From Mucispirillum schaedleri (GTDB lineage: Bacteria > Chrysiogenota > Deferribacteres > Deferribacterales > Mucispirillaceae): DNA of 64,000 bases. The notes below the pieces were generated by a model. The model made no database searches. It was not told the origin of the DNA and was given only the letters and a program-made list of their open reading frames with translations. Position numbers and translations under genes: made by a program. The stretch covers positions 1 through 64,000 of the forward strand of contig CASEIN010000043.1 in NCBI GenBank assembly GCA_949287985.1, given 5' to 3'. Shown piece after piece: positions 1 to 64,000 of the stretch. Within the stretch, counting starts at the first letter, position 1. Each line of letters opens with the position of its first letter.

Positions 1-97
1 ATTCTTTTGATAATGATGTAATACTTCTTTGTTCTTCTAAATATTGATGCAATATCTCTTTGCGTAATTCATAAGAATACTTTGTTCTACGTGACAT
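1..97 (-). CDS. IS3-family (IS150-like) transposase OrfA, N-terminal fragment
   Basis: This is the first 32 codons of a gene that runs off the left edge of the window. The start is the ATG at 97-95. The peptide starts MSRRTKYSYELRKEI and continues to an SITSLSKE segment. This pattern (basic start, Y-S/E-x-E-hydrophobic-K, then a helix-turn-helix) is typical of the small OrfA protein that binds the ends of IS3-family elements. The sequence just upstream (105-140) looks like the IS end, which supports the call. The rest of the element, including any OrfB integrase, is outside the window, so intactness cannot be judged. Another helix-turn-helix protein of the same superfamily is possible. Confidence 0.6.
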   Translation of the reverse strand, partial: MSRRTKYSYELRKEILHQYLEEQRSITSLSKE

Positions 98-104
98 AAA
101 AACA

Positions 105-140
105 CCCCATTTATTTGTCCAATAAATGGGGTTCGCCTCA
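105..140. mobile_element. Probable terminus of the IS3-family element
   Basis: Bases 105-115 and 121-131 are a perfect 11-base inverted repeat (CCCCATTTATT / AATAAATGGGG) around a 5-base centre. Read from the minus strand, the segment resembles ends of IS150-group elements, which often carry an ACCCCAT...TTGGACA pattern shortly before orfA. The element probably stops near position 140 (the ...CCTCA end), about 22 bases past the stop codon of the rubredoxin gene. The exact edge and any target duplication cannot be fixed without the other end. Confidence 0.5.
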
Positions 141-162
141 AATCAGGGCTTATTGTATTTTA

Positions 163-327
163 TTAGTCATCAAGTGGACTAAAATCATCTTTACCTATGA
201 GACATTGAGGACAAACCCAGTCATCTGGTAAATCCTCAAACGCTGTTCCTGCTGGAATACCATCTTCAGGAATACCTATTGCGGGGTCATATATCCAGCC
301 ACAAACATTACATACATATTTTTTCAT
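163..327 (-). CDS. Rubredoxin
   Basis: A 54-residue rubredoxin, a small cytoplasmic one-electron carrier with a single iron held by four cysteines. The ligands are C6 and C9 (CNVCG) and C39 and C42 (CPQC). The aromatic core residues (Y4, W11, Y13, W37) and the PDDWVCP segment are normal for the family, as is the length. I chose the ATG at 327 because AAGGAGGAT lies 6 bases upstream. A longer reading frame to 360 would overlap the gene behind and adds residues no rubredoxin has. One oddity is that the glycine normally following the fourth cysteine is a leucine (CPQCLIGK). It follows the DHH phosphoesterase gene, probably on the same transcript. The partner could be an oxygen- or peroxide-reducing enzyme, but none is visible here. 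Confidence 0.93.
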
Positions 328-337
328 AGTATCCTCC

Positions 338-1327
338 TTATATTTGTTTTTCCTCAACATTTTTTATACCTAATTTTTTTAATAGGCGTGATTTTAAAAG
401 TTCCACAATTTGCTCATATGTTTTTGATTTTAATGGTATCTGACCACCAGCAGATTTCATGTGACCACCACCATAACCTATACCTCTAACTATTGACAAT
501 GCTATGGAACCTACAGCTTTTTTACTTGTTTTGTTTCTAATGGAAAAATAACATGTTTGATCAATTTTTCCAACAACAAATGATGATTTTACTTCACGCA
601 TGCGAAGTAAATAGTCTGATATTTCTGCAATTAAATCTGCATTACGAACTTCTTCTAAATCACAAAATATCAAATCATCAAAAATAATTGCCTGATCAAC
701 TGCTTTTTTAATTGTTTTAAAATAATACCTTGGCAGTTCCGGAGTTTCTATTTTATTTAATTTAGCAAATGATGCATTTGGAAATACAAAACTTATCATA
801 TCCATATCAGCTTGAGTGTTTCCTCTACCAGCGCCAAAAGTATCTGTTTTAATGCCATAATATAATGCTGTAGCAGTATTAGTATCAGGAACTATGCCTA
901 GTTTTTTGTAATATTCTGCTATAATAGTAGAAGTAGAACCATAATGGGTTCTTATGTCATTAAATGGTATTGTTGTTGAAACAGCCCTTAAATTATGGTG
1001 GTCAATAACTGCATCAGGCAGTCTTTGACCAGTTTCATATGTATTACCAGCTCCCGGTTGGGTATCTACAAGTATATAATAATCATACCTTGCCATATTA
1101 AGTTTTGTAATATAATGCATATCTATTTTACAAAGCTTAACAAATTCTTTATTTTCTGCTCTGCCAATAACACCCATATATGCTATTGTAACGCGTTTTT
1201 TTAATTTTAAAGTCAGCAAGTTTTTTAATGCAAACGCAGCTGCAATAGTATCAGGATCAGGGTTATTATGCGTTTGTATTAAAACTTTTCTTTTTGCTTT
1301 AACTGCTTCCAATAATTTTTCAATCAT
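338..1327 (-). CDS. DHH-family phosphoesterase (NrnA-like)
   Basis: A 329-residue cytoplasmic DHH/DHHA1 phosphoesterase. The N-terminal DHH domain has THNNPDPD (H20, D24, D26), VDT at D88, the DHH triad at 109-111 and a further aspartate in KTDTFGAG (about D162). These are the usual manganese ligands. The C-terminal DHHA1 domain carries [10 protein letters not shown] near residue 287, which binds the substrate nucleotide. Family members of this size are often NrnA, which degrades short oligoribonucleotides and removes phosphate from pAp; some cleave cyclic dinucleotide products. The first motif is PDPD rather than the usual PDGD of NrnA, so the exact substrate is open. The gene lies 12 bases after an exported-protein gene and just before rubredoxin. 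Confidence 0.85.
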
Positions 1328-1339
1328 ATATTAACCTTT

Positions 1340-2389
1340 CTATTCTGCTGCAAAATCCAATACCAGTTCTTTTTTACCAAAGTCCATTCTTGTAGGCTGT
1401 TTTGGTAATTGAGAGCTTGATATTTTTCCACTTAATTCTTCAGGAGAAAAATATGATTCTACTTCAAATACAACGCTTTTTTGATTATATGATACTGTTT
1501 TAGATGATTTTATTAAACCACGTTTTAATAAAGTATCCATAATATTTTTTGTTAAAACAAAATTATTAGCATTTATAAGTTTAATTTCATATTTTTGTAA
1601 CTTAGCAGCAGTTTCTGGCAGTTTAACAATATTTTCACGTATGTATGTAATAGTATCTGTTGCTGCCTGTTTTACTGCAGTATTATAGCAGTATGCTGTA
1701 TTTGTATTATCAGAACCTGTAACAATTTGGATTGTTTTATGCTCTTCCTTTTTATCATGTATAGAAACAGTAGTAACAACTTCACATTCATTACCACCAT
1801 CTTTAAAATCATCTTTAGATAATACAGGCTCAAAATCAAATATAATTAATACATTACTTCCAATATCTTTAAAAGCTTTTTCCACTTGAGCATTATCTTT
1901 TATATCTTTAATTTTACCTAAGAAGCTGCCTTCATTTGCTGTGGAAAACTGCATAGAAGAAAGTGCAGTAGTAATTGCTGATTTTACTTGATTATCAGGC
2001 AGAGTATTAGAATCCATACCTCTATATACAAACACTGCTGAATCAGTATATTGATTTAATAATAGCCTTGCATCTTGTAATGCTACATCATCTAAATCAA
2101 TACGGACTTTAACTGTAATTGTTTTATCAACTAAAGTCTGTTCCAAAATAGTATAACTCTTAATAAATTTTAAATATTCACTTGTTACCTTAATATCTTG
2201 ATTATTTTCCTTGAAATACCATCTTATAGAGCCGTATAAAGCATTATTCAACGCTGCATAGTAAGCATCACGAAGTCTGTTTTTTGAAACAGTAGCTTTA
2301 CCTGTTGTAGTAACAATAGATGCATAGCTTTCAAATGATGAAAAGATAATCATTAAACATATAATAATTTTAAATAATTTACTAAACAT
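1340..2389 (-). CDS. Exported protein of unknown function, possibly with an LPP20/FlgT-like N-terminal domain
   Basis: A 349-residue protein with a clear signal peptide (basic start, hydrophobic core, ending near SYA at residues 22-24), so probably periplasmic or outer-membrane associated. After cleavage, the first ~90 residues begin with TTTGKATVSKNRLRDAYYAALNNAL. That resembles the start of LPP20- and FlgT-type domains, where a short beta strand is followed by a helix rich in small residues. This is a weak pattern match. The middle (about 120-230) alternates beta strands and helices. I recognise no catalytic motif. The gene follows lptD, but a good promoter (2417-2445) lies between them, so it can be transcribed on its own. 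Function unknown. Confidence 0.7.
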   Translation of the reverse strand: MFSKLFKIIICLMIIFSSFESYASIVTTTGKATVSKNRLRDAYYAALNNALYGSIRWYFKENNQDIKVTSEYLKFIKSYTILEQTLVDKTITVKVRIDLDDVALQDARLLLNQYTDSAVFVYRGMDSNTLPDNQVKSAITTALSSMQFSTANEGSFLGKIKDIKDNAQVEKAFKDIGSNVLIIFDFEPVLSKDDFKDGGNECEVVTTVSIHDKKEEHKTIQIVTGSDNTNTAYCYNTAVKQAATDTITYIRENIVKLPETAAKLQKYEIKLINANNFVLTKNIMDTLLKRGLIKSSKTVSYNQKSVVFEVESYFSPEELSGKISSSQLPKQPTRMDFGKKELVLDFAAE

Positions 2390-2416
2390 AAGTCTCCTTT
2401 TATATTGCTAAGAATG

Positions 2417-2445
2417 ATTATACTATATTTTTTTTATTTTTGCAA
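2417..2445 (-). promoter_or_regulatory. Sigma70-type promoter for the exported protein gene (1340-2389)
   Basis: On the minus strand, TTGCAA (2445-2440) is followed by exactly 17 bases and a perfect TATAAT (2422-2417). The start codon at 2389 is about 28 bases downstream and has AAGGAGA before it. This lies in the 62-base gap after lptD. Confidence 0.65.
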
Positions 2446-2451
2446 TATTTC

Positions 2452-4671
2452 TTAAAGAGGATTTTCTTGAATTATTGAATATGCATTTATATTTGTATCT
2501 CCAAGCCCTCTTAAACTAAATAAAACATAAAATTTTATTTCATCTTTTCTATATTGGCCATTAATGGCATTTATTGTTGATTGGATAATATCTGCTCTTA
2601 ATCCTAAACTCCAGCATTCAGCATTATAAAGTAAAGATGCACCAAAACTTTTTGGATTTAGGTTATTAAAACTCATATTTTCATTATATCCACTCCAGTT
2701 AACATAACCTTGAGCAGCTATTCTCCATATATTTACACCAGCTGCTAACCCTAAAGTTGTATTGGATACACTGTCATTATTTTGTATACCATATATTTGA
2801 CCATTATATGTATAAGTGTTTGTAAGAAAAAAGTATCTTAAAAATCTTAATGTTAATGTATTATTAAAATACTGCACTCTTGGTTCACCATCTTTTAGTT
2901 CGCCAGAATGATTATATATAAGCTCTGTATCATTACTTACATATCCTAATGCATTTAATGATAATTTTGCATTAAGTGGTGTTAAAGGGTTGTCTATTTT
3001 CATAAAATCAACCCCTTGATTTAAGGTTAGTTTCATATACCAGCCACTTCCTATTAAAGCGGTAATAAATTCATAGGAAAGTGTGCTTTGGTATGATGTT
3101 ACATCATTGGTTAATAAGTTAGGATAAAAAGTAGTTGCATTTGATTCAGGGTGAAGCAGTTTTGGAGAATATCCCATTATAATATTATTTTGTATAGAAT
3201 GACGGAAAAGCCCGTAATCTTTATATATTTCTTTCACTGCAAGGGTTAAATCAGCACCACCCCAATATTTTTGTGCTGTTTTATCATCTATTTTGTATAT
3301 ACCACCAAAATCTGGGCTTATAGAATCTGTAAAGTTAAATGGTTTTGTACTGTCCTGCCATCTAATATAACCAATATAAGCTGATGGAGTTAATGTTAAT
3401 ACTTTTAAATCAATAGGGGTATAAAGTCTTCCATAAGAACTAAATCTGTTCATTACCCAGTCATTTGATTCATCTGGCTTGTTTTGAGTTAAATTATAAT
3501 AATTTGTTTCCCTATATGTAAGATAATCATAATTTAAATCGTATTCAAAAAATACATAAGGTATATCTTTCACTATTTTATTTAATCTAACAGAAGGCAT
3601 ACGAACAAGGTGATTTTGTATATAACCAGTATTAGTATCTCTATATAACATATCACGCCTATAATGAACCTGTGAATCAATATAATCATTAATATATTTA
3701 AGTCTTAACTCAGCAAAATACATATTTTGGTAGTTTTCTTTATCATAAGTTGATATTGAATATTCATCAAAATTTCTTATATATAGATAATCAGATACAT
3801 AATCACCATTTAAATTTAAATACAAATTTTTTATTGGAACATATTGATTTTTAGTAGTTGCTCGCCATCTTGATTGTGTATCTGCTTCAGAATCATAATC
3901 TTTTATATGTTCTGCAGAAATATAAAAGGAACTTTTTTCATCATGGGCATATCTTGCTTCAAATTGTTCCTGTACACCTCTTTCTGAATATAAACCAAGT
4001 CCTATTGTAAAGTCATAATTTATGTCTGGTGCAATAAAATATTTAATATTACCTATTGCTCCCATTGTTTCAGAATAACCAATCAGTGGCATTAAAAAAC
4101 CTGTCTTTCTATTTGATGAAATAGGGTAGAAAAATTTTGGAACATAAATAAAAGGGCTGTCTAATACATTAACAGTAGTATGATTCATTTGCATATATCC
4201 ATCTAAATCAAGCTTTCCTTCATACATAGATAATGACCATTCAGGTACACTACCAGAACATGCTGAAATTTTGGCATCTTTTATTGTAAATGTAGTAGGT
4301 CCTGTTTTATTCATTGTTTTAGCACATAAATAGTTAAATGGGGCAATAAAACCTTGAATATTTTCTGCTGTTCCTATTTCTTTATTCATGTTATAATCTA
4401 TTTTTTCAGCTTCTAGTTTTTGTTCTGGACTTTCTATAATAACATTTCCTTCTGCCTGAACTTGAGATGTTTCTGCATTATATATCATTTTATTAGATGT
4501 TATTTTTATATTTTTTGAAGACAGTAATACATTGCCTTCTGCTTCATATACATTATTGCCTAATCTTGTAACTTTATCAGCCTCTAAAACATATTCACTG
4601 TCATTAGTTTGTGCATAGCTTATCTGAAATATAAATAAAATACATATAACAACTAATACTATCTTATTCAT
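2452..4671 (-). CDS. lptD: LPS-assembly outer-membrane protein LptD
   Basis: A 739-residue LptD, the outer-membrane barrel that inserts lipopolysaccharide into the outer leaflet. A signal peptide ends at about residue 20 (SYA|QT). Residues ~27-110 are the OstA/LptA-like jellyroll, with the repeating pattern YEAEGNVLL and VQAEGNVII. The rest, from about 150, is a long beta-barrel with many alternating aromatic strands, including the expected fixed-position PEWS segment. Cysteines C116 and C138 precede the barrel, and a third lies near residue 690, so a disulfide is possible but the four-cysteine E. coli arrangement is not present. Length is normal (E. coli about 780). The start overlaps the end of folC by 8 bases, so the two are translationally linked. 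It marks an LPS-bearing double-membrane cell. Confidence 0.95.
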   Translation of the reverse strand: MNKIVLVVICILFIFQISYAQTNDSEYVLEADKVTRLGNNVYEAEGNVLLSSKNIKITSNKMIYNAETSQVQAEGNVIIESPEQKLEAEKIDYNMNKEIGTAENIQGFIAPFNYLCAKTMNKTGPTTFTIKDAKISACSGSVPEWSLSMYEGKLDLDGYMQMNHTTVNVLDSPFIYVPKFFYPISSNRKTGFLMPLIGYSETMGAIGNIKYFIAPDINYDFTIGLGLYSERGVQEQFEARYAHDEKSSFYISAEHIKDYDSEADTQSRWRATTKNQYVPIKNLYLNLNGDYVSDYLYIRNFDEYSISTYDKENYQNMYFAELRLKYINDYIDSQVHYRRDMLYRDTNTGYIQNHLVRMPSVRLNKIVKDIPYVFFEYDLNYDYLTYRETNYYNLTQNKPDESNDWVMNRFSSYGRLYTPIDLKVLTLTPSAYIGYIRWQDSTKPFNFTDSISPDFGGIYKIDDKTAQKYWGGADLTLAVKEIYKDYGLFRHSIQNNIIMGYSPKLLHPESNATTFYPNLLTNDVTSYQSTLSYEFITALIGSGWYMKLTLNQGVDFMKIDNPLTPLNAKLSLNALGYVSNDTELIYNHSGELKDGEPRVQYFNNTLTLRFLRYFFLTNTYTYNGQIYGIQNNDSVSNTTLGLAAGVNIWRIAAQGYVNWSGYNENMSFNNLNPKSFGASLLYNAECWSLGLRADIIQSTINAINGQYRKDEIKFYVLFSLRGLGDTNINAYSIIQENPL

Positions 4672-5806
4672 TGTTACACCGTTTAATATATTCTTTCATA
4701 TATGCACAAAGATAAAATGAACCAGTTACAAGTATATTGCCATTATATTGTTGTAATGCATAATCAAATGCATCATCAGGCAATGGGATAAATTTCCCTT
4801 CATCTGATTTAAAGTTTTCAATACTTCTCATATTATTTGGAAGTGTTGTTACTATAATATTATTGCATATTGTTTTTAATATTTTTATTGTATTATAAAT
4901 ATCTCTATCATTTGTAACGGTAAAAATAATACATTCAATATTATAGTTTTTCCAGCTTTCTTTTAATTTTATTATACCTGATAAATTATGAGAGCCATCT
5001 AAAATTATTCTGCCAATTACTTCCATTCTACATGGGGGAAGTCTCAGTATATTACTATCTGAAAAATCTTTATTTAATAATGTTTTATATATTATTTTAG
5101 CTGTTGTATAGTTTTCGTTGTAAGGGTAGGGGTAGTTATTATTTTTTTCAATAATATCTTTTGTTATTATCTCCAATTTATTTGAAAGATGTTTAGATAT
5201 GTAACTAGAAATAGTTTTATTATTATATGCTAAAATAACATGGGAATTTTCTCTTATAATCCCTAATTTTTCATTGATAATACTATATATATTGTTACCT
5301 AAATATGCAGCATGGTCATACCCCATAGAAGTTATAACACAAAGTTTTTCATTAATTAAAGCAGTATTTGTAGCATCATACCTGCCACCCATGCCAGTTT
5401 CTAATATTGTAAAATCAGGTGTATTTGTAGAAAAGAATATAACTGCAATAAAAAAAATAGCTTCAAAATATGACAGATTATTATTTATAATAGTTTGTTC
5501 GTGTTTAACAAATATATTATTTAACTCATCATCTGATATTTCTTTACCATTAAATACAATTCTTTCATTAATTTTTAATATATGGGGAGAAGTAAAAAGG
5601 GCAGTTTTATATCCTGCATTTTGCAGCATTTGATAAAGAAAATAAGATGTAGAACCTTTACCATTTGTGCCTGCTATATGAATAATTTTATCTAAAGTTG
5701 ACTGGGTAAACTTAACTTCATTTAAGGCATCATTTATTCGTGAAAGTGATAACTCCAAATTTTTAAACTCATACTTTTCAGCATAATAGCTTTCAAACTT
5801 ATTCAA
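4664..5806 (-). CDS. folC: Bifunctional dihydrofolate/folylpolyglutamate synthase
   Basis: A 380-residue Mur-ligase-family enzyme that adds glutamate to dihydropteroate or folates using ATP. The P-loop is GTNGKGS (residues 47-53), the ETGMGGRYDATN segment follows near 135-147, and the C-terminal ligand motif is DGSHNL rather than the common DGAHNP. It is 40 or so residues shorter than typical FolC (about 420), mostly in the C-terminal domain. The start is a TTG at 5806-5804, giving MNKFESYYAE, which matches the family's N-terminus. A promoter with TTGCAA-N17-TATAAG lies 37-65 bases upstream. It overlaps lptD by 8 bases. Whether it does both reactions cannot be told from sequence alone. Confidence 0.9.
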   Translation of the reverse strand: MNKFESYYAEKYEFKNLELSLSRINDALNEVKFTQSTLDKIIHIAGTNGKGSTSYFLYQMLQNAGYKTALFTSPHILKINERIVFNGKEISDDELNNIFVKHEQTIINNNLSYFEAIFFIAVIFFSTNTPDFTILETGMGGRYDATNTALINEKLCVITSMGYDHAAYLGNNIYSIINEKLGIIRENSHVILAYNNKTISSYISKHLSNKLEIITKDIIEKNNNYPYPYNENYTTAKIIYKTLLNKDFSDSNILRLPPCRMEVIGRIILDGSHNLSGIIKLKESWKNYNIECIIFTVTNDRDIYNTIKILKTICNNIIVTTLPNNMRSIENFKSDEGKFIPLPDDAFDYALQQYNGNILVTGSFYLCAYMKEYIKRCNNE

Positions 5807-5842
5807 ACTTTCTTATCCACCAATATACAACATTAACCCTTA

Positions 5843-5871
5843 CTTATACAGATATTAGCAATTTTTTGCAA
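5843..5871 (-). promoter_or_regulatory. Sigma70-type promoter for folC-lptD
   Basis: On the minus strand, TTGCAA (5871-5866), 17 bases, then TATAAG (5848-5843). It sits in the only gap (67 bases) between the exonuclease gene and folC. Its layout closely matches the promoter at 2417-2445. Confidence 0.5.
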
Positions 5872-5873
5872 GA

Positions 5874-6452
5874 CTATAAATTAGAAATACTATAAATTCC
5901 TTTACTTTCTAATATTTCCATACATTTAATCATAACTATTGCAGTATTTACTGCATCAAATAATGCTCTATGCCTGTCGCTGTCCTTAATGTTTAAATTT
6001 ATATTAAAATATTCTATTAAATTATCTAATTTATATGCTTCTAAATTTGGAACAGCTTTTTTTGATAATGATAAAGTATCTAGCACATGGTTAAAAGGTA
6101 AGGGCAGGTTACAAAGTTCTGCTTCATGTTTAATAAAGCGCATATCAAAATTAACATTATGCCCAACAACCACACTGTTTTCTGCAAATGATAAAAATGA
6201 TGGCATGATTTCTTGAATAACAGGTTTATCTTTCACCATATCATTTGATATATTATGCACTTTATAGGCATTATATGGAATACTTATTTCTGGGTTAATT
6301 AATTCAGAAAAAGTATTATCATAATCAATTGTAAAATCAGGGTAGATTTTAACAGCTGCAATTTCTACCATTTTTGCATATTTTGGAGTATAGCCTGTTG
6401 TTTCAGTATCTACAACAGTATAAGTAAGTTCTTTAAAATGTTTGTGTATCAT
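5874..6452 (-). CDS. DEDDh 3'-5' exonuclease (DNA polymerase III epsilon-like)
   Basis: A 192-residue exonuclease of the DnaQ superfamily. All five catalytic residues are visible: D15 and E17 in VDTETTG, D103 in NFDMRF, H161 and D166 in HRALFDA. These bind two metal ions and remove nucleotides from 3' ends. It is the size of a stand-alone domain and lacks the C-terminal clamp/alpha-binding tail expected of E. coli epsilon (about 243 residues). It may therefore be the proofreading subunit or a repair/RNA-trimming exonuclease such as RNase T or ExoX. Its first 20 bases overlap the end of rsmA, so the two are co-translated. Confidence 0.88.
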   Translation of the reverse strand: MIHKHFKELTYTVVDTETTGYTPKYAKMVEIAAVKIYPDFTIDYDNTFSELINPEISIPYNAYKVHNISNDMVKDKPVIQEIMPSFLSFAENSVVVGHNVNFDMRFIKHEAELCNLPLPFNHVLDTLSLSKKAVPNLEAYKLDNLIEYFNINLNIKDSDRHRALFDAVNTAIVMIKCMEILESKGIYSISNL

Positions 6453-7251
6453 ATATTATATTAAATAACTCCTTAAATTTTTCTAAACTTAATTCTTCAG
6501 CTCTGGAAGTATTTGTAAGCCCAGCTTGTGTTAATAGGTGACTTATGTTATCTATTTCCTGTAAATTATTTTTCAATGTTTTACGTTTTTGCCTAAATGC
6601 CATTCTTAGAAACTTAAAAAAAGCTTGTTCTTTTTCCCCAGAATAACATTTTTCATTATTAGGGCTAAACTTTAAAACTGTGCTCATTACATTAGCATTA
6701 GGCCAAAAATTTGCTCCACTAATATCTTTTATTTTAGTAGTATTAAATAAATAGCTTATAAAAACTGATAAAGAAGTATATGCCTTTGAATTTGGTTTTG
6801 CAATTATTCTGTCTGCCACTTCTTTTTGAAACATAAATACCATATTTTTTATATTTTTACGCATTGCTGCTTTTTCTAGTATTTTTACAGATAAATTGTA
6901 TGGCAGATTACCTATTATAATAACAGGTTCATTTTCAAACAGCTTATTATAATCCACATTAGAAGCATCTTGATTTAATATCTGCACATTTTTATAAAAA
7001 AATAAATATCTATGTAGAAATTCAATAAGCTCAGTATCTATTTCAAGAGCAATAGTATTTGCTTTTGTTTCAGCTATTAATTGGGTTAAAACCCCACAAC
7101 CAGGACCAATTTCTATAACATTATCAGTTGCTTCAATTTCTGCTTCTTCAACTATTTTTTGCAGTAAAGATTTATTTGTAAGAAAATGCTGACCAAACTT
7201 TTTTTTAGTTAAGCCGGCTTCATTTTTAAAGGCTTCTAATAGATTTATCAT
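6433..7251 (-). CDS. rsmA: 16S rRNA dimethyladenosine transferase RsmA (KsgA)
   Basis: A 272-residue SAM-dependent methyltransferase that dimethylates two adjacent adenines near the 3' end of 16S rRNA late in small-subunit assembly. Seen here are KKFGQHFL (residues 17-24), the SAM-binding IGPGCG (48-53), the acidic LEID (69-72) and the catalytic NLPYN (115-119). The C-terminal helical domain has the typical FRQKRKTLKNNL. Length is normal. It overlaps pdxA upstream (26 bases) and the exonuclease gene downstream (20 bases). The pdxA-rsmA pairing is common in bacteria. Confidence 0.96.
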   Translation of the reverse strand: MINLLEAFKNEAGLTKKKFGQHFLTNKSLLQKIVEEAEIEATDNVIEIGPGCGVLTQLIAETKANTIALEIDTELIEFLHRYLFFYKNVQILNQDASNVDYNKLFENEPVIIIGNLPYNLSVKILEKAAMRKNIKNMVFMFQKEVADRIIAKPNSKAYTSLSVFISYLFNTTKIKDISGANFWPNANVMSTVLKFSPNNEKCYSGEKEQAFFKFLRMAFRQKRKTLKNNLQEIDNISHLLTQAGLTNTSRAEELSLEKFKELFNIIYDTQTF

Positions 7252-8185
7252 AATTTACCATCATTTGTGCCATATTTACAGCTTTATTTAAACTTGAGCA
7301 AGTACATATTCCTTTACCTGCAATATCAAAAGCAGTTCCGTGGTCAACAGAGGTTCTAATAAATGGCAGGTTCAGAGTAATATTAACTGCTTCACCAAAG
7401 GAATCCATTTTTACAGCTATCATTCCCTGGTCATGATACATTGCAATAATAAAATCCCATTCCTTTGCTTTTGTATATATGGTATCAGCAGGATAAGAGC
7501 CAAATACATCTATACCTTTTAATCTTGCTTTTTCAATGGCAGGATTAATAATATTTATTTCTTCATAACCTAATGCACCATTATCTCCAGCATGAGGATT
7601 TAACCCACATACTGCAATTTTTGGGTTTAAAGTTCCAAAATATCTTCCTGCATTATATGCATTTTCAATGGCAGTTAATACAATATCTGCTGTTATATGG
7701 TTAGCAATATCTTTTACAGGATAATGTGTTGTAGCAAGTATAGTTTTAACATTATTACCTGCAAGCATCATTGATACATTTTCAACTTTTGATAGATAAG
7801 CCAAATATTCCGTATGGCCTGGAAAATTATAACCTGCATCTTTAGTAGATTTTTTATTAATAGGGCAGGTGATAACTGCATTAAACTTACCATCTAATGC
7901 ACCTTTAACTGCATAATCAATATAACTAATGGCAGCTTTTCCACATTCTGCACTAATTTTACCATACTCATAATCAAATATATTACTATCTGGCTCTAAT
8001 ATATTTAAATGATTTGGTATATTAGTTTTTAGTATATCTTTATATGTTTTTTCCACTATCCATTTATGGCCAATAAGAGCTACATCAAAATGTTTGCTTT
8101 CTTCTTGCAGAAAAAATTTACAAGCTATTTCATAACCAATACCAGCAGGGTCGCCTGCTGTTATTACCAAAGAATATTTTGTCAT
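7226..8185 (-). CDS. pdxA: 4-hydroxythreonine-4-phosphate dehydrogenase PdxA
   Basis: A 319-residue NAD-dependent dehydrogenase of the DXP-dependent pyridoxal phosphate pathway. It starts with TAGDPAGIGYE (9-19), and the three histidines that hold the divalent metal can be assigned to H154 (TTHYPV), H198 (GLNPHAG) and H251 (YHDQG). GHTEY at 123-127 is also typical. Length is normal. It is the first gene of a leftward group (pdxA-rsmA-exonuclease). A TATAAT at 8215-8210 and a copy of the shared 12-mer at 8242-8231 lie upstream of it in the divergent gap. Confidence 0.95.
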   Translation of the reverse strand: MTKYSLVITAGDPAGIGYEIACKFFLQEESKHFDVALIGHKWIVEKTYKDILKTNIPNHLNILEPDSNIFDYEYGKISAECGKAAISYIDYAVKGALDGKFNAVITCPINKKSTKDAGYNFPGHTEYLAYLSKVENVSMMLAGNNVKTILATTHYPVKDIANHITADIVLTAIENAYNAGRYFGTLNPKIAVCGLNPHAGDNGALGYEEINIINPAIEKARLKGIDVFGSYPADTIYTKAKEWDFIIAMYHDQGMIAVKMDSFGEAVNITLNLPFIRTSVDHGTAFDIAGKGICTCSSLNKAVNMAQMMVNYDKSIRSL

Positions 8186-8353
8186 TTCATTCTCTCAAAT
8201 ATTTTAACTATTATATATTACAAAAATTCTATATAAATCAAGTATTAATTATTTAAAAAATATATTTTACAATTTAATAAATTTATACTATATATTTATA
8301 AAAAAATTTGATATAATAGAAATGGGTATATATTTATATAAAATGAGGCTGCA
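8186..8353. other. Divergent intergenic region between pdxA and the dehydrogenase gene
   Basis: 168 bases, almost all A and T. It holds a minus-strand TATAAT (8215-8210) in front of pdxA, a minus-strand CTTGATTTATAT (8242-8231), and a plus-strand extended -10, TGATATAAT, at 8309-8317 in front of the 8354 gene. The -35 elements are weak on both sides. I see no small gene or structured RNA. Confidence 0.5.
8309..8317 (+). promoter_or_regulatory. Extended -10 promoter for the FAD/Fe-S dehydrogenase gene
   Basis: TGATATAAT matches the extended -10 consensus (TGnTATAAT). There is no recognisable -35 at the normal spacing, which extended -10 promoters can do without. The start codon is 36 bases downstream with GAGG at 8345-8348. 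The identical nonamer precedes the gene at 21557. Confidence 0.5.
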
Positions 8354-11194
8354 ATGAGTAATTCAAATGAGAACATTTTTGATGAATTAAAAAAGAAAAT
8401 TACTGGAGATATTTATATAGATAAAATTAGGCGCTATATGCATTCTACTGATGGTAGTATTTTTAGAGTAGAGCCTGCATGCGTCGTTTATCCAAAATCT
8501 ACTAACGATGTTGTAGAAATAGTTAAATTTGCTAATAAATATCAATTATCTATGCACAGTCGTGGTGCTGGTTCTGGGCTTTGTGGAGCAGCTATCGGCA
8601 GAGGTATTATAATTGATTTTGCAAAATATATGAATAAATTTATCAGTTATGAAAAAATTAGTGATACTGAAGCTGTTTTTACATGTGAACCAGGTTATAA
8701 GTATGGTGAGCTTGAAGCATATTTAAAAGGCAGCTCTATGTGGTTTCCTGCAGCACCTTCAAGTGGTGAATACGCAACATTTGGTGGTATGTATGGAACT
8801 AATGCTGGTGGTGGTTACTCTGTAAAATATGGCAATGTGGCTGATTATATTGTAGATGCTGAAGTGGTATTTCATGATGGTTCTGTTAATACCCTTAATA
8901 ATATAGCAAAAACTAATATTGATGATTTACCTGTTGAATTAAAAGAATTATATAATGTATTAAATAGTAATCAAAATGTTATATCAAATGGTTATCCACC
9001 TATTGCATGTAATGTATGTGGTTATGAATTAAGGCAGTCAATACAAAACGGTTTCCTTTATTTGCATAAAATATTTGGTGGTTCTGAAGGCACATTAGGT
9101 ATTATTACTAAACTAACATTTAGAGTTATTAGAAAAAAACCTGCCAGTGCATTAGTTATTGCATATTTTAATGATAAAACAAGCAGTTCTAAAGCTGCTC
9201 AGATTGGTTTAAAATATGACCCTGCAGGCATTGAGATAATGGATAAATCTTTATTATCATTAGCTGTTACTCATGAGCCAAGCTTAGAAGGTAAAATCCC
9301 TACAGATATTGATAATGTTTTAATGTTTGAATTTGAAGGGGAAACAGAAGAAGAAGTAAGAAAATATTCTGAAGAAACAGTTAATAAAATCAAAGCAGAA
9401 GGTTATACTGACCAAGTTTTTATTGCAATAAGTGAAGAAGAAATGGCTCAATTTTGGGCTGTAAGAAAGGCAGCAGTTCCTATACTTTACTTATTAAAAG
9501 GTAAAAAGAAAATATTAGCTCTTGTTGAAGATGCTGCTGTCCCTACTGAAAAGTTAGTAGAATATTTTGATGGACTGTATGAAATATTCAAAAAATACAA
9601 AGTTAATTTTGTAAGTTATGGTCATATTGCAAAAGGGCTTTTACATAACAGACCATTACTTGATTTAAAAGATCCACACGATATAGGGCTTTTAAAAACA
9701 ATAGCTGATGAAGTTTTTGAACTTGTTCATAGGCTAAATGGAACAATTTCTGGTGAACATGGTGATGGCAGACTTCGTTCCTGTTATATAAATAAACAGT
9801 ATAGCACAGAACTTTACTCATTATTTTTAAGGGTAAAAAATATTTTAGACCCTGATAATCTTTTTAACCCAGAAATTAAAACAACAAGTGATGAAATGCA
9901 GATGATTAAGCATTTAAGATATGGTGCTGATTATGGTGCAAATGATAAAGCACTTAATAAACAGCTTGTTTGGGAAGAAGATTTTATTTTAGAAGCTGAA
10001 AAATGTCATGGCTGCTCAAAATGCACAACTGTTACTCTTGCTACAAGAATGTGCCCAGTGTATAAAGTATTAAAAGATGAAGCAGCTGCTCCTAAAGCAA
10101 AAGCTAATATTTTACGTGGTCTTCTTAGTAATGTGATAGATTCTGAAGCAATGTTTCAGGAAGGTTTTCAACATGTAATAAACCACTGTATAAACTGTGG
10201 AAGTTGCTCTATTGAATGTCCATCAAAAGTAAATATTCCAAAACTTGCTTTAGAAGCAAAATCAAGATATGCTGAAAAATTTGGTGTATCTATTGATGCA
10301 AAACTTGCTACAAATTTTGAGACAGCAGGTAGATTAACTCATAAATTAAGCCCATTAGTTTCTGCTTTTATGGCGCCTAAATTAATGAGAAAAGTGTTAA
10401 AAGTTACCACTGGTTTATCAAGTGAAAGAAAGTTTGTTAAATTTGCAACAAAATCACTAAATGAAAGAATAACTCAAACAGAAGGCAGTGGCGAAAAAGT
10501 TGTAATGTATTTTGCTGGTTGTTATGCTTCATATATTAAGCCCGAAATAGGCGAAAGCACTATTAGAGTTTTAAATAAACTTGGTTATAAGGTTGTAACA
10601 CCAAATCAACATTGTTGTGGTATACCTCATCTTTCAAAAGGTTTAGCAAAAGATGCTAGAAACCAAATTAAGAAAAACTTAAAAGAATGGGGCAATTTAA
10701 TAGACCAGGTTGATTATATAGTATCAGCATGTTCCAGCTGCACATTATCCTTAACAAAAGAATGGCTTTATTATCAAAATGATGAAGTAACTCAAAAAAT
10801 AAAAGATAAAACAATATTTGTTATGGATTTAATAGAACAACATATTGATGAGATGGATTTAAAAGCAAATAATATGTTATTAGCATACCATATGCCTTGC
10901 CATAAAAAACTTTTAAAAAATGCCAATAGTTCTATTAATGTATTAAAAAAACTACCAGGTGTTGAAACAGATAAATTAAATACAGGCTGCTGTGGAATGG
11001 CTGGAAGCTGGGGAATGGCTGCAAAAAATTATGATTTATCAGTTAAAATAGGCACTCCTATGGTGGATAAATTAAATGAAAGTAAAGCTTCCATTGGTGT
11101 TACAGAATGTCCTACCTGCACAATGCAGCTTGAACATCTTGGAAATAAAAAAATAATACACCCTGTAGAGGTAGTAGATAAATGTATAGAATAA
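8354..11194 (+). CDS. Fused FAD-binding and Fe-S 2-hydroxyacid dehydrogenase (D-lactate/glycolate type)
   Basis: A 946-residue single-chain flavin/iron-sulfur oxidoreductase. Residues ~35-230 are a PCMH-type FAD domain (SRGAGSGLCGAAIGRG; GGMYGTNAGGGYSVKYG). Residues ~260-510 are the matching FAD-oxidase C-terminal domain, ending in GEHGDGRLR. Two [4Fe-4S] motifs follow: C551-x2-C554-x2-C557 with C567P, and C612-x2-C615-x2-C618-x3-C622P. The last part holds two CCG domains (CCGIPHL near 754, CCGMAGSWGM near 878), as in heterodisulfide reductase and GlpC. This GlcD-plus-GlcF layout is known from D-lactate dehydrogenases (Dld-II/YdiJ types) that feed electrons into the quinone pool from the inner face of the membrane. 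D-lactate is likeliest, but glycolate or 2-hydroxyglutarate are possible. It overlaps the next gene by 13 bases. Confidence 0.9.
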   Translation: MSNSNENIFDELKKKITGDIYIDKIRRYMHSTDGSIFRVEPACVVYPKSTNDVVEIVKFANKYQLSMHSRGAGSGLCGAAIGRGIIIDFAKYMNKFISYEKISDTEAVFTCEPGYKYGELEAYLKGSSMWFPAAPSSGEYATFGGMYGTNAGGGYSVKYGNVADYIVDAEVVFHDGSVNTLNNIAKTNIDDLPVELKELYNVLNSNQNVISNGYPPIACNVCGYELRQSIQNGFLYLHKIFGGSEGTLGIITKLTFRVIRKKPASALVIAYFNDKTSSSKAAQIGLKYDPAGIEIMDKSLLSLAVTHEPSLEGKIPTDIDNVLMFEFEGETEEEVRKYSEETVNKIKAEGYTDQVFIAISEEEMAQFWAVRKAAVPILYLLKGKKKILALVEDAAVPTEKLVEYFDGLYEIFKKYKVNFVSYGHIAKGLLHNRPLLDLKDPHDIGLLKTIADEVFELVHRLNGTISGEHGDGRLRSCYINKQYSTELYSLFLRVKNILDPDNLFNPEIKTTSDEMQMIKHLRYGADYGANDKALNKQLVWEEDFILEAEKCHGCSKCTTVTLATRMCPVYKVLKDEAAAPKAKANILRGLLSNVIDSEAMFQEGFQHVINHCINCGSCSIECPSKVNIPKLALEAKSRYAEKFGVSIDAKLATNFETAGRLTHKLSPLVSAFMAPKLMRKVLKVTTGLSSERKFVKFATKSLNERITQTEGSGEKVVMYFAGCYASYIKPEIGESTIRVLNKLGYKVVTPNQHCCGIPHLSKGLAKDARNQIKKNLKEWGNLIDQVDYIVSACSSCTLSLTKEWLYYQNDEVTQKIKDKTIFVMDLIEQHIDEMDLKANNMLLAYHMPCHKKLLKNANSSINVLKKLPGVETDKLNTGCCGMAGSWGMAAKNYDLSVKIGTPMVDKLNESKASIGVTECPTCTMQLEHLGNKKIIHPVEVVDKCIE

Positions 11195-12468
11195 TTATCT
11201 TTGCATGTTTTACTTTTTTATTTACCATAAATGTTTGGGCTTCTGATAATAAAAGCAGTAGTCAACAGTCTAAAAGTATACAAAAAGTTCCCGATGCTTC
11301 ATTTAATGATGACTATGTGGTAGGCTTAAAAGCATTTGAAGATAAATTAAATGATGTGGCTATTGCAAGTTTTAATAACTACTTAGCCCATGAGAATAAA
11401 TCAAAAAAAGCTGGTTTTGCTTTATACTTATTATACCAGCTTTATATGGCAGAATCCGATTACAAATCGGCACAATATAGTCTTGCTCAGCTTGCTAACT
11501 TTAATGACAGCAGATTTAATAAACAGCAAATGTTAAAAGACCAAATGTTTATTGAAACAAAACTTGACTGTGCTGGTGCTAAAAACCTTTTAATGTCTGC
11601 AAGAAGAAATGAATATTTAGAGGTTTATGCAAAAAGTTCCTGCCCTATGGATAAAGATGTTATTAGCTTAATTAATAAAATAGATGTTTCTACAAATGCA
11701 TTATATGCTGTATTAGAACGTGTTCAGGATAATAAAGATTTAATTTTTTCCACATATGATAACTTAAGAGCTGATAAACGCACTCCAAAGCTAATGAACT
11801 TTTATGGTAAATATTTTTATGCTAATAATATGAAAACAGAGTTTATGGAGTTATATAGTAATTATAAAGATAGTGAATTAACTGCACTTGTTTTAGATGA
11901 TATTTGGAACCAAAAGGATTATAAAAAATATATTAGCACTTTTAATAAGGAAGTAAAAAGTGATTATAATATGCAAAAAGTTGTATATTGTAGAATGATA
12001 GAAGCATCAAATAAAGAAGCTTTTAATTTTGATTGTAATTTAGTGGATAGATGCATTGGTGTAAATAGCCCTGATTACAATAAAAATAAATTAGCATGTT
12101 ATATGAAAAAAGAGGATAAAGAAAAAATTTCATGGTTTATAGGCACACTAACAAATCAGGAAACTACTAAACTATGTGAATATGGCAAATATATTATAGG
12201 TAAAAGGCTGTATGATCCAAAATTTGTTCATAAGTTTGGAGGCTGCACAGATAAAGCATCTATGTATGAATCTTTATTAAAATTTAAAGATTATGATTCA
12301 ATGATTAAACTAGGTGGTAGTGGTGATACTAATGAAGATGCTGCATATATGGCAATAGCATACTATTATAAAGGCAATACAAATCAATATAATAATTATC
12401 TTTCAAAAGTAAAAGATATAGATTTATCTGGTATGGTAAAAAGAACCATTAGTAGAGGTGGTTTATAA
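11182..12468 (+). CDS. Exported protein of unknown function, helical-repeat type
   Basis: A 428-residue protein with a signal peptide (residues 1-20, ending VWA), followed by a Ser/Gln-rich linker. From about residue 45 it is mainly helical with TPR-like spacing (for example YVVGLKAFEDKLNDVAIASF, then further pairs of helices up to the end). Several cysteines are scattered (residues ~131, 153, 268, 279, 287). I do not recognise a family. It begins inside the last 13 bases of the dehydrogenase gene, and its stop overlaps the start of the next TPR protein by one base, so all three are co-translated and continue into the heptose genes. A scaffolding or envelope-assembly role is a guess from location and fold only. 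Confidence 0.65.
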   Translation: MYRIIIFACFTFLFTINVWASDNKSSSQQSKSIQKVPDASFNDDYVVGLKAFEDKLNDVAIASFNNYLAHENKSKKAGFALYLLYQLYMAESDYKSAQYSLAQLANFNDSRFNKQQMLKDQMFIETKLDCAGAKNLLMSARRNEYLEVYAKSSCPMDKDVISLINKIDVSTNALYAVLERVQDNKDLIFSTYDNLRADKRTPKLMNFYGKYFYANNMKTEFMELYSNYKDSELTALVLDDIWNQKDYKKYISTFNKEVKSDYNMQKVVYCRMIEASNKEAFNFDCNLVDRCIGVNSPDYNKNKLACYMKKEDKEKISWFIGTLTNQETTKLCEYGKYIIGKRLYDPKFVHKFGGCTDKASMYESLLKFKDYDSMIKLGGSGDTNEDAAYMAIAYYYKGNTNQYNNYLSKVKDIDLSGMVKRTISRGGL

Positions 12469-13211
12469 TGTGGAAAATTATAATAGGAACATTAATAATA
12501 GTTTTAGGAATTGCCTTTAGTGGTTATAAATATTTCACTGGAAAAGAAAATGAGCTTTATGAACAGGCAAAACAGCTTGAAGCAGAAGGAAAAATTAAAG
12601 AAGCTCATGAAGTTATATTAAAAGCTTTGGAGCTAAACCCAACAAATAGAAAAGTGCTTGCATATAAATCACAGCTTTTTTCTGTTGTAGATGGCGATAA
12701 TAAACTAAAAAATGCAGTAGCTTTTAGAGATGATGCTGTTAGAGCAATGGATAGAGGCGATTATGTAGATGCTGCTGAAAAGTTAGATAAAGCAAATACT
12801 TTACTTGGAGAAATATTTCCATCATCACCAGCTTATGAAAAGGCAGGTGAATTACAGGCCCAAATTGTTAAAGATACGGAACGTCTTAAAAAAGAATTAC
12901 CAGAAAGATATTATAACAGGGCAAAAGAACTGGCAAATAATGGGGAATATGAAAGAGCATATAATGCTTTACTTTATATTAAACAACCAAGCGCAAAAAT
13001 TATTGAACTTATGGACCAGCTTGCTTATACCATAGGTAATGATAAATTAGAACAGATTCAAAAAGATAGTAACCCTACAGCATTTTTAATGCGTGATGCA
13101 ATAAACTGGTTTAATCAAGTAAGCAGCAGCTCACCAGACCATGTTGATGCAAAAATAAAAATATCAAATTTAAATAAGAAATTAGAGGGTATAAGTAAAA
13201 AAAATGAGTAA
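12468..13211 (+). CDS. Membrane-anchored TPR protein of unknown function
   Basis: A 247-residue protein with one N-terminal membrane helix (about residues 4-22) that probably stays uncut, leaving the rest in the periplasm. Residues ~32-66 form a clear TPR pair (EQAKQLEAEGKIKEAHEVIL, then ALELNPTNRKVLAYK). A second pair at ~75-125 and a third at ~145-180 follow. TPRs bind partner proteins. The start ATG overlaps the previous stop (TAATG at 12466-12470), and its end overlaps hldE by 8 bases. The neighbouring LPS genes suggest an envelope role, which remains inference. Confidence 0.65.
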   Translation: MWKIIIGTLIIVLGIAFSGYKYFTGKENELYEQAKQLEAEGKIKEAHEVILKALELNPTNRKVLAYKSQLFSVVDGDNKLKNAVAFRDDAVRAMDRGDYVDAAEKLDKANTLLGEIFPSSPAYEKAGELQAQIVKDTERLKKELPERYYNRAKELANNGEYERAYNALLYIKQPSAKIIELMDQLAYTIGNDKLEQIQKDSNPTAFLMRDAINWFNQVSSSSPDHVDAKIKISNLNKKLEGISKKNE

Positions 13212-14631
13212 TGTATTATTAGATTATGATTTTACTAAAACAAATATTCTAATTATTGGAGATATTATGCTTGATAGATATTATTACGGCAGTGTATCAA
13301 GGATATCTCCAGAAGCACCTGTTCCTGTAATTAATGTAAAATCAGAAGTTTATACTATGGGTGGAGCAGGTAATGTGGCAAATAATATTAAAGGCTTAAC
13401 TTCTAACTGCTCTATTATTGGTGTAGCAAAAGATGATGAAGCAGGAAAACTTTTGCAGCAAATGTTTGATAATATAGATGCAAAAACTCATTTTATTGAT
13501 GCAGATATGCCTACAATTTCAAAATTAAGAGTTATAGGTGGTAAACAGCAAATTGCAAGGCTTGATTTTGAAGATATAAAGCCATTAAATGATAAACTTA
13601 CTAATAAAATAAAATCTATTTATGAAAATCAGTTAAAAGAACATGATGTTGTGATAATATCTGATTATGGCAAGGGTATATGTTCTGATGAAATATGTCC
13701 TTTTGTAATAAATAAAGCAAATGAACAAAATAAAAAAGTTATTATTGACCCAAAGGGTAGTAACTGGGATAAATATAAAAATGCCTATATTGTTACTCCA
13801 AATGTTAAAGAATTAAGTGAGGTGTATGGAAAAGATATACCAAATGAAGATGAAAACGTAATTGAGTGTGGTATTCAAATAAGAGAAAAATATAATCTTA
13901 CTTATCTTATTGTTACAAGAAGTGAAAAAGGTATTACAATTATTGGTAAAAACTATAATAAAACTATACCTACGCAGGCAATGGAAGTATTTGATGTATC
14001 AGGTGCAGGGGATACTGTTGTGGCGTGTATTTCTGTTTTTCTAGGGCTTGGATTAGATATTGATGAAGCTGTATATTTTGCAAATATGGCAGCAGGTGTA
14101 GTTGTTGGTAAATTAGGAACAGCTCCAATTACTTTATCTGAATTTACGTATGCCTTAAATGGTATACATTCATCAAAAGTGGTATCGATTAACAGTATTG
14201 CAGATATTATAAAAAGAGAAAAATCATTTGATAAAAAGATTGTTTTTACAAATGGCTGCTTTGATATACTACATAAAGGGCATGTTACATATCTTAAAAA
14301 AGCAAAATCACTTGGTGATATTTTAATATTAGGCTTAAATAGTGATGATTCTGTTAGGCGCTTAAAAGGAGAAAGCCGTCCTGTAAATAATGAAAATGAT
14401 AGGGCAGCAGTATTGGAAGCTTTAGAATGCATTGATTATATTGTTATTTTTACAGAAGATACACCATTAAATTTAATAAAAAGCGTTATGCCTGATATAT
14501 TAGTGAAAGGTGGAGATTATAAAGCTTCTGATGTTGTTGGAAAAGAGTATGCTGGTAAAGTAGAAATAATAGATTTTATAAATGGATATTCTACAACTTC
14601 AACTATTCAAAAATTAAATGGAGGAAAATAA
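13204..14631 (+). CDS. hldE: Bifunctional heptose-7-phosphate kinase / heptose-1-phosphate adenylyltransferase HldE
   Basis: A 475-residue two-domain enzyme of ADP-heptose synthesis for the LPS core. The N-terminal ribokinase-like domain has GGAGNVANN (53-61) and DVSGAGDT (264-271, catalytic D270). The C-terminal nucleotidyltransferase domain begins with NGCFDILHKGH (350-360), the HxGH motif being H357-H360. Length and domain order match E. coli HldE (477). It uses D-glycero-beta-D-manno-heptose 7-phosphate, then ATP, to give ADP-D-glycero-heptose for HldD, the next gene. The isomerase GmhA and phosphatase GmhB are not in the window. The gene's start overlaps the TPR gene by 8 bases. Confidence 0.96.
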   Translation: MSNVLLDYDFTKTNILIIGDIMLDRYYYGSVSRISPEAPVPVINVKSEVYTMGGAGNVANNIKGLTSNCSIIGVAKDDEAGKLLQQMFDNIDAKTHFIDADMPTISKLRVIGGKQQIARLDFEDIKPLNDKLTNKIKSIYENQLKEHDVVIISDYGKGICSDEICPFVINKANEQNKKVIIDPKGSNWDKYKNAYIVTPNVKELSEVYGKDIPNEDENVIECGIQIREKYNLTYLIVTRSEKGITIIGKNYNKTIPTQAMEVFDVSGAGDTVVACISVFLGLGLDIDEAVYFANMAAGVVVGKLGTAPITLSEFTYALNGIHSSKVVSINSIADIIKREKSFDKKIVFTNGCFDILHKGHVTYLKKAKSLGDILILGLNSDDSVRRLKGESRPVNNENDRAAVLEALECIDYIVIFTEDTPLNLIKSVMPDILVKGGDYKASDVVGKEYAGKVEIIDFINGYSTTSTIQKLNGGK

Positions 14632-14632
14632 T

Positions 14633-15574
14633 ATGGTTATTGTAACTGGTGGAGCAGGGTTTATTGGTTCAAATATTGTTAAAGGACTTAATGATAAAGG
14701 TATAGACAATATTTTAATTGTAGATAATCTTACAAATGCAGTTAAACATAAAAATTTAAATAAAATAAAATTTTATGATTATATAGATAAAACTGAATTT
14801 AATATAGATGATTTTCTATCAAAAAATAAAGTGGAAGCAATTTTTCATCAAGGTGCTTCATCTAACACTATGGAAACTGATGGCAAATACATGATGAAAA
14901 ATAATTATGAATACACCAAAAATATATTTTTAGCATGTCAAAAGCACAATGTAAGGTTATTTTATGCATCAAGTGCTTCTGTTTATGGTAATGGGGATAA
15001 TGGTTTTGTAGAAAAAGAATCATGCGAATATCCTTTAAATGTTTATGCTTTTAGTAAGTATCAATTTGATAGATTTTTTAATATTAATAGAAAAAATATT
15101 AATACACAGGTTGTAGGTTTAAGATATTTTAATGTATATGGTCCACAGGAAAACCATAAAGGTAGAATGGCCTCAGTTGCATTTCATATGTTTAATCAAA
15201 TACATAATAATGAACCAATGAAGCTTTTTGAAGGAAGTGAAAATTTTAAAAGAGATTTTATTTATGTTGATGATGTAGTATCTGTAAATATGTTCTTTTA
15301 TGAAAACCCTGATAAAACAGGTATATTTAATTGTGGAACAGGTAATGCTGAAAGTTTTTGTGAAATAGCTAATGCTTTAAAAGAAAAATACAGTAATGCA
15401 CAAATAGAATATATCCCATTTCCTGAAAGTTTAGTTGGTAAATATCAAACATTTACACAAAGTGATATTACATCTTTACGTAATGCAGGGTATAATAAAC
15501 CTTTTACAGCTTTAAGAGAAGGCACATTAAAATATGCTGATATATTAGAAAAAACTGGTGGTTATATTTTATAA
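14633..15574 (+). CDS. hldD: ADP-L-glycero-D-manno-heptose 6-epimerase HldD
   Basis: A 313-residue short-chain dehydrogenase-type epimerase that inverts C6 of ADP-D-glycero-heptose. It has the NADP-binding TGGAGFIGSN (residues 5-14), S116, and the YxxxK pair Y138/K142 in YAFSK. RYFNVYGP follows, as in the family. I place the start at 14633 because GGAGGA at 14620-14625 sits 7 bases before it. An upstream in-frame ATG at 14618 overlaps that ribosome-binding site. The gene starts just after the hldE stop and ends with its last base shared with the next start (TAATG), so heptose synthesis and transfer are tightly coupled. Confidence 0.93.
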   Translation: MVIVTGGAGFIGSNIVKGLNDKGIDNILIVDNLTNAVKHKNLNKIKFYDYIDKTEFNIDDFLSKNKVEAIFHQGASSNTMETDGKYMMKNNYEYTKNIFLACQKHNVRLFYASSASVYGNGDNGFVEKESCEYPLNVYAFSKYQFDRFFNINRKNINTQVVGLRYFNVYGPQENHKGRMASVAFHMFNQIHNNEPMKLFEGSENFKRDFIYVDDVVSVNMFFYENPDKTGIFNCGTGNAESFCEIANALKEKYSNAQIEYIPFPESLVGKYQTFTQSDITSLRNAGYNKPFTALREGTLKYADILEKTGGYIL

Positions 15575-16710
15575 TGAAATTTTCTTTTGGCAAAAATAAA
15601 TTAAAAAAACTAGTTGATAATTCAGTATTAAAGAAGAAAGATTCTTTAATAGGTTTGCCTGTATTATTTGCACTTTCTGGGTTTGCAAGTATTCGTAATG
15701 CATTTAAGCCAGAGGTTGTTAACAAAATTGCAGTTATAAAACTTACTTCTGTTAGAGATATTGTTTTTACAGCTGATGGTATAAAAGCATTAAAAAAAGC
15801 TTATCCAAATGCTTCAATTACATATTTTGCAGGAGAAGATAATTTTAATATGGCTTCTGCATTAGAAGGTGTAACTAATACTATTCGTATTTTTAGTAAT
15901 GATTTAAGTAAAAGTATGAAAATAGTAAAAAATGCTGGTCATTTTGATTTATGGATTGATTTTGGAGTATGGTCTAGATTTGAAGCCATTATGACTCAAA
16001 CTGCAAAAGCATCATATAAAATAGGTTTTAAAACTGAAGGTGAGCACAGGCATTTTGCATATGATAAGGTTGTAGAATATATATTTGAGAGCCATTATAA
16101 AGATAATATTAGTTTTTTATTATCATCAATTGGTGTTCATATTACAGAAGAAAAAAATGATGATGCTAGAAATAAAGAAAACATTGTAAACCAGGTTGTA
16201 ATAGATATTTTTGCTGATACAGTAGAGCAAAATTGTAGAAAATGGAGCCATAATCACTGGAAAGCAGTTGTAGAATATTTAAATAAATTAAAATATCGTG
16301 TTGCATTAATAGGCAGTAAAAAAGATGTAGAAGAAGCAGAAACATTTAATGAGCTTTTAGGTGGTAAAGCAGATGTTGATTTTTTAGTGGGCAGGCTTGA
16401 TTTTGCAGATAAAGTTAAGTTATTTAAACAATCAGCATTAGTTATTGCCTGCGATAATTCTTCGTTACATACAGCAGTATACTACCATGTGCCTGTTGTT
16501 GCATTATATGGTCCTACAAACAAAAGCAAGTATGGCCCAAAAGGCGATAATGTGTATGTTGTATCATCTTTAACATGTAATGGCTGCCAGTCATTATATG
16601 GTGATGAAAAATGTAGTATGGATAATCCTGATTGTATGGACAGTATACAACCACAAACAGTAATAGATAATATTAATTTAGCATTAGGAGTAAATGTTGA
16701 AGAAAATTAG
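15574..16710 (+). CDS. Glycosyltransferase family 9 (LPS heptosyltransferase-like)
   Basis: A 378-residue GT-B glycosyltransferase of family 9, which moves L-glycero-D-manno-heptose from ADP-heptose onto the LPS inner core at the cytoplasmic face of the membrane. The N-terminal half shows KIAVIKLTSVRDIVFT (family pattern R-x-G/D-D-hydrophobic). The C-terminal half shows VIACDNSSLHTAVYYHVPVV followed by YGPTNKSKYGP, the ADP-binding region. The usual DSG-H is DNSSLH here. Its place right after hldE-hldD supports heptose as donor. Whether it acts first (WaaC) or second (WaaF), or forms a longer core, cannot be told. It overlaps the next gene by 17 bases. Confidence 0.88.
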   Translation: MKFSFGKNKLKKLVDNSVLKKKDSLIGLPVLFALSGFASIRNAFKPEVVNKIAVIKLTSVRDIVFTADGIKALKKAYPNASITYFAGEDNFNMASALEGVTNTIRIFSNDLSKSMKIVKNAGHFDLWIDFGVWSRFEAIMTQTAKASYKIGFKTEGEHRHFAYDKVVEYIFESHYKDNISFLLSSIGVHITEEKNDDARNKENIVNQVVIDIFADTVEQNCRKWSHNHWKAVVEYLNKLKYRVALIGSKKDVEEAETFNELLGGKADVDFLVGRLDFADKVKLFKQSALVIACDNSSLHTAVYYHVPVVALYGPTNKSKYGPKGDNVYVVSSLTCNGCQSLYGDEKCSMDNPDCMDSIQPQTVIDNINLALGVNVEEN

Positions 16711-18133
16711 TTATACCATTAAATTAAAAACTTATCTTACTATGTTGATTTTATTTATTGGTGATGTTTTATCATATTATCTAGCGTTAGTTTCTGCATA
16801 TTTTACTCGTGATTTTTTAGATGAGTTTGTGCATATACCTTTTCATTTTTCAATATCATATCTTGTTACAGAATATTTATGGATACCTGTTATTTTAGTT
16901 ATAGTTATTACTTCGAAAGGGTTGTATTCATTAAGAAAGCCTTTTTGGCATGAAGTTAGAAGAATTTTATTTACGGTATTTATTACCTTTTTATTTGTTT
17001 TTACCATAGTTTCTCTTGGTAAATTAGGGGAACATATATCCAGATTATTTTTAATTCTGTTATTTAGTTATACTTTATTGTATCTAATAATAATAAGATA
17101 TTTTTTAAAGTCTAAAATATTAAACAGGAGGGCATTTGCTGAAAGCCTTGTAGTTGTTGGTGCAGCAAACCATGTAGATAAGATTTGTAGTAATTTGTAC
17201 ATGGAAAATGGCTTATGTTTTTACATAAAAGGTATTGTTTTAACTGATCGAGAAGAATATACTGGCAAATATAAAATACTTGGTTATTTTGATGATTTGG
17301 AAGATATAATTATAAAAAATAGAATTGCTTCTGCTTTCATTATAATAGATGATACAAACAGGCAGATAGACAGCATGCTTAATAGAATACAGCTAAATGT
17401 TAATAAGCTTTTAATTAAATATGATTCTCAAGGTGTTGGTTTTTCTAATACGGAAGCTGTGCAGCTGTTAAAATCAAACTTAAACTACATACAGGTTAAT
17501 AATAATTTTAAATATTTACTAAATAGTATTGTAAAAAGATTTTATGATATTATATTATCTATAATACTGCTTCCAATATTACTGGTTATTATTTTTATTA
17601 TAGCATTTTTTATAAAATTAACATCTAAAGGTCCTATTTTTTATGGACATAAACGTGTTGGCAGATATGGAAAAACAATTAAAGTATTAAAATTTCGTTC
17701 TATGTACCAAGATGCAGATGTTAGGCTTAAGGAAATATTAGCAAATGATATGGAAGCTAAAAAAGAGTGGGAAACATACTATAAACTTAAAAATGACCCA
17801 AGAGTAACACCTGTTGGTAAATTTTTGCGTAAAACATCTTTAGATGAATTACCACAAATATTTAATGTTATTAAAGGGGATATGAGTTTTGTAGGTCCAC
17901 GCCCTGTAATTCAGGATGAAATAGATAAGTATTATAAAGAACTTGCTTCTTATTACTACATGGTTCGCCCTGGAATAACTGGTTTGTGGCAGATAAGTGG
18001 CAGAAATGATATAGATTATGATACAAGAGTTGCAAAAGACTCTTGGTATGTATTAAATTGGTCTGTATGGCTTGATATTGTAATATTATTTAAAACACCG
18101 GGTGCAGTTTTTCAAAGAAAAGGTGCATACTAG
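16694..18133 (+). CDS. Polyprenyl-phosphate sugar-1-phosphate transferase (WbaP/WcaJ-like)
   Basis: A 479-residue membrane enzyme that starts a surface polysaccharide by putting a sugar phosphate on undecaprenyl phosphate. Four N-terminal membrane helices lie within residues ~10-145, then a Rossmann-like CoA-binding-type domain (about 150-270), then another membrane hairpin (about 285-310). The catalytic bacterial-transferase domain includes GHKRVGRYGK, LKFRSMY, RKTSLDELPQ, GDMSFVGPRPV and RPGITGLWQISGR. This is the large polyisoprenyl-phosphate hexose/GalNAc-1-P transferase type. Location after the heptose genes suggests O-antigen or capsule initiation, but no repeat-unit glycosyltransferase cluster follows. 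The start overlaps the GT9 end by 17 bases. Confidence 0.9.
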   Translation: MLKKISYTIKLKTYLTMLILFIGDVLSYYLALVSAYFTRDFLDEFVHIPFHFSISYLVTEYLWIPVILVIVITSKGLYSLRKPFWHEVRRILFTVFITFLFVFTIVSLGKLGEHISRLFLILLFSYTLLYLIIIRYFLKSKILNRRAFAESLVVVGAANHVDKICSNLYMENGLCFYIKGIVLTDREEYTGKYKILGYFDDLEDIIIKNRIASAFIIIDDTNRQIDSMLNRIQLNVNKLLIKYDSQGVGFSNTEAVQLLKSNLNYIQVNNNFKYLLNSIVKRFYDIILSIILLPILLVIIFIIAFFIKLTSKGPIFYGHKRVGRYGKTIKVLKFRSMYQDADVRLKEILANDMEAKKEWETYYKLKNDPRVTPVGKFLRKTSLDELPQIFNVIKGDMSFVGPRPVIQDEIDKYYKELASYYYMVRPGITGLWQISGRNDIDYDTRVAKDSWYVLNWSVWLDIVILFKTPGAVFQRKGAY

Positions 18134-18155
18134 GAATAAACATATAAGGATATTT

Positions 18156-19469
18156 ATGCAGTCAAAACATTATTTTATATACACATTTGGTTGTGCAATG
18201 AATGAATACGATACTGAACGTATTGCAGCTGCTTTAGAAGCAAAGGGATATATACCTTCAGATAAGGTTGATGATTCTGATTTTATAGTCTTAAACACTT
18301 GCAGTGTAAGAGAAAAACCACAGGTAAAAATATTAAGCTATCTGGGACAAATTAAGATATTGAAAGAAAAACGTCCTAATATGATAGTGGGGATAACTGG
18401 CTGTGTTGCTCAACAGGAAGGTGAGAAATTTTTAAAAAACAATAAGGTAGTTAATTTTGTAATGGGAACTGATGCTGTTGCCCATATAGATGATATTATA
18501 GAAAGAGCAATAAATGGTGAAAGGTTTGCAGATACAAAAACAGACAGCTCATCTTTTTCCATATCTTCTTTTAATAGAAAAGAGAAAATAGCAGCAAATG
18601 TTACTATTATGAAAGGCTGTAATAATTATTGCAGCTATTGTATTGTTCCATATGTCAGAGGGCGTGAAGTATCTAGAACACCTGAAGAAATTATTAATGA
18701 GATTAAATTATTAATTGATAATGGGGTTAAAGAAGTTTGCCTTTTAGGGCAAAATGTTAATTCCTATGGAAGAAATTTATCTGAAAAAATAGATTTTCCA
18801 GATTTATTATCATTAGTAAATAAAATAGATGGGCTTGAGCGTATTAGATTTGTTACATCTCACCCTAAAGATTTTTCTGATAAAATGATACATGCTATGG
18901 CAGAAAATGAAAAAGTATGCAGATATCTTCATTTGCCATTACAGTCTGGTTCGAATGCTGTATTAAAAGCAATGAATAGAAGATATACATACGAAGAGTA
19001 TAGAGAAAAAATTATAAAAGCAAGAGAAGTTATGTCAGATATAGAGTTTTCTTCTGATTTTATAGTTGGTTTTCCAAATGAAACAGATGAAGATTTTAAT
19101 GATACTTTAAATGCAGTAAAAGAAATAGGGTATGATAGAATATTTGCTTTTAATTACTCTAAACGTCCCGGAACAAAAGCGTTTGATATGGAAGATAATG
19201 TGCCTGCTAATGTTAAATCTGAAAGGTTAAATTCTCTTTTTGCATTGCAGGATAGTTTATATGATAAAAGACTGCCTGGTATGGAAGGTATAAAAACAGA
19301 AGTATTAGTGACAAGTATCAATGATGATAAAGAATATCCTTATTATGGATTAAATATGTATAATAGAAAAGTAGCATTTACATCAGACAAAAATTTAAGT
19401 TTTGGTGATACTGCAAATGTATTAATTAAAAATGCAAAACGAAACTGTATGTATGGAATAGAGGTATAA
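18156..19469 (+). CDS. miaB: tRNA-2-methylthio-N6-dimethylallyladenosine synthase MiaB
   Basis: A 437-residue radical-SAM methylthiotransferase that modifies A37 of tRNAs already carrying the isopentenyl group. The N-terminal domain begins with FIYTFGCAMNEYD, then CSVR and CVAQQ cysteines that hold the auxiliary cluster. The radical-SAM cluster cysteines are C155, C159 and C162 (GCNNYCSYC), followed by VPYVRGREVSR. A TRAM domain ends the protein. GCAMN replaces the more common GCQMN. I chose ATG 18156 (AAGGA at 18146-18150); an upstream in-frame ATG at 18102 lies inside the preceding gene and adds 18 residues not seen in the family. The next gene starts 1 base after its stop. Confidence 0.95.
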   Translation: MQSKHYFIYTFGCAMNEYDTERIAAALEAKGYIPSDKVDDSDFIVLNTCSVREKPQVKILSYLGQIKILKEKRPNMIVGITGCVAQQEGEKFLKNNKVVNFVMGTDAVAHIDDIIERAINGERFADTKTDSSSFSISSFNRKEKIAANVTIMKGCNNYCSYCIVPYVRGREVSRTPEEIINEIKLLIDNGVKEVCLLGQNVNSYGRNLSEKIDFPDLLSLVNKIDGLERIRFVTSHPKDFSDKMIHAMAENEKVCRYLHLPLQSGSNAVLKAMNRRYTYEEYREKIIKAREVMSDIEFSSDFIVGFPNETDEDFNDTLNAVKEIGYDRIFAFNYSKRPGTKAFDMEDNVPANVKSERLNSLFALQDSLYDKRLPGMEGIKTEVLVTSINDDKEYPYYGLNMYNRKVAFTSDKNLSFGDTANVLIKNAKRNCMYGIEV

Positions 19470-19470
19470 T

Positions 19471-19881
19471 ATGTTAATTCGTCTTTTTTTCAAACGTATT
19501 ATTAAAGAACCAATTGCTTCAAGGTATTTAATGCTTTTGCAAGATAATATGGAAAAAGAGAGATATTTGCAAATTTACATTGGGGATAGGGAAGGTGAAA
19601 TGGTTGCATCTTGGGAGAGAAATATTGTTCCACCAAGACCTATGACATATGATTTGATAACTGAAATACTTAACCTTTCTGATAATGTTGTGTTGGATAA
19701 AATAATAATAGATGGGTGTAACCAAGATATATTTTATGCAAAAATGTTTTTTAATGTAAATGGTATGGAAAAGGTTATTGACTGCAGACCATCTGATGCC
19801 ATAGCAATAGGTCTTAAAATGAATGTTCCAATATATGCAGAATCTTGTGTATTAGAAAAACATGGTGTTGTAATAATATAG
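19471..19881 (+). CDS. Bifunctional-nuclease-family (DUF151) protein
   Basis: A 136-residue single-domain protein of the BFN/DUF151 family. Typical features are the early LLQDNMEKERYLQIYIGDREG, then RPMTYDLITEIL, and the closing CRPSDAIAIGLKMNVPIYA. A plant member was reported to have nuclease activity; bacterial members are mostly uncharacterised. Many bacteria, including Deltaproteobacteria, encode it next to miaB, as here, one base after the miaB stop. A link to tRNA metabolism is therefore possible but unproven. Confidence 0.88.
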   Translation: MLIRLFFKRIIKEPIASRYLMLLQDNMEKERYLQIYIGDREGEMVASWERNIVPPRPMTYDLITEILNLSDNVVLDKIIIDGCNQDIFYAKMFFNVNGMEKVIDCRPSDAIAIGLKMNVPIYAESCVLEKHGVVII

Positions 19882-19921
19882 AAGTATAATCTTTAATAAT
19901 TTGAGGTAATTGAGGTAGAAT

Positions 19922-21472
19922 ATGAAGTATGCTAATTTAGGCGAAATGATGACTATACAAGCTAAACGGTGGAAAAATAAACCTTTAGTTTATTTTAATG
20001 ACCAAGTTTATACGTATATGCAGGTTGAAAAAATCGCAAATAAAGCTGCTAGAATGCTTAAAGAACGTGGTCTTAAAAAAGGTGATAGAGTTGCTATTAT
20101 AATGGAAAATTCAGCACATTATATAATTTCTTTAGTTACTATTTTTAAAGCTGGTGCTGTTGCAATTCCTGTAAATAATATGTTACGAGAAGGGGAGTTT
20201 GCATATATTTTAAATGATAGTGCAGCAAAATTCTTATTTTTATCAGATAAATATGCAGAATTTGGAGCATATTTAACAGAAAATGTTCCATCTATTCAAG
20301 ATATATTAAGCTGGGAGAAAATAAACTGTAACAGCATTAATATGACAGAAGCTTCTGCACCATTTTCTGATGAACCATTAGAATATAATTTTGGTTATGA
20401 TGATTTGGTGTTTTTTGTTTATACATCAGGCACAACAGGTCATCCAAAAGGTGCTATGCTAACTCATGGAAACATGTTAAGTGATGCAAAATCTATAGAT
20501 AATACATTACAATGGCACCCATCTAAAAAGTTTTTATTATTTCTACCTATATTTCATTCATATACTTTAATGACATCTGTTTTTTATCCTATTTATTTAG
20601 GCTGCAGTATTATAATGTTTGGCTCTGTAATGGAACTTAAAACTAAAAATTTTAGAAAAACATTAATTTTTAAGCGTCCTAGAGTTATGGTTGGTGTTCC
20701 ACAAGTGTATCAAGCATTAATTAAAGCTCCAATGCCTAAGTGGTTTATTAAATTATTTTATCCAATAGAACTACATATTTCAGGTGGAGCAGCTATTTCT
20801 GCAGATACTTTGGAAGCTTTTGAAAAGAAATTTGGAGTGCCTATATTAGAAGGGTATGGGCTATCTGAAGCATCTCCTGTGGTTTCTTTTAATACTTTTA
20901 AAGAGCATAGAGCAAATACAGTTGGTAAACCAATGCCTGGTATAGAAGTAAAAATAGTAGATGATGATGAAAATGAAGTGCCTGTTGGTGAAGTTGGTGA
21001 ATTAATAGTAAAAGGTGGTAATGTAATGAAAGGCTACTATCACATGCCAAAGGCTACTGATGATACTATTCGTAATGGCTGGCTTTTTACTGGTGATTTT
21101 GCAAAACTTGATGAAGATGGATATATTTATATTGTTGATAGAAAAAAAGATTTAATCATATCCAAAGGGATAAATGTATATCCAAGAGAAGTAGAAGATG
21201 TTATAAAACAGGTTGAAGGTGTTGAAGCTGTCGCAGTAATTGGAGTGCCTGATAAAGATAAAGATGAAATGATTGTAGCATATGTTATGAAAAATGATAA
21301 TGCAGATATAAGTGTTCAAAAAATTAAAACACACTTAAAATCTAATTTAGCTAGCTTTAAAACACCAAAACATATTTTTATAGTTGATGAATTACCATTA
21401 ACAGCAACAGGAAAAGTTTTAAAACGTAAATTAAAAGAGCAGATTCAAAAAGGTGAAATTAAAATTGATTAA
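19922..21472 (+). CDS. AMP-forming acyl-CoA ligase (long-chain fatty acid type)
   Basis: A 516-residue ANL-superfamily adenylating enzyme. The AMP-binding loop is Y167-TSGTTGHPKG, the A5 motif is EGYGLSEASPV, and the hinge region is GDFAKLDEDGYIYIVDRKKDLIISKG. The catalytic lysine is in TATGKVLKRKL near the C-terminus. Substrate is probably a medium- or long-chain fatty acid, activated to its CoA thioester in the cytoplasm (FadD-like), but related acids cannot be excluded. Two GAGGTA stretches (19902-19917) precede the ATG. It is not clearly coupled to its neighbours and no beta-oxidation gene is in the window. Confidence 0.88.
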   Translation: MKYANLGEMMTIQAKRWKNKPLVYFNDQVYTYMQVEKIANKAARMLKERGLKKGDRVAIIMENSAHYIISLVTIFKAGAVAIPVNNMLREGEFAYILNDSAAKFLFLSDKYAEFGAYLTENVPSIQDILSWEKINCNSINMTEASAPFSDEPLEYNFGYDDLVFFVYTSGTTGHPKGAMLTHGNMLSDAKSIDNTLQWHPSKKFLLFLPIFHSYTLMTSVFYPIYLGCSIIMFGSVMELKTKNFRKTLIFKRPRVMVGVPQVYQALIKAPMPKWFIKLFYPIELHISGGAAISADTLEAFEKKFGVPILEGYGLSEASPVVSFNTFKEHRANTVGKPMPGIEVKIVDDDENEVPVGEVGELIVKGGNVMKGYYHMPKATDDTIRNGWLFTGDFAKLDEDGYIYIVDRKKDLIISKGINVYPREVEDVIKQVEGVEAVAVIGVPDKDKDEMIVAYVMKNDNADISVQKIKTHLKSNLASFKTPKHIFIVDELPLTATGKVLKRKLKEQIQKGEIKID

Positions 21473-21538
21473 CTTATATTAAACCATATATATTCGTTTA
21501 ATTAAATGGTTTTATCAAGATTTATGTTACATGCATTA

Positions 21539-21547
21539 TGATATAAT
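21539..21547 (+). promoter_or_regulatory. Extended -10 promoter for the gene at 21557
   Basis: TGATATAAT is a perfect extended -10, identical to that at 8309-8317. The start codon is only 9 bases after it. If this promoter is used, the transcript would have a leader of a few bases at most, and the GGTGG at 21548-21552 could not serve fully as a ribosome-binding site. Confidence 0.4.
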
Positions 21548-21556
21548 GGTGGATTT

Positions 21557-22006
21557 ATGAAAAAAATTATTTTACTTATATCACTGTTTTTATTACATTC
21601 TAGTATATCATATGGTCAGTTTTTTTCTATGCCAGATTGTTCAAAAGTTAAGTTTGGTGAAGATAATATTACAATAGGAAACTGCAAATTAAATGTATAT
21701 AAAGCAGAAAACTATGAGCAAAAAGTTTGTGGTATGCTTAATTTTACAGATGATACATTTTTAAAAGATGGAATGATATTTATAGGTGATAATTCAAGAG
21801 TTAAAAGCCATAATTTTCATACAGAAGGTATGCAAATGACCATTAGAATTATGGGTATAGTGCTGCAGGATAATAATACATATAAAGTTTATAATAATGA
21901 CGCCAAATATTCACCACCAGGTATTTCATCAATTATTGTATACGGTAATTCTGTATATGAAACAAGTGAAGAAAAATACAAAAAGTTAGAAAAATGTATG
22001 AAATAA
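21557..22006 (+). CDS. Small exported DUF192-like protein
   Basis: A 149-residue protein with a signal peptide (residues 1-20, ending SYG). The mature part contains AENYEQKVCGMLNF, KDGMIFIGDN, and HTEGMQMTIRIMGI, which follow the layout of DUF192/UPF0127 domains (a GLM-type motif, then GM-hydrophobic-F, then a MxM...I segment). DUF192 proteins are small beta barrels of unknown role. Three cysteines (residues ~27, 43 and 56) are in the mature part. It is followed 9 bases later by pgeF. The family assignment is by eye and moderate. Confidence 0.6.
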   Translation: MKKIILLISLFLLHSSISYGQFFSMPDCSKVKFGEDNITIGNCKLNVYKAENYEQKVCGMLNFTDDTFLKDGMIFIGDNSRVKSHNFHTEGMQMTIRIMGIVLQDNNTYKVYNNDAKYSPPGISSIIVYGNSVYETSEEKYKKLEKCMK

Positions 22007-22015
22007 GGAATGTAT

Positions 22016-22762
22016 ATGAATAATAAACCAATGTTTATAGAAGCATTAAAAGCACCATCAAACATTAATATTAAAACATCTACACGATTTGGTGGATATT
22101 CATGCAGCCCATTTGACAGCTTAAATATGGGGTATTTTACTGGCGATGATATTACATCTGTTATTAAAAACTATTATTTATATGAAAATGTATCTAATAC
22201 TCATAATATTGTTACTTTAAACCAAGTTCATGGTAATGATGTGCTGGAAGTTAGTAAAAGCAATGCCCATGAAATACTTTTTTCTAAAGCTGACGGGCTT
22301 TTTACTGATGAATATAATCTTCCATTAGGTGTAATTACTGCAGACTGTCTTCCTGTTATGCTTGCAGGGGAGAAGTGTATTTCATCACTTCATTGTGGCT
22401 GGAGAAGTTTGAATAGTGGAATAATAGATAAGTCATTTGAGCTGTTTAAAAAATATAATGATAAAGTAATCTATGCATATATTGGTGCAGGAATATGTAA
22501 TAAATGCTATGAAGTTAAAGATGATTTAGTATCGCAGCTTACAGAAAAATATAAACCAAGTGAAGCATTAGTTAAAAAAGATAGTGAACACTATTTATTA
22601 GATATGAAAAAACTTGCAAGTAATGCTTTAATTTATAATGGTTTAAATGTTGATAATATTGAAATAACTGAATATTCTTCATGTTGTTCTAGAATGTTTT
22701 ATTCTTATAGATTAGAAAATGGCAAAACAGGTAGAATGGTAACAACAATTGTTAAGTTATAG
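22016..22762 (+). CDS. pgeF: Multicopper-polyphenol-oxidase-family protein PgeF/YfiH
   Basis: A 248-residue laccase-domain protein. It shows TRFGGYS..FDSLNMG, NQVHGNDV, ADGLFTD, ITADCLPVML, LHCGWRSL and SYRLENGKTGRM. The zinc ligands of the family (His in QVHG, Cys in ADCLP, His in LHCGW) are present. Family members were called polyphenol oxidases; E. coli YfiH is reported to hydrolyse wrongly built peptidoglycan precursors, and others act on purine nucleosides. I chose ATG 22016 rather than 22010, because AAGGA (22005-22009) is 6 bases from the former and abuts the latter. YggS follows 6 bases later, a frequent bacterial pairing. Confidence 0.9.
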   Translation: MNNKPMFIEALKAPSNINIKTSTRFGGYSCSPFDSLNMGYFTGDDITSVIKNYYLYENVSNTHNIVTLNQVHGNDVLEVSKSNAHEILFSKADGLFTDEYNLPLGVITADCLPVMLAGEKCISSLHCGWRSLNSGIIDKSFELFKKYNDKVIYAYIGAGICNKCYEVKDDLVSQLTEKYKPSEALVKKDSEHYLLDMKKLASNALIYNGLNVDNIEITEYSSCCSRMFYSYRLENGKTGRMVTTIVKL

Positions 22763-22768
22763 GTAAAT

Positions 22769-23440
22769 ATGAGTGTTTTAGATAATTATAATAAAATATA
22801 TAGTGAAGTGGAGCTGTGCAGTAAGAAAGCAGGGCATAAGGTTGAGTTATTAGCTGTTTCTAAAAACCAAAGATTAGAAAAAATGGAAGAGCTGGCAAAA
22901 AATAATGTGCTATTATTTGGTGAAAGCAAAGTTCAGGAAGCACTTCCAAAAATAGAGTATTTATCTAATAAATACAATGACTTATCTTTTCACTTTATAG
23001 GAAAGGTTCAAACAAATAAATTAAAAAAAATTGTAGAATATTTTGATTTAATTCATTCTGTTGACAGGGAAGATGTTTTAAAATTAATCAATGACTATGC
23101 AAATGAATTAAATAAAACACAGAATATTTTAATACAGTTAAATATTGCTCATGAACAGCAAAAAAATGGTATTGCAGTTGAAGAACTTGAAAGTTTACTA
23201 AATAAAGCTGTTGCTTTTAAAAATATTACTGTTAAAGGTTTAATGTTTATGCCGCCTTATGAAGAAAATATTACAAAAAATATAAAATATTTTGAAGTTG
23301 CTAATAACCTTTTTAATAAATATAAGAATAACACTTTTAATACATTATCAATGGGTATGAGCCACGATTTTATGCTTGCTATTGATTATGGTGCAACATT
23401 AGTAAGAGTTGGAACGGATATTTTTGGAGAAAGAATTTAA
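22769..23440 (+). CDS. yggS: YggS-family pyridoxal phosphate homeostasis protein
   Basis: A 223-residue TIM-barrel protein that binds PLP on K32 (AVSKNQ). Other family marks are FGESKVQEA, FHFIGKVQTNK, LIHSVDR, the Q-rich INIAHEQQKNGI segment and GMSHDFMLAIDYGATLVRVGTDIFG. YggS/YlmE/PROSC proteins have no clear enzymatic activity and keep free PLP and some amino-acid pools in balance. Length is normal. It is followed by a tandem 11-base repeat and then a YggT-type membrane protein; yggS-yggT is a very common neighbourhood. Confidence 0.93.
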   Translation: MSVLDNYNKIYSEVELCSKKAGHKVELLAVSKNQRLEKMEELAKNNVLLFGESKVQEALPKIEYLSNKYNDLSFHFIGKVQTNKLKKIVEYFDLIHSVDREDVLKLINDYANELNKTQNILIQLNIAHEQQKNGIAVEELESLLNKAVAFKNITVKGLMFMPPYEENITKNIKYFEVANNLFNKYKNNTFNTLSMGMSHDFMLAIDYGATLVRVGTDIFGERI

Positions 23441-23462
23441 TTTTATTGATATTTTATTGATA
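23441..23462. repeat. Perfect tandem repeat, 2 x 11 bases
   Basis: TTTTATTGATA occurs twice in direct succession immediately after the yggS stop codon, in the 76-base gap before the YggT gene. It may be a simple slippage product in AT-rich spacer DNA. Confidence 0.7.
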
Positions 23463-23516
23463 TTTTTTTAAATTTAGTTCAATATAAAAAGTTATATTTG
23501 ATATTTAGGAGTTATT

Positions 23517-24320
23517 ATGTCGTTTGTAATTTTTTTAGCAAAGGTATATATTATTGTTTTACTTTTAAGGTCTGTTTGTAGTAAGCAGGAATTAGTTTTT
23601 AACCCTTTAGGTAAAGTATTAGCAAAGCTAACAAATCCAATATTACCTGCTAAAAATTCAAATAAATTTATATTCTTATGGGTTTTTGGTATTATGATTG
23701 TAACATCATTAATATCTGCTGTATCCACAAATCTTACTGAATTTAGTAATAAGTTTTTAGCATCATTTACAAACTATATATTCTTTTTCATGGTTTCTTA
23801 TGTTGCTTTTATGATTATTGGTAGTCTTGGTAACAGACCAATTGGTGGGGGTATTACTTCCCTTTGTTTTCGTCTTGGTCTTCCATGGGTGAAAATTACA
23901 AGAATGTTTATACCAATAAGCAGTGGTAAAATAGTTATACCAGCCATTATTACTGTATATATTTTATCATCTTTTCTACTGCTTTTAATCAATACATTAT
24001 TTTCTTTATTGGTTTTCAAAACTATTGGTAATACAGTAGAAATTTTAGTTTCTATTATGGCATCAGGTGCATATAATTTATTTAATTTACTTTTTTATAT
24101 GAGTGTAATACTAGGTATTAGAGCATTGATTTCATGGGTAAGCCCAGACCCTAGAAATATGCTTGTTCAGTTTATTTATGTGATTACAGAGCCAGTGTTA
24201 GAGCCATTAAGAAAACTTATTCCACCTGTTGGGTTTATTGATTTTTCAGCTTTAATTGCTATTTTAGGTTTTTATTTTTCATCAATTATATTAAAAGGAT
24301 TAGTTACTCCATTTATGTAA
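23517..24320 (+). CDS. YggT-family membrane protein
   Basis: A 267-residue inner-membrane protein with about five or six hydrophobic helices. The second half ends with the standard YggT signature, ALISWVSPDPRN followed by PLRKLIPPVGFIDFSALIA. The first half has a weaker version (PLGKVLAKLTNPILPAKNS), so two YggT units appear to be duplicated in one chain. YggT proteins lie next to yggS in many genomes and have been linked to membrane-associated functions (osmotic tolerance, septum or thylakoid organisation), but the molecular role is unknown. AGGAG lies 7 bases before the ATG. Confidence 0.88.
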   Translation: MSFVIFLAKVYIIVLLLRSVCSKQELVFNPLGKVLAKLTNPILPAKNSNKFIFLWVFGIMIVTSLISAVSTNLTEFSNKFLASFTNYIFFFMVSYVAFMIIGSLGNRPIGGGITSLCFRLGLPWVKITRMFIPISSGKIVIPAIITVYILSSFLLLLINTLFSLLVFKTIGNTVEILVSIMASGAYNLFNLLFYMSVILGIRALISWVSPDPRNMLVQFIYVITEPVLEPLRKLIPPVGFIDFSALIAILGFYFSSIILKGLVTPFM

Positions 24321-24345
24321 TTTATATATTTTATAAGAGGTTTTT

Positions 24346-25323
24346 ATGATATTATTTCGTATAGTTTATGTAATAGTTGTTTTTGCAATTTTTACTATTT
24401 TTAGGCAAAGCATGGATTTAAGTGTTTATATGGCACTTTTATATGCATGTGTTACTATATTATGTATTTTATTGTTAGATGTTGTTTTAGGTGGTATAAA
24501 AAGCTACCGTATAGTTACGTCTTTTTTAGTAGGGATTGCATTTTTAGTTCTTGGTTATTTATTAATTCAATCTTTTCAGTCAGTTTTTCAGCAAAAAGAG
24601 ATAAATTTAATTGTTTTATTTATGTTTTTATATGCAGGTATTATTATTGGTAATAAAAACCATAAGTTTTTTGAATCTCTCATTACAAATGTTACACTAA
24701 AACATAACTCTACAAAAGTAAAGGTTGGTGGGCAGGCTAAAGTTTTAGATACATCTACATTAATAGATGGTAGAATAGCTAATATTGTTGACTGTGGTTT
24801 TATTGAAGGAAGCCTTGTTATTCCTGCATTTGTATTAAAAGAATTACAAAATATAGCAGACTCTCACGACCACCTTCGCAGGCAAAAGGGAAGAAGGGGG
24901 TTAAACGTTTTAAAAAGATTACAGGAACAATCAAATGTAAAGGTTGAAATTGATAACACTTCTTTTGATGAAATAGGAACAGTTGATGAAAAGCTGCTGG
25001 CATTAAGCATGAAACTTCATGCAGCAATTATTACTACAGATTTTAATCTTATGAAGGTTGCTGAAATTCAAAATATAAAAGTTTTAAACTTAAATAATCT
25101 TGCAATTGCTTTAAGGCAGACTATTTTACCTGGTGAAGATTTAGTTATAACCATTGCAAAGGAAGGTAAAGACCCTTCCCAAGGTGTTGGTTATTTAGAT
25201 GATGGCACAATGGTTGTTGTAGAAAATGGTAAAAAACGAATAGGTGAAACTTTAAAAGTAGAGGCAACTTCACTTTTACAAACAGAATCTGGTAGAATTA
25301 TTTTTACAAAGGTTAAAGCGTGA
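24346..25323 (+). CDS. PIN-TRAM domain membrane protein (YacL-like)
   Basis: A 325-residue protein with four N-terminal membrane helices (residues ~5-105), a PIN-like nuclease domain and a C-terminal TRAM domain (from about 258, EDLVITIAKEGKDPSQGVGYLDDGTMVVVENG). The PIN acids are D135 and D141 (LDTSTLIDGR), with further acidic residues in FVLKELQ and DEKLLALS and the ITTDFNL motif. Such proteins, called YacL in Bacillus, are presumed membrane-bound ribonucleases. In Bacillus and others yacL is next to ispD, as here. The stop overlaps the ispD start by 4 bases. Confidence 0.9.
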   Translation: MILFRIVYVIVVFAIFTIFRQSMDLSVYMALLYACVTILCILLLDVVLGGIKSYRIVTSFLVGIAFLVLGYLLIQSFQSVFQQKEINLIVLFMFLYAGIIIGNKNHKFFESLITNVTLKHNSTKVKVGGQAKVLDTSTLIDGRIANIVDCGFIEGSLVIPAFVLKELQNIADSHDHLRRQKGRRGLNVLKRLQEQSNVKVEIDNTSFDEIGTVDEKLLALSMKLHAAIITTDFNLMKVAEIQNIKVLNLNNLAIALRQTILPGEDLVITIAKEGKDPSQGVGYLDDGTMVVVENGKKRIGETLKVEATSLLQTESGRIIFTKVKA

Positions 25324-26006
25324 AAAAAATAGCGCTGATTATTCCTGCTGCTGGTATTGGAAAAAGATTTTCTAATGATAAGAAAAAGCAGTTTGTAGAA
25401 ATTAACGGTAAACCATTAATATACTGGACTATAAAAAGATTGTTTGATGCTTATAAGTTCCATGAGCTTATTATAGGGTTAAATAAAGAAGATATAGGCT
25501 ATATGGAAAATATAATAAGCGAATTTAAGCTTAATATACCAGTAAAATATGGCAATGGTGGTGAGGAAAGAGCAAATACAGTATTAAATTGTATTGAAAT
25601 TGCAGATAGTGATTTTGTAGCAGTGCATGATAGTGTTCGTCCTTTTATAAGTAACAGCACTATTAATAACGTTATTGATAATGCTTTTACTACCAATGCT
25701 TCAATATGTGGTATACCTGTTCGTGATACAGTTAAAAAGTGTGATAATAGTAGAATTATATCTACTATCCCAAGAGATAATATGTTTTTAGCTCATACAC
25801 CACAGGTATTTAAAAAAGATGTTATATATAAGGCTTTAAAAAAAGCAATTGAAAATAAAGTTTTAGTTACAGATGAAGCTTCAGCTTGTGAATATATGGG
25901 TATACCTGTAAATATGGTGCTATCTAATTATGAAAATGTAAAAGTCACTTATGCTGAAGATATAGAATTAATAAATTTATTTAAAAATAAGTTTTTTGGG
26001 GTATAA
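25320..26006 (+). CDS. ispD: 2-C-methyl-D-erythritol 4-phosphate cytidylyltransferase IspD
   Basis: A 228-residue nucleotidyltransferase of the MEP isoprenoid pathway, joining CMP to methylerythritol phosphate. It shows PAAGIGKRF...KKKQF, VHDSVRPF, IPRDNMFLAHTPQVFK and VTDEASACEYMG, all family signatures. The start is GTG at 25320, overlapping the PIN-TRAM stop (GTGA). The next gene begins directly after the stop. IspF, often fused or adjacent, is not in the window. Confidence 0.95.
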   Translation: MKKIALIIPAAGIGKRFSNDKKKQFVEINGKPLIYWTIKRLFDAYKFHELIIGLNKEDIGYMENIISEFKLNIPVKYGNGGEERANTVLNCIEIADSDFVAVHDSVRPFISNSTINNVIDNAFTTNASICGIPVRDTVKKCDNSRIISTIPRDNMFLAHTPQVFKKDVIYKALKKAIENKVLVTDEASACEYMGIPVNMVLSNYENVKVTYAEDIELINLFKNKFFGV

Positions 26007-26675
26007 ATGTTTTCAGATTTTAATCTTAATGAATTTATGGTAAAGCTTGCATTATCCATTGTCCCATTTATGTTTGCAGTAACTATCCATGAAGTAATGC
26101 ATGGTTATGCAGCTTATAAACTTGGCGATAATACAGCAAAAAATGCAGGCAGGCTTACATTAAATCCTATAGCACATATTGATCCTGTGGGGCTTTTAGT
26201 GCTTGTGCTTACACGTATGATAGGTTGGGCAAAACCTGTGCCTGTAAATTACAATAATTTAAGGCATAAATATGGTGTAGCAATAGTTTCTGTTGCAGGG
26301 CCTTTGGCAAATTTTGTAACAGCCTTCTTATCAGCTGTAATTTTAAAAATATTACTTATGACATTTTACTATATTCCTAGTGCCATTTTTGAGCCATTAT
26401 TTTTAATGACATTGTATTCTATTACAATAAACCTTGCATTGTGTATATTTAATTTACTGCCAATAATGCCTATGGACGGAGCAAGGATAATTTGGAACTT
26501 CCTGCCAAGAGAGCAGGCTGTAAAATATGAAGAAACTGAAAAATATTATTTTATTATTATTCTAGTTTTAATCTTTACATCAGTATTACACTATATTATA
26601 AGTCCAATAATAAGTTTTGTGGCTGGTGTATTTGGTATGATATTAAATTTTGATATATCAGGGTATATTAGATGA
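26007..26675 (+). CDS. Site-2-protease-type M50 membrane metallopeptidase
   Basis: A 222-residue multi-helix membrane protein. The zinc motif is H28-E29-x2-H32 (IHEVMH) in the first helices, and the third ligand is D157 in NLLPIMPMDG. AGRLTLNPIAHIDP (47-60) is the conserved loop of this subfamily. It lacks a PDZ domain and is of the short type found next to trpS and scpAB in many Gram-negatives. Intramembrane cleavage substrates of this short type are unknown. It shares a 4-base overlap (ATGA) with trpS. Confidence 0.92.
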   Translation: MFSDFNLNEFMVKLALSIVPFMFAVTIHEVMHGYAAYKLGDNTAKNAGRLTLNPIAHIDPVGLLVLVLTRMIGWAKPVPVNYNNLRHKYGVAIVSVAGPLANFVTAFLSAVILKILLMTFYYIPSAIFEPLFLMTLYSITINLALCIFNLLPIMPMDGARIIWNFLPREQAVKYEETEKYYFIIILVLIFTSVLHYIISPIISFVAGVFGMILNFDISGYIR

Positions 26676-27652
26676 AAAAACGAGTTTATAGTGCAATGAG
26701 ACCAACTGGTGAACTTCACATTGGTCATTATTTTGGAGCAATTAAAAACTGGGTTAAAATGCAAAGTGAGTATGACTGTTTTTTTGCTGTTGCTGACTGG
26801 CATGCTTTAACCACAAATTATGATAATCCAGAAAATATTAAAGAAATGCGACGTCAAATGGTATTAACTTGGCTTGCAGCAGGGCTTGATGTGGAAAAAG
26901 CACCTATATTTATACAATCCCATAATTTATACACTGCTGAACTTTACCTGCTTTTAGGTATGGTTACACCTGTTGCATGGCTTGAAAGATGCCCAAGTTA
27001 TAAAGATATAATAAATGCATTAAGCCATAAAGATTTATCAAACTATGGTTTTTTAGGTTATCCTGTATTAATGACGGCAGATATTATCATGTATCTTGCA
27101 AACTTAGTTCCAGTTGGAATAGACCAAGTGCCACATGTGGAGCTCGCTAGGGAAATAGTTAGAAGGTTTAATAATTTTTATGGTGAAATATTTGTTGAGC
27201 CTGAAGCAATGCTTACAAATGTCCCAAAACTTCCAGGGCTTGATGGAAGAAAAATGAGTAAAAGCCTTAATAATACAATATTATTAACAGAATCTTCAGA
27301 TGCTGTAGATAAAAAGATTAGAACAATGATAACGGATACTAAAAGACAAAGAAAGACAGATGCAGGTGATCCTAACGTTTGCCCAGTATTTGATTATCAT
27401 AAAGTATTTTCATCAGATGAAGAAAGGGCAAGTGTAGTAGAAGGCTGCACTAAAGCAACTATTGGCTGTATAGAATGTAAAAAAATATTAATTAATAATG
27501 TAGAAAATTTTATAAGCCCAATTAGAGAGAAAAAACAAAAATTAGAAAGCGATATTAAAGATATAAATGAGTTTTTAGCACCATATCAGAAAAAGGCAAA
27601 TGAAATTGCAGCAAATCTTATGGAGAAAGTAAGAACAGCTATTAAGATATGA
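26672..27652 (+). CDS. trpS: Tryptophanyl-tRNA synthetase
   Basis: A 326-residue class I aminoacyl-tRNA synthetase that charges tRNA-Trp. The HIGH motif is H16-IGH (GELHIGHYFG) and the KMSKS motif is K194-MSKS. The tryptophan/adenylate pocket segments (PTGELH, MTADIIMYLANLVPVGIDQVPHVELARE) are all present. Length is normal. The start overlaps the M50 protease by 4 bases and the stop overlaps scpA by 4 bases, so this is a tightly coupled M50-trpS-scpA-scpB-rlu operon. Confidence 0.97.
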   Translation: MKKRVYSAMRPTGELHIGHYFGAIKNWVKMQSEYDCFFAVADWHALTTNYDNPENIKEMRRQMVLTWLAAGLDVEKAPIFIQSHNLYTAELYLLLGMVTPVAWLERCPSYKDIINALSHKDLSNYGFLGYPVLMTADIIMYLANLVPVGIDQVPHVELAREIVRRFNNFYGEIFVEPEAMLTNVPKLPGLDGRKMSKSLNNTILLTESSDAVDKKIRTMITDTKRQRKTDAGDPNVCPVFDYHKVFSSDEERASVVEGCTKATIGCIECKKILINNVENFISPIREKKQKLESDIKDINEFLAPYQKKANEIAANLMEKVRTAIKI

Positions 27653-28380
27653 GTGAATTACTTGATATTAAAATACTAGATTATGAAGGTCCACTAGATT
27701 TATTAATACATCTTGTTTATAAAAATGAGATGAATATTTTTAATGTGTCCATTTCTGATATAACAAGCCAATTTATTGATGAAATTAGGAAAATGAAAGA
27801 AATGGATATAGAAGTTGCAGCAGAATTTATTAACATGGCTTCATATTTAGTATATTTAAAATCAAGAATGCTGCTTCCACGAGATGGCAGTAGTGAAGAT
27901 GATATAGACCCAGAAGAAGCAAAGTTTCGATTTAATCAACTTTTAATAGAATATTCTTTTTATAAAGATATGGCACAAAAATTAAAAGGGTTTGAGATAA
28001 ATTCTGGGAAATTTTTAGCAAGAACTCATTCCATTGTTATATTAAGGGAAGAACTATTTACAGAAGATGCTTATAAACTTGCTTCTGCTTTTTTTAATAT
28101 GTCTACAGGTAAAAAAGAAAAGAAAATGGTTGTAAAAAACTCTAAAATAGCAACTGAACAGGTAGCTAAAAGAGTTAAAGAATTTATTTTATCAAGAGAA
28201 AAAACTCTTTGGAGTGAAATAGAAAAAACTTGTAATGAGAAAATAGAAAAATGTGTATCATTTGGTTCAATATTAGAATTAATGAAAATAAAAAAAATAT
28301 CAGCATTCCAAGAAGCTAATTTTGAAGAAATATTACTAACATTAATTAAGGAAAATGAAGCTTATGACCATGAACAATAA
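27649..28380 (+). CDS. scpA: Segregation and condensation protein ScpA
   Basis: A 243-residue kleisin that joins Smc and ScpB in the bacterial condensin. The N-terminal signature is YEGPLDLLIHLVYKNEMNI, followed by the SQFIDEI and AAEFINMASYLVYLKSRMLLP segments that bind the Smc neck. The C-terminal winged helix includes LELMKIKKISAFQEANFEEI. Length is normal. It overlaps trpS by 4 bases and extends 17 bases beyond the probable start of scpB. Smc itself is not in the window. Confidence 0.95.
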   Translation: MSELLDIKILDYEGPLDLLIHLVYKNEMNIFNVSISDITSQFIDEIRKMKEMDIEVAAEFINMASYLVYLKSRMLLPRDGSSEDDIDPEEAKFRFNQLLIEYSFYKDMAQKLKGFEINSGKFLARTHSIVILREELFTEDAYKLASAFFNMSTGKKEKKMVVKNSKIATEQVAKRVKEFILSREKTLWSEIEKTCNEKIEKCVSFGSILELMKIKKISAFQEANFEEILLTLIKENEAYDHEQ

Positions 28381-29266
28381 TGAAGATAACAATAATAATG
28401 AAGAAGTTTTAGATAAATCACAAGATAAACAAGAAAATAAAGATGTAGAATATATAGACCCATCTTTATTAGACAGAGATATTAAAGAACTTAGTGATGC
28501 TTTTGAAGATTATATGGATAATATAATTGATGAAGAAAAAAAATCAGAAATAAATAAAATGGCAGCAGAAAGCCCATTAAAAGATATACTTCCTGATTTA
28601 ACTTCTCCATATAACGCTGATAATATCACAGAAGATGGTATATTAGATGAAGAAGAATTATCACAGCAGTATGATGATGGTTATTTCGAAAATAAGGAAA
28701 ATGAACAGGCAAATAATACATTTGTAGATGATTACGAAGACCTTTCTGAAAACAGGGAAAAACGTATATTCTATGCTGCATTATACTTATCTGGTAAGCC
28801 TGTAGAAATATCAACTTTTAGTAAAATGCTAAATCCAATAAATTTAGAAAATAGACTTCTTACATATGCTGAAGAATTTAACCGTATGAATATAGGAGTG
28901 CGAATTCGCATGGTTTCTGGTGGCTATCAAATAGTAGCAGATTCTGAAGTTACTATATTTTTAGAGAAATATTTTGGTGAAAAAACAGAATCATTATCTC
29001 GTGCATCTTTAGAAACTGCTGCTATTATTGCATACCGTCAGCCTGTAACAAAAGCAGAAGTAGAAGAAATGAGAGAAGTAAATTCATCAGGCACTATGAA
29101 ATATCTGCTTGATAAAAACTTAATAAAAGTAGTGGGCAGGAAGCAGGTGCCAGGAAAACCATTATTATACGCTACTACCAAGTATTTTTTGGAATATTTT
29201 GGGCTTAATGATTTATCAGAACTACCAACTTTTAGAGAATGGCAGGAGCTAAAACAAAACCAATGA
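28364..29266 (+). CDS. scpB: Segregation and condensation protein ScpB with a long acidic N-terminal extension
   Basis: A 300-residue ScpB, the winged-helix dimer that binds ScpA in condensin. The ScpB core starts near residue 130 (FYAALYLSGKPVEISTF) and includes VRIRMVSGGYQIVA, SRASLETAAIIAYRQPVTKAEVEE and LKVVGRKQVPGKPLLYATT-like segments. The preceding ~125 residues are rich in Asp, Glu and Asn, with few hydrophobics. ScpB is usually 180-200 residues, so this is an added tail. The start is uncertain: ATGs occur at 28355, 28364 and 28370. I prefer 28364 because AAGGA (28348-28352) is 11 bases before it. Confidence 0.9.
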   Translation: MTMNNNEDNNNNEEVLDKSQDKQENKDVEYIDPSLLDRDIKELSDAFEDYMDNIIDEEKKSEINKMAAESPLKDILPDLTSPYNADNITEDGILDEEELSQQYDDGYFENKENEQANNTFVDDYEDLSENREKRIFYAALYLSGKPVEISTFSKMLNPINLENRLLTYAEEFNRMNIGVRIRMVSGGYQIVADSEVTIFLEKYFGEKTESLSRASLETAAIIAYRQPVTKAEVEEMREVNSSGTMKYLLDKNLIKVVGRKQVPGKPLLYATTKYFLEYFGLNDLSELPTFREWQELKQNQ

Positions 29267-29991
29267 GCGAATTAGTTAGATTAAATAAATATATTGCTTC
29301 TATGACTGGTTATTCAAGACGTGAAGCAGATAAATTAATTGAAGAAGGTAAAGTATCGGTTAACGGTAAACGTGTTAAAGAGCAGGGTATAAAAATTAAT
29401 GAAAATGAAGATGTAGTTTTTATTAATAATGAGCCTATTTATGAAAGTAAACCAGATGTTTTTAAATTTTATAAGCCACGCAGAGTTTTAACTGCTTATG
29501 GGGAAGGCAGAGGGAAAGATACCTTAGAAAAATTCCCACTTTTTGCAGGAAGAAAGTTTCCTTATTCTGGCAGGCTTGATTATGAAAGTGAAGGGCTTTT
29601 GATATTTTCAAACGATGGTGAGCTTATCCAAAGAATGCAAAAACCAGAATATAAGATGGAGAAAGAATATCTTGTAACAGTAGACAGGCTTTTATCCAGC
29701 GTAGAAATGGAAGAATTTGCATCAGGGCTTGATACTCCAAAAGGAAAATACCAGCCATGCAGTATAAAATTTGCAGGTAAGTATAATTATAAAGTAATAA
29801 TTAAAGAAGGTAAAAAACGCCAAATAAGAAATATGTTCGGTTATTTTGGCAGTAAAGTAAAAAGACTTGAAAGGGTAAGAATAGGACCTATTACCATAGG
29901 GCAGTTAAAACCGGGAGAATACGAAATGCTTTCCCGTGATGAAATAAAAAAACTATATAAAGCCACAGGCTTAAATTATAATACAAAATAA
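29263..29991 (+). CDS. RsuA/RluB/RluE-type pseudouridine synthase
   Basis: A 242-residue S4-domain pseudouridine synthase. The S4 domain is at residues ~5-50 (RLNKYIASMTGYSRREADKLI). The catalytic aspartate is in the SGRLDYESEGLLIFSNDG motif. GKKRQIRNMFGYFGSKVKRLERVRIGPI is the C-terminal signature. These enzymes modify uridines in 23S or 16S rRNA; RluB-like is most likely, as scpB-rluB adjacency is common. I place the start at 29263 (ATGA overlap with scpB) because family N-termini begin just before RLNKYI; an upstream ATG at 29239 would add eight residues. Confidence 0.92.
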   Translation: MSELVRLNKYIASMTGYSRREADKLIEEGKVSVNGKRVKEQGIKINENEDVVFINNEPIYESKPDVFKFYKPRRVLTAYGEGRGKDTLEKFPLFAGRKFPYSGRLDYESEGLLIFSNDGELIQRMQKPEYKMEKEYLVTVDRLLSSVEMEEFASGLDTPKGKYQPCSIKFAGKYNYKVIIKEGKKRQIRNMFGYFGSKVKRLERVRIGPITIGQLKPGEYEMLSRDEIKKLYKATGLNYNTK

Positions 29992-30005
29992 AAAGAGGTA
30001 AAAAA

Positions 30006-30368
30006 ATGTATAGAGTAAGAATAAAAAGTCATTTTTCTTCAGCACATAATTTAAGAGAATATCAGGGAGCATGTGAAAGGCTTCATGGCCATAACTGGAA
30101 AGTAGAAGCATATTTAAAATCAGAAACCTTAGATAAACTAGGTATGGTAGAAGATTTTAAAATGTTTAAAAAACATTTAAATGTTATAATGGACGAATTA
30201 GACCATAAATACATTAATGAACTTGAATACTTTAAAACAGTAAACCCAACAAGCGAAAATATGGCAAAATATATTTTTGACAGGCTTGCTGTTCATTATG
30301 GTGAAAAAGTGGATAAAGTAATTGTATGGGAGACAGATACTTCTGCTGCAGAATATTCAAAAGATTAA
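30006..30368 (+). CDS. queD: 6-carboxy-5,6,7,8-tetrahydropterin synthase QueD
   Basis: A 120-residue PTPS-family enzyme that makes 6-carboxytetrahydropterin from dihydroneopterin triphosphate in queuosine synthesis. The zinc histidines are H14 (SSAHNL), H27 and H29 (LHGHNW). Catalytic C23 lies in GACERLHGH, and DH (DELDHKYINE) and E105 (WETDTSAAEY) complete the site. Length is standard. AAAGAGGT lies 7 bases before the ATG. QueC, QueE and QueF are not in the window. Confidence 0.94.
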   Translation: MYRVRIKSHFSSAHNLREYQGACERLHGHNWKVEAYLKSETLDKLGMVEDFKMFKKHLNVIMDELDHKYINELEYFKTVNPTSENMAKYIFDRLAVHYGEKVDKVIVWETDTSAAEYSKD

Positions 30369-30394
30369 ATTTATTTATAAATTAGAGGGAGTTT

Positions 30395-31321
30395 ATGAAA
30401 AAACTTATATCTACTGTATTAATATTAATACTGCCAGTTTTTGCTTTTGCTGAAACTTATTCATGTGATGAATTATTAAATGATATGAATAATTCTTGTA
30501 ACGGCAGCAGCTTATGTATTGATAATTTTAATAAATATTTTGAAATTATTTCAGATACTTGTACATATAATGAATCAGAACGGTTTGCTTATTATAAACT
30601 TTTAAAGCCATTAACTTTAAAAGGAACTTTAAAATATATAATAGATTATAATGCAAGTGCATGCAGTCCTGATGTCCGATATACAATATTTACACCAGAT
30701 AATGAAGATTTTAGTTTTTTAATTGGTCAGGAATATAATGGAGCATTAGTTAAAAAATCTTTTAAAGATATTGAAAAAATGCTTCCTAAATGGTTTAAAG
30801 AAACTATGCTTGCAGGCAGTGTATCTTTTAATGTGGAATTAACTCTTGAAAATATTAAAGATGAATATTATGCAACCTATGAAAATAGAAATGTTTATAA
30901 AGGTTTAGGGCAGAATATATCAGCTTGTAATTTTGGCGATGAACGAGAAATTTTTCCAAAAGCTGTTAAAGTATTAGGTAAAGCATCGGAAGAAAAATCA
31001 GGTCTTTCTTCTTATATATATGTTGAAACATCAATGATTTATTACACATTAAATACAGAAGATGATTATGTGAATATAAGAGAGATGCCAAATGGTAAAG
31101 TATTATCTAAAATTTATAAATCAGATATTGATAAAATCTTTATAGTTGATTTAGAACAGGCAAGAAGCAATATAGCTGATAAAAAAAGCATTAACAATAA
31201 ATGGGTTCAGGTAGTTTACTTTCCAGATAAAGAAGATAAAGAAAATTTTATAGTAGGTTATATCCACAAAAGCCAGATTAAGCAGATAGATAATATATAT
31301 AAACATTTAAATGAGGAGTAG
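30395..31321 (+). CDS. Exported protein of unknown function with an SH3-like C-terminus
   Basis: A 308-residue protein with a signal peptide (residues 1-19, ending AFA). Residues 20-60 hold five cysteines with spacing C-x9-C-x6-C and two more, which suggests disulfides in the periplasm. The last ~90 residues (YYTLNTEDDYVNIREMPNGK ... WVQVVYFPDKE ... GYIHKSQI) look like a bacterial SH3 domain, as in proteins that bind cell-wall material. The middle (90-190) is unrecognised. I can name no family. A neighbour on the other strand converges 14 bases downstream. Confidence 0.65.
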   Translation: MKKLISTVLILILPVFAFAETYSCDELLNDMNNSCNGSSLCIDNFNKYFEIISDTCTYNESERFAYYKLLKPLTLKGTLKYIIDYNASACSPDVRYTIFTPDNEDFSFLIGQEYNGALVKKSFKDIEKMLPKWFKETMLAGSVSFNVELTLENIKDEYYATYENRNVYKGLGQNISACNFGDEREIFPKAVKVLGKASEEKSGLSSYIYVETSMIYYTLNTEDDYVNIREMPNGKVLSKIYKSDIDKIFIVDLEQARSNIADKKSINNKWVQVVYFPDKEDKENFIVGYIHKSQIKQIDNIYKHLNEE

Positions 31322-31328
31322 ATACTCC
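31315..31328. terminator. Short hairpin between convergent genes
   Basis: GGAGT-AGAT-ACTCC is a 5-base perfect stem with a 4-base loop (extendable by one less stable pair) overlapping the stop codon of the SH3-like gene, in the 14-base convergent gap. No clean T-run follows on either strand, so termination here is only a weak possibility. Confidence 0.25.
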
Positions 31329-31335
31329 CCAAAAA

Positions 31336-31857
31336 TTATTTTATTCCAAGTTTATTATATGTATTTATTAAATTAACATATTCTTCAGCATTATTTTTAA
31401 TATGTATTAAATCATCTTCTGTTAAATCTCTTATATATTTTGCAGGTGAGCCCATAAATAATGTGCCAGATTTTACAACTTTTCCTTGAGGAACAATACT
31501 TCCTGCTGCTACAATTGCATTTTCTTCAACAACAGAACCGTTTAATAAAATAGCTCCCATGCCTATAAGGCAGTTATCCTGCACTATGCAGCCATGAAGT
31601 ATTACATTATGTCCGATAGTTACATTTTTTCCAACTATAACAGGCTCTTTATACCCTATATGAACAACAGAACCATCTTGAACATTTGAATTATCACCAA
31701 TTTCAATATAATTAATGTCACCTCTGATAGTAACATTATACCATATGCCAACATTATCACCAAGAGTAACATTACCTAATACTTTTGCATTATCTGCTAT
31801 AAAAGTATTTTTACCTTTAGTTACGCCTTTTTTGAGATTTTCTTCAACTATACTCAT
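31336..31857 (-). CDS. Gamma-class carbonic-anhydrase-family protein
   Basis: A 173-residue left-handed beta-helix of hexapeptide repeats (for example VTLGDNVGIWYNVTIRGD, then IEIGDNSNVQDG). The three zinc/iron histidines of gamma carbonic anhydrases are present: H66 (SVVHIG), H83 (IGHNV) and H88 (LHGC). The partner residues R45 and D47 (IRGD) and Q60/D61 also fit. This is the small YrdA/PaaY-like type. Many such proteins are weak or inactive as carbonic anhydrases, so catalytic activity is uncertain. A palindrome (31882-31902) and the panB promoter region lie immediately upstream, shared between the divergent genes. Confidence 0.9.
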   Translation of the reverse strand: MSIVEENLKKGVTKGKNTFIADNAKVLGNVTLGDNVGIWYNVTIRGDINYIEIGDNSNVQDGSVVHIGYKEPVIVGKNVTIGHNVILHGCIVQDNCLIGMGAILLNGSVVEENAIVAAGSIVPQGKVVKSGTLFMGSPAKYIRDLTEDDLIHIKNNAEEYVNLINTYNKLGIK

Positions 31858-31881
31858 ATGATTATCCTTAAATTTTTATTT

Positions 31882-31902
31882 ATAAGATAAATTTTATCTT
31901 AT
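31882..31902. promoter_or_regulatory. Palindromic operator-like site between carbonic anhydrase and panB
   Basis: ATAAGATAA-ATT-TTATCTTAT, a perfect 9-base inverted repeat with a 3-base centre. It lies 11-31 bases before a TATAAT at 31913-31918, so it covers the place of the -35 box, and 25 bases before the carbonic anhydrase start on the other strand. A related palindrome is found in front of ccoN. Confidence 0.45.
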
Positions 31903-32035
31903 TTTGTTACATTATAATATATATAAATTTATAAAAAAATCTATGATAAAATTTAAAATCTACATAATATTATGGTTTGCATTTTCACTTATTCAGTGCT
32001 ATATAGAATTTAAATTAATATACAGGAGTATAAAG

Positions 32036-32851
32036 GTGAGTGTTCAAAAAGAGTTAAAACAAACATTAAATATTAATTCTTTCCAAAAAATGAAAGAGAA
32101 TAATGATAAAATAACATGCCTTACAGCATATGATTATACATCTGCTAAAATCATAGATAATGCTGGCGTTGACTTAATATTAGTAGGGGATTCTTTAGGT
32201 ATGGTTGTAAATGGTTATAACTCTACAATACCTGTAACACTTGATGAAGTAATATACCATACAAAATCAGTTAAAAGAGCAGTTGAAAGAGCATTTGTTG
32301 TAGCAGATATGCCTTTTGGAACATATCAAACGAATATAGATGAAGCAGTAAATAATGCAGTAAGATTAGTTAAAGAAACTGAAGTTGCTGCTGTAAAAAT
32401 AGAAGGTGGAAAAGAAGCTGCTCCACTTATTGAAAAATTGGTAAGTATTGGTATTGGGGTTATGGGACATATTGGCTTAAAACCACAAATGATAAATACA
32501 ATGGGTGGCTATAAAATATTTGGTAAAGATGGGGCAGAAAGCTTAATTGAAGATGCTAAAGCAATCCAGGCAGCAGGTGCGTTTTCAATAGTATTAGAAG
32601 GAATATCCAGTAAAAGTGCTGCTGAAATCACTAAAAATATATCTATTCCAACAATAGGGATTGGTGCAGGTAACAGCTGTGATGGTCAAATACTTGTATT
32701 TCATGATGTATTTGGGTTGTTTACTGATTTTAAGCCAAAATTTGTAAAACACTATGCAAATGTAGCTGAAATAATTAATACAGCAGCTAAAGAATATATT
32801 AATGATGTTAAATCAGGTGCTTTTCCTGATGAAAACCATTCATTTAAATAA
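32036..32851 (+). CDS. panB: 3-methyl-2-oxobutanoate hydroxymethyltransferase PanB
   Basis: A 271-residue TIM-barrel enzyme making ketopantoate from 2-ketoisovalerate and methylenetetrahydrofolate, the first step of pantothenate and CoA synthesis. It shows LTAYDYTSAKIIDNAGVDLILVGDSLGMV (residues ~29-57), VVADMPFGTYQ, VKIEGG and IGIGAG. I place the start at a GTG (32036) with AGGAG at 32024-32028, 7 bases before it. This gives the family's normal length. A longer in-frame ATG at 31904 would add 44 mostly hydrophobic residues and has no ribosome-binding site. panC follows 11 bases later. Confidence 0.92.
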   Translation: MSVQKELKQTLNINSFQKMKENNDKITCLTAYDYTSAKIIDNAGVDLILVGDSLGMVVNGYNSTIPVTLDEVIYHTKSVKRAVERAFVVADMPFGTYQTNIDEAVNNAVRLVKETEVAAVKIEGGKEAAPLIEKLVSIGIGVMGHIGLKPQMINTMGGYKIFGKDGAESLIEDAKAIQAAGAFSIVLEGISSKSAAEITKNISIPTIGIGAGNSCDGQILVFHDVFGLFTDFKPKFVKHYANVAEIINTAAKEYINDVKSGAFPDENHSFK

Positions 32852-32862
32852 AGGATAATATA

Positions 32863-33708
32863 ATGAAAATAGTAAAAACAATAGATGAAATACGAAATAT
32901 AATTAAAGAATGGAGAAAAGAAGGGTATAGTGTTGGTCTTGTGCCTACAATGGGTTATTTACATGAAGGTCATGGCTCATTAATAGAACAGTCTGTTAAA
33001 AATAATGATAAAACAGTTGTAAGTGTATTTGTAAACCCTACACAGTTTGGTCCAAATGAAGATTTAGAAAAATACCCAAGAGATATAGAAAGGGACAGTC
33101 AACTTGTAGAAAGTTTAGGAGGGGATATTATATTTAACCCTGAAGCGTCAGAAATTTATAATACAAAAAATTATACTTATATAACAGTGCAGGGGCTTTC
33201 TGAAAAATTATGTGGCATTACACGCCCAACACATTTTGCAGGTGTTTGCCAGGTTGTTTCAAAATTATTTCATATAGTTATGCCAGATAATGCTTATTTT
33301 GGTTTAAAAGATTTTCAACAGTATATAATAATTAAAACAATGGTAGATGATTTAAATTTTCCTGTAAAAATTAATCCTGTAGAAATTGTTAGAGAAAAAA
33401 GTGGATTAGCTATGAGTTCTAGAAATGTATATCTTACTGATGATGAAAGAAAATCTGCACTTTCTTTAAGTATTGCTTTAAAAACTGCAAAATCATTAAT
33501 ATCAAATAGAGAATATAACAGCAGTAAGATTATTTCAGAAATGAAACAAATTATTAATAATTATCCATATACAAAAATCGACTATATAAAAATTGTTAAC
33601 ACAACTACACTTAATGATATAGATTATATTGAAAATGAGAAGTATGCTGTTTTGTTAGCTGTATATGTAGGAAAAACAAGACTTATTGATAACTATGTAT
33701 GTGAGTAA
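32863..33708 (+). CDS. panC: Pantothenate synthetase PanC
   Basis: A 281-residue enzyme that joins pantoate to beta-alanine with ATP through pantoyl adenylate. The HIGH-like motif is H34-EGH37 (VPTMGYLHEGHGSLI). VSVFVNPTQFGPNEDLEKYPRD, and the ATP-binding KDFQQ and SSRNVYL segments are present. The typical HLSL is HGSL here, a small change next to the active site. Length is normal. panD (beta-alanine) is not in the window. A 182-base gap with regulatory features separates it from ccoN. Confidence 0.95.
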   Translation: MKIVKTIDEIRNIIKEWRKEGYSVGLVPTMGYLHEGHGSLIEQSVKNNDKTVVSVFVNPTQFGPNEDLEKYPRDIERDSQLVESLGGDIIFNPEASEIYNTKNYTYITVQGLSEKLCGITRPTHFAGVCQVVSKLFHIVMPDNAYFGLKDFQQYIIIKTMVDDLNFPVKINPVEIVREKSGLAMSSRNVYLTDDERKSALSLSIALKTAKSLISNREYNSSKIISEMKQIINNYPYTKIDYIKIVNTTTLNDIDYIENEKYAVLLAVYVGKTRLIDNYVCE

Positions 33709-33804
33709 TAAAAGATTATAACTTATATTTAAGTTGCACATTAGCTATTATTTATAACTTATTTATATATATAGTATTTTATGTAAATATAAAATAATCC
33801 TAAA

Positions 33805-33821
33805 AAGATATTATATATCTT
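33805..33821. promoter_or_regulatory. Palindromic operator-like site before ccoN
   Basis: AAGATAT-TAT-ATATCTT, a perfect 7-base inverted repeat with a 3-base centre that touches the -35 box at 33820. It shares the AAGATA-N5-TATCTT frame with the palindrome at 31882-31902, so the same regulator might bind both. Confidence 0.4.
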
Positions 33822-33848
33822 GATTTATATTATTTTTTCTGATAGTAT
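33820..33848 (+). promoter_or_regulatory. Sigma70-type promoter for the cbb3 oxidase operon
   Basis: TTGATT (33820-33825), 17 bases, TAGTAT (33843-33848). The predicted transcript start near 33855 leaves a leader of about 35 bases. The -35 lies inside the 12-mer CTTGATTTATAT (33819-33830). Confidence 0.5.
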
Positions 33849-33890
33849 AAGGTTATAGCAGTTTAATAAATCTTTTATGGGGGATGTGCA

Positions 33891-35285
33891 ATGAAAGAAA
33901 TCTCAGGCGATTCTAAAATTGTCATGGGCTATATCTATTCTGCATTATTCTGGGGTGTTATAGGTCTTGTATTAGGTCTTCTCATCTCTGCACAAATGTG
34001 GAGTGTTAGCTTTAACTTTGGAGAGTATTTTTCATTTGGCCGTCTTAGAACGGTTCACACAAACATGCTTGCTTATGGGCTTGGTATTACAGCTGAAATG
34101 GGTGCATTCTATTATATTATAGGTCGCCTCACAAAACGTAACCTTATTTTCCCTGGGCTTGCTAAATTCCAACTTGTATTCTATAATATAGTTGTACTTG
34201 TTGGTATGATTTCACTTTTTATGGGTTATACTCAATCACTTGAGTATGCAGAAGGTGAATGGTATTTCGACCTTGGTGTTGTAGTAGCATGGGTATTATT
34301 TGCAATTAACGTTGTAGGTACTATTCTTACTAGAAAAGAAAAACATATGTATGTTTCATTATGGTATATTTTAGCAACTATCGTAGCTGTTGCTGTATTA
34401 TACATTGTTAATAACTTACATTTAATTGCAGGTTTTGATAAATCTTACCATTTATTTGCAGGTTTAAACAGTGCAAACGTTGAATGGTGGTATGGTCACA
34501 ATGCAGTTGGTTTCTTATTTACTACACCAATATTAGCTGTATTTTACTACTTCTTACCAAAATCAACAGGTATGCCAATATACAGCCACAGATTATCTAT
34601 ACTTTCTTTCTGGTCATTAATTTTTATGTATTTATGGACAGGTGCTCACCACCTTGTTTACACACCACTTCCAGACTGGTTACAAACATTAGGTATTGTT
34701 TTCACAATACTTTTAATTGCACCATCTTGGGGTTCTGTTGTAAACGGTTATTTAACACTTGCACCAGACTGGTCTAAACTTAGAACTGCATATTTAGCAA
34801 AATTCTTTATTGCTGGTATTACATTCTATGGTTTACAAACATTACAAGGTCCAACACAAGGTCTTCGTGCTGTTAGTTCTCTTATCCACTATACAGACTG
34901 GGTTCCAGGACACGTTCACATGGGAACAATGGGTTGGGTTGTATTAACAGTTACTGCTGCAATCTACTATATTACAGCAAAAGTTTATAAAACAGAAATA
35001 TACAGTGAAAGCATTGCTAATATTCATTTCTGGCTTGTTCTTATAGGTCAGATAGGCTTCTCTATTACAATGTGGATTACAGGTATCCGTCAAGGTCTTA
35101 CATGGAAAACATTTAATTCCGATGGAACATTAGCTTATGCATTTATTCAAACACTTGTTGGAAACTATCCTTACTGGATTTTAAGATCTGTATTTGGTGT
35201 AATATTCATTGTTGGTATGCTGTTCTTCCTTTACAATTTCATTATGACAGTTGTAAAAGGAAAACAAAACTTATCTAATCAATAG
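33891..35285 (+). CDS. ccoN: cbb3-type cytochrome c oxidase subunit I (CcoN)
   Basis: A 464-residue heme-copper oxidase catalytic subunit, with about 12 membrane helices. Assignable metal ligands are H56 (RTVHTN) and H343 for the low-spin heme b, H341 (GHVHMG) for the high-spin heme b3, and H203 (YGHNAVGF), H253 and H254 (GAHHLVY) for copper B. The tyrosine cross-linked to copper B in cbb3 enzymes is probably Y313 (ITFYGLQT). It reduces oxygen to water at the inner membrane with high oxygen affinity. Its codons look more selected than those of neighbours (more TTC, TAC, AAC and CGT), suggesting high expression. It begins an operon with all other oxidase genes. Confidence 0.97.
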   Translation: MKEISGDSKIVMGYIYSALFWGVIGLVLGLLISAQMWSVSFNFGEYFSFGRLRTVHTNMLAYGLGITAEMGAFYYIIGRLTKRNLIFPGLAKFQLVFYNIVVLVGMISLFMGYTQSLEYAEGEWYFDLGVVVAWVLFAINVVGTILTRKEKHMYVSLWYILATIVAVAVLYIVNNLHLIAGFDKSYHLFAGLNSANVEWWYGHNAVGFLFTTPILAVFYYFLPKSTGMPIYSHRLSILSFWSLIFMYLWTGAHHLVYTPLPDWLQTLGIVFTILLIAPSWGSVVNGYLTLAPDWSKLRTAYLAKFFIAGITFYGLQTLQGPTQGLRAVSSLIHYTDWVPGHVHMGTMGWVVLTVTAAIYYITAKVYKTEIYSESIANIHFWLVLIGQIGFSITMWITGIRQGLTWKTFNSDGTLAYAFIQTLVGNYPYWILRSVFGVIFIVGMLFFLYNFIMTVVKGKQNLSNQ

Positions 35286-35296
35286 GAGTATGAGAT

Positions 35297-36208
35297 ATGA
35301 GTGAAAATAATAACAGTATATACAGTAAAGGGCTTGTTTTTACAGTTGTTGCATTGGTAGTTATACTTGTTGGTACAATAGTTACAGTGTTTATCCCGAT
35401 GATGACATCTTCTATGCACCCAAAACTTTCTAATATGCAGGAAAATCCTTATACTCCATTACAGCTTGCTGGACGTGATGTATATCAAAAAGAGGGCTGT
35501 ATTAACTGCCACTCTCAAACAGTTCGTCCATTAAAAGCAGATGTGTTAAGGTATGGTGAAATATCACAACCTGGTGAAAGTGCTTTTGAACGTCCATTCT
35601 TATGGGGTTCTAAAAGAACTGGTCCAGATTTAGCAAGGGTAGGTGGTGTTTACTCTGATGAGTGGCATAAAGCTCACATGATTAACCCACAACACTTTTT
35701 CCCAAGCTCAAATATGCCTAAATATCCATGGCTTGCTGAGAAAAAATTAGACCCTGCAACAGTTGAAAAACATGCTAAAACATATGGTTTAAAATATACT
35801 CAAGAAGATATTGATGCTCTTGCAGATGCAACAGAGCTTGATGCATTAGTTGCTTATCTTCAACAATTAGGGATTTATGTAAAAAATACTCATGCAATTA
35901 AAGCAGATGAAACTGCATTTGCTAATGCGGTAAATCCAAATTTAAATAATCCTGAAAAAATTGCAAAAGGCGAAGAAATTTATAACTTATTATGCATAGG
36001 CTGCCATGGCGAAAATGGTAAAGGCTCTGCAGAAGGTTATGATCTTACAAATGTGACATTTGCTGAAGCATTACCTGATTATACAGATGGTATGATGTTT
36101 TTAATAATTGCTAATGGTGAGCCAGGAGTAATGCCTAGTCATTTAAAAATAATGACTAAAGATGACATTTGGTCTGTTGCTGCTTATGTTAAAACATTAG
36201 CAAAATAA
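35297..36208 (+). CDS. ccoO: CcoO (cbb3 subunit II) fused to a CcoP-like cytochrome c domain
   Basis: A 303-residue protein with one N-terminal membrane helix (about residues 12-35). Residues ~45-195 are a typical CcoO mono-heme cytochrome c domain, with the heme site C68-IN-C71-H72 (EGCINCHSQTVRPL) and axial methionine M140 (SSNMPKYPW). Residues ~215-303 are a second, class-I cytochrome c domain with C233-IG-C236-H237 and a likely axial M279 (GVMPSH). Ordinary CcoO is about 200 residues with one heme. This tail looks like one cytochrome domain of CcoP. The usual two-heme CcoP gene is absent, and the gene right after encodes just a CcoP-type membrane anchor. So the oxidase would carry two, not three, heme c groups. 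Confidence 0.9.
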   Translation: MSENNNSIYSKGLVFTVVALVVILVGTIVTVFIPMMTSSMHPKLSNMQENPYTPLQLAGRDVYQKEGCINCHSQTVRPLKADVLRYGEISQPGESAFERPFLWGSKRTGPDLARVGGVYSDEWHKAHMINPQHFFPSSNMPKYPWLAEKKLDPATVEKHAKTYGLKYTQEDIDALADATELDALVAYLQQLGIYVKNTHAIKADETAFANAVNPNLNNPEKIAKGEEIYNLLCIGCHGENGKGSAEGYDLTNVTFAEALPDYTDGMMFLIIANGEPGVMPSHLKIMTKDDIWSVAAYVKTLAK

Positions 36209-36226
36209 TATAAAGGAGGAATTAAT

Positions 36227-36436
36227 ATGTCTAATTTTGATGAACAAGATGATATCCCTAGCTTAAACCGCAAGGATACAGAAAATAATCTTCCTTTAGG
36301 CTGGGTAATCTTTTTTCTGGCATTAATAGTATGGGGTATTTACTACATCTATGCATACACTCCAAAATTTGGTGGTTGGACACAAAATAGTGCATATGAA
36401 AAAGAAAACCCTGTTGTAGAACAAATGAAACCTTAA
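36227..36436 (+). CDS. Stand-alone CcoP/FixP N-terminal membrane-anchor protein
   Basis: A 69-residue protein with one membrane helix (about residues 26-46). DDIPSLNRKDTENNLPLGW, the helix ending YIYAYTPKFGGWTQNSAYE, matches the start of CcoP (pattern D-x-I-x-x-x-D-N-x-L-P-x-W, then helix, then YPxxG). CcoP normally continues into two cytochrome c domains; here the gene stops. It sits 18 bases after the CcoO fusion, with AAAGGAGG before the ATG. It probably takes the structural place of CcoP's anchor in the oxidase. An alternative is a CcoQ-like small subunit, but the NNLPLGW motif favours CcoP. Confidence 0.75.
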   Translation: MSNFDEQDDIPSLNRKDTENNLPLGWVIFFLALIVWGIYYIYAYTPKFGGWTQNSAYEKENPVVEQMKP

Positions 36437-36451
36437 TTTAGGGAGAAAAAT

Positions 36452-36670
36452 ATGCAAGATAACGGAAGCACTATTGCTACAGAAACATTAGCTCAAGAAA
36501 GTGAACAATTACAATCTGCTGCTGCAGGTTATGTTGTGCTAGGGTTTGAATTTCTTCTAGTACTAATTCTTATTGGGATAGCTGTTTATTTCTTTTCTTC
36601 AAAAAGAAAGGCGTCAGTTGAATCTCCAAAATATTCTATGATGGAAGACGATGACGATGATAGCAAATAG
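36452..36670 (+). CDS. Small single-span membrane protein with a CcoS-like acidic tail (possible CcoQ)
   Basis: A 72-residue protein with a Gln/Ser-rich start and one membrane helix (about residues 27-49), then SSKRKASVESPKYSMMEDDDDDSK. Its position between the CcoP anchor and ccoG is that of ccoQ or ccoS. Its tail (SPKYSMMEDDDD) is very like the tail of the ccoS product at 38291 (GPKYRMLDDDDD), so the two may be paralogues. CcoS is needed for heme insertion into CcoN; CcoQ stabilises the complex. Which one this represents is unclear. GGGAGAAAA lies before the ATG, and its last bases overlap the ccoG start. Confidence 0.7.
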   Translation: MQDNGSTIATETLAQESEQLQSAAAGYVVLGFEFLLVLILIGIAVYFFSSKRKASVESPKYSMMEDDDDDSK

Positions 36671-37820
36671 TGTTATCCGTGGAAAAATATACAGGCTGCT
36701 GCAATTTATTGTTGCAGCCTGTGCTTTAATAATTCCTTTTATAAAAACATCAAATGGAAACAGTCTTTTTAGATTTGATGTATCTACTTTACAGCTTCAT
36801 GCATTTAATAGTGTAGTCAGTTTTGCAAGTTTCTTTTCTGCATTTATTGCAATTTTATTATTTACTTTTTTATTTATATTTACTACTCAGCTTCTTGGCA
36901 GGGTATGGTGTGGCTGGCTTTGTCCTCAATCATTTTTTTCAATAAGGATAGAATCTTATTCAAAAAAAATTAAAAATAAGACTATGAGAAGAATTGCAGC
37001 TGTTTTACTTGCTTTTTTATTTGCTTTAGTTTTGACACTAAACTGGATGATGTATTTTGTATCTCCATATGATTTTATTTCATCACTTAAAAGCAGCAGC
37101 ACAATGGTTACTATTGGAGTAGTATTATTTTTATTTATTTTTATAGATTTTTCTATCGTTCGATTTAAATGGTGTAAATATGTATGTCCTTACTCAAAAT
37201 TCCAAGTGGTAATGACTGATGATGATACGCTTTATGTAGGTATGATACCGGGTAAAGAGAAAGAATGTATTGATTGTCATGCATGTATAAGAGTTTGCCC
37301 AACCCATATTGACCCTAGAAAAAATCCTGATGCAGATTGTATTTATTGTGAAACATGCGTTACTGCTTGTAACCATGTATTTCAAAAGAAAGATCATCAT
37401 GAAGGAATTCTAGGATATGTTTGGGGAAAAAGTAATAAATTAAATATTAAAAGACCACAATTAATAATTACTTTTGGTTTATCTGTCCTTTTATTTATTC
37501 TTTTAATTTTCAATATTATTTCAAGTAGTGAACCATTTAGAATATCTGTTGATGGTGTAGCGAAAAATATTGGAAATGGTGAATATACTGTTAATATTAA
37601 GCTAAAAAGTAATTTAGAAAAAGCAGTTAGGGTTCACCTTACAAATCCAGATAATGTAGCAGAAGTTAGCCCAAAGGGTATAAGAGTTTTTATAAAAGCA
37701 TCTGTTAGTCAAACAATAAATATTAAAGTTTTAAAAGAGATACCAAATAATACTATTTACTTGAATGCTGTTTATGACAGAGCTAAACCACCTATTCAAC
37801 TGGAAATAAAACTAAAATAA
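36657..37820 (+). CDS. ccoG: Cytochrome c oxidase accessory protein CcoG (copper reductase/Fe-S protein)
   Basis: A 387-residue polytopic membrane protein that reduces Cu(II) to Cu(I) for cbb3 assembly. Membrane helices lie at about residues 10-30, 45-80, 110-135, 145-160 and 270-290. The Fe-S motifs are ECIDCHACIRVCP followed by CIYCETCVTACNHV, with the membrane cysteines in WCGWLCPQSFF and CKYVCPYSK. The C-terminal ~100 residues are an Ig-like domain (NIGNGEYTVNIKL). It overlaps the preceding gene by 14 bases. I prefer ATG 36657 (GGAAGA 8 bases before) to ATG 36651. Confidence 0.93.
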   Translation: MIANSVIRGKIYRLLQFIVAACALIIPFIKTSNGNSLFRFDVSTLQLHAFNSVVSFASFFSAFIAILLFTFLFIFTTQLLGRVWCGWLCPQSFFSIRIESYSKKIKNKTMRRIAAVLLAFLFALVLTLNWMMYFVSPYDFISSLKSSSTMVTIGVVLFLFIFIDFSIVRFKWCKYVCPYSKFQVVMTDDDTLYVGMIPGKEKECIDCHACIRVCPTHIDPRKNPDADCIYCETCVTACNHVFQKKDHHEGILGYVWGKSNKLNIKRPQLIITFGLSVLLFILLIFNIISSSEPFRISVDGVAKNIGNGEYTVNIKLKSNLEKAVRVHLTNPDNVAEVSPKGIRVFIKASVSQTINIKVLKEIPNNTIYLNAVYDRAKPPIQLEIKLK

Positions 37821-37835
37821 AAGAGGATTATTATA

Positions 37836-38285
37836 ATGAAACCAATGATAGCATTAATAGCAACTGGCGTTATATTATTACTTATTATGTTATATTTTGG
37901 CAATACTAGTTTTGAAGGAACATTTGAAACAAATGTATACCAAAATTCATTAAAATATGATAAAACTGCCCCTATTATTAAAGAACTTGAAAGCATGATT
38001 ACTGATGTGTCTTTTGAATATGATGAAACTGTAAAAAGAACAAAAGTCAATTTTAATAGAGATGAAATTAAGATTAAATATCCAGATTCCTTGTTTTATG
38101 GTGTTTATATTACATATCCTAATAAACCAGATATTATCGAAGTCGGTCTATATAAAGATGAGCCGTCCGTATCTTATGAAATAGAAGGGAAATTACCTGC
38201 TGGTTTATATAATGTTATATTTGATATTCATTTGAATTCGCAAATTGGAACGTTAAAAGTTATGAAATCCGTTTATGCTGAGTGA
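37836..38285 (+). CDS. ccoH: FixH/CcoH-family oxidase assembly protein
   Basis: A 149-residue protein with one N-terminal membrane helix (about residues 4-22) and an extracytoplasmic domain. It follows ccoG and has the FixH layout: helix, a short ~15-residue segment of small/polar residues, then beta-rich repeats (VKVNFNRDEIKIKYP-like, YGVYITYPNKPDI, VSYEIEGKLPAGLYNVIFDI). CcoH/FixH works with CcoI and CcoS in building the oxidase, but sequence conservation is low. I base the call on position, size and topology. Confidence 0.75.
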   Translation: MKPMIALIATGVILLLIMLYFGNTSFEGTFETNVYQNSLKYDKTAPIIKELESMITDVSFEYDETVKRTKVNFNRDEIKIKYPDSLFYGVYITYPNKPDIIEVGLYKDEPSVSYEIEGKLPAGLYNVIFDIHLNSQIGTLKVMKSVYAE

Positions 38286-38290
38286 GATAG

Positions 38291-38461
38291 ATGACTTCAT
38301 TATTTGTATTGATATTACTAAGCCTTGTTGTTGGAATTAGTGCTTTTGCTTGGTTTATATTTTCCAGTAAAAAAGAGCAGTTTGATGATATTGAAGGTCC
38401 AAAATATAGAATGCTTGATGATGACGATGATGAAGATGTAATGCAAAAACCTAAAAAATAA
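38291..38461 (+). CDS. ccoS: cbb3-type oxidase assembly protein CcoS
   Basis: A 56-residue single-span protein, too short for many gene finders. It starts at ATG 38291, 5 bases after the ccoH stop. A membrane helix (residues ~3-25) is followed by KKEQFDDIEGPKYRMLDDDDDED. FDD-hydrophobic-E-GP-x-x-R-hydrophobic-LxDDD is the signature of CcoS, needed to fit heme and copper into the catalytic subunit. In other bacteria ccoS lies next to ccoI in a ccoGHIS operon; here it comes just before the HMA-like gene and ccoI. Confidence 0.92.
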   Translation: MTSLFVLILLSLVVGISAFAWFIFSSKKEQFDDIEGPKYRMLDDDDDEDVMQKPKK

Positions 38462-38494
38462 ATTATTTTTATACTTTTAGTGGTAGGGGTTTCT

Positions 38495-39067
38495 TTGAGT
38501 GTAAATATTAAAAAATCTGACAAGAATACAGATATTAATAAAATAGATGATGTATTATTATCTCATCAAATAGATGCTTTTGCTTTTGAACATTCTATTA
38601 AGAGTAATACTTCTGGAACAGATGAATTATATTTTAATCTTGTAGATTCTCTTTCTTATAATGAATTTAAAAAAGCATGTTCAAAAATATCAACAAACAA
38701 TGATTATATTCAATCTGTTATATTTTTTGGTAACAAAAATAATTTCAAAGCATGTTTAGTTTTTAACCATAAAGAAATATCTCTTAAAGAAATATTAGTA
38801 TATATAATAGATTTAGGGTATAAACTAATACCAGCAAGTAATAAAAAAAATGAAAAAATAAATAAAGATGATGGTAAGTCATCATGTTTTAAAGAAAATG
38901 TATTATTTATTTTTACATCAATACCTGATGTTTTTATATTTTTTATAAAAGTTATATGGCATATCTTTAAGTTTATTATAGATGGTATTTGGTATGCAGT
39001 AATATTTATTTTTAAAAGTATATATTATATTTTTAAATTTATGTTTGATTTAATAACTGATTGGTAG
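38495..39067 (+). CDS. HMA-like domain without metal cysteines, joined to a hydrophobic tail
   Basis: A protein of about 190 residues between ccoS and ccoI. Residues ~45-115 resemble a heavy-metal-associated ferredoxin fold: VIFFGNKNNFKACLVFN, then ISLKEILVYIIDLGY. The last run is strikingly like ISIKEVLQKITRLGY at the end of the HMA domain of the next gene, CcoI. The CxxC metal loop is missing. Residues ~138-187 are a long hydrophobic, aromatic-rich stretch (several F-I-F-K repeats), probably two membrane or membrane-surface helices. I prefer the TTG at 38495 (AGGGG 5 bases before); a GTG at 38480 is the alternative. Function unknown; a CcoI regulator or partner is inference from position. 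Confidence 0.65.
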   Translation: MSVNIKKSDKNTDINKIDDVLLSHQIDAFAFEHSIKSNTSGTDELYFNLVDSLSYNEFKKACSKISTNNDYIQSVIFFGNKNNFKACLVFNHKEISLKEILVYIIDLGYKLIPASNKKNEKINKDDGKSSCFKENVLFIFTSIPDVFIFFIKVIWHIFKFIIDGIWYAVIFIFKSIYYIFKFMFDLITDW

Positions 39068-39074
39068 CAGAAAA

Positions 39075-41495
39075 ATGGAATTAAAAGATACATCTCAAAC
39101 AAATAAATCTATATGTGCACACTGTTCTTCTGAAGTTAACCCAAAACATGCAATAAAGGAGGATGATAAATTTTTTTGCTGTGAAGGATGCAGGTCTGTT
39201 TATCATTTAATTAATGATGAAGGCTTTGGCTCATTTTATACAAAAAGAACAGACTGGGACGATGCTCCACCAGCAGAGCAGGTGGAAGCTGATGAAGAAT
39301 ATTTTCTAACATCTGTAAAACCACTAAAAAATGGTGATTTAGAATTATCTATTATGATTTCAGGTATACGTTGTGCTGCTTGTATTTGGTTAATAGAATC
39401 ATCTGCTCAAAAAGATGAACGAATAAAAATGTTTCGTGTTAATTATGCAAATCATAAAGCAAAAATTATTTTTAACCCACAAGATATATCTATAAAAGAA
39501 GTATTACAAAAAATTACTCGTCTTGGATACTGCCCATTACCATCAAACAATATTGAAACTATCCATGATAAAGAGCGTAAAGATTATTTTTACAGGTTTG
39601 GGGTAGCAGTATTTTTTACAATGCAGGTAATGATGTATTCCATAGCAAACTATACAGGCTATTTTAAAGGAATGGAAGAAAATTTATACTTTCTTTTTCA
39701 ACTTTTATCATGGGCATTAGCCACACCAGTGCTTTTATATTCTGCAGCACCATTTTTCCAAAAAAGTTATGCTGCACTTAAACATATGCATTTTACTATG
39801 GATACATTAGTTGCACTAGGTTCAGGAACGGCCTATATCTATAGTGTTGCAGCTATCTTTTTAGGTTATGAAGCATATTTTGATACTTCTGTTATGATAA
39901 TTACTTTAATACTTTTAGGCAGGTTTATAGAAGCCGGGGCAAAACAAAAGGGCAGCAATGCTGTTGCAAAACTATTATCATTAAAACCAAAAAATGTAAA
40001 AAAAGCGGTAAAAAATGAAGATGGTAGTTATTCATATATTGTTATTCCAATTGAACAGTTGGAAAAAAATGAACTATTTGAAATAAGTGCTGGGAATAAC
40101 ATAGCTGCTGATGGCAGAATTATATCTGGTATTTGTGAAATTGATGAATCTATGCTTACTGGAGAGCCAATGCCTGTAAAAAAAGAGGAAGGAAAAGAAG
40201 TATATGCTGGAACAAAAGTTATTACAGGCTCTTGTATTGTAATGGCTGAAAGAGTAGGGCATGACAGCTTTCTTTCAAAAATTGCAGCATCTGTTGATGA
40301 TGCTCAAAGCTCAAAAGCTCCAATACAAGATATTGCTGATAACTTTATTGGTAAATTTGTACCATTTGTTCTTATTGTTGCACTTGCAACATTTTTATAC
40401 TGGTATTTCTTTGCTTCATTAGAAGTTGAAACCTCTATTATGCGTGCTGTTTCTGTTCTTGTAATTGCATGCCCATGTGCTATGGGGCTTGCTACGCCAC
40501 TGGCAATAATATCATCATCTACTAAATTATCTGAAACTGGCATTATCTTTAAAAATGGTGAAGCTATTGAGCGTTATGCTCGAGTAAATGACTTTTATTT
40601 TGATAAAACAGGAACTATTACAAAAGGAGATATGAGTGTTAATACATATCAACTGATAGATGATTCTCCATTAATATTAAATTTAATATCATCTGCAGCA
40701 TTTTATTCAAAACACCCTGCATCAAAAGCTATATCTATGTTAAACAAGGAATTATATAAATATCAGGCTTTTGAAGAAATAGCAGGTGAGGGTGTGTATT
40801 CAGAAATTGAAGGGCATAAAGTTTATATTGGTTCTAAAAACTTATTAACAAAAAATAATATTGAAATATCTAAAGATTATGAAAAGATTATTGATGAATA
40901 TTTAAGTAAAGGTTTAACTTTAGTTTTTGTTTCAGTTAATAATAGATTTATGGGAATATTTGGTATATCAGATACAATTAGGCAGGAGGCTGCTTCAACT
41001 ATTTCATTGTTACAAAATGAAGGTAATAATGTATCTATAATTACTGGTGATAATGAGAAATCTGCTACAATTATACTTAATAATGCAGGAATAAATGCTA
41101 AAGTAATTGCTAATGTATCACCATTTGATAAAGGAAATATTTTACAGAATGCTAGAGATATATCAAAAACTGTAATGATAGGTGATGGTATTAATGATGC
41201 TATTGCTTTAACATCGGCAAGTGTTGGTATATCCATGCGAAATTCAACAGATATTTCTATGGAAAGTTCTTCTGCAGTTTTACTTCGTAATGACTTGACA
41301 GTAATAGAGGAATCCCATAAAATTTGTAAGAAAACATTAAGAATAATAAAAGAAAATTTATTCTGGGCATTCTCTTACAATGTGGTTGCAATACCTCTTG
41401 CTGTTACTGGATTTATTCACCCAGTAATGAGTGCAGCATTTATGAGTTTTAGTTCTTTATTTGTTGTAACTAATTCAATGCGTATTAGAAAATAA
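39075..41495 (+). CDS. ccoI: Copper-translocating P-type ATPase CcoI (FixI)
   Basis: An 806-residue P1B-type ATPase that moves Cu(I) outward for the cbb3 catalytic site. The N-terminus has C14-x2-C17 and CCEGC (35-39), typical of CcoI. The HMA domain follows with C100-AAC103. The membrane CPC motif is C466-P-C468, the phosphorylated D510 is in DKTGT, and TGEPMP (actuator) and GDGINDA (hinge) are normal. The operon order (ccoN, fused ccoO, anchor, small protein, ccoG, ccoH, ccoS, HMA-like, ccoI) ends here. The stop is only 4 bases from the convergent methyltransferase gene, leaving no room for a terminator. Confidence 0.95.
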   Translation: MELKDTSQTNKSICAHCSSEVNPKHAIKEDDKFFCCEGCRSVYHLINDEGFGSFYTKRTDWDDAPPAEQVEADEEYFLTSVKPLKNGDLELSIMISGIRCAACIWLIESSAQKDERIKMFRVNYANHKAKIIFNPQDISIKEVLQKITRLGYCPLPSNNIETIHDKERKDYFYRFGVAVFFTMQVMMYSIANYTGYFKGMEENLYFLFQLLSWALATPVLLYSAAPFFQKSYAALKHMHFTMDTLVALGSGTAYIYSVAAIFLGYEAYFDTSVMIITLILLGRFIEAGAKQKGSNAVAKLLSLKPKNVKKAVKNEDGSYSYIVIPIEQLEKNELFEISAGNNIAADGRIISGICEIDESMLTGEPMPVKKEEGKEVYAGTKVITGSCIVMAERVGHDSFLSKIAASVDDAQSSKAPIQDIADNFIGKFVPFVLIVALATFLYWYFFASLEVETSIMRAVSVLVIACPCAMGLATPLAIISSSTKLSETGIIFKNGEAIERYARVNDFYFDKTGTITKGDMSVNTYQLIDDSPLILNLISSAAFYSKHPASKAISMLNKELYKYQAFEEIAGEGVYSEIEGHKVYIGSKNLLTKNNIEISKDYEKIIDEYLSKGLTLVFVSVNNRFMGIFGISDTIRQEAASTISLLQNEGNNVSIITGDNEKSATIILNNAGINAKVIANVSPFDKGNILQNARDISKTVMIGDGINDAIALTSASVGISMRNSTDISMESSSAVLLRNDLTVIEESHKICKKTLRIIKENLFWAFSYNVVAIPLAVTGFIHPVMSAAFMSFSSLFVVTNSMRIRK

Positions 41496-41499
41496 AATA

Positions 41500-42435
41500 T
41501 TAAAACTCTAAAAATTTAGAACATAATATTCCATATTCTCTATTTAGTACAGGTATATTATTAATAACAGGATATACCAATAAACAATTGTGACAGTAAA
41601 ATTGGTTATTATGATATTTAAGAGTCTTTTTACAAATAGGGCAGGCGTAAACAGATTGATTTTCTGTTGTTTCTGTGTTTTTCTCAATAATTATTATTTC
41701 ACTCATATTTTTATCAATAGATATATCAAACAGTTCATACCTAATAACTTTATACCCTAATTCTATAGCTGTACTATGTAATTTTGTGATATATTTATTT
41801 TTTTTAATATTTTCTTTTGTAGCATCACTACCAAGATTGTAAGAAGGCTCTATCATTAATAAATATTTTTTTGCAACTCTGTATAATTCTTGCAATATAT
41901 CTTTTTCTTTATTAGTATTAGGTTCTATAGCATGGCAAGTAAACACCAAATCTATGGATGAATCTGCAAATGGTAAATCAAATATATTACCAGTTACAAA
42001 GCTGCTGTTATGTTGTGAGAATTCTTTTGAATAAAAATTTGAAGCATATAACACTCTAGAAAGTGATATATCAACCCCATAAATTCGTTGTGGTATTTTC
42101 TTTGAATTTTTCATTATGCCATGAAGCGTCGTAGCTTCCCCAGTACCAGCATCAAGTATAGAGTTATAATCTAACGAATCAAAAATATTTGCTGCTGCTT
42201 CATACCATAAATTGTGATATTCTACATTATCAATTTCTTCAAGAGCATAATCATTTGTTTTCCTTCTTACTAAAACAGGAACATGAGAAAGGTTTTTATA
42301 ACCTTTAATATAACTGCCAGCCTGCATATCATATGAACATTTAATAATATCTTTATCATTAAAATCAATATTATGATTATCCCTAAGATATTCCATTATA
42401 TTTATTTTTTTATCATATAATTCTTTTAATGTCAT
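41500..42435 (-). CDS. SAM-dependent methyltransferase with a C-terminal zinc ribbon
   Basis: A 311-residue class I methyltransferase. Motif I is ILDAGTGEATTL and the acidic end of strand 2 is YGVDIS. FADSSIDLVFTCHAIEPN is motif IV-V like and IEPSYN follows. The last ~50 residues hold two CxxC pairs (CPICKKTLKYHNNQFYCHNC), as in Trm112-like and zinc-ribbon ends, then YPVINNIPVL. The substrate is unknown. I chose ATG 42435 (GGAGGC 7 bases upstream). It is the last gene of the leftward operon that starts with the Met-rich protein. Confidence 0.82.
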   Translation of the reverse strand: MTLKELYDKKINIMEYLRDNHNIDFNDKDIIKCSYDMQAGSYIKGYKNLSHVPVLVRRKTNDYALEEIDNVEYHNLWYEAAANIFDSLDYNSILDAGTGEATTLHGIMKNSKKIPQRIYGVDISLSRVLYASNFYSKEFSQHNSSFVTGNIFDLPFADSSIDLVFTCHAIEPNTNKEKDILQELYRVAKKYLLMIEPSYNLGSDATKENIKKNKYITKLHSTAIELGYKVIRYELFDISIDKNMSEIIIIEKNTETTENQSVYACPICKKTLKYHNNQFYCHNCLLVYPVINNIPVLNREYGILCSKFLEF

Positions 42436-42459
42436 ATTACAAGCCTCCATATAATATAT

Positions 42460-43134
42460 TTAGTAGCTAAAGTTATATCCCAAATATATAATATATATAC
42501 CCATAAAAAATAGCAATAGGGAAGTTATATGTTTAAAATATTTAACATATCTCATAATATATGAACCTAAAACAGCTAATGTCATCATGGCAAAAGTAGT
42601 TCCAATACCAAATGCAGCCATCATTGAAGCTCCAGTATACCATGAGCTTGAAGACATAGCACCAATTAATGCACCGACAGTTAAACCACATGGTAAGAAA
42701 CCTAATATAACACCATATAAAAAAGGATTATTTGGAGTGTATTTTTTTAGAGTATTAACAACAGGTAGTTTTGTAAGAAAATTAAAAGAACTTATGTTTA
42801 GAAAATACATTACAGCAAATAATATTAAAACAGAACCACCAAAGTAAGCAATTGATTTTTGAACAGTTACAAACATATCCCCACTCATATAAGTTAGAGC
42901 TAATGAACCAAGACCACCAATAATAGCGCCCATAATAGAGTATGTAAAAATTCTACCAATATTATAAAATAAGTTAGGGATTAAAATTTTATAGCCAGCA
43001 TTGTTTGTAGAAAATGCACTAGAAATATGAAGAACAAAAGGGTGGCACATTAAAATACAATGGCCATATCCCCCTGTAAATCCAATTAAAAAATGACCAA
43101 TTATTAATTTAAAAAAAGCATCTAAATCAGTCAT
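42460..43134 (-). CDS. TauE/SafE-like membrane protein (UreH/DsbD-type), possible copper importer or exporter
   Basis: A 224-residue protein with six hydrophobic helices. It belongs to the sulfite-exporter TauE/SafE-like (DsbD_2/UreH) group often found with cbb3 assembly genes. The family's start pattern G-x-x-H-C-x-x-M-C-G is here H25-C26-ILM-C30-H31, adding a histidine. GVILGFLPCGLT is the second proline/cysteine helix. Some members carry copper for oxidase assembly (CcoA is a different fold). The exact substrate is unknown. It is in one operon with the Met-rich exported protein upstream (16-base gap). Confidence 0.8.
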   Translation of the reverse strand: MTDLDAFFKLIIGHFLIGFTGGYGHCILMCHPFVLHISSAFSTNNAGYKILIPNLFYNIGRIFTYSIMGAIIGGLGSLALTYMSGDMFVTVQKSIAYFGGSVLILFAVMYFLNISSFNFLTKLPVVNTLKKYTPNNPFLYGVILGFLPCGLTVGALIGAMSSSSWYTGASMMAAFGIGTTFAMMTLAVLGSYIMRYVKYFKHITSLLLFFMGIYIIYLGYNFSY

Positions 43135-43150
43135 ATAGTAAACCTTCTGA

Positions 43151-43567
43151 TTATTTTACATCAAAAAATACATACATTGTATCAGTTTTACCATCGTTAT
43201 AAGTAATATCTGCTTTAGTATACCATTTAGTTTTACCAGACATACATTTTACTAATATTTGAGTAACAGAAAATTTTGTATCAGAAAGTTTTTTACCTTC
43301 ATATTCATATTTACCCATATTCATTTCCATGTTGGAAGTAAACTTAATTGATTTAACATTTGGTTTTTCAAAGGAATAAGTTAGTGTAAATTCTTTCATA
43401 GGTTTCATAGGACGAGTTGCAGATACTTTTACAGTATTAGATTTTAATGTAAAAGTCTTATCCTGAGTAGTAATATCAAGATTATCCTGATATTTTACAG
43501 GAAAAGCAGCAAAAGCAATAAATGGCACAAGTAAACATATCAAAACTAACATTATAATTTTTTTCAT
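43151..43567 (-). CDS. Small exported Met-rich protein, possibly YtkA/FixH-like copper binding
   Basis: A 138-residue protein with a signal peptide (residues 1-20, ending FA|A) and a beta-rich mature domain. Methionines cluster at M54 and M57 (RPMKPMK) and M80, M82, M84 (NMEMNMGK), with C108-M109 near the end. Met-x-Met runs are common in periplasmic Cu(I) carriers. The layout (strand, M-x-M-x-M-G, loop, W-Y strand) recalls the YtkA-like family. It heads an operon with the SafE-like gene. The promoter area holds a CTTGATTTATAT copy (43630-43619). Copper handling for the nearby cbb3 oxidase is inference. Confidence 0.65.
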   Translation of the reverse strand: MKKIIMLVLICLLVPFIAFAAFPVKYQDNLDITTQDKTFTLKSNTVKVSATRPMKPMKEFTLTYSFEKPNVKSIKFTSNMEMNMGKYEYEGKKLSDTKFSVTQILVKCMSGKTKWYTKADITYNDGKTDTMYVFFDVK

Positions 43568-44283
43568 AAATCATTCTCCCATATAATATTTTATAAGCCA
43601 GTAGTAACATATAAACATATATAAATCAAGCATAAATTAACTGGAGGGGGTATTTGATACATAATTATAAATCATATAAAATCGCTTAAATAAAGGAATA
43701 AAATAAAATAATAAATTAAAAGAAATATTAATAAAACTGGGTGGGGGTTATAATATTATTATATACCATATATAACTAATTTATTATATTTTACATTTTT
43801 AAAAAAACTTAAATATGTATGTGCTATAATTATTTTAAATAACACTTATAAATTCTTAATATATAACATTTTTAAATTTAAAATAATTAGCAAACTTTAG
43901 TGATTTAAAACTTATATATAATTTATAATTTATTTAATTATTTATAATATTTTACTTAAGCATATATATAAACTAAAACTATTTAAATTTAATCCAAAAT
44001 TTTATCATTTAATTTTATATATAATTTAAGTAATTTAAACATTATCCTAATTAAAATCTAAAACGTCCGATAAGATATATTATGTAAAATAAAGAAGAGA
44101 TAAGAGTATAGAAATGGTAAAATGTTTAAAATTTTGGCTTAAATCAATTATATGGAAAAACTAAAAAGTCTTCTTACAAGTCAAAATATGAACTCATTTT
44201 ATAAAGATATTAAATTTTACTATAATATAGAATTTATTTGTTGATAAAAGACAAGGTTTACTATATCATAGCATAAAATTAAA
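43568..44283. other. Gene-free, very AT-rich divergent region (716 bases)
   Basis: This is the largest gap of the window, between the divergent Met-rich and HAD genes. I see no tRNA, no repeat array, no convincing ORF (the longest with a start is 30 codons at 44152-44244, without a ribosome-binding site) and no DnaA-box cluster. It has GTTATA...TATAAC at 43757-43790, several poly-AT runs, and minus-strand CTTGATTTATAT at 43630-43619. TATAAT at 44221-44226 may serve the HAD gene. A regulatory RNA or a decayed gene is possible. Confidence 0.6.
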
Positions 44284-44940
44284 TTGAGGGATAAAACCAT
44301 AAAAACAGAACTTATTATTTTTGATTTAGATGGCACTTTATGTGATACTTTTGATGATATATATTTATCATTAAAATATACCCTAAACTTATTTGATATT
44401 TCTGCACCATCTCATAGTGAAGTTAAATCATTTATTGGTGATGGTCTTGCCATGCTTATTGAAAGAACTTTAAAAGTTACAAATCAACTGCATTTAAAGG
44501 AAGATATAATGCAGTATTTTTTACAGTATTATAAAATACATTGCACTGATTCAACTTTATTATTCTCTGGTATGGATATAGTATTAAATACATGTAAGAA
44601 TAATAATATTTCTATGGCTGTTGTTTCAAATAAAGCTGAGCATTTAGTTAAAATTATATTAGATGAATTATTATTAACTCATTATTTTAAATATATATTT
44701 GGAGGAGATTCTTTTGAACAGAAAAAACCAAACCCAATGCCTTTAAATTTTATTATTGATAATTTAGCTGTTAATAAGGATAATGCTATAATGGTTGGTG
44801 ATAGTGATAATGATGTATTAGCTGGTCAACAAGCTGGTATAAAAACGGTATTTTGTTCGTTTGGTTATTCTGAACTGCATAAATCAAAATCTGATTTTAC
44901 AATTAACTCACCTATTGAATTATTAGATATTATTATATAA
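44284..44940 (+). CDS. HAD-superfamily phosphatase (phosphoglycolate phosphatase-like)
   Basis: A ~218-residue HAD hydrolase. Motif I is FDLDGTLCDT (nucleophile D in FDLDG), motif II is VVSNKAEH, and the conserved lysine and motif IV are KKPNP and GDSDNDVLAGQQAG. The cap is a small helical domain of the Gph type, which recycles 2-phosphoglycolate; related nucleotide or sugar phosphatases cannot be excluded. The start is unclear. A TTG at 44284 gives the longest frame, but GAGGGAT (44286-44292) is 7 bases before an ATA codon at 44299, so an unusual AUA start is possible. The amidohydrolase follows 12 bases later. Confidence 0.85.
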   Translation: MRDKTIKTELIIFDLDGTLCDTFDDIYLSLKYTLNLFDISAPSHSEVKSFIGDGLAMLIERTLKVTNQLHLKEDIMQYFLQYYKIHCTDSTLLFSGMDIVLNTCKNNNISMAVVSNKAEHLVKIILDELLLTHYFKYIFGGDSFEQKKPNPMPLNFIIDNLAVNKDNAIMVGDSDNDVLAGQQAGIKTVFCSFGYSELHKSKSDFTINSPIELLDIII

Positions 44941-44952
44941 GGATATAAATAT

Positions 44953-46209
44953 ATGAATAAAATTGCATACTATGCTGATTATATTTACTATGATAATGTG
45001 ATTCATAAAAACTCATATTTACTTGTTAATGATAACATTATTAAAGGTATAAGCAGCAATATTGAAGAATTATCAGAATATTCTATTCATCAGTTTAACA
45101 ACTCTGCAATATTTCCCGGATTAATTAATACTCATAATCATTTAGGTATGGGAATAATGCGTGGTTTTGCTGATGATTTACCTTTAATGACTTGGTTAAA
45201 TGATTATATATGGCCAACAGAAAGAAAACTTCTTTCCCCAGAATTTGTATATTACTCTACCCTTTTATCTTTAGCAGAATCCATTATGTCTGGTGTAACT
45301 TGTGTAAATGATATGTATTTTTTTGCCCATAATGCAAAAGATGCTATTGAAAAAGCAGGAATAAGAGGTTATGTTGGGTTTGGTGTTCTTGATAATTTTG
45401 ATAAAGCCTTAAAATCAGCAGATAAATTTGAAGAATCAGATTTAGTTTCTCTTTCAATTTGCCCACATGCTTTATACACAGTTCCTTTTGATATTATGAA
45501 AAAGTGTGTTGATTATGCTTCTAAAAGAAATATTTTATTACATACTCATTTAGCAGAAACTAAAGATGAAGAAAATATTATTAAATCAAAATATAATAAA
45601 AGACCTGTTGAATTAATGAATGAAACAGGTGCTTTTGACTGCCCTTCTGTTTTTGCTCACTGTGTCCATATAAATAATGCAGATATGAAAATAATGAGTA
45701 AGAAAAGTGTAAATGTTTCTCACTGTATTGAAAGTAATTTAAAACTTGCAAGTGGTTTTTCACCTGTAAAAAAGATGATAGATGCAGGTATTAATATATC
45801 TATTGGAACAGATGGTGTATGCAGCAATAATGATTTATCAATGATTGGTGAAATGAGAACAGTATCACTTTTTCATAAAGCATATAATAATGATGCAACA
45901 GCATTAAATGCAGAGAATGTTTTAAAAATGGCAACAAAAAATGCAGCAAAAGCTTTAAACCGTAATGATATTGGTGAATTATCTGAAGGTAAAAAAGCTG
46001 ATTTCTTTGTTATATCATATGACAGTATTCATTTAACTCCAGTATATAATCCAATATCTCATCTTATTTATGCAGCAAAAGACAGTGATGTAACAGATGT
46101 TTATGTTAATGGCTCACCTGTAATGCAGAATAAAAAGCTAGTCCACATAGATGTGGAAGAAATAAAATATTATGCCAAAGAAAAGGCAAAATTTTTAACA
46201 CAAGGGTAA
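44953..46209 (+). CDS. Amidohydrolase, MtaD-like (methylthioadenosine/S-adenosylhomocysteine deaminase family)
   Basis: A 418-residue metal-dependent amidohydrolase of the ATZ/TRZ group. Metal ligands are H61 and H63 (NTHNHLG), H in HTHLAE, H in VSHCIESN and D in GTDGVCSNND. MRGFADDLPLMTWL is a family mark, and ADFFVI ends the C-terminal half. The best-known relatives deaminate 5'-methylthioadenosine or S-adenosylhomocysteine, others act on guanine, chloroaromatics or N-formyl groups, so the substrate is likely but not certain. It is 4 bases before purB, in an operon with the HAD gene. Confidence 0.85.
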   Translation: MNKIAYYADYIYYDNVIHKNSYLLVNDNIIKGISSNIEELSEYSIHQFNNSAIFPGLINTHNHLGMGIMRGFADDLPLMTWLNDYIWPTERKLLSPEFVYYSTLLSLAESIMSGVTCVNDMYFFAHNAKDAIEKAGIRGYVGFGVLDNFDKALKSADKFEESDLVSLSICPHALYTVPFDIMKKCVDYASKRNILLHTHLAETKDEENIIKSKYNKRPVELMNETGAFDCPSVFAHCVHINNADMKIMSKKSVNVSHCIESNLKLASGFSPVKKMIDAGINISIGTDGVCSNNDLSMIGEMRTVSLFHKAYNNDATALNAENVLKMATKNAAKALNRNDIGELSEGKKADFFVISYDSIHLTPVYNPISHLIYAAKDSDVTDVYVNGSPVMQNKKLVHIDVEEIKYYAKEKAKFLTQG

Positions 46210-46213
46210 AATT

Positions 46214-47650
46214 ATGAATGAATTTGACAGATTTAAAACTCCATTTGAAGAAAGATACTCTTCTAAAGAAATGCTTTATTTATTTTCTCCTAACAAAAAA
46301 TTTTCTACATGGAGAAAATTATGGATTGCTCTTGCTGAATCAGAAAAAGAATTAGGGTTAAATATCACTCAAGAGCAAATTGATGAAATGAAAAATCATA
46401 TTAATGATATTGATTTTGAATATGCTAAAGAAATGGAGAAAAAATTTAGACATGACGTTATGGCTCATGTTCATACTTTTGGTAAAGTATGCCCTGCTGC
46501 TATGCCAATAATTCACCTTGGAGCAACAAGTGCCTTTGTTGGTGATAATACTGATATTATTATTATGAAGGAAGCATTAGAGCTTGTTCGTAATAAACTT
46601 GCAGCTGTATTAAATAATTTAAAAACTTTTGCTTTAAAATATAAAGATTTACCAACATTGGGTTTTACTCATTTCCAGCCAGCACAATTAACTACTGTTG
46701 GAAAACGTGCTACTCTTTGGATGCAGGACTTTATTATGGATTTAGAAAATCTTGTATTTGAACATGAGAATATCCGTTTTAGAGGTGTAAAAGGTACAAC
46801 TGGAACACAAGCCTCATTTTTACATTTATTTGATAATAATCATGAAAAAGTTAAACAGCTTGATAAACTTGTATCTTCTAAAATGGGTTTTGATAAAGTT
46901 TTTGGTGTAAGTGGTCAAACATATACTAGAAAACAAGATTCAAGAATTCTTGCTGTTTTAGCTGGGTTAGCAGAATCTGCTCATAAATTTGCAACAGATA
47001 TTAGGCTTTTAGCAAACTTGAAAGAAATTGAAGAACCATTTGAAAAAAATCAGATTGGTTCAAGTGCAATGGCATATAAAAGAAATCCTATGCGAAGTGA
47101 AAGAGTATGTGCCCTATCCCGCTTTATTATAGCAGCATCTTCAAACACATATTATACTCATTCGGTTCAATGGTTTGAAAGAACATTAGATGATTCTGCA
47201 AACAGAAGACTTTCTATTTCAGAAACATTTTTAGCAGCTGATGCTGTTTTAGAGTTACTTTTAAATATTACAAGTGGTTTAGTTGTGTATGAAAAAGTAA
47301 TTGCAAAACGTATTTCAGAAGAACTTCCATTTATGGCTACTGAAAATATTATTATGGAATCTGTTCAACGTGGTGCAGACAGGCAGGAAATGCATGAACA
47401 AATAAGAGTTCATTCGATGGAGGCTGGAAAACGCGTTAAACAAGATGGTTTAGATAATGACCTTTTAAAACGTGTAATAGCAGATGAGAAAATACCTTTA
47501 AATGAAAAAGATATTGAACGTATTTTAAACCCTAAAGAATTTATAGGCAGAGCCCCAGAACAAACTGTAGAGTTTATTTCCACAGAAATAGATCCTTTAA
47601 TTGAAAAATATAAAGGTGATAAATCATTTGAAGGTATAGTAAATGTATAA
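46214..47650 (+). CDS. purB: Adenylosuccinate lyase
   Basis: A 478-residue fumarase/aspartase-superfamily lyase that removes fumarate in two steps of purine synthesis (SAICAR and adenylosuccinate). The signature SSAMAYKRNPMRSE is present, as are GATSAFVGDN (substrate loop), LPTLGFTHFQPAQ and FRGVKGTTGTQASF. Its ~478-residue length belongs to the longer (eukaryote-like) type rather than the ~430-residue B. subtilis type. A strong hairpin terminator follows about 95 bases after the stop. Confidence 0.94.
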   Translation: MNEFDRFKTPFEERYSSKEMLYLFSPNKKFSTWRKLWIALAESEKELGLNITQEQIDEMKNHINDIDFEYAKEMEKKFRHDVMAHVHTFGKVCPAAMPIIHLGATSAFVGDNTDIIIMKEALELVRNKLAAVLNNLKTFALKYKDLPTLGFTHFQPAQLTTVGKRATLWMQDFIMDLENLVFEHENIRFRGVKGTTGTQASFLHLFDNNHEKVKQLDKLVSSKMGFDKVFGVSGQTYTRKQDSRILAVLAGLAESAHKFATDIRLLANLKEIEEPFEKNQIGSSAMAYKRNPMRSERVCALSRFIIAASSNTYYTHSVQWFERTLDDSANRRLSISETFLAADAVLELLLNITSGLVVYEKVIAKRISEELPFMATENIIMESVQRGADRQEMHEQIRVHSMEAGKRVKQDGLDNDLLKRVIADEKIPLNEKDIERILNPKEFIGRAPEQTVEFISTEIDPLIEKYKGDKSFEGIVNV

Positions 47651-47745
47651 TACAAATTAACAAGTATAATAAAATTTACTTTTATTATAAATATTTTATA
47701 CAAATAAGTTAAAGTTATATATAATAATTATTTAACCTATGATAT

Positions 47746-47784
47746 AAAAAAGGTTTGTTACTTAATAGTAACAAACCTTTTTTT
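47746..47784. terminator. Bidirectional intrinsic terminator between purB and the CsgG-like lipoprotein gene
   Basis: A perfect inverted repeat: AAAAAAGGTTTGTTACT (47746-47762), 4-base loop TAAT, AGTAACAAACCTTTTTT (47767-47783). A T-run ends the stem on the plus strand and A-run starts it, so it works for both converging genes (purB ends at 47650, the other at 47800). Confidence 0.9.
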
Positions 47785-47799
47785 GTTATAGTTATTTTA

Positions 47800-48801
47800 C
47801 TACATTTGTTTTTTTAAAGTTTTTTGATTTTCAATATTTTCTTTTGCTCTGTCAATTGCTTTAGAAATAGTCTTAATTGGTTTTAACGAGTTATCTTCAG
47901 CTTTTAAATAGTAGTTTAAAGCCTTTTCATATTTACTTGATAATTCATTACAAACTCCCATGTTATAATTTAGACTGACAGATGCTGGGGTTTCCTTTAG
48001 ACCAGAATTCCATATTTCACATGCTTTTTCCATACGGTTTACTTTTGCAAATTCTACCCCACTTTTTAACAGTTCTAGTGATTTTTTATTAGTTCCATCT
48101 TTTTTTGTCATTAGTTCTATTTTTATATTTTCAACATATGGAGCAATATCAATTCTATATTTATATAATATCTCATTGAGAGCATCTACATATAATTCAT
48201 TTTCTGTTCTACCAGAAAATAATGAGTCAGAACATGAATAAGAACTTTCTCTTTCTTGAAAATCTTTGGAATAAACTACTCTACCAGTAGATACTGATGA
48301 TAATTTTGGACTTACAGTAACTATAATATTTCTCTTTTCACATGGAACTGTATATTCCCTATATACTGTGCATCTTCCATCAACATATCTAGCACATTCA
48401 CTTCTTGTTTCATAAGTTCTTGTAATATCAAAAGTTGACTGGGCATTTCCATACCAAATTGCTTCTGCCCCTACTAACTGACCAAAATCCACTATTTTAT
48501 CTTGATTAGCAATAGTCATTTGAAATTGTTGTTCCTGTAATATTTTATCAATATTTTTTCTATCTACTACTTCATATTGTTTCTTTCCATTAACCTCTGC
48601 TTTAATTACAGTGGACTCTAATTTTGAAGATGCATCAATTCCTTGATTACCTGTAAAATCAAGAAATGCAACTGTTTTATATTTTGTTACTTCTGAATTA
48701 GCAGCAGGTATTATCCTTGAAGCATTTATAGTTGTTGCACAACCTGAAGTAATAATAACAAGAAAACCAATTAAAATAATATTCTGCAGTATGTTCCGCA
48801 T
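47800..48801 (-). CDS. CsgG-like lipoprotein with a TPR-type C-terminus
   Basis: A 333-residue predicted lipoprotein. The signal peptide ends with the lipobox ITSG-C21. The CsgG-like domain is at residues ~40-230, with TVAFLDFTG (43-51), YEVVDRKNIDKILQEQ and FGQLVGAEAIWYGNAQ, as in proteins of the CsgG/HfaB group. It has four cysteines (C136, C144, C154, C190) inside the domain, unusual for the family. The last ~110 residues are two or three TPR-like helix pairs (NRMEKACEIWNSGL, LNYNMGVCNELSSKYEKALNYYL). No curli gene is nearby, so a secretion role is not supported by context. It overlaps the upstream methyltransferase gene by 31 bases. Confidence 0.75.
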   Translation of the reverse strand: MRNILQNIILIGFLVIITSGCATTINASRIIPAANSEVTKYKTVAFLDFTGNQGIDASSKLESTVIKAEVNGKKQYEVVDRKNIDKILQEQQFQMTIANQDKIVDFGQLVGAEAIWYGNAQSTFDITRTYETRSECARYVDGRCTVYREYTVPCEKRNIIVTVSPKLSSVSTGRVVYSKDFQERESSYSCSDSLFSGRTENELYVDALNEILYKYRIDIAPYVENIKIELMTKKDGTNKKSLELLKSGVEFAKVNRMEKACEIWNSGLKETPASVSLNYNMGVCNELSSKYEKALNYYLKAEDNSLKPIKTISKAIDRAKENIENQKTLKKQM

Positions 48802-49649
48802 GGCATAACTCTCCTTCTTTTTCTAAATGGTAAACCTATCTCACCACAAGATAATTTGCTGTTTGTTTGAAGAATATCTCCAAAACAATCCATTGTAATA
48901 TTATATACAGCAAGTGGTGAAAGCCCTGATGTATATGAATTTATTAATAAAAATTTGGGGTTATTAGATAAAATATTTTTACATGAAACTAATAATTCCC
49001 ATAAATCTTTTTCCAATTTCCACACTTCCCCAGAAGCACCTCTGCCAAATGAAGGTGGATCCATAATTATACCATCGTATTTCTTACCTCTACGATGTTC
49101 TCGCTGGATAAATTTCATACAGTCATCTACTATAAGTCGAACCTTATTTTTATCAACATTTGATAGTTTTAGATTTTCACTACACCAATTTACCGTTCCT
49201 TTTGAAGCATCAACATGACATATATTTGCCCCAGCTAATGCTGCAGCAACTGTAGCAGCACCAGTATAACCAAAAAGGTTTATTACATTACTTGCTTTTT
49301 TTTCTTTTATAACACTATCAATCCATTCCCAATTTGCAGCCTGCTCTGGAAATAAACCTGTATGTTTAAATCCTGTTGGTTTTACTTTTAATATCATATT
49401 ATTATATGTAATATTCCATGATTCAGGAATATTATTTTTTTTAAATTCCCAGCTGCCGCCACCTTTAGAGCTTCTTGAATAAACAGCATCAGCCCTGCTC
49501 CAAAGCTTATCATCACTTTTTGCCCATACGGCTTGAGGGTCAGGACGAACTAAAATATATTTATCCCATTTTTCAAGTCTCATTCCATTACCGGAATCAA
49601 TTAACTGGAAGTCTTTCCATTTATCTGAAATAATAAGCTGTGATTCCAA
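48771..49649 (-). CDS. Class I SAM-dependent methyltransferase, RlmI/RlmK-like catalytic domain
   Basis: A 292-residue methyltransferase of the type that modifies 23S rRNA cytosines or guanines. Motif I is VINLFGYTGAATVAAALAGA. The catalytic-site motif IV is MDPPSFGRG, and HVDASKG is the ribose-binding acid. The N-terminal ~90 residues (WSRADAVYSRS, KHTGLFPEQ) match the EEHUD-like part of such enzymes in reduced form. It lacks a clear PUA domain, making it shorter than RlmI (396 residues). The specific RNA target is unknown. pyrD is 1 base upstream. Confidence 0.85.
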   Translation of the reverse strand: MESQLIISDKWKDFQLIDSGNGMRLEKWDKYILVRPDPQAVWAKSDDKLWSRADAVYSRSSKGGGSWEFKKNNIPESWNITYNNMILKVKPTGFKHTGLFPEQAANWEWIDSVIKEKKASNVINLFGYTGAATVAAALAGANICHVDASKGTVNWCSENLKLSNVDKNKVRLIVDDCMKFIQREHRRGKKYDGIIMDPPSFGRGASGEVWKLEKDLWELLVSCKNILSNNPKFLLINSYTSGLSPLAVYNITMDCFGDILQTNSKLSCGEIGLPFRKRRRVMPCGTYCRILF

Positions 49650-49650
49650 A

Positions 49651-50565
49651 TTATTTAACCGCCTTTCCTATAATTTCAGAAAAATGATTTACATTTTTTC
49701 TTTCTAAATATTCATTTAAACCTTCTGCTGTTTCATTGCAAATATTAGCATTAATAAAATTTGCAGTTCCTATTTGAACAGCACCAGCACCTGCTAATAT
49801 AAACTCTGCTGCATCTTTCCAGTTGCCTATTCCACCTACTCCAATAACTGGAATTTTAACAGTTTCATATACTTCTTTAACTATTCTTAATGCAATAGGT
49901 TTTATTGCTGGTCCACTCAAGCCACCAGTAATGTTTGCAAGAACTGGTTTCATTCTTTCCACATCTATAGCCATTCCAATAAGCGTATTTATAGCAGATA
50001 CTGCATCAGCCCCATTATCTTCACAAGCTTTTGCAAATGGCTTAATATCTTGAACATTTGGAGAAAGTTTTACAATTAATGGTTTATTTTTAATAACCTT
50101 TCTACATGCTGAAACAACCTGACTAACAGCTTCAGGGCTTGAAGAAAAAGAAATACCACCTTCTTTTATATTTGGGCATGATATATTCATTTCAAGCATA
50201 TCTACTCTTTCAACTTCATCTAAAATTTTAGCAACTTCCACGTATTCATCAATAGTTTTGCCCCAAAAATTAACAATAATGCGAGTATCTATACTTTTTA
50301 ATGCAGGAAGTTTTTCTTTTATAAATTTTTCTACACCAACATTTTGCAGACCTATTGCATTTAACATTCCAGAATATGTTTCTGCAAGACGCGGCATAGG
50401 ATTACCTTCTGTTTCATGTAAAGAAATACCTTTAACAGAAATACCACCTATTTTATTTAAATCTGTAAATCTTTTAAATTCTAAACCATATCCAAATGTG
50501 CCACTGGCTGCAATAATTGGATTTTTAAATTCTAGTCCACATAATTTTGTTTTTAATCTATCCAT
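49651..50565 (-). CDS. pyrD: Dihydroorotate dehydrogenase, class 1B catalytic subunit
   Basis: A 304-residue flavoenzyme of de novo pyrimidine synthesis. It has AASGTFGYGLEF (19-30), NISCPN with catalytic C130 (127-132), VKLSPNVQDI and GVGGIGNWKDAAEFI-LAGAGAVQIGTA for FMN binding. A cysteine base marks class 1, and the adjacent pyrK electron-transfer gene indicates class 1B (NAD-dependent), which binds FMN in PyrD and FAD plus [2Fe-2S] in PyrK. pyrK is 4 bases upstream. The pyrR-pyrB-pyrC genes of the same pathway are at the far end of the window. Confidence 0.95.
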   Translation of the reverse strand: MDRLKTKLCGLEFKNPIIAASGTFGYGLEFKRFTDLNKIGGISVKGISLHETEGNPMPRLAETYSGMLNAIGLQNVGVEKFIKEKLPALKSIDTRIIVNFWGKTIDEYVEVAKILDEVERVDMLEMNISCPNIKEGGISFSSSPEAVSQVVSACRKVIKNKPLIVKLSPNVQDIKPFAKACEDNGADAVSAINTLIGMAIDVERMKPVLANITGGLSGPAIKPIALRIVKEVYETVKIPVIGVGGIGNWKDAAEFILAGAGAVQIGTANFINANICNETAEGLNEYLERKNVNHFSEIIGKAVK

Positions 50566-50569
50566 ATTA

Positions 50570-51358
50570 TCACCTTATTAAACTATCCCAATCAACTTTA
50601 GTTCCATCAAAAATTGGGCCTTCCACACAACATCTTCTTTTTACTTTTTCACCATTTTCATTAATCGTAATAATACAGCCAAGACACGCACCAACTCCAC
50701 AGCCCATTTGCTCATCAAGTGAAACATCAATAGGAATATTGTTTTGACTGCATAAATCAGTAACAGCCTGCAACATTCTATTTGGACCACATGCATATAT
50801 TTTTTTATAATTTTGGATATTTTCTTTTAAAGGAACAAGAACATTTCCATGAATTCCTAATGAACCATCATCTGTTGTAATAAATAATTCATCGCATATT
50901 GATTGTAAAAAGTCATACATTAAAATATCATTCTTACTTCTGCCACCATAGTATAGTGTTACTTTTATACCCATTTCCTTTAATTTTCTTGCAGAATTTA
51001 TCATTGGTGCAAGCCCTATACCACCTGCTATTAATGCAACTGAAGCATCTTTTTCAAATCTGAAAAAATTGCCAATAGGACCAGTAACTAAAAAATTATT
51101 TCCCGGAAGTGCTTCAGATAATATTTTTGTTCCTCTGCCTGTAATCATATAAAGGCACGTAAATGTTTCTTCTGAAGTAATATCACAAATAGCAAAAGGT
51201 CGTTTTAATAATGTATCAGTAATATAAACATTATCACTGTGTGGTGATATCATAAAAAAACGCCCTGCATTTTTTTCTTTTGCAATATCAGGACATTTAA
51301 GTTCTAAATAACCAAATTTTTCACTAATTCTAGTGTTTTTTACAACGGTTGCTTTCAT
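50570..51358 (-). CDS. pyrK: Dihydroorotate dehydrogenase electron transfer subunit PyrK
   Basis: A 262-residue FAD/[2Fe-2S] protein that passes electrons from dihydroorotate dehydrogenase to NAD. The FAD domain has LLKRPFAICD and GRGTKIL, the NAD domain begins with ALIAGGIGLAP, and the cluster is held by cysteines in DEQMGCGVGACLGCI and the later KRRCCVEGP. I use ATG 51358 (AAAGGA 6 bases before); the longer frame to 51382 adds eight residues. It is 65 bases after recG and 4 bases before pyrD. Confidence 0.93.
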   Translation of the reverse strand: MKATVVKNTRISEKFGYLELKCPDIAKEKNAGRFFMISPHSDNVYITDTLLKRPFAICDITSEETFTCLYMITGRGTKILSEALPGNNFLVTGPIGNFFRFEKDASVALIAGGIGLAPMINSARKLKEMGIKVTLYYGGRSKNDILMYDFLQSICDELFITTDDGSLGIHGNVLVPLKENIQNYKKIYACGPNRMLQAVTDLCSQNNIPIDVSLDEQMGCGVGACLGCIITINENGEKVKRRCCVEGPIFDGTKVDWDSLIR

Positions 51359-51423
51359 AGTCATTCCTTTTTGTGTTTTCATAACTGTATCATAAATTAA
51401 ACTATTTTTCTACTAAAATTATC

Positions 51424-53538
51424 TTATCCTATACCAAAATAAGAAGTAGAATCTTTATACATTGAAATAAGCTTTTCTTTTATAATTACATTTTTTTCAA
51501 GTATTAAATCCTCATCTTCTAAAATTATATTTTCAACATCATATTTAACATTTTTAATAATTTTTATATCCTTTATAATATCAGCAAAATATAAATTAGG
51601 AACACCAGATTGTTTCGTTCCAAAAAAATCACCCTGTCCTCTTAATTTTAAATCAGCTTCTGCCAGTTTAAAACCATCTGTATAATCAAGCATAGCTTGA
51701 ATTCGTTCCTTGCTGTAACTGCTTATATTATCAGATGTAATTAATAAACAGTATGACTGCAAACTATTTCTACCAACTCTTCCTCGTAACTGGTGCAGCT
51801 GTGATAATCCAAATCTTTCAGCATTTTCTATTAAAATAACTGTTGCTTCAGGAACATCAACACCTACCTCCACAACAGTTGTAGAAACAAGTATATCCAT
51901 ATTTCCATTTTTAAAATCATTAAGCAGCTGTCTTTTTTCATCGGCTTTCATTTTACCATGCAATAAACCAACATTTTTATTATGAAAATATTTTTTTACT
52001 TCCTCATAACTTTGAGTAGCAGCTTTTAATTCAAGCTTATCACTTTCATCTATTAAAGGATAAATAAAATAAGCTTTTCTTTTCTGATTTAATTCGTCAT
52101 TTACTATTTCATAAGCTTTATTAATATTTTTTGCTGTATATGCTTTTGTAATACAAGGTATACGCCCAGGTGGAAGTTCATCTATAATACTTACATCTAA
52201 ATCACCATAAAGCGTCATAGCTAAAGTTCTTGGAATTGGTGTTGCTGTCATTAAAAGAATATCTGGAGTATACCCTTTATCAATCAAACTTTTTCTTTGA
52301 TGGACACCAAATCTGTGCTGTTCATCAGTTATAATAAGCCCAAGTTTTTGGAATTCTACATTATCTTCTATTAAAGCATGAGTTCCTATAATAATATTTA
52401 TAAGCCCCGATGATAATTTTTCTTTAATAATTTCTTTATTTTTCTTTGTTACAGAACCTGTTAGCAAATCTACATTTATATTTAAATTTTTAAAAAATTT
52501 TTCTGCATTTATATAATGCTGCTCTGCTAAAACTTCTGTTGGTGCAATAATTATCACTTGATAACCATTGTGAACTGCAACTGCTGCGGCAATAAATGCG
52601 ATTATTGTTTTACCACTACCTACATCACCCTGCACTAATCTATTCATTTGCTTTTTACTTGCCATATCATTAAATATTTCAATTAATGCTTTTTTTTGGG
52701 CAGCAGTTAATTTAAATGGCATAACTTCATTTATTTCCAACAAATAATCTTTATTTATATTGTATTTGATACCTATACTTTTATTGTAAGTTTTACGGTT
52801 TAACTGCATAACAAGTTGTAAATAAAAAAGTTCTTCATAAATAAATCTTTCATATGCTGTGTGTGTTCTAGCCATAATACTAGCCACATTTTGTATTGTT
52901 TCTGGGTTATGAAGAGTGTAAACTGCATCTTGAATATTTGGATATTTATATTTATCTAGCAAATATTTAGGGAGTGTTTCTTGAATTTGCTTTAACCCTT
53001 TTTCAAGAGCTATATTTAATGCTTTTCTATATACAGACATGGAAAGTCCTGCAGGAACTGTATATATTGGTCTTATAGAACCTAAATCATTTTTATTTAT
53101 TATTTCTGGATGAAATATGGCCATTACACCATCATACTGAGTTACAGAACCATACATATAATAAGTTGAACCAAGATGTAATACTGATGATGGGTAGCTA
53201 TTATTATAGTTTAACCATAGACAAAAAAAGTATCCATTTATTCCCTTAAATACCGCTTTAAAAATGGATTTACCTTTTCTGGTTCTTATAATAGAACTAC
53301 CCTCATAAGAACCAGAAAGTATTTGTTTTTCAGTATCATTACTATCTAGTGAAATAACCTCATACCTGTATGGAAAGGTAAAAATAATATCTTTAACTGT
53401 ATTTATTTTTAATCTTGATAAACCTTCACCCGATTTACTACCAATACCAGCTAGAGCAGTAACAGGTTGTGTGAGAAATGAAACAGCTGTCTGATGGTTT
53501 TTTACCACACTAGACAGCCCTTTATTATTAGTAACCAA
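51424..53538 (-). CDS. recG: ATP-dependent DNA helicase RecG
   Basis: A 704-residue superfamily-2 helicase that regresses stalled replication forks and processes Holliday junctions. The N-terminal wedge/OB domain covers residues ~20-200 (LAGIGSKSGEGLSRL; FFLGTKQSGVP at the far C-terminus). Walker A is GDVGSGKT near residue 303, Walker B is the DEQH box (ITDEQHRFG) near 401, and TATPIPRTLAM and QLRGRVGRNSLQSYC are motifs III and VI. Length is normal. It overlaps nothing, and follows cheW by 16 bases. Confidence 0.96.
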   Translation of the reverse strand: MVTNNKGLSSVVKNHQTAVSFLTQPVTALAGIGSKSGEGLSRLKINTVKDIIFTFPYRYEVISLDSNDTEKQILSGSYEGSSIIRTRKGKSIFKAVFKGINGYFFCLWLNYNNSYPSSVLHLGSTYYMYGSVTQYDGVMAIFHPEIINKNDLGSIRPIYTVPAGLSMSVYRKALNIALEKGLKQIQETLPKYLLDKYKYPNIQDAVYTLHNPETIQNVASIMARTHTAYERFIYEELFYLQLVMQLNRKTYNKSIGIKYNINKDYLLEINEVMPFKLTAAQKKALIEIFNDMASKKQMNRLVQGDVGSGKTIIAFIAAAVAVHNGYQVIIIAPTEVLAEQHYINAEKFFKNLNINVDLLTGSVTKKNKEIIKEKLSSGLINIIIGTHALIEDNVEFQKLGLIITDEQHRFGVHQRKSLIDKGYTPDILLMTATPIPRTLAMTLYGDLDVSIIDELPPGRIPCITKAYTAKNINKAYEIVNDELNQKRKAYFIYPLIDESDKLELKAATQSYEEVKKYFHNKNVGLLHGKMKADEKRQLLNDFKNGNMDILVSTTVVEVGVDVPEATVILIENAERFGLSQLHQLRGRVGRNSLQSYCLLITSDNISSYSKERIQAMLDYTDGFKLAEADLKLRGQGDFFGTKQSGVPNLYFADIIKDIKIIKNVKYDVENIILEDEDLILEKNVIIKEKLISMYKDSTSYFGIG

Positions 53539-53554
53539 TAATTATATCCAATTA

Positions 53555-54007
53555 TTAAGCTAAGCTGTCTAAAGCTAATTGTTCTTGTATTGAGAATACT
53601 TTCAGTATGTCTAAAATAATAACCATACATTTAGAAGTTCTTGCAACACCACCAATATAGTTATCAATTGCAGGTGATGTTCCAGGTGCTTTATCTATTT
53701 TATCAACTTCTATTCTAATAACTTCTTCTACTTTATCAACAATTAAACCAATTCTTCTATTTTGGATACATACAACAATAATACGCGTAGATTCATTATT
53801 TACACTTACTTTAACATTTAATTTCTTACGTAAATCAACTATTGGAATAACTCTACCACGCATATTAATTATCCCTTCAACAAAAACAGGGGCACGTGGA
53901 ACAGGTGTAATTTCCACCATACGAATTATTTCCTCAACAGCCATGATGTCTATACCATAGTGCTCTTGAGCAAGCATAAAACCTACGAACTGCCTTAATT
54001 CTGCCAT
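53555..54007 (-). CDS. cheW: Chemotaxis adaptor protein CheW
   Basis: A 150-residue adaptor that couples chemoreceptors to the CheA kinase. FMLAQEHYGIDIMAVEEII, RMVEITPVPRAP, VEGIINMRGRVIPIVDLRKKL and GLIVDKVEEVIRIE are CheW signatures. Length is normal. There is no other chemotaxis gene in the window, so CheA and receptors are elsewhere; the neighbours (recG and a lipid kinase) suggest it is not in the main chemotaxis operon. Confidence 0.94.
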   Translation of the reverse strand: MAELRQFVGFMLAQEHYGIDIMAVEEIIRMVEITPVPRAPVFVEGIINMRGRVIPIVDLRKKLNVKVSVNNESTRIIVVCIQNRRIGLIVDKVEEVIRIEVDKIDKAPGTSPAIDNYIGGVARTSKCMVIILDILKVFSIQEQLALDSLA

Positions 54008-54073
54008 ATTATCCTCATTCTTTTCAATATTTGTATTTTAGTTTATAATATATTTTTAAATATTTCAACAAAT

Positions 54074-54925
54074 TTATGAGTTTGGTGATAAAAAATTAAT
54101 AGCCTCTTTTTTTAGTATTATATAATTTGATTCCTTTTCTAAATCAACATATTCACCATCTAGTTGACAAAAATTAACACCATCAATTTTTAAATAATCA
54201 GACGACAGGTGTGTTCCATTAAAGCCAAAACGAAAAAATAAAGGTGCAAATGCCCTAAATAAGGCTAACCTGCCCTTTGGTTGAACTAAAAATGCATTTA
54301 TTAAATTTTTATCAATTACACCTAATTTATATGTTCCAGCGTAAGATGCAGCAACAGCAAAGACACCATGATAAAAAATATATCTTTTACCTTGTTTATA
54401 CATACTAATTTTATTATATTTATCCGAAAAAAAAGCAGGAAATCCATACATAAAATGCATTGCTGTTTTTAAAATTCTGTATTTTACACCTTTATTTTCA
54501 ACTTTTTTCACAACATGAGCATCAAAACCAAAACCAGCCATTAGTAAAAATAATTTATCACCCACATAGCCAACAGGTATTTTTTTTACATTAGAAAAAT
54601 TTAATTTTTCAACAGCTTTATATGGATTTCTTCCAATACCATATTCTTTACAAAAGACATTTATTGTCCCAAGTGGTAATGCGTAAAAAAACTTTTCTGT
54701 TCCAACAACACCGCGTGCTGTTTCATTTATTATTCCATCTCCACCTGCTGCAATTATTAAATCTGCCTTTGATTCCCTTGCTAAAATTTCTGCATGCCCC
54801 CTGTATTCTGTTAAGGCAAGCTCCACTTTATCAGCTTTTTTTTGTAATAATAATAAAATTTTATCTATCTTATACTTTTTATATTTTCCACTAGCAGGAT
54901 TAGCTATTAACAAAATAGAAAACAT
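54074..54925 (-). CDS. Diacylglycerol/sphingosine-kinase-family lipid kinase (YegS/DgkB-like)
   Basis: A ~283-residue lipid kinase of the DAGK catalytic family. IANPASGKYKKYKID is at the start, and the ATP-binding GGDGIINE and LPLGTINVFCKEYGI follow. The C-terminal half has GFGFDAHVV and the DGE motif (QLDGEYVD), which is the catalytic acid. Substrate may be diacylglycerol, phosphatidylglycerol or another lipid with a free hydroxyl. The start is uncertain: ATGs occur at 54940 and 54925, and GAGGT lies only 3 bases before 54925. I use 54925 because it aligns with family N-termini. Confidence 0.87.
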   Translation of the reverse strand: MFSILLIANPASGKYKKYKIDKILLLLQKKADKVELALTEYRGHAEILARESKADLIIAAGGDGIINETARGVVGTEKFFYALPLGTINVFCKEYGIGRNPYKAVEKLNFSNVKKIPVGYVGDKLFLLMAGFGFDAHVVKKVENKGVKYRILKTAMHFMYGFPAFFSDKYNKISMYKQGKRYIFYHGVFAVAASYAGTYKLGVIDKNLINAFLVQPKGRLALFRAFAPLFFRFGFNGTHLSSDYLKIDGVNFCQLDGEYVDLEKESNYIILKKEAINFLSPNS

Positions 54926-54940
54926 AATACCTCGCATCAT

Positions 54941-55735
54941 TTATACGAAAACACTTGAATCTACACCTAATAAAGTAGATATTGCATCTACTGCTGGTGT
55001 TAAATCCAAAGAATACTTATTTACATATAAAGCAATATGAGAACTCATTACAGTATTATCCATATCTTGTGCATATTTTTTACAATATTGCAATGCTTTA
55101 TCTTTATTTGTATAGGCAAAATTTATGCTGTTTCTTATTGCTTCATTAATCACATCTGTCATATGTATATATTTTTTATGTAATGCTATAAACCCTAAAG
55201 GAATAGGTAAATTATATTTATTTTCCCATTCAACTCCTAAATCTGTTATTTTTGTAAGCCCATAATTTTCATATGTAAATCTGCCTTCATGTATAACAAG
55301 ACCTGCAACAACCTTTCCTTCTTTAATTGCAGGCATAATTTTATCAAATCTCATTATTTCAATATTTTCAGCACATTCAGGGTAGAACTTTTTAAAAACA
55401 GCATAAGCTGTTGTATTTTCACCTGGAATTGCAACCTTTTTACCTTTTATATCTTCAATATTATTGTAATTTTTTGATAATATTAGTGGTCCACAGCCAA
55501 AGCCTAATGCTCCACCACATTTTAATATTTTATAGTTATATTTTATCAATGGAAATACCCCAAAAGAAACTTTTACAACATCTTGTTCTTCTGAAAGCGC
55601 CATATTGTTACATAATTGAATATCTTCCATTACAACATCAAACTCAAATGGAACATTAATATCTTTTCTTATTAAAGCACCAAATATAAATGTATCATTA
55701 GGACAAGGTGAAATTGCTAATTTTATTCTTTCCAT
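54941..55735 (-). CDS. mqnD: 1,4-dihydroxy-6-naphthoate synthase MqnD
   Basis: A 264-residue enzyme of the futalosine pathway to menaquinone, a periplasmic-binding-protein-like fold that cleaves the cyclic dehypoxanthine futalosine ring. SPCPNDTFIFGALI (8-21) is the MqnD mark, with KVSFGVFPLIKYNYKILKCGGALGFGCGPLI and VVAGLVIHEGRFTYENYGL following. Length is normal. MqnA, B and C are not in the window. It shows that this organism makes menaquinone by the futalosine route, as in Campylobacter and Deferribacterota. Confidence 0.93.
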   Translation of the reverse strand: MERIKLAISPCPNDTFIFGALIRKDINVPFEFDVVMEDIQLCNNMALSEEQDVVKVSFGVFPLIKYNYKILKCGGALGFGCGPLILSKNYNNIEDIKGKKVAIPGENTTAYAVFKKFYPECAENIEIMRFDKIMPAIKEGKVVAGLVIHEGRFTYENYGLTKITDLGVEWENKYNLPIPLGFIALHKKYIHMTDVINEAIRNSINFAYTNKDKALQYCKKYAQDMDNTVMSSHIALYVNKYSLDLTPAVDAISTLLGVDSSVFV

Positions 55736-55745
55736 AATATACCTT

Positions 55746-57425
55746 TTAATAAACTAAACTGTCATAAAAATCTTTATTTTTCTTTTCTTCTTTCTTTTGT
55801 TCTATAGGTTTGTTTTTCGTATTAGTATCTGTGTTTTTACTATTATCTATTTGATTATTATTTTGTTTCATACTTTCTTCATTAGAATTTTTATTTTCTT
55901 CATATTCTTTATATACACTTTCTTCTTTAACTGCTTTTTGTTCTGTTCTGTTTGCAACTTTACCCAGTTCTGATGGTTTAAATCTGATTCCAGCACCAAC
56001 CATATACATTCTATTAATATTACCTATTATATCTTCTACACCAGCCTGCACAAACATTCCTTTATAAAAATGCCATCTTATATATGCTTTTGTGTATACA
56101 TCTAAGCTGTTGCGATAAGTATTAAAATCATAAGCCTCTAAAGATATGGCTAAATTATTATTTTTTAGTGGATAAACATCTGCTGCAAGACCTAAAGTGT
56201 TATCAAAAACACCAAATCTTAAGCCAAAAACATTATAAAAAATATGGCTGTATTGCAGGGAAATTGCAAGGTCAGAATATTTTATTTTATTTCCATACAT
56301 ATCATATTCTGGGCTGTTTGGTGCAATTACAGGCACATTTGATAAACCTATCATATAGAAATTTTTAGGATCAGTATAAAAATGTGCTTGAACATAACCC
56401 CTGCCAGTATTAACAGATTTAGCATCAAATAAATAGTCTGCACCTATTGTTGCATAAAGTGTCATTCTATCTTCATTATCAGGATTACTGTCATCACCTA
56501 AAAATGATGATACTTTTTTCACTACATTTTTTACATCATTTTTTGTTTCTTCATCATTAATTAAAAGTCCTAAAGTTCCTTTTCCTTCATTAATATCTTT
56601 TGCAATATTTTCTATATCGTCCATAGCAGAGTTTACTTTTGTAGTGATATCTTTAAGATTTTGAAGGCTTTCATCAATATTACCTTGATTATTAGCGATA
56701 AGTTTATCAACTGAAGCAGTAAATGCTTTTAATGTTTGACTTATTTCTGCAATATTATTTATGGAAGTATTTATTTTCTTTTCATTTTGCGTTATAACTC
56801 GTTCAAGCATATCAGTCATATTTTTTGCATTATCAATAACTTCTTGAATATTCTTATCATTTGTAACCACTATTTTTTTCACGCTGTCTGTAATATCTTT
56901 AAGATTTGCAATACTATCCTGTAATGCATTTTTAGACTTATCAGTAGTAATTACATCATTAAAGGATTTTAATAATATAGTCATTTCTGCAGCAACATCA
57001 TTTAGTTTTGCCATTACTGCGTCCATGTTTGCAGCATTTTGCCTGCCATCATACTCATAATTATTCTGTAGTGTTGATTTTGGTTGAACTGTTGGGTCAA
57101 CATCGAATTCAACATATCTCTGACCAACAAAACCTGACTGTTTTACATTAAACCTTACATTATCAGGAATTTCAAATTCATGATATACAACAACTCGTGT
57201 TACTATTTCATTATTTTTCATTGTAACATCTTGGACTTCACCTACTTTTATACCTTTATACATTATAGGTGTTCCAGCTCTAATACCTGTTGCATCATTA
57301 AGACGGAAATAAACTGTTTTACCTTCTTTTTTATTAAAATCTAAATTACCAAAAACAGTGGTGGTTAATGCAACCATAAAAAAACCTAAAATAACAAAAA
57401 TACCAACTTTAGTCTCTACATTCAT
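55746..57425 (-). CDS. mlaD: MlaD-family MCE protein with a long coiled coil and a beta-rich C-terminal domain
   Basis: A 559-residue periplasmic-facing MCE protein of the Mla lipid-transport system. One membrane helix (residues 7-27) is followed by an MCE domain (about 36-112; VGEVQDVTM, QSGFVGQRYVEFD). Residues ~130-310 are a long helical coiled-coil-like segment with repeated NLKDIT and similar units. Residues ~320-488 alternate in strands with aromatic girdles and end in MYMVGAGIRFKPSEL, which resembles an outer-membrane barrel end. A K/E/N-rich low-complexity tail fills 489-559. E. coli MlaD has 183 residues and forms a hexameric ring. Neighbours mlaF and mlaE complete the ABC core; MlaA, MlaB and MlaC are not here. 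Confidence 0.88.
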   Translation of the reverse strand: MNVETKVGIFVILGFFMVALTTTVFGNLDFNKKEGKTVYFRLNDATGIRAGTPIMYKGIKVGEVQDVTMKNNEIVTRVVVYHEFEIPDNVRFNVKQSGFVGQRYVEFDVDPTVQPKSTLQNNYEYDGRQNAANMDAVMAKLNDVAAEMTILLKSFNDVITTDKSKNALQDSIANLKDITDSVKKIVVTNDKNIQEVIDNAKNMTDMLERVITQNEKKINTSINNIAEISQTLKAFTASVDKLIANNQGNIDESLQNLKDITTKVNSAMDDIENIAKDINEGKGTLGLLINDEETKNDVKNVVKKVSSFLGDDSNPDNEDRMTLYATIGADYLFDAKSVNTGRGYVQAHFYTDPKNFYMIGLSNVPVIAPNSPEYDMYGNKIKYSDLAISLQYSHIFYNVFGLRFGVFDNTLGLAADVYPLKNNNLAISLEAYDFNTYRNSLDVYTKAYIRWHFYKGMFVQAGVEDIIGNINRMYMVGAGIRFKPSELGKVANRTEQKAVKEESVYKEYEENKNSNEESMKQNNNQIDNSKNTDTNTKNKPIEQKKEEKKNKDFYDSLVY

Positions 57426-57447
57426 AGAATCTTCCTATATAAAAAAA

Positions 57448-58194
57448 TTAAAAAACCTTTATTGGCCCATCTTTTGAGCCGGAAAAAAACTGTCTAACAT
57501 ATGGATTATCTGTTTCTTTAAAATAATCAGGTGTGCCATATTGTATAATGCGTCCATTATAAAGCATACCAATATAATCTGCATTTTTTAAAACACTTGG
57601 TATATCATGCGATATAACAACTGATGTAATATTTAACTCCTTTTGTGTAGTATATATTAAATCATCAACTACATCAGTCATAATTGGGTCTAAACCTGTA
57701 GTAGGTTCATCATACATCATAATATCTGGTGATAGTGCTATTGCTCTTGCAAGCCCTACTCTTTTACGCATTCCACCAGATAATTCAGATGGATATCTGT
57801 CATTAACTCCTGATAAACCAACTAATTTTAATTTTTCAATAACAATTTCCATTGTTTCTTCTTCACTTAGTTTTCTATGCTCTCTAAGTGGAAAAGCAAC
57901 ATTTTCATAAACTGTTAAAGAATCAAATAAAGCAGCATTTTGAAAAAGCATACCAAACTTATATCTAATTTTTAACATTTGCTTTTTATTAGCTTTTGTA
58001 ATATCTGCCCCATCAATATAGATATGGCCTTTATCTGGCTTAATTAATCCCATAAGCTGTTTAAGTAATACACTTTTACCAGTTCCAGAAGGACCAATAA
58101 TATATGTAATGGCACCTTTTTTTATTTCCAAATTTATACCATTATGAACGTAATGACTGCCAAATTTTTTGTATAAATTTTCAACTTTAATCAT
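57448..58194 (-). CDS. mlaF: Mla lipid-transport ABC ATPase MlaF
   Basis: A 248-residue ATPase that powers phospholipid transport between the inner and outer membranes. Walker A is GPSGTGKS (34-41), the signature is LSGGMRKR (138-145), Walker B is MMYDEPTTGLDP, and the switch H is in VVISHD. The M-x-K-R in the signature is characteristic of the Mla/TTG2 group. It overlaps the mlaE end by 4 bases and is 22 bases before mlaD. Confidence 0.94.
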   Translation of the reverse strand: MIKVENLYKKFGSHYVHNGINLEIKKGAITYIIGPSGTGKSVLLKQLMGLIKPDKGHIYIDGADITKANKKQMLKIRYKFGMLFQNAALFDSLTVYENVAFPLREHRKLSEEETMEIVIEKLKLVGLSGVNDRYPSELSGGMRKRVGLARAIALSPDIMMYDEPTTGLDPIMTDVVDDLIYTTQKELNITSVVISHDIPSVLKNADYIGMLYNGRIIQYGTPDYFKETDNPYVRQFFSGSKDGPIKVF

Positions 58195-58961
58195 AATATT
58201 AATACCGAAGTTAAAATATAATCAAACATACATACAAGCACTGCAGATTCCACAACAGATACATTAGTTGCTTTTCCCACACCTTCAGCACCATTTGATG
58301 TATTAAAACCATTATAACAGCTAACAATTACAACTATAATACCAAAAACAAATGATTTAATTAAACTATCAACTATATCGTCAAAATTTGTATACAATAC
58401 CATATTTTCAAAATAAATGCTACTACTAACTCCCATCATTGTAACAACGACAACATAACCACCTATTATACCAAATATAATACATATAGCATTTAATAAA
58501 GGCATAGAAAACATTCCTGCAAGCATTCTTGGAACAGCTAAATAATGAACAGGATCTACTGCCATAGCATCAAGAGCATCTATTTGCTCTGTTACTTTCA
58601 TAGTTCCAAGTTCTGCAGTCATGGCAGAACCTGCACGAGCAGCCACCATAATACCAGTAAGAACTGGACCAAGCTCTAGTATCATAGCCATAGCTATAAG
58701 ACCACTTGTCATTTCACCTGAGCCAAAATTATTAAGACCTTTATATGACTGCAGGCTAAAAACCATTCCTGTAAAAATACCTGTTAAAATAATAATAGGT
58801 ATAGATTTATAGCCAATAAATTCTATTTGTTTTACAAAAAGTTTAAACCTAAAAGGTGGTTTGAAAATACCCTTTGTAGTTTCATAGAATAAAATAGACA
58901 TTCTACCAGCCATATGAACTATTTCTAATACTATTTTTCCAACAAACTCAAAAAATTTCAA
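58191..58961 (-). CDS. mlaE: Mla lipid-transport permease MlaE
   Basis: A ~256-residue MlaE/YrbE-type permease with five or six membrane helices. The family run (FTGMVFSLQSYKGLNNFG, ELGPVLTGIMVAARAGSAMTAELGTMKVTEQIDAL) is clear. I use a TTG start at 58961 with AAGAAGG (58973-58967) 5 bases before it. An in-frame ATG at 59030 would put 69 bases inside alr and add a segment not seen in the family. It overlaps the alr end by 14 bases. Confidence 0.9.
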   Translation of the reverse strand: MKFFEFVGKIVLEIVHMAGRMSILFYETTKGIFKPPFRFKLFVKQIEFIGYKSIPIIILTGIFTGMVFSLQSYKGLNNFGSGEMTSGLIAMAMILELGPVLTGIMVAARAGSAMTAELGTMKVTEQIDALDAMAVDPVHYLAVPRMLAGMFSMPLLNAICIIFGIIGGYVVVVTMMGVSSSIYFENMVLYTNFDDIVDSLIKSFVFGIIVVIVSCYNGFNTSNGAEGVGKATNVSVVESAVLVCMFDYILTSVLIL

Positions 58962-60081
58962 AATAACCTTCTTTATGTTTATATAGTCGTGGCACTCTAT
59001 CAGATATACCACATAAAATTTCATAATCAATTGTTCCTGCTAAAATACCTAAAACATTGGCAGGTATATTATCACCCATTATTTCAACTTTTTTACCAAT
59101 GCAGTTTTCACCAAGCAATGTTATATCAATCATTGTCATATCCATACAGATATTACCAACAACATTACATCTAACACCATCAATGAATACATAACCCTTA
59201 TTAGATAAAGAGCGAACATATCCATCAGCATATCCTATTGGTATAACACCAATTATCATATCCTTTGGTGCAATAAATGTCCTACCGTACCCAACAGACT
59301 GCCCTTTTCTTAAAAATTTTACATGGGCTATTTCACTCCATATGCTCATTACTGGCTTTAAATCTTTTAACACATTTGTAGATTCATATCCATATAAAAA
59401 TAAACCAGGCCTTGTATATGTCCATCTATTTTCAAAATTTGCTATCCCTGATGAATTTAAAAAACTTGTAGCAAACATATATTTATTATTTATTTCCAAA
59501 AACTCATCAAAACGTTCTGTCTGTATATGAGCATAGCTGTTATCACTATCTGATGTAGCAAGGTGACTAATGGCATAATCCATATGTAAATTACTATATT
59601 TATTCAACAGGGTTGACAATTCAAATTCATGAGAAAAACCTAATCTACTCATTCCTGTATCTACTTCACAAGCAACATGAGCAATTATACCTAACTCTTT
59701 GGCAATATAAGAGATAACTCCAGCATACCTTTCATCAAATACTGGTAATGTTAAAGATGCTTCTAAAGCTTCCTTTACAAAAGAATCACTAACATAACCT
59801 AATACAATAATTTTAACATTAGTATCTGGCAGAGTTTTTCTTAATTCAATACCTTCAATCATAGTAGCAACAGCAAAATGTGTAACATTAAGTTCATTAT
59901 AGGCATATTGAGCTAAAATTTTTGCACCATGACCATAAGCATCTGCTTTTACTACTGCAATAATATCAGATTTAGAAAGATTTCTTGCTAGTTCGATATT
60001 TGATAAAAAACGCTCTAAATCAATAACAGCATAAGTTGGTCGTGGAATAACATTCATACTATCTAAACTATTTATTCTCAT
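58948..60081 (-). CDS. alr: Alanine racemase
   Basis: A 377-residue PLP-dependent racemase that makes D-alanine for peptidoglycan. The PLP lysine is K45 ([10 protein letters not shown]), and the second catalytic residue is the tyrosine in [10 protein letters not shown] near residue 270. [11 protein letters not shown] and [11 protein letters not shown] follow. Length is normal. It overlaps prfB by 14 bases and mlaE by about the same, so it is translated with both. Confidence 0.95.
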
Positions 60082-61180
60082 TTTCTATACCTGCAGCAAA
60101 AAGTAAATAATGGCGAATGAAAGCATTTAAATCCCCGTCCATAACAGCATCTACATTGCCTGTTTCATATCTGGTTCTTAAATCTTTTACCATTTTATAA
60201 GGGTGCATAACATAAGAACGTATTTGGTTACCCCACCCTATATCTGTTTTACTGTCTTCCATTTTTTCTTTTGCTTCATTACGTTTATTCATTTCATATT
60301 CATAAAGTTTTGATTTTAAAATCTTCATTGCAGAAGCTTTATTTTTATGCTGACTTCTTTCGCTTTGGCAAGCTACCACAATTCCTGATGGAATATGTGT
60401 TATCCTAACAGCCGAATCTGTAGTATTTATATGCTGCCCACCAGCACCACCTGCCCTGTATGTATCTATTCTTAAATCAGCTTCATTTATTTCTATTTCA
60501 AAATCATCATCTATTTCAGGTAATACAAAGACAGAAGCAAAAGATGTATGCCTTCTATTTTGAGAATCAAAAGGCGATATTCTTACTAACCTGTGAATTC
60601 CACTTTCACTTTTTAAATATCCAAATCCATACTCACCTATTATATTAAAAGTAATAGATTTAATACCTGCTTCATCACCGTCTAACTGGTCTAATATTTC
60701 TAATTTAAAATTATTTTTTTCTGCCCACCTGTTATACATTCTATAAAGCATAGATGCCCAGTCATCAGCTTCTGTGCCACCTGCTCCTGAATGTATTGTT
60801 ACTATTGCATTATTAAAATCATGCTGGTCATTTAAAATTAATTTTAATTCAAATTCTGCTACTTTACTACTTAAAGTTTTACATGTATCAATAATATCCT
60901 GCTCTACAGAAGTTTCCCCTTCCTTATAAAGTTCATTTAAAACATGGATATCTTCCTGTATTTGCAGTAATTCTCTATAAGAATCTAAAAACTTTTTTAT
61001 AGAAGACTGTTCTTTTAAAAGGTGTCTAGACTCTTTTTTTGACCAAAAATCTTTATCATTTATAGACTGCTGTTCAATACTGTCTATCTTTTTTTGTAAT
61101 ATATCTTCCTTTACTGCAGGAATAAAACTTGTAATTTTTTTATTTAATTCATCTATTTCTTGAAGTATTTCTTCTAACAT
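60068..61180 (-). CDS. prfB: Peptide chain release factor 2
   Basis: A 370-residue class I release factor that reads UAA and UGA. SPF (RISPFDSQ, near residue 206) is the RF2 stop-codon tripeptide, and GGQ ([13 protein letters not shown], near 250) is the peptidyl-tRNA hydrolysis motif. The gene is one unbroken reading frame. The +1 programmed frameshift with an early in-frame UGA that most bacteria use to control RF2 is not present. Length is normal (E. coli 365). It precedes alr. Confidence 0.96.
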
Positions 61181-61198
61181 ATTATCCTTTCTATATTT

Positions 61199-61648
61199 TT
61201 ATATATTTATTATAACAGCAGTTTCATCACAGTCTGGATATTTTGGGCATTTTAAACAGTCTGTCCATATTTTTTTTGGAAGACTGTCTATTTCTGTTTT
61301 AATAAAACCACAGCTTTCAAAAAAATCCTGCCTGTATGTAAGAGCAAATATTTTAGTAAAACCTAGTTCTTTTGCCCATTTAAGACTATAAGTAACTAAA
61401 GAATAACCTATTTTTTGCCTTTTATATTCTTCTACAACAGCAAGTGAACGGATTTCAGCTGTATCACTCCATGTTGGATGTAGTGCACACACACCTTTAA
61501 TTATTCCATCTTCTTCAAATAGTATAAATTCAAATATTTTCTCATATATATCATTTAAACTAACTTGAAGCATCTCACCATTTTTTGCATACTTATTAAC
61601 AATTTGCTGTATTGTAGAAGCATCATATATTTTCGCATGTCTTATCAT
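61199..61648 (-). CDS. GNAT N-acetyltransferase, probable short-type N-acetylglutamate synthase
   Basis: A 149-residue GNAT enzyme. The acetyl-CoA loop is SLAVVEEYKRQKIGYSLV, and RHAKIYDASTIQQIV is the usual start. The end, IWTDCLKCPKYPDCDETA, has three cysteines spaced like those of the short ArgA type, which acetylate glutamate for arginine synthesis without a kinase-like domain. It is 18 bases before prfB and starts within the small lipoprotein's end (4-base overlap). Arginine synthesis is likely but other acceptors are possible. Confidence 0.8.
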   Translation of the reverse strand: MIRHAKIYDASTIQQIVNKYAKNGEMLQVSLNDIYEKIFEFILFEEDGIIKGVCALHPTWSDTAEIRSLAVVEEYKRQKIGYSLVTYSLKWAKELGFTKIFALTYRQDFFESCGFIKTEIDSLPKKIWTDCLKCPKYPDCDETAVIINI

Positions 61649-62049
61649 CTTACATAATTCCTATATTTATCAATAACTTTTTGAGCTACTTTAGAGTTTG
61701 ATATTAAATATTTTGTAGCTCTAACATTTATATCTAATACACCATCACGCCTTGTATAAATATGTGCTGTAACAGTGTGATTATCAACCTTCCCTTTAAC
61801 ATAGCCATCAACAAAGCTTAAGTCATTTATTTCGCCTTTATTTGCTTCAAAAGCATATATTAATTTTTCTACTGCTAATGCTTTCTCTGTTTTATCTATA
61901 TCTGAAACAGAGCCTGAAGTGAAAATTACAGTCGATGCAGCACCTGCAACAGCAGTAGCAGCAATCCAAGCACAACCATTTAATAATACTGGTATAGCAG
62001 CCAAAATTATAATTTTTACTATTCTATTATTAATATTAAAATTAATCAT
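61645..62049 (-). CDS. Small lipoprotein of the DUF3568-like type
   Basis: A 134-residue predicted lipoprotein. The signal peptide ends with LLNG-C26, followed by an alanine-rich patch (AWIAATAVAGAAST) and a beta-rich domain (about 45-130) with KGKVDNHTVTAHIYTRRDGVLDINVRATKY. The size, Ala-rich N-terminus and small beta domain match the DUF3568 group found in many Deltaproteobacteria and relatives. Function is unknown. It is the first gene of the leftward group (lipoprotein-GNAT-prfB-alr-mla), 142 bases from divergent pyrR. Confidence 0.7.
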   Translation of the reverse strand: MINFNINNRIVKIIILAAIPVLLNGCAWIAATAVAGAASTVIFTSGSVSDIDKTEKALAVEKLIYAFEANKGEINDLSFVDGYVKGKVDNHTVTAHIYTRRDGVLDINVRATKYLISNSKVAQKVIDKYRNYVR

Positions 62050-62100
62050 TTTTGCATATTATAAAATTTCATCATAATAATCAACTTAAATATTACATAT

Positions 62101-62129
62101 TTGCATTTAATATTTATATTTCATATAAA
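62101..62129 (+). promoter_or_regulatory. Candidate promoter 1 for the pyr operon
   Basis: TTGCAT (62101-62106), 17 bases, TATAAA (62124-62129). Like the promoters at 2417-2445 and 5843-5871 it uses a TTGCA-type -35. It would give a leader of about 55 bases. Confidence 0.45.
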
Positions 62130-62133
62130 TATG

Positions 62134-62162
62134 TTGACTTATAATAATATAATCTTTAGTAT
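62134..62162 (+). promoter_or_regulatory. Candidate promoter 2 for the pyr operon
   Basis: TTGACT (62134-62139), 17 bases, TAGTAT (62157-62162), with a leader of about 23 bases. The 10-base palindrome AGATTAATCT (62171-62180) follows just before GGAGG. Neither leader is long enough for a PyrR attenuator. Confidence 0.4.
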
Positions 62163-62191
62163 TTAATTCAAGATTAATCTGGAGGTATTAT

Positions 62192-62740
62192 ATGTCTAAG
62201 GAAAAAATACTTATAAATAGTGATGAAATGCAAGCTATTATTGAAAGAATAACATTCCAAATCATTGAAAAAACAATAGATTATGAAAATACATACATTG
62301 TAGGCATTCGCAGACGTGGGGAGTATATTGCAAATAGAATAATAGACAGCTTTAAACGCCATAATAAACAGCCACTAAAATCTGGTGTATTAGATATTAC
62401 TTTATATAGAGATGACTTATCAGAAATATCTAACCTTCCTGAAGTTAAAACATCAAATATAGGTTTTGATGTTAATGGTAAAACTATTATATTAGTTGAT
62501 GATGTGCTTTTTACTGGGCGAACAATACGTTCAGCAATAGATGCCCTTTTAGATTATGGCAGACCAGCAAAAATCATGCTTGCTGTTATAGTTGACAGAG
62601 GTCATAAAGAATTACCAATACATGCTGATTTTACAGGAAAAGTAATTCCTACTAGAAAAAGTGAAGTAATACATGTTAAAGTAACAGAAATAGATAATGT
62701 AGATGCAGATTGTGTAACAATAAGCGATAGAGAGGCCTAA
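62192..62740 (+). CDS. pyrR: PyrR (pyr operon RNA-binding regulator/uracil phosphoribosyltransferase)
   Basis: A 182-residue PRTase-fold protein. It shows [14 protein letters not shown] (38-50), [24 protein letters not shown] (PRPP loop 102-125) and [23 protein letters not shown]. In Gram-positives PyrR binds pyr mRNA to favour termination at high UMP and also makes UMP from uracil and PRPP. Here it heads a pyrR-pyrB-pyrC operon, but the short leader shows no attenuator. It may act mainly as a phosphoribosyltransferase. pyrB follows 1 base later. GGAGG is 7 bases before the start. Confidence 0.93.
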
Positions 62741-62741
62741 A

Positions 62742-63680
62742 ATGGTATATGACAAAAAAGATTTTATATCTACTAAAGAATTAACCATTGAACAAATTGA
62801 TTACATTCTCACTCAGGCTATGACATTTAGAGAAATTAATCAGCGTGAAGTGAAAAAAATACCTACTTTAAAAGGTAGAACAATCATTAATCTTTTTTTT
62901 GAACCATCTACACGAACTAGAACTTCTTTTGAAATAGCAGGAAAAAGATTAGGTGCTGATGTTATAAATATTAGTTCTTCAACATCAAGCACACAAAAAG
63001 GTGAAACATTGATGGATACTGTTAGAAATATTCAGGCAATGGCATCTGATATTATTGTTATAAGGCATAGTTTTTCTGGTTCTGTTAAATTTGTAGCTGA
63101 TAATGTAGAAACTCATATTGTTAATGCTGGTGATGGTTTAAATGAACACCCAACACAAAGTATGCTTGACCTTCTAACTATTAAACTGCAAAAAGGCAGA
63201 TTAGAAGGGTTAAATGTGACAATTATTGGTGATATAGCCCACTCCCGTGTGGCAAGAAGTAATATATGGGCAATGAAAACTTGTGGCATGAATGTTAAAT
63301 TATTTGGACCACCTACTATGATTCCTGTTGGAGTTGAAGCCTTTGGTGTTGATATTGCAAAGAATATGGAAGAAGCAGTTAAAGATGCTGATGTTATTAT
63401 AATGCTTAGAATTCAAAGGGAACGTATAGCTAAATTACTTATTCCATCAGAAAGAGAGTATTCAAAACTTTTTGGATTAACCCCTTCTGTTATGGAGAAA
63501 GCAAAACAAGATGTTATGGTTATGCACCCGGGACCTATTAATAGAGGTGTTGAATTATCTTCTGTTGTGGCAGACAGCCAAAATTCTGCAATATTAAATC
63601 AGGTAGAAAATGGAGTTGCAATTAGAATGGCAGTTCTTAGTTTTTTAGCTATGTCAAAAAATAATGGTGAGAGCATATGA
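62742..63680 (+). CDS. pyrB: Aspartate carbamoyltransferase catalytic subunit
   Basis: A 312-residue transcarbamylase that makes carbamoyl aspartate. The carbamoyl-phosphate loop is STRTRTSFE (56-64), with the S/K loop [12 protein letters not shown] and HPTQ in the aspartate domain. No regulatory PyrI gene follows, as in the pyrBC arrangements of many bacteria. The stop overlaps the pyrC start by 4 bases (ATGA). Confidence 0.96.
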
Positions 63681-64000
63681 AAACATTACTTAAAAATTGT
63701 AAAATAGTAAATTATGATAAAATAGTTGATGGTAATATTTTAATAAATGATGGTATTATTGAAGATATTACCACAGAAAATATTAGTGCAGATAAAGAAT
63801 ATGACTGTTCTGGCAAATATGTTTTACCTGGTCTTATTGATATGCATTCACATATGAGAGAACCTGGATTTGAATATAAAGAAGATATAACTAGTGCTGG
63901 CAGAGCTGCTGTTGCTGGTGGTATAACTTCAGCATGTTGTATGGCAAATACTAAACCAGTTATTGATAATGCTTCAATTGCTGCTTTTATTATAAATAAA
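63677..64000 (+). CDS. pyrC: Dihydroorotase PyrC, N-terminal part (cut by the window end)
   Basis: The first 108 codons of a dihydroorotase, which closes carbamoyl aspartate into dihydroorotate. After LPGLID come H57-S-H59-x-R61 ([10 protein letters not shown]), the zinc-binding motif of the family, then [19 protein letters not shown] and MANTKPV. The start overlaps pyrB (ATGA at 63677-63680). It is the long-chain (class I) type, and the rest lies beyond the window. Confidence 0.93.

Follow-up and report, generated by a model that had tools for sequence, protein, structure and literature searches.

Classical cbb3-type oxidases of the CcoNOQP type, as found in Pseudomonas and Rhodobacter, contain three c hemes, one of which is bound by CcoO and two by CcoP. 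In enzymes with such a diheme CcoP, electrons are transferred from a soluble or membrane-bound cytochrome c to the CcoP hemes, then to the CcoO heme and via heme b to the b3-CuB site (PMC7876108). The structure of a supercomplex shows the CcoP helix at the interface to complex III, near helices 8 and 9 of CcoN, and earlier work, as cited in the same paper, has cross-linked CcoH to CcoP and CcoN (PMC7876108). A fusion of CcoO with a cytochrome c is already known as well and has been named in NCBIfam, where the model NF011054 (PRK14486) is described as putative bifunctional cbb3-type cytochrome c oxidase subunit II/cytochrome c. This model covers the fused protein only and does not include an adjacent heme-less anchor. 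As CcoP is usually taken to be the electron-input subunit, a genome in which ccoP is not recognised is interpreted as encoding a partial cbb3 oxidase. Such a reading was published in 2026 for Deferribacter, whose cbb3 oxidase was reported to be partially encoded, with ccoP not found and a mono-haem CcoO (PMC13186404). For a pair consisting of a fused CcoO and a heme-less CcoP anchor, no description was found in the open-access literature; an earlier description in a subscription journal is possible.

The window analysed here comprises 64,000 nucleotides of contig CASEIN010000043.1 (C43) of Mucispirillum schaedleri. The source genome has a size of 2.44 Mb on 79 contigs and an estimated completeness of 97%. 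An operon on the plus strand of the window (33891-41495) encodes in sequence CcoN, CcoO with an additional cytochrome c domain, a short CcoP anchor, a CcoQ-like protein, CcoG, CcoH, CcoS, a protein of 195 aa, and CcoI. These genes probably encode a complete cbb3-type oxidase with a periplasmic relay of two c hemes and a structural, redox-free anchor; its likeliest history is that a CcoP-type cytochrome domain was fused to CcoO long ago and that CcoP subsequently lost its own heme domain. The catalytic subunit CcoN (33891-35285, 464 aa) matches Pfam COX1 above the cut-off with 335.8 bits. Its best subfamily models are those for cbb3 subunit I, NF011053 (499 bits) and TIGR00780 (490 bits), with both scores being lower than the curated whole-protein cut-offs (583 for TIGR00780); CcoN is thus assigned to cbb3 subunit I by a COX1 match above the cut-off together with cbb3 models as best subfamily matches. 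As this is the single COX1 match genome-wide, the operon encodes the sole heme-copper oxidase of the genome.

The accessory genes downstream of the anchor gene are also located on the plus strand; ccoG, ccoH, ccoS, and ccoI, together with the genes for CcoN and CcoO, constitute a gene set that is shared with the classical CcoNOQP systems. The small CcoQ-like membrane protein (36452-36670, 72 aa) is assigned by its position after the anchor and by a FixQ match of 19.7 bits, which is below the cut-off of 29. It is followed by ccoG (36651-37820; Fer4 domains, TIGR02745 below the cut-off with 159.6 bits), by a gene for a CcoH-like assembly factor (37836-38285; position and a weak FixH match of 19.4 bits, below the cut-off of 23) and by ccoS (38291-38461; FixS 54.5 bits, TIGR00847 above the cut-off). 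The operon ends with ccoI, encoding a copper P1B-type ATPase (39075-41495; TIGR01511 505 bits, ATPase-cat_bd and HMA domains). The 195-aa protein encoded between ccoS and ccoI (38480-39067) has a hydrophobic C-terminal half and no heme motif, and it matched no family above threshold in profile family searches. The CcoQ-like protein and CcoS have similar acidic tails, SPKYSMMEDDDDD and GPKYRMLDDDDDED, respectively, which suggests that the protein in the CcoQ position may be related to CcoS.

The CcoO protein (35297-36208, plus strand, 303 aa) consists of a conventional CcoO part and a C-terminal class-I cytochrome c domain. Its two CxxCH motifs at positions 68 and 233, read from the ORF translation, are the putative heme sites C68-H72 and C233-H237; among the other ORFs of the window with at least 80 aa, CxxCH motifs are found in CcoG alone. 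Residues 9-175 match Pfam FixO above the cut-off (224 bits), and TIGR00781 is passed with 204 bits at a cut-off of 200.65. Together with C68-H72 and a membrane helix, these matches identify the N-terminal part as a FixO protein of the cbb3 type. The additional domain that had been proposed from the sequence alone was confirmed by profile matches above the cut-offs, to Cytochrom_C at residues 222-301 (58 bits) and to Cytochrome_CBB3 at residues 221-298 (52 bits), which include the second CxxCH motif. The residues M140 and M279 are invariant in an alignment of 10 diverse fused homologues, in agreement with the earlier suggestion that they are likely axial methionines, and can be regarded as candidate axial ligands of the two hemes.

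An AlphaFold2 model of CcoO, calculated as a single chain and of middling confidence (pLDDT 77.5, pTM 0.60), places the membrane helix at residues 12-35. In this model, residues 7-198 resemble the solved CcoO 3mk7_B (Z 12.8) and residues 197-303 resemble class-I cytochromes c. The two parts are connected by a linker of approximate boundaries (about residues 196-215; 35882-35940, plus strand), which are given by the end of the match to CcoO at residue 197 and by the start of the Pfam matches of the cytochrome domain. The fused domain itself spans about residues 216-303 (35941-36205, plus strand) and contains C233-H237 and the candidate axial ligand M279. The architecture corresponds to that of NF011054, with residues 5-300 of CcoO aligning to positions 2-289 of the 294 positions of the model. 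With 347.2 bits, the cut-off of 447 is not reached, and the protein is therefore a homologue of the same architecture rather than a certified member of this family.

Both ccoO and the following gene are preceded by clear ribosome-binding sites, which for the latter is a strong aaggagg (36213-36219, plus strand). This gene (36227-36436, plus strand) encodes a protein of 69 aa with one transmembrane helix and a YTPxxxGW(S/T)Q segment. The protein matches FixP_N with 28.3 bits at a cut-off of 24.9, a margin of 3.4 bits, and passes no other family. It has no CxxCH motif and lacks the cytochrome c domain of a CcoP; it should accordingly be addressed as a CcoP anchor and not as a CcoP, as judged from these features of its sequence. 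In a search of the PDB with a profile built from the anchor alignment, CcoP chains ranked first (E 6.8e-5). The profile aligns with residues 49-82 of 3mk7_C, with a second short match at residues 91-103 (GWTQEK), and the anchor ends ahead of the first heme domain of CcoP, which starts at about residue 124 in 3mk7_C. Thus, helix and GWTQ segment are shared with CcoP/FixP proteins (TIGR00782; solved structures 3mk7, 6xkw, 8smr, and 9g83), whereas the cytochrome domain is missing. This supports the sequence-only reading, in which the gene following ccoO had been taken for the CcoP anchor alone. Within-genus pN/pS comparisons show that CcoO, its fused domain, and the anchor are under purifying selection; for the anchor, seven out of eight comparisons gave a pN/pS of 0.11-0.22, and the remaining one has few synonymous changes. 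A ccoP gene that is truncated or frameshifted by sequencing error was rejected, as the same short gene under purifying selection is present in dozens of independent genomes.

The arrangement is not restricted to the window. Of 51 phylum genomes searched, 40 have a FixP_N match; NF011054 covers most of a fused CcoO in 36 and part of it in three more, with its cut-off of 447 being exceeded in five genomes. Reading of the individual loci showed that a fused CcoO gene is directly followed by a heme-less anchor gene at 35 loci of Deferribacterota, including the window. The same pair is present at 21 loci of Nitrospirota (the phylum of L082) and at 19 loci of Myxococcota of the Anaeromyxobacter type (Anaeromyxobacter oryzae at L089). 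The occurrence in dozens of loci across three phyla indicates a stable and widespread arrangement rather than a local oddity. While the gene order expected from the window was thus recovered in related genomes, the view that it results from a local rearrangement does not hold, given this conservation and the NCBIfam model that already exists for the CcoO fusion. A tblastn search of plasmids yielded mostly partial CcoO matches and a few longer but weak ones.

Operons are assembled from homologous parts in four ways: a one-heme CcoO with a one- or two-heme CcoP, a fused CcoO with a one-heme CcoP, a fused CcoO with a heme-less anchor, and a one-heme CcoO with a heme-less anchor (L070, L071, and L211). 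The first type includes operons of Chlorobiaceae and some Nitrospirota with monoheme CcoO and monoheme CcoP, for which two c hemes are predicted as for the window; in these operons the second heme is located on CcoP, whereas it is located on CcoO in the window. The second type is represented by Desulfuromonadales-type operons and by one genome of Deferribacterota (G003), which encode a fused CcoO as in the window but a CcoP that keeps one heme, resulting in three predicted c hemes. A sample around the genome G055 contains 13 fused loci, mostly of the Desulfuromonadales type; 10 of these have a heme on CcoP and three (L250, L251, and L260) have a heme-less CcoP. The fourth type is found in the Deferribacterota genomes G004 and G005. 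For L070 and L071, which belong to the same class of Deferribacterota, and for L211/L270 from Nitrospirota, a single heme c is predicted in the cbb3 operon. The gene for the one-heme CcoO and the anchor gene are separated at L070 by a stretch with a repetitive translation. The anchors themselves also vary in length. Most anchors of the Anaeromyxobacter type (L215-L225, L227-L229, L231, and L233) have about 90-100 aa with a second hydrophobic stretch that ends in a basic tail and is absent from the anchors of Deferribacterota and Nitrospirota. The second hydrophobic stretch is possibly a fused CcoQ-like helix.

The genome was scanned by family profile searches. Apart from the gene for the 69-aa protein, FixP_N was found nowhere in the genome above the cut-off, and TIGR00782, the model for ccoP, had no match above the cut-off; besides noise, the weak TIGR00782 matches comprise the anchor, the fused domain, and a diheme cytochrome encoded at C43:96.3 kb. 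TIGR00782 did not exceed its curated cut-off in any of the 51 genomes of the phylum either. On the basis of these FixP_N and TIGR00782 searches of the own genome and of the phylum, a hidden ccoP was rejected, in agreement with the sequence-only reading, which had noted that a two-heme CcoP gene does not follow ccoO. None of the outcomes that could have spoken against this reading arose in silico, i.e. a ccoP elsewhere, an anchor not matching FixP_N, or a C-terminal part of CcoO not matching cytochrome c. The agreement of these observations clearly exceeds what chance could produce.

A replacement for CcoP, either full-length or soluble, could nevertheless be encoded elsewhere, so that the enzyme would keep three c hemes. 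Candidates are the other cytochromes c of the genome, namely the diheme cytochrome already mentioned (C43:96.3 kb), which is c4-like, and a protein with four heme motifs beside genes for a Rieske protein and cytochrome b; furthermore, an operon in the Nitrospirota genome G250 includes a gene for a protein of 111 aa that has one heme site and an N-terminus resembling a signal sequence. Both genomic candidates have other likely partners, however, as the diheme protein is encoded beside a flavoprotein, which by eye is similar to the flavin subunit of flavocytochrome c sulfide dehydrogenase, and the four-heme protein beside Rieske/cytochrome b. Together with FixP_N matches that are limited to the 69-aa gene and TIGR00782 matches above the cut-off in 0 of 51 genomes, this renders a replacement CcoP rather improbable. 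Even less probable is an oxidase that is degenerate or incomplete. This is implied by the published annotation of Deferribacter relatives mentioned above, in which ccoP and ccoQ were not evidenced (PMC13186404), but it is contradicted by the full accessory set of ccoGHS and ccoI within one operon, by the purifying selection that acts on CcoO with its fused domain and on the anchor, and by the conservation across three phyla. A similarly remote possibility is that the 69-aa ORF encodes a single-helix peptide of generic type or a PsbW-like protein not related to CcoP. In a phmmer search with the single sequence, photosystem PsbW was indeed matched (E 0.0045), but with the anchor alignment profile this match drops to E 0.71 with the CcoP chains at the top, and kinship with PsbW was rejected. 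Each of the 13 diverse proteins in the anchor alignment has a match to FixP_N and to none of the other families, and the true monoheme CcoP of locus L262 begins with the same helix as the 69-aa anchor. A complete oxidase with a CcoP-derived anchor is thus the reading that is followed here.

How the domains came to be distributed in this way depends on the kinship of the fused domain. In hhalign comparisons, its best match is to monoheme-CcoP domains (E 4.8e-37), followed by the first (1e-25) and the second domain (1e-22) of diheme CcoP. An origin specifically from the second heme domain of CcoP is not supported, as this domain is the most distant of the three in the profile comparison. Among single PDB domains, cytochrome cL (68 bits) scores higher than the CcoP domains (54 and 44 bits), so that the evidence for kinship to CcoP comes from the monoheme CcoPs; a solved structure of such a protein did not turn up in the PDB search. 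VIA-align/Foldseek comparisons leave the origin unsettled, as the C-terminal domain is about equally similar to many class-I cytochromes. According to the sequence-only reading, the fused domain is a relocated CcoP domain. A literal cut and rejoining, in which the cytochrome domain was excised from the CcoP of the lineage and joined to CcoO in one step, with the anchor remaining, would fit to the closeness to CcoP-type monoheme domains and to the fact that domain transfer between neighbouring genes does occur, as the same parts are joined at L262 in the manner of an ordinary CcoP. The CcoO tree unites the fused-plus-anchor operons of Deferribacterota, Nitrospirota, and the Anaeromyxobacter type in one group (100/99), from which three fused-plus-anchor operons of the Desulfuromonadales type are excluded. 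The neighbours of this group are Desulfuromonadales-type operons that mostly keep a monoheme CcoP (91/85). Within these sister operons, the fused domain and the monoheme CcoP domain are 33-47% identical and are placed apart in the domain tree, as old paralogues would be, which suggests that the fusion is older than the loss. An old fusion of CcoO with a cytochrome followed by loss of the CcoP heme domain therefore fits better, and the simplest history would be that the fusion occurred first and the loss more than once; this order rests on deep forks of the domain tree, which are weakly resolved with about 100 columns. In comparison, cutting and rejoining appears possible but unneeded and is the less likely, indeed an unlikely, history.

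Relocation of a domain between genes is directly indicated for L262 only. At this locus (L262/L268; G782:C37, ca. 24.4-25.0 kb, minus strand), an intact operon encodes a one-heme CcoO of 194 aa followed by a CcoP of 175 aa, which is composed of an anchor and a cytochrome of the types found in the fused arrangement but in the usual order. With the profile of the fused domain, the heme domain of this CcoP reaches 127 bits, compared with at most 88.5 bits for other CcoP domains. This heme domain nests among fused Nitrospirota domains in the domain tree (97/85), and the respective CcoO nests beside the same Nitrospirota in the CcoO tree (98/84). The position within the fused clade indicates that the cytochrome domain has changed its place at least once, and the nesting in both trees suggests that its transfer at this single locus most likely proceeded from CcoO to the anchor, which is the direction opposite to that of cutting and rejoining.

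For the enzyme encoded in the window, a shortened electron path can be proposed. Electrons would be transferred from a periplasmic donor to the fused cytochrome c domain of CcoO, from the fused heme to the CcoO heme, and further via heme b to the b3-CuB site of CcoN. The fused heme domain, which is connected to CcoO by a tether of about 20 residues, would substitute for the CcoP hemes. Two rather than three c hemes had been expected for this complex, and two sites are predicted here for CcoO and none for the anchor. The proposed change of the electron path stands insofar as the path would be shorter by one heme; it would not be re-routed, and operons with two hemes and a monoheme CcoP provide a precedent. 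Upstream, the electron source is possibly a cluster that encodes a Rieske protein, a split cytochrome b, and a cytochrome with four CxxCH motifs (L247; G000:C72, ca. 19.5-21.7 kb, minus strand). This cluster may represent an unusual bc-type complex that feeds the cbb3 oxidase. As the genome has such a cluster and encodes few small cytochromes c, electrons could conceivably come from a donor that acts directly or over a short range.

The anchor would be a separate structural subunit with no redox function, which probably packs on CcoN and serves assembly or stability together with CcoQ and CcoH. A structural or assembly role is argued for by its persistence without a heme, even beside a one-heme CcoO. 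The anchor is kept even at loci whose CcoO is without the second domain, be it through loss or otherwise (L070, L071, and L211), which points to retention independent of any heme domain, and these operons would imply functional oxidases that contain only one heme c. The same parts are thus placed as CcoO-heme plus anchor in the window, as CcoO plus anchor-heme at L262, and as CcoO plus anchor at L070, L071, and L211. Whether this generally reflects a CcoP helix that is a structural subunit kept independently of heme, and a modular cytochrome domain that can reside on CcoO, on the anchor, or be absent, is an evenly balanced question.

The finding stays within a well-known enzyme family. The anatomy of the window suggests an oxidase that is complete but differently packed, which would correct an annotation habit, and respective operons can be searched for by a CcoO of more than about 285 aa with two CxxCH motifs and an adjacent FixP_N protein of 60-100 aa. 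The two classical roles of CcoP, holding the complex together and electron intake, are separated in this arrangement, and the role of the CcoP helix, apart from that of the CcoP hemes, becomes directly testable. A cytochrome outside CcoO and the anchor is encoded in a fused-CcoO operon in the Nitrospirota genome G250 (L269:3669-4004), in which the 111-aa cytochrome is located between ccoH and a ccoI-like gene and resembles a detached monoheme-CcoP domain.
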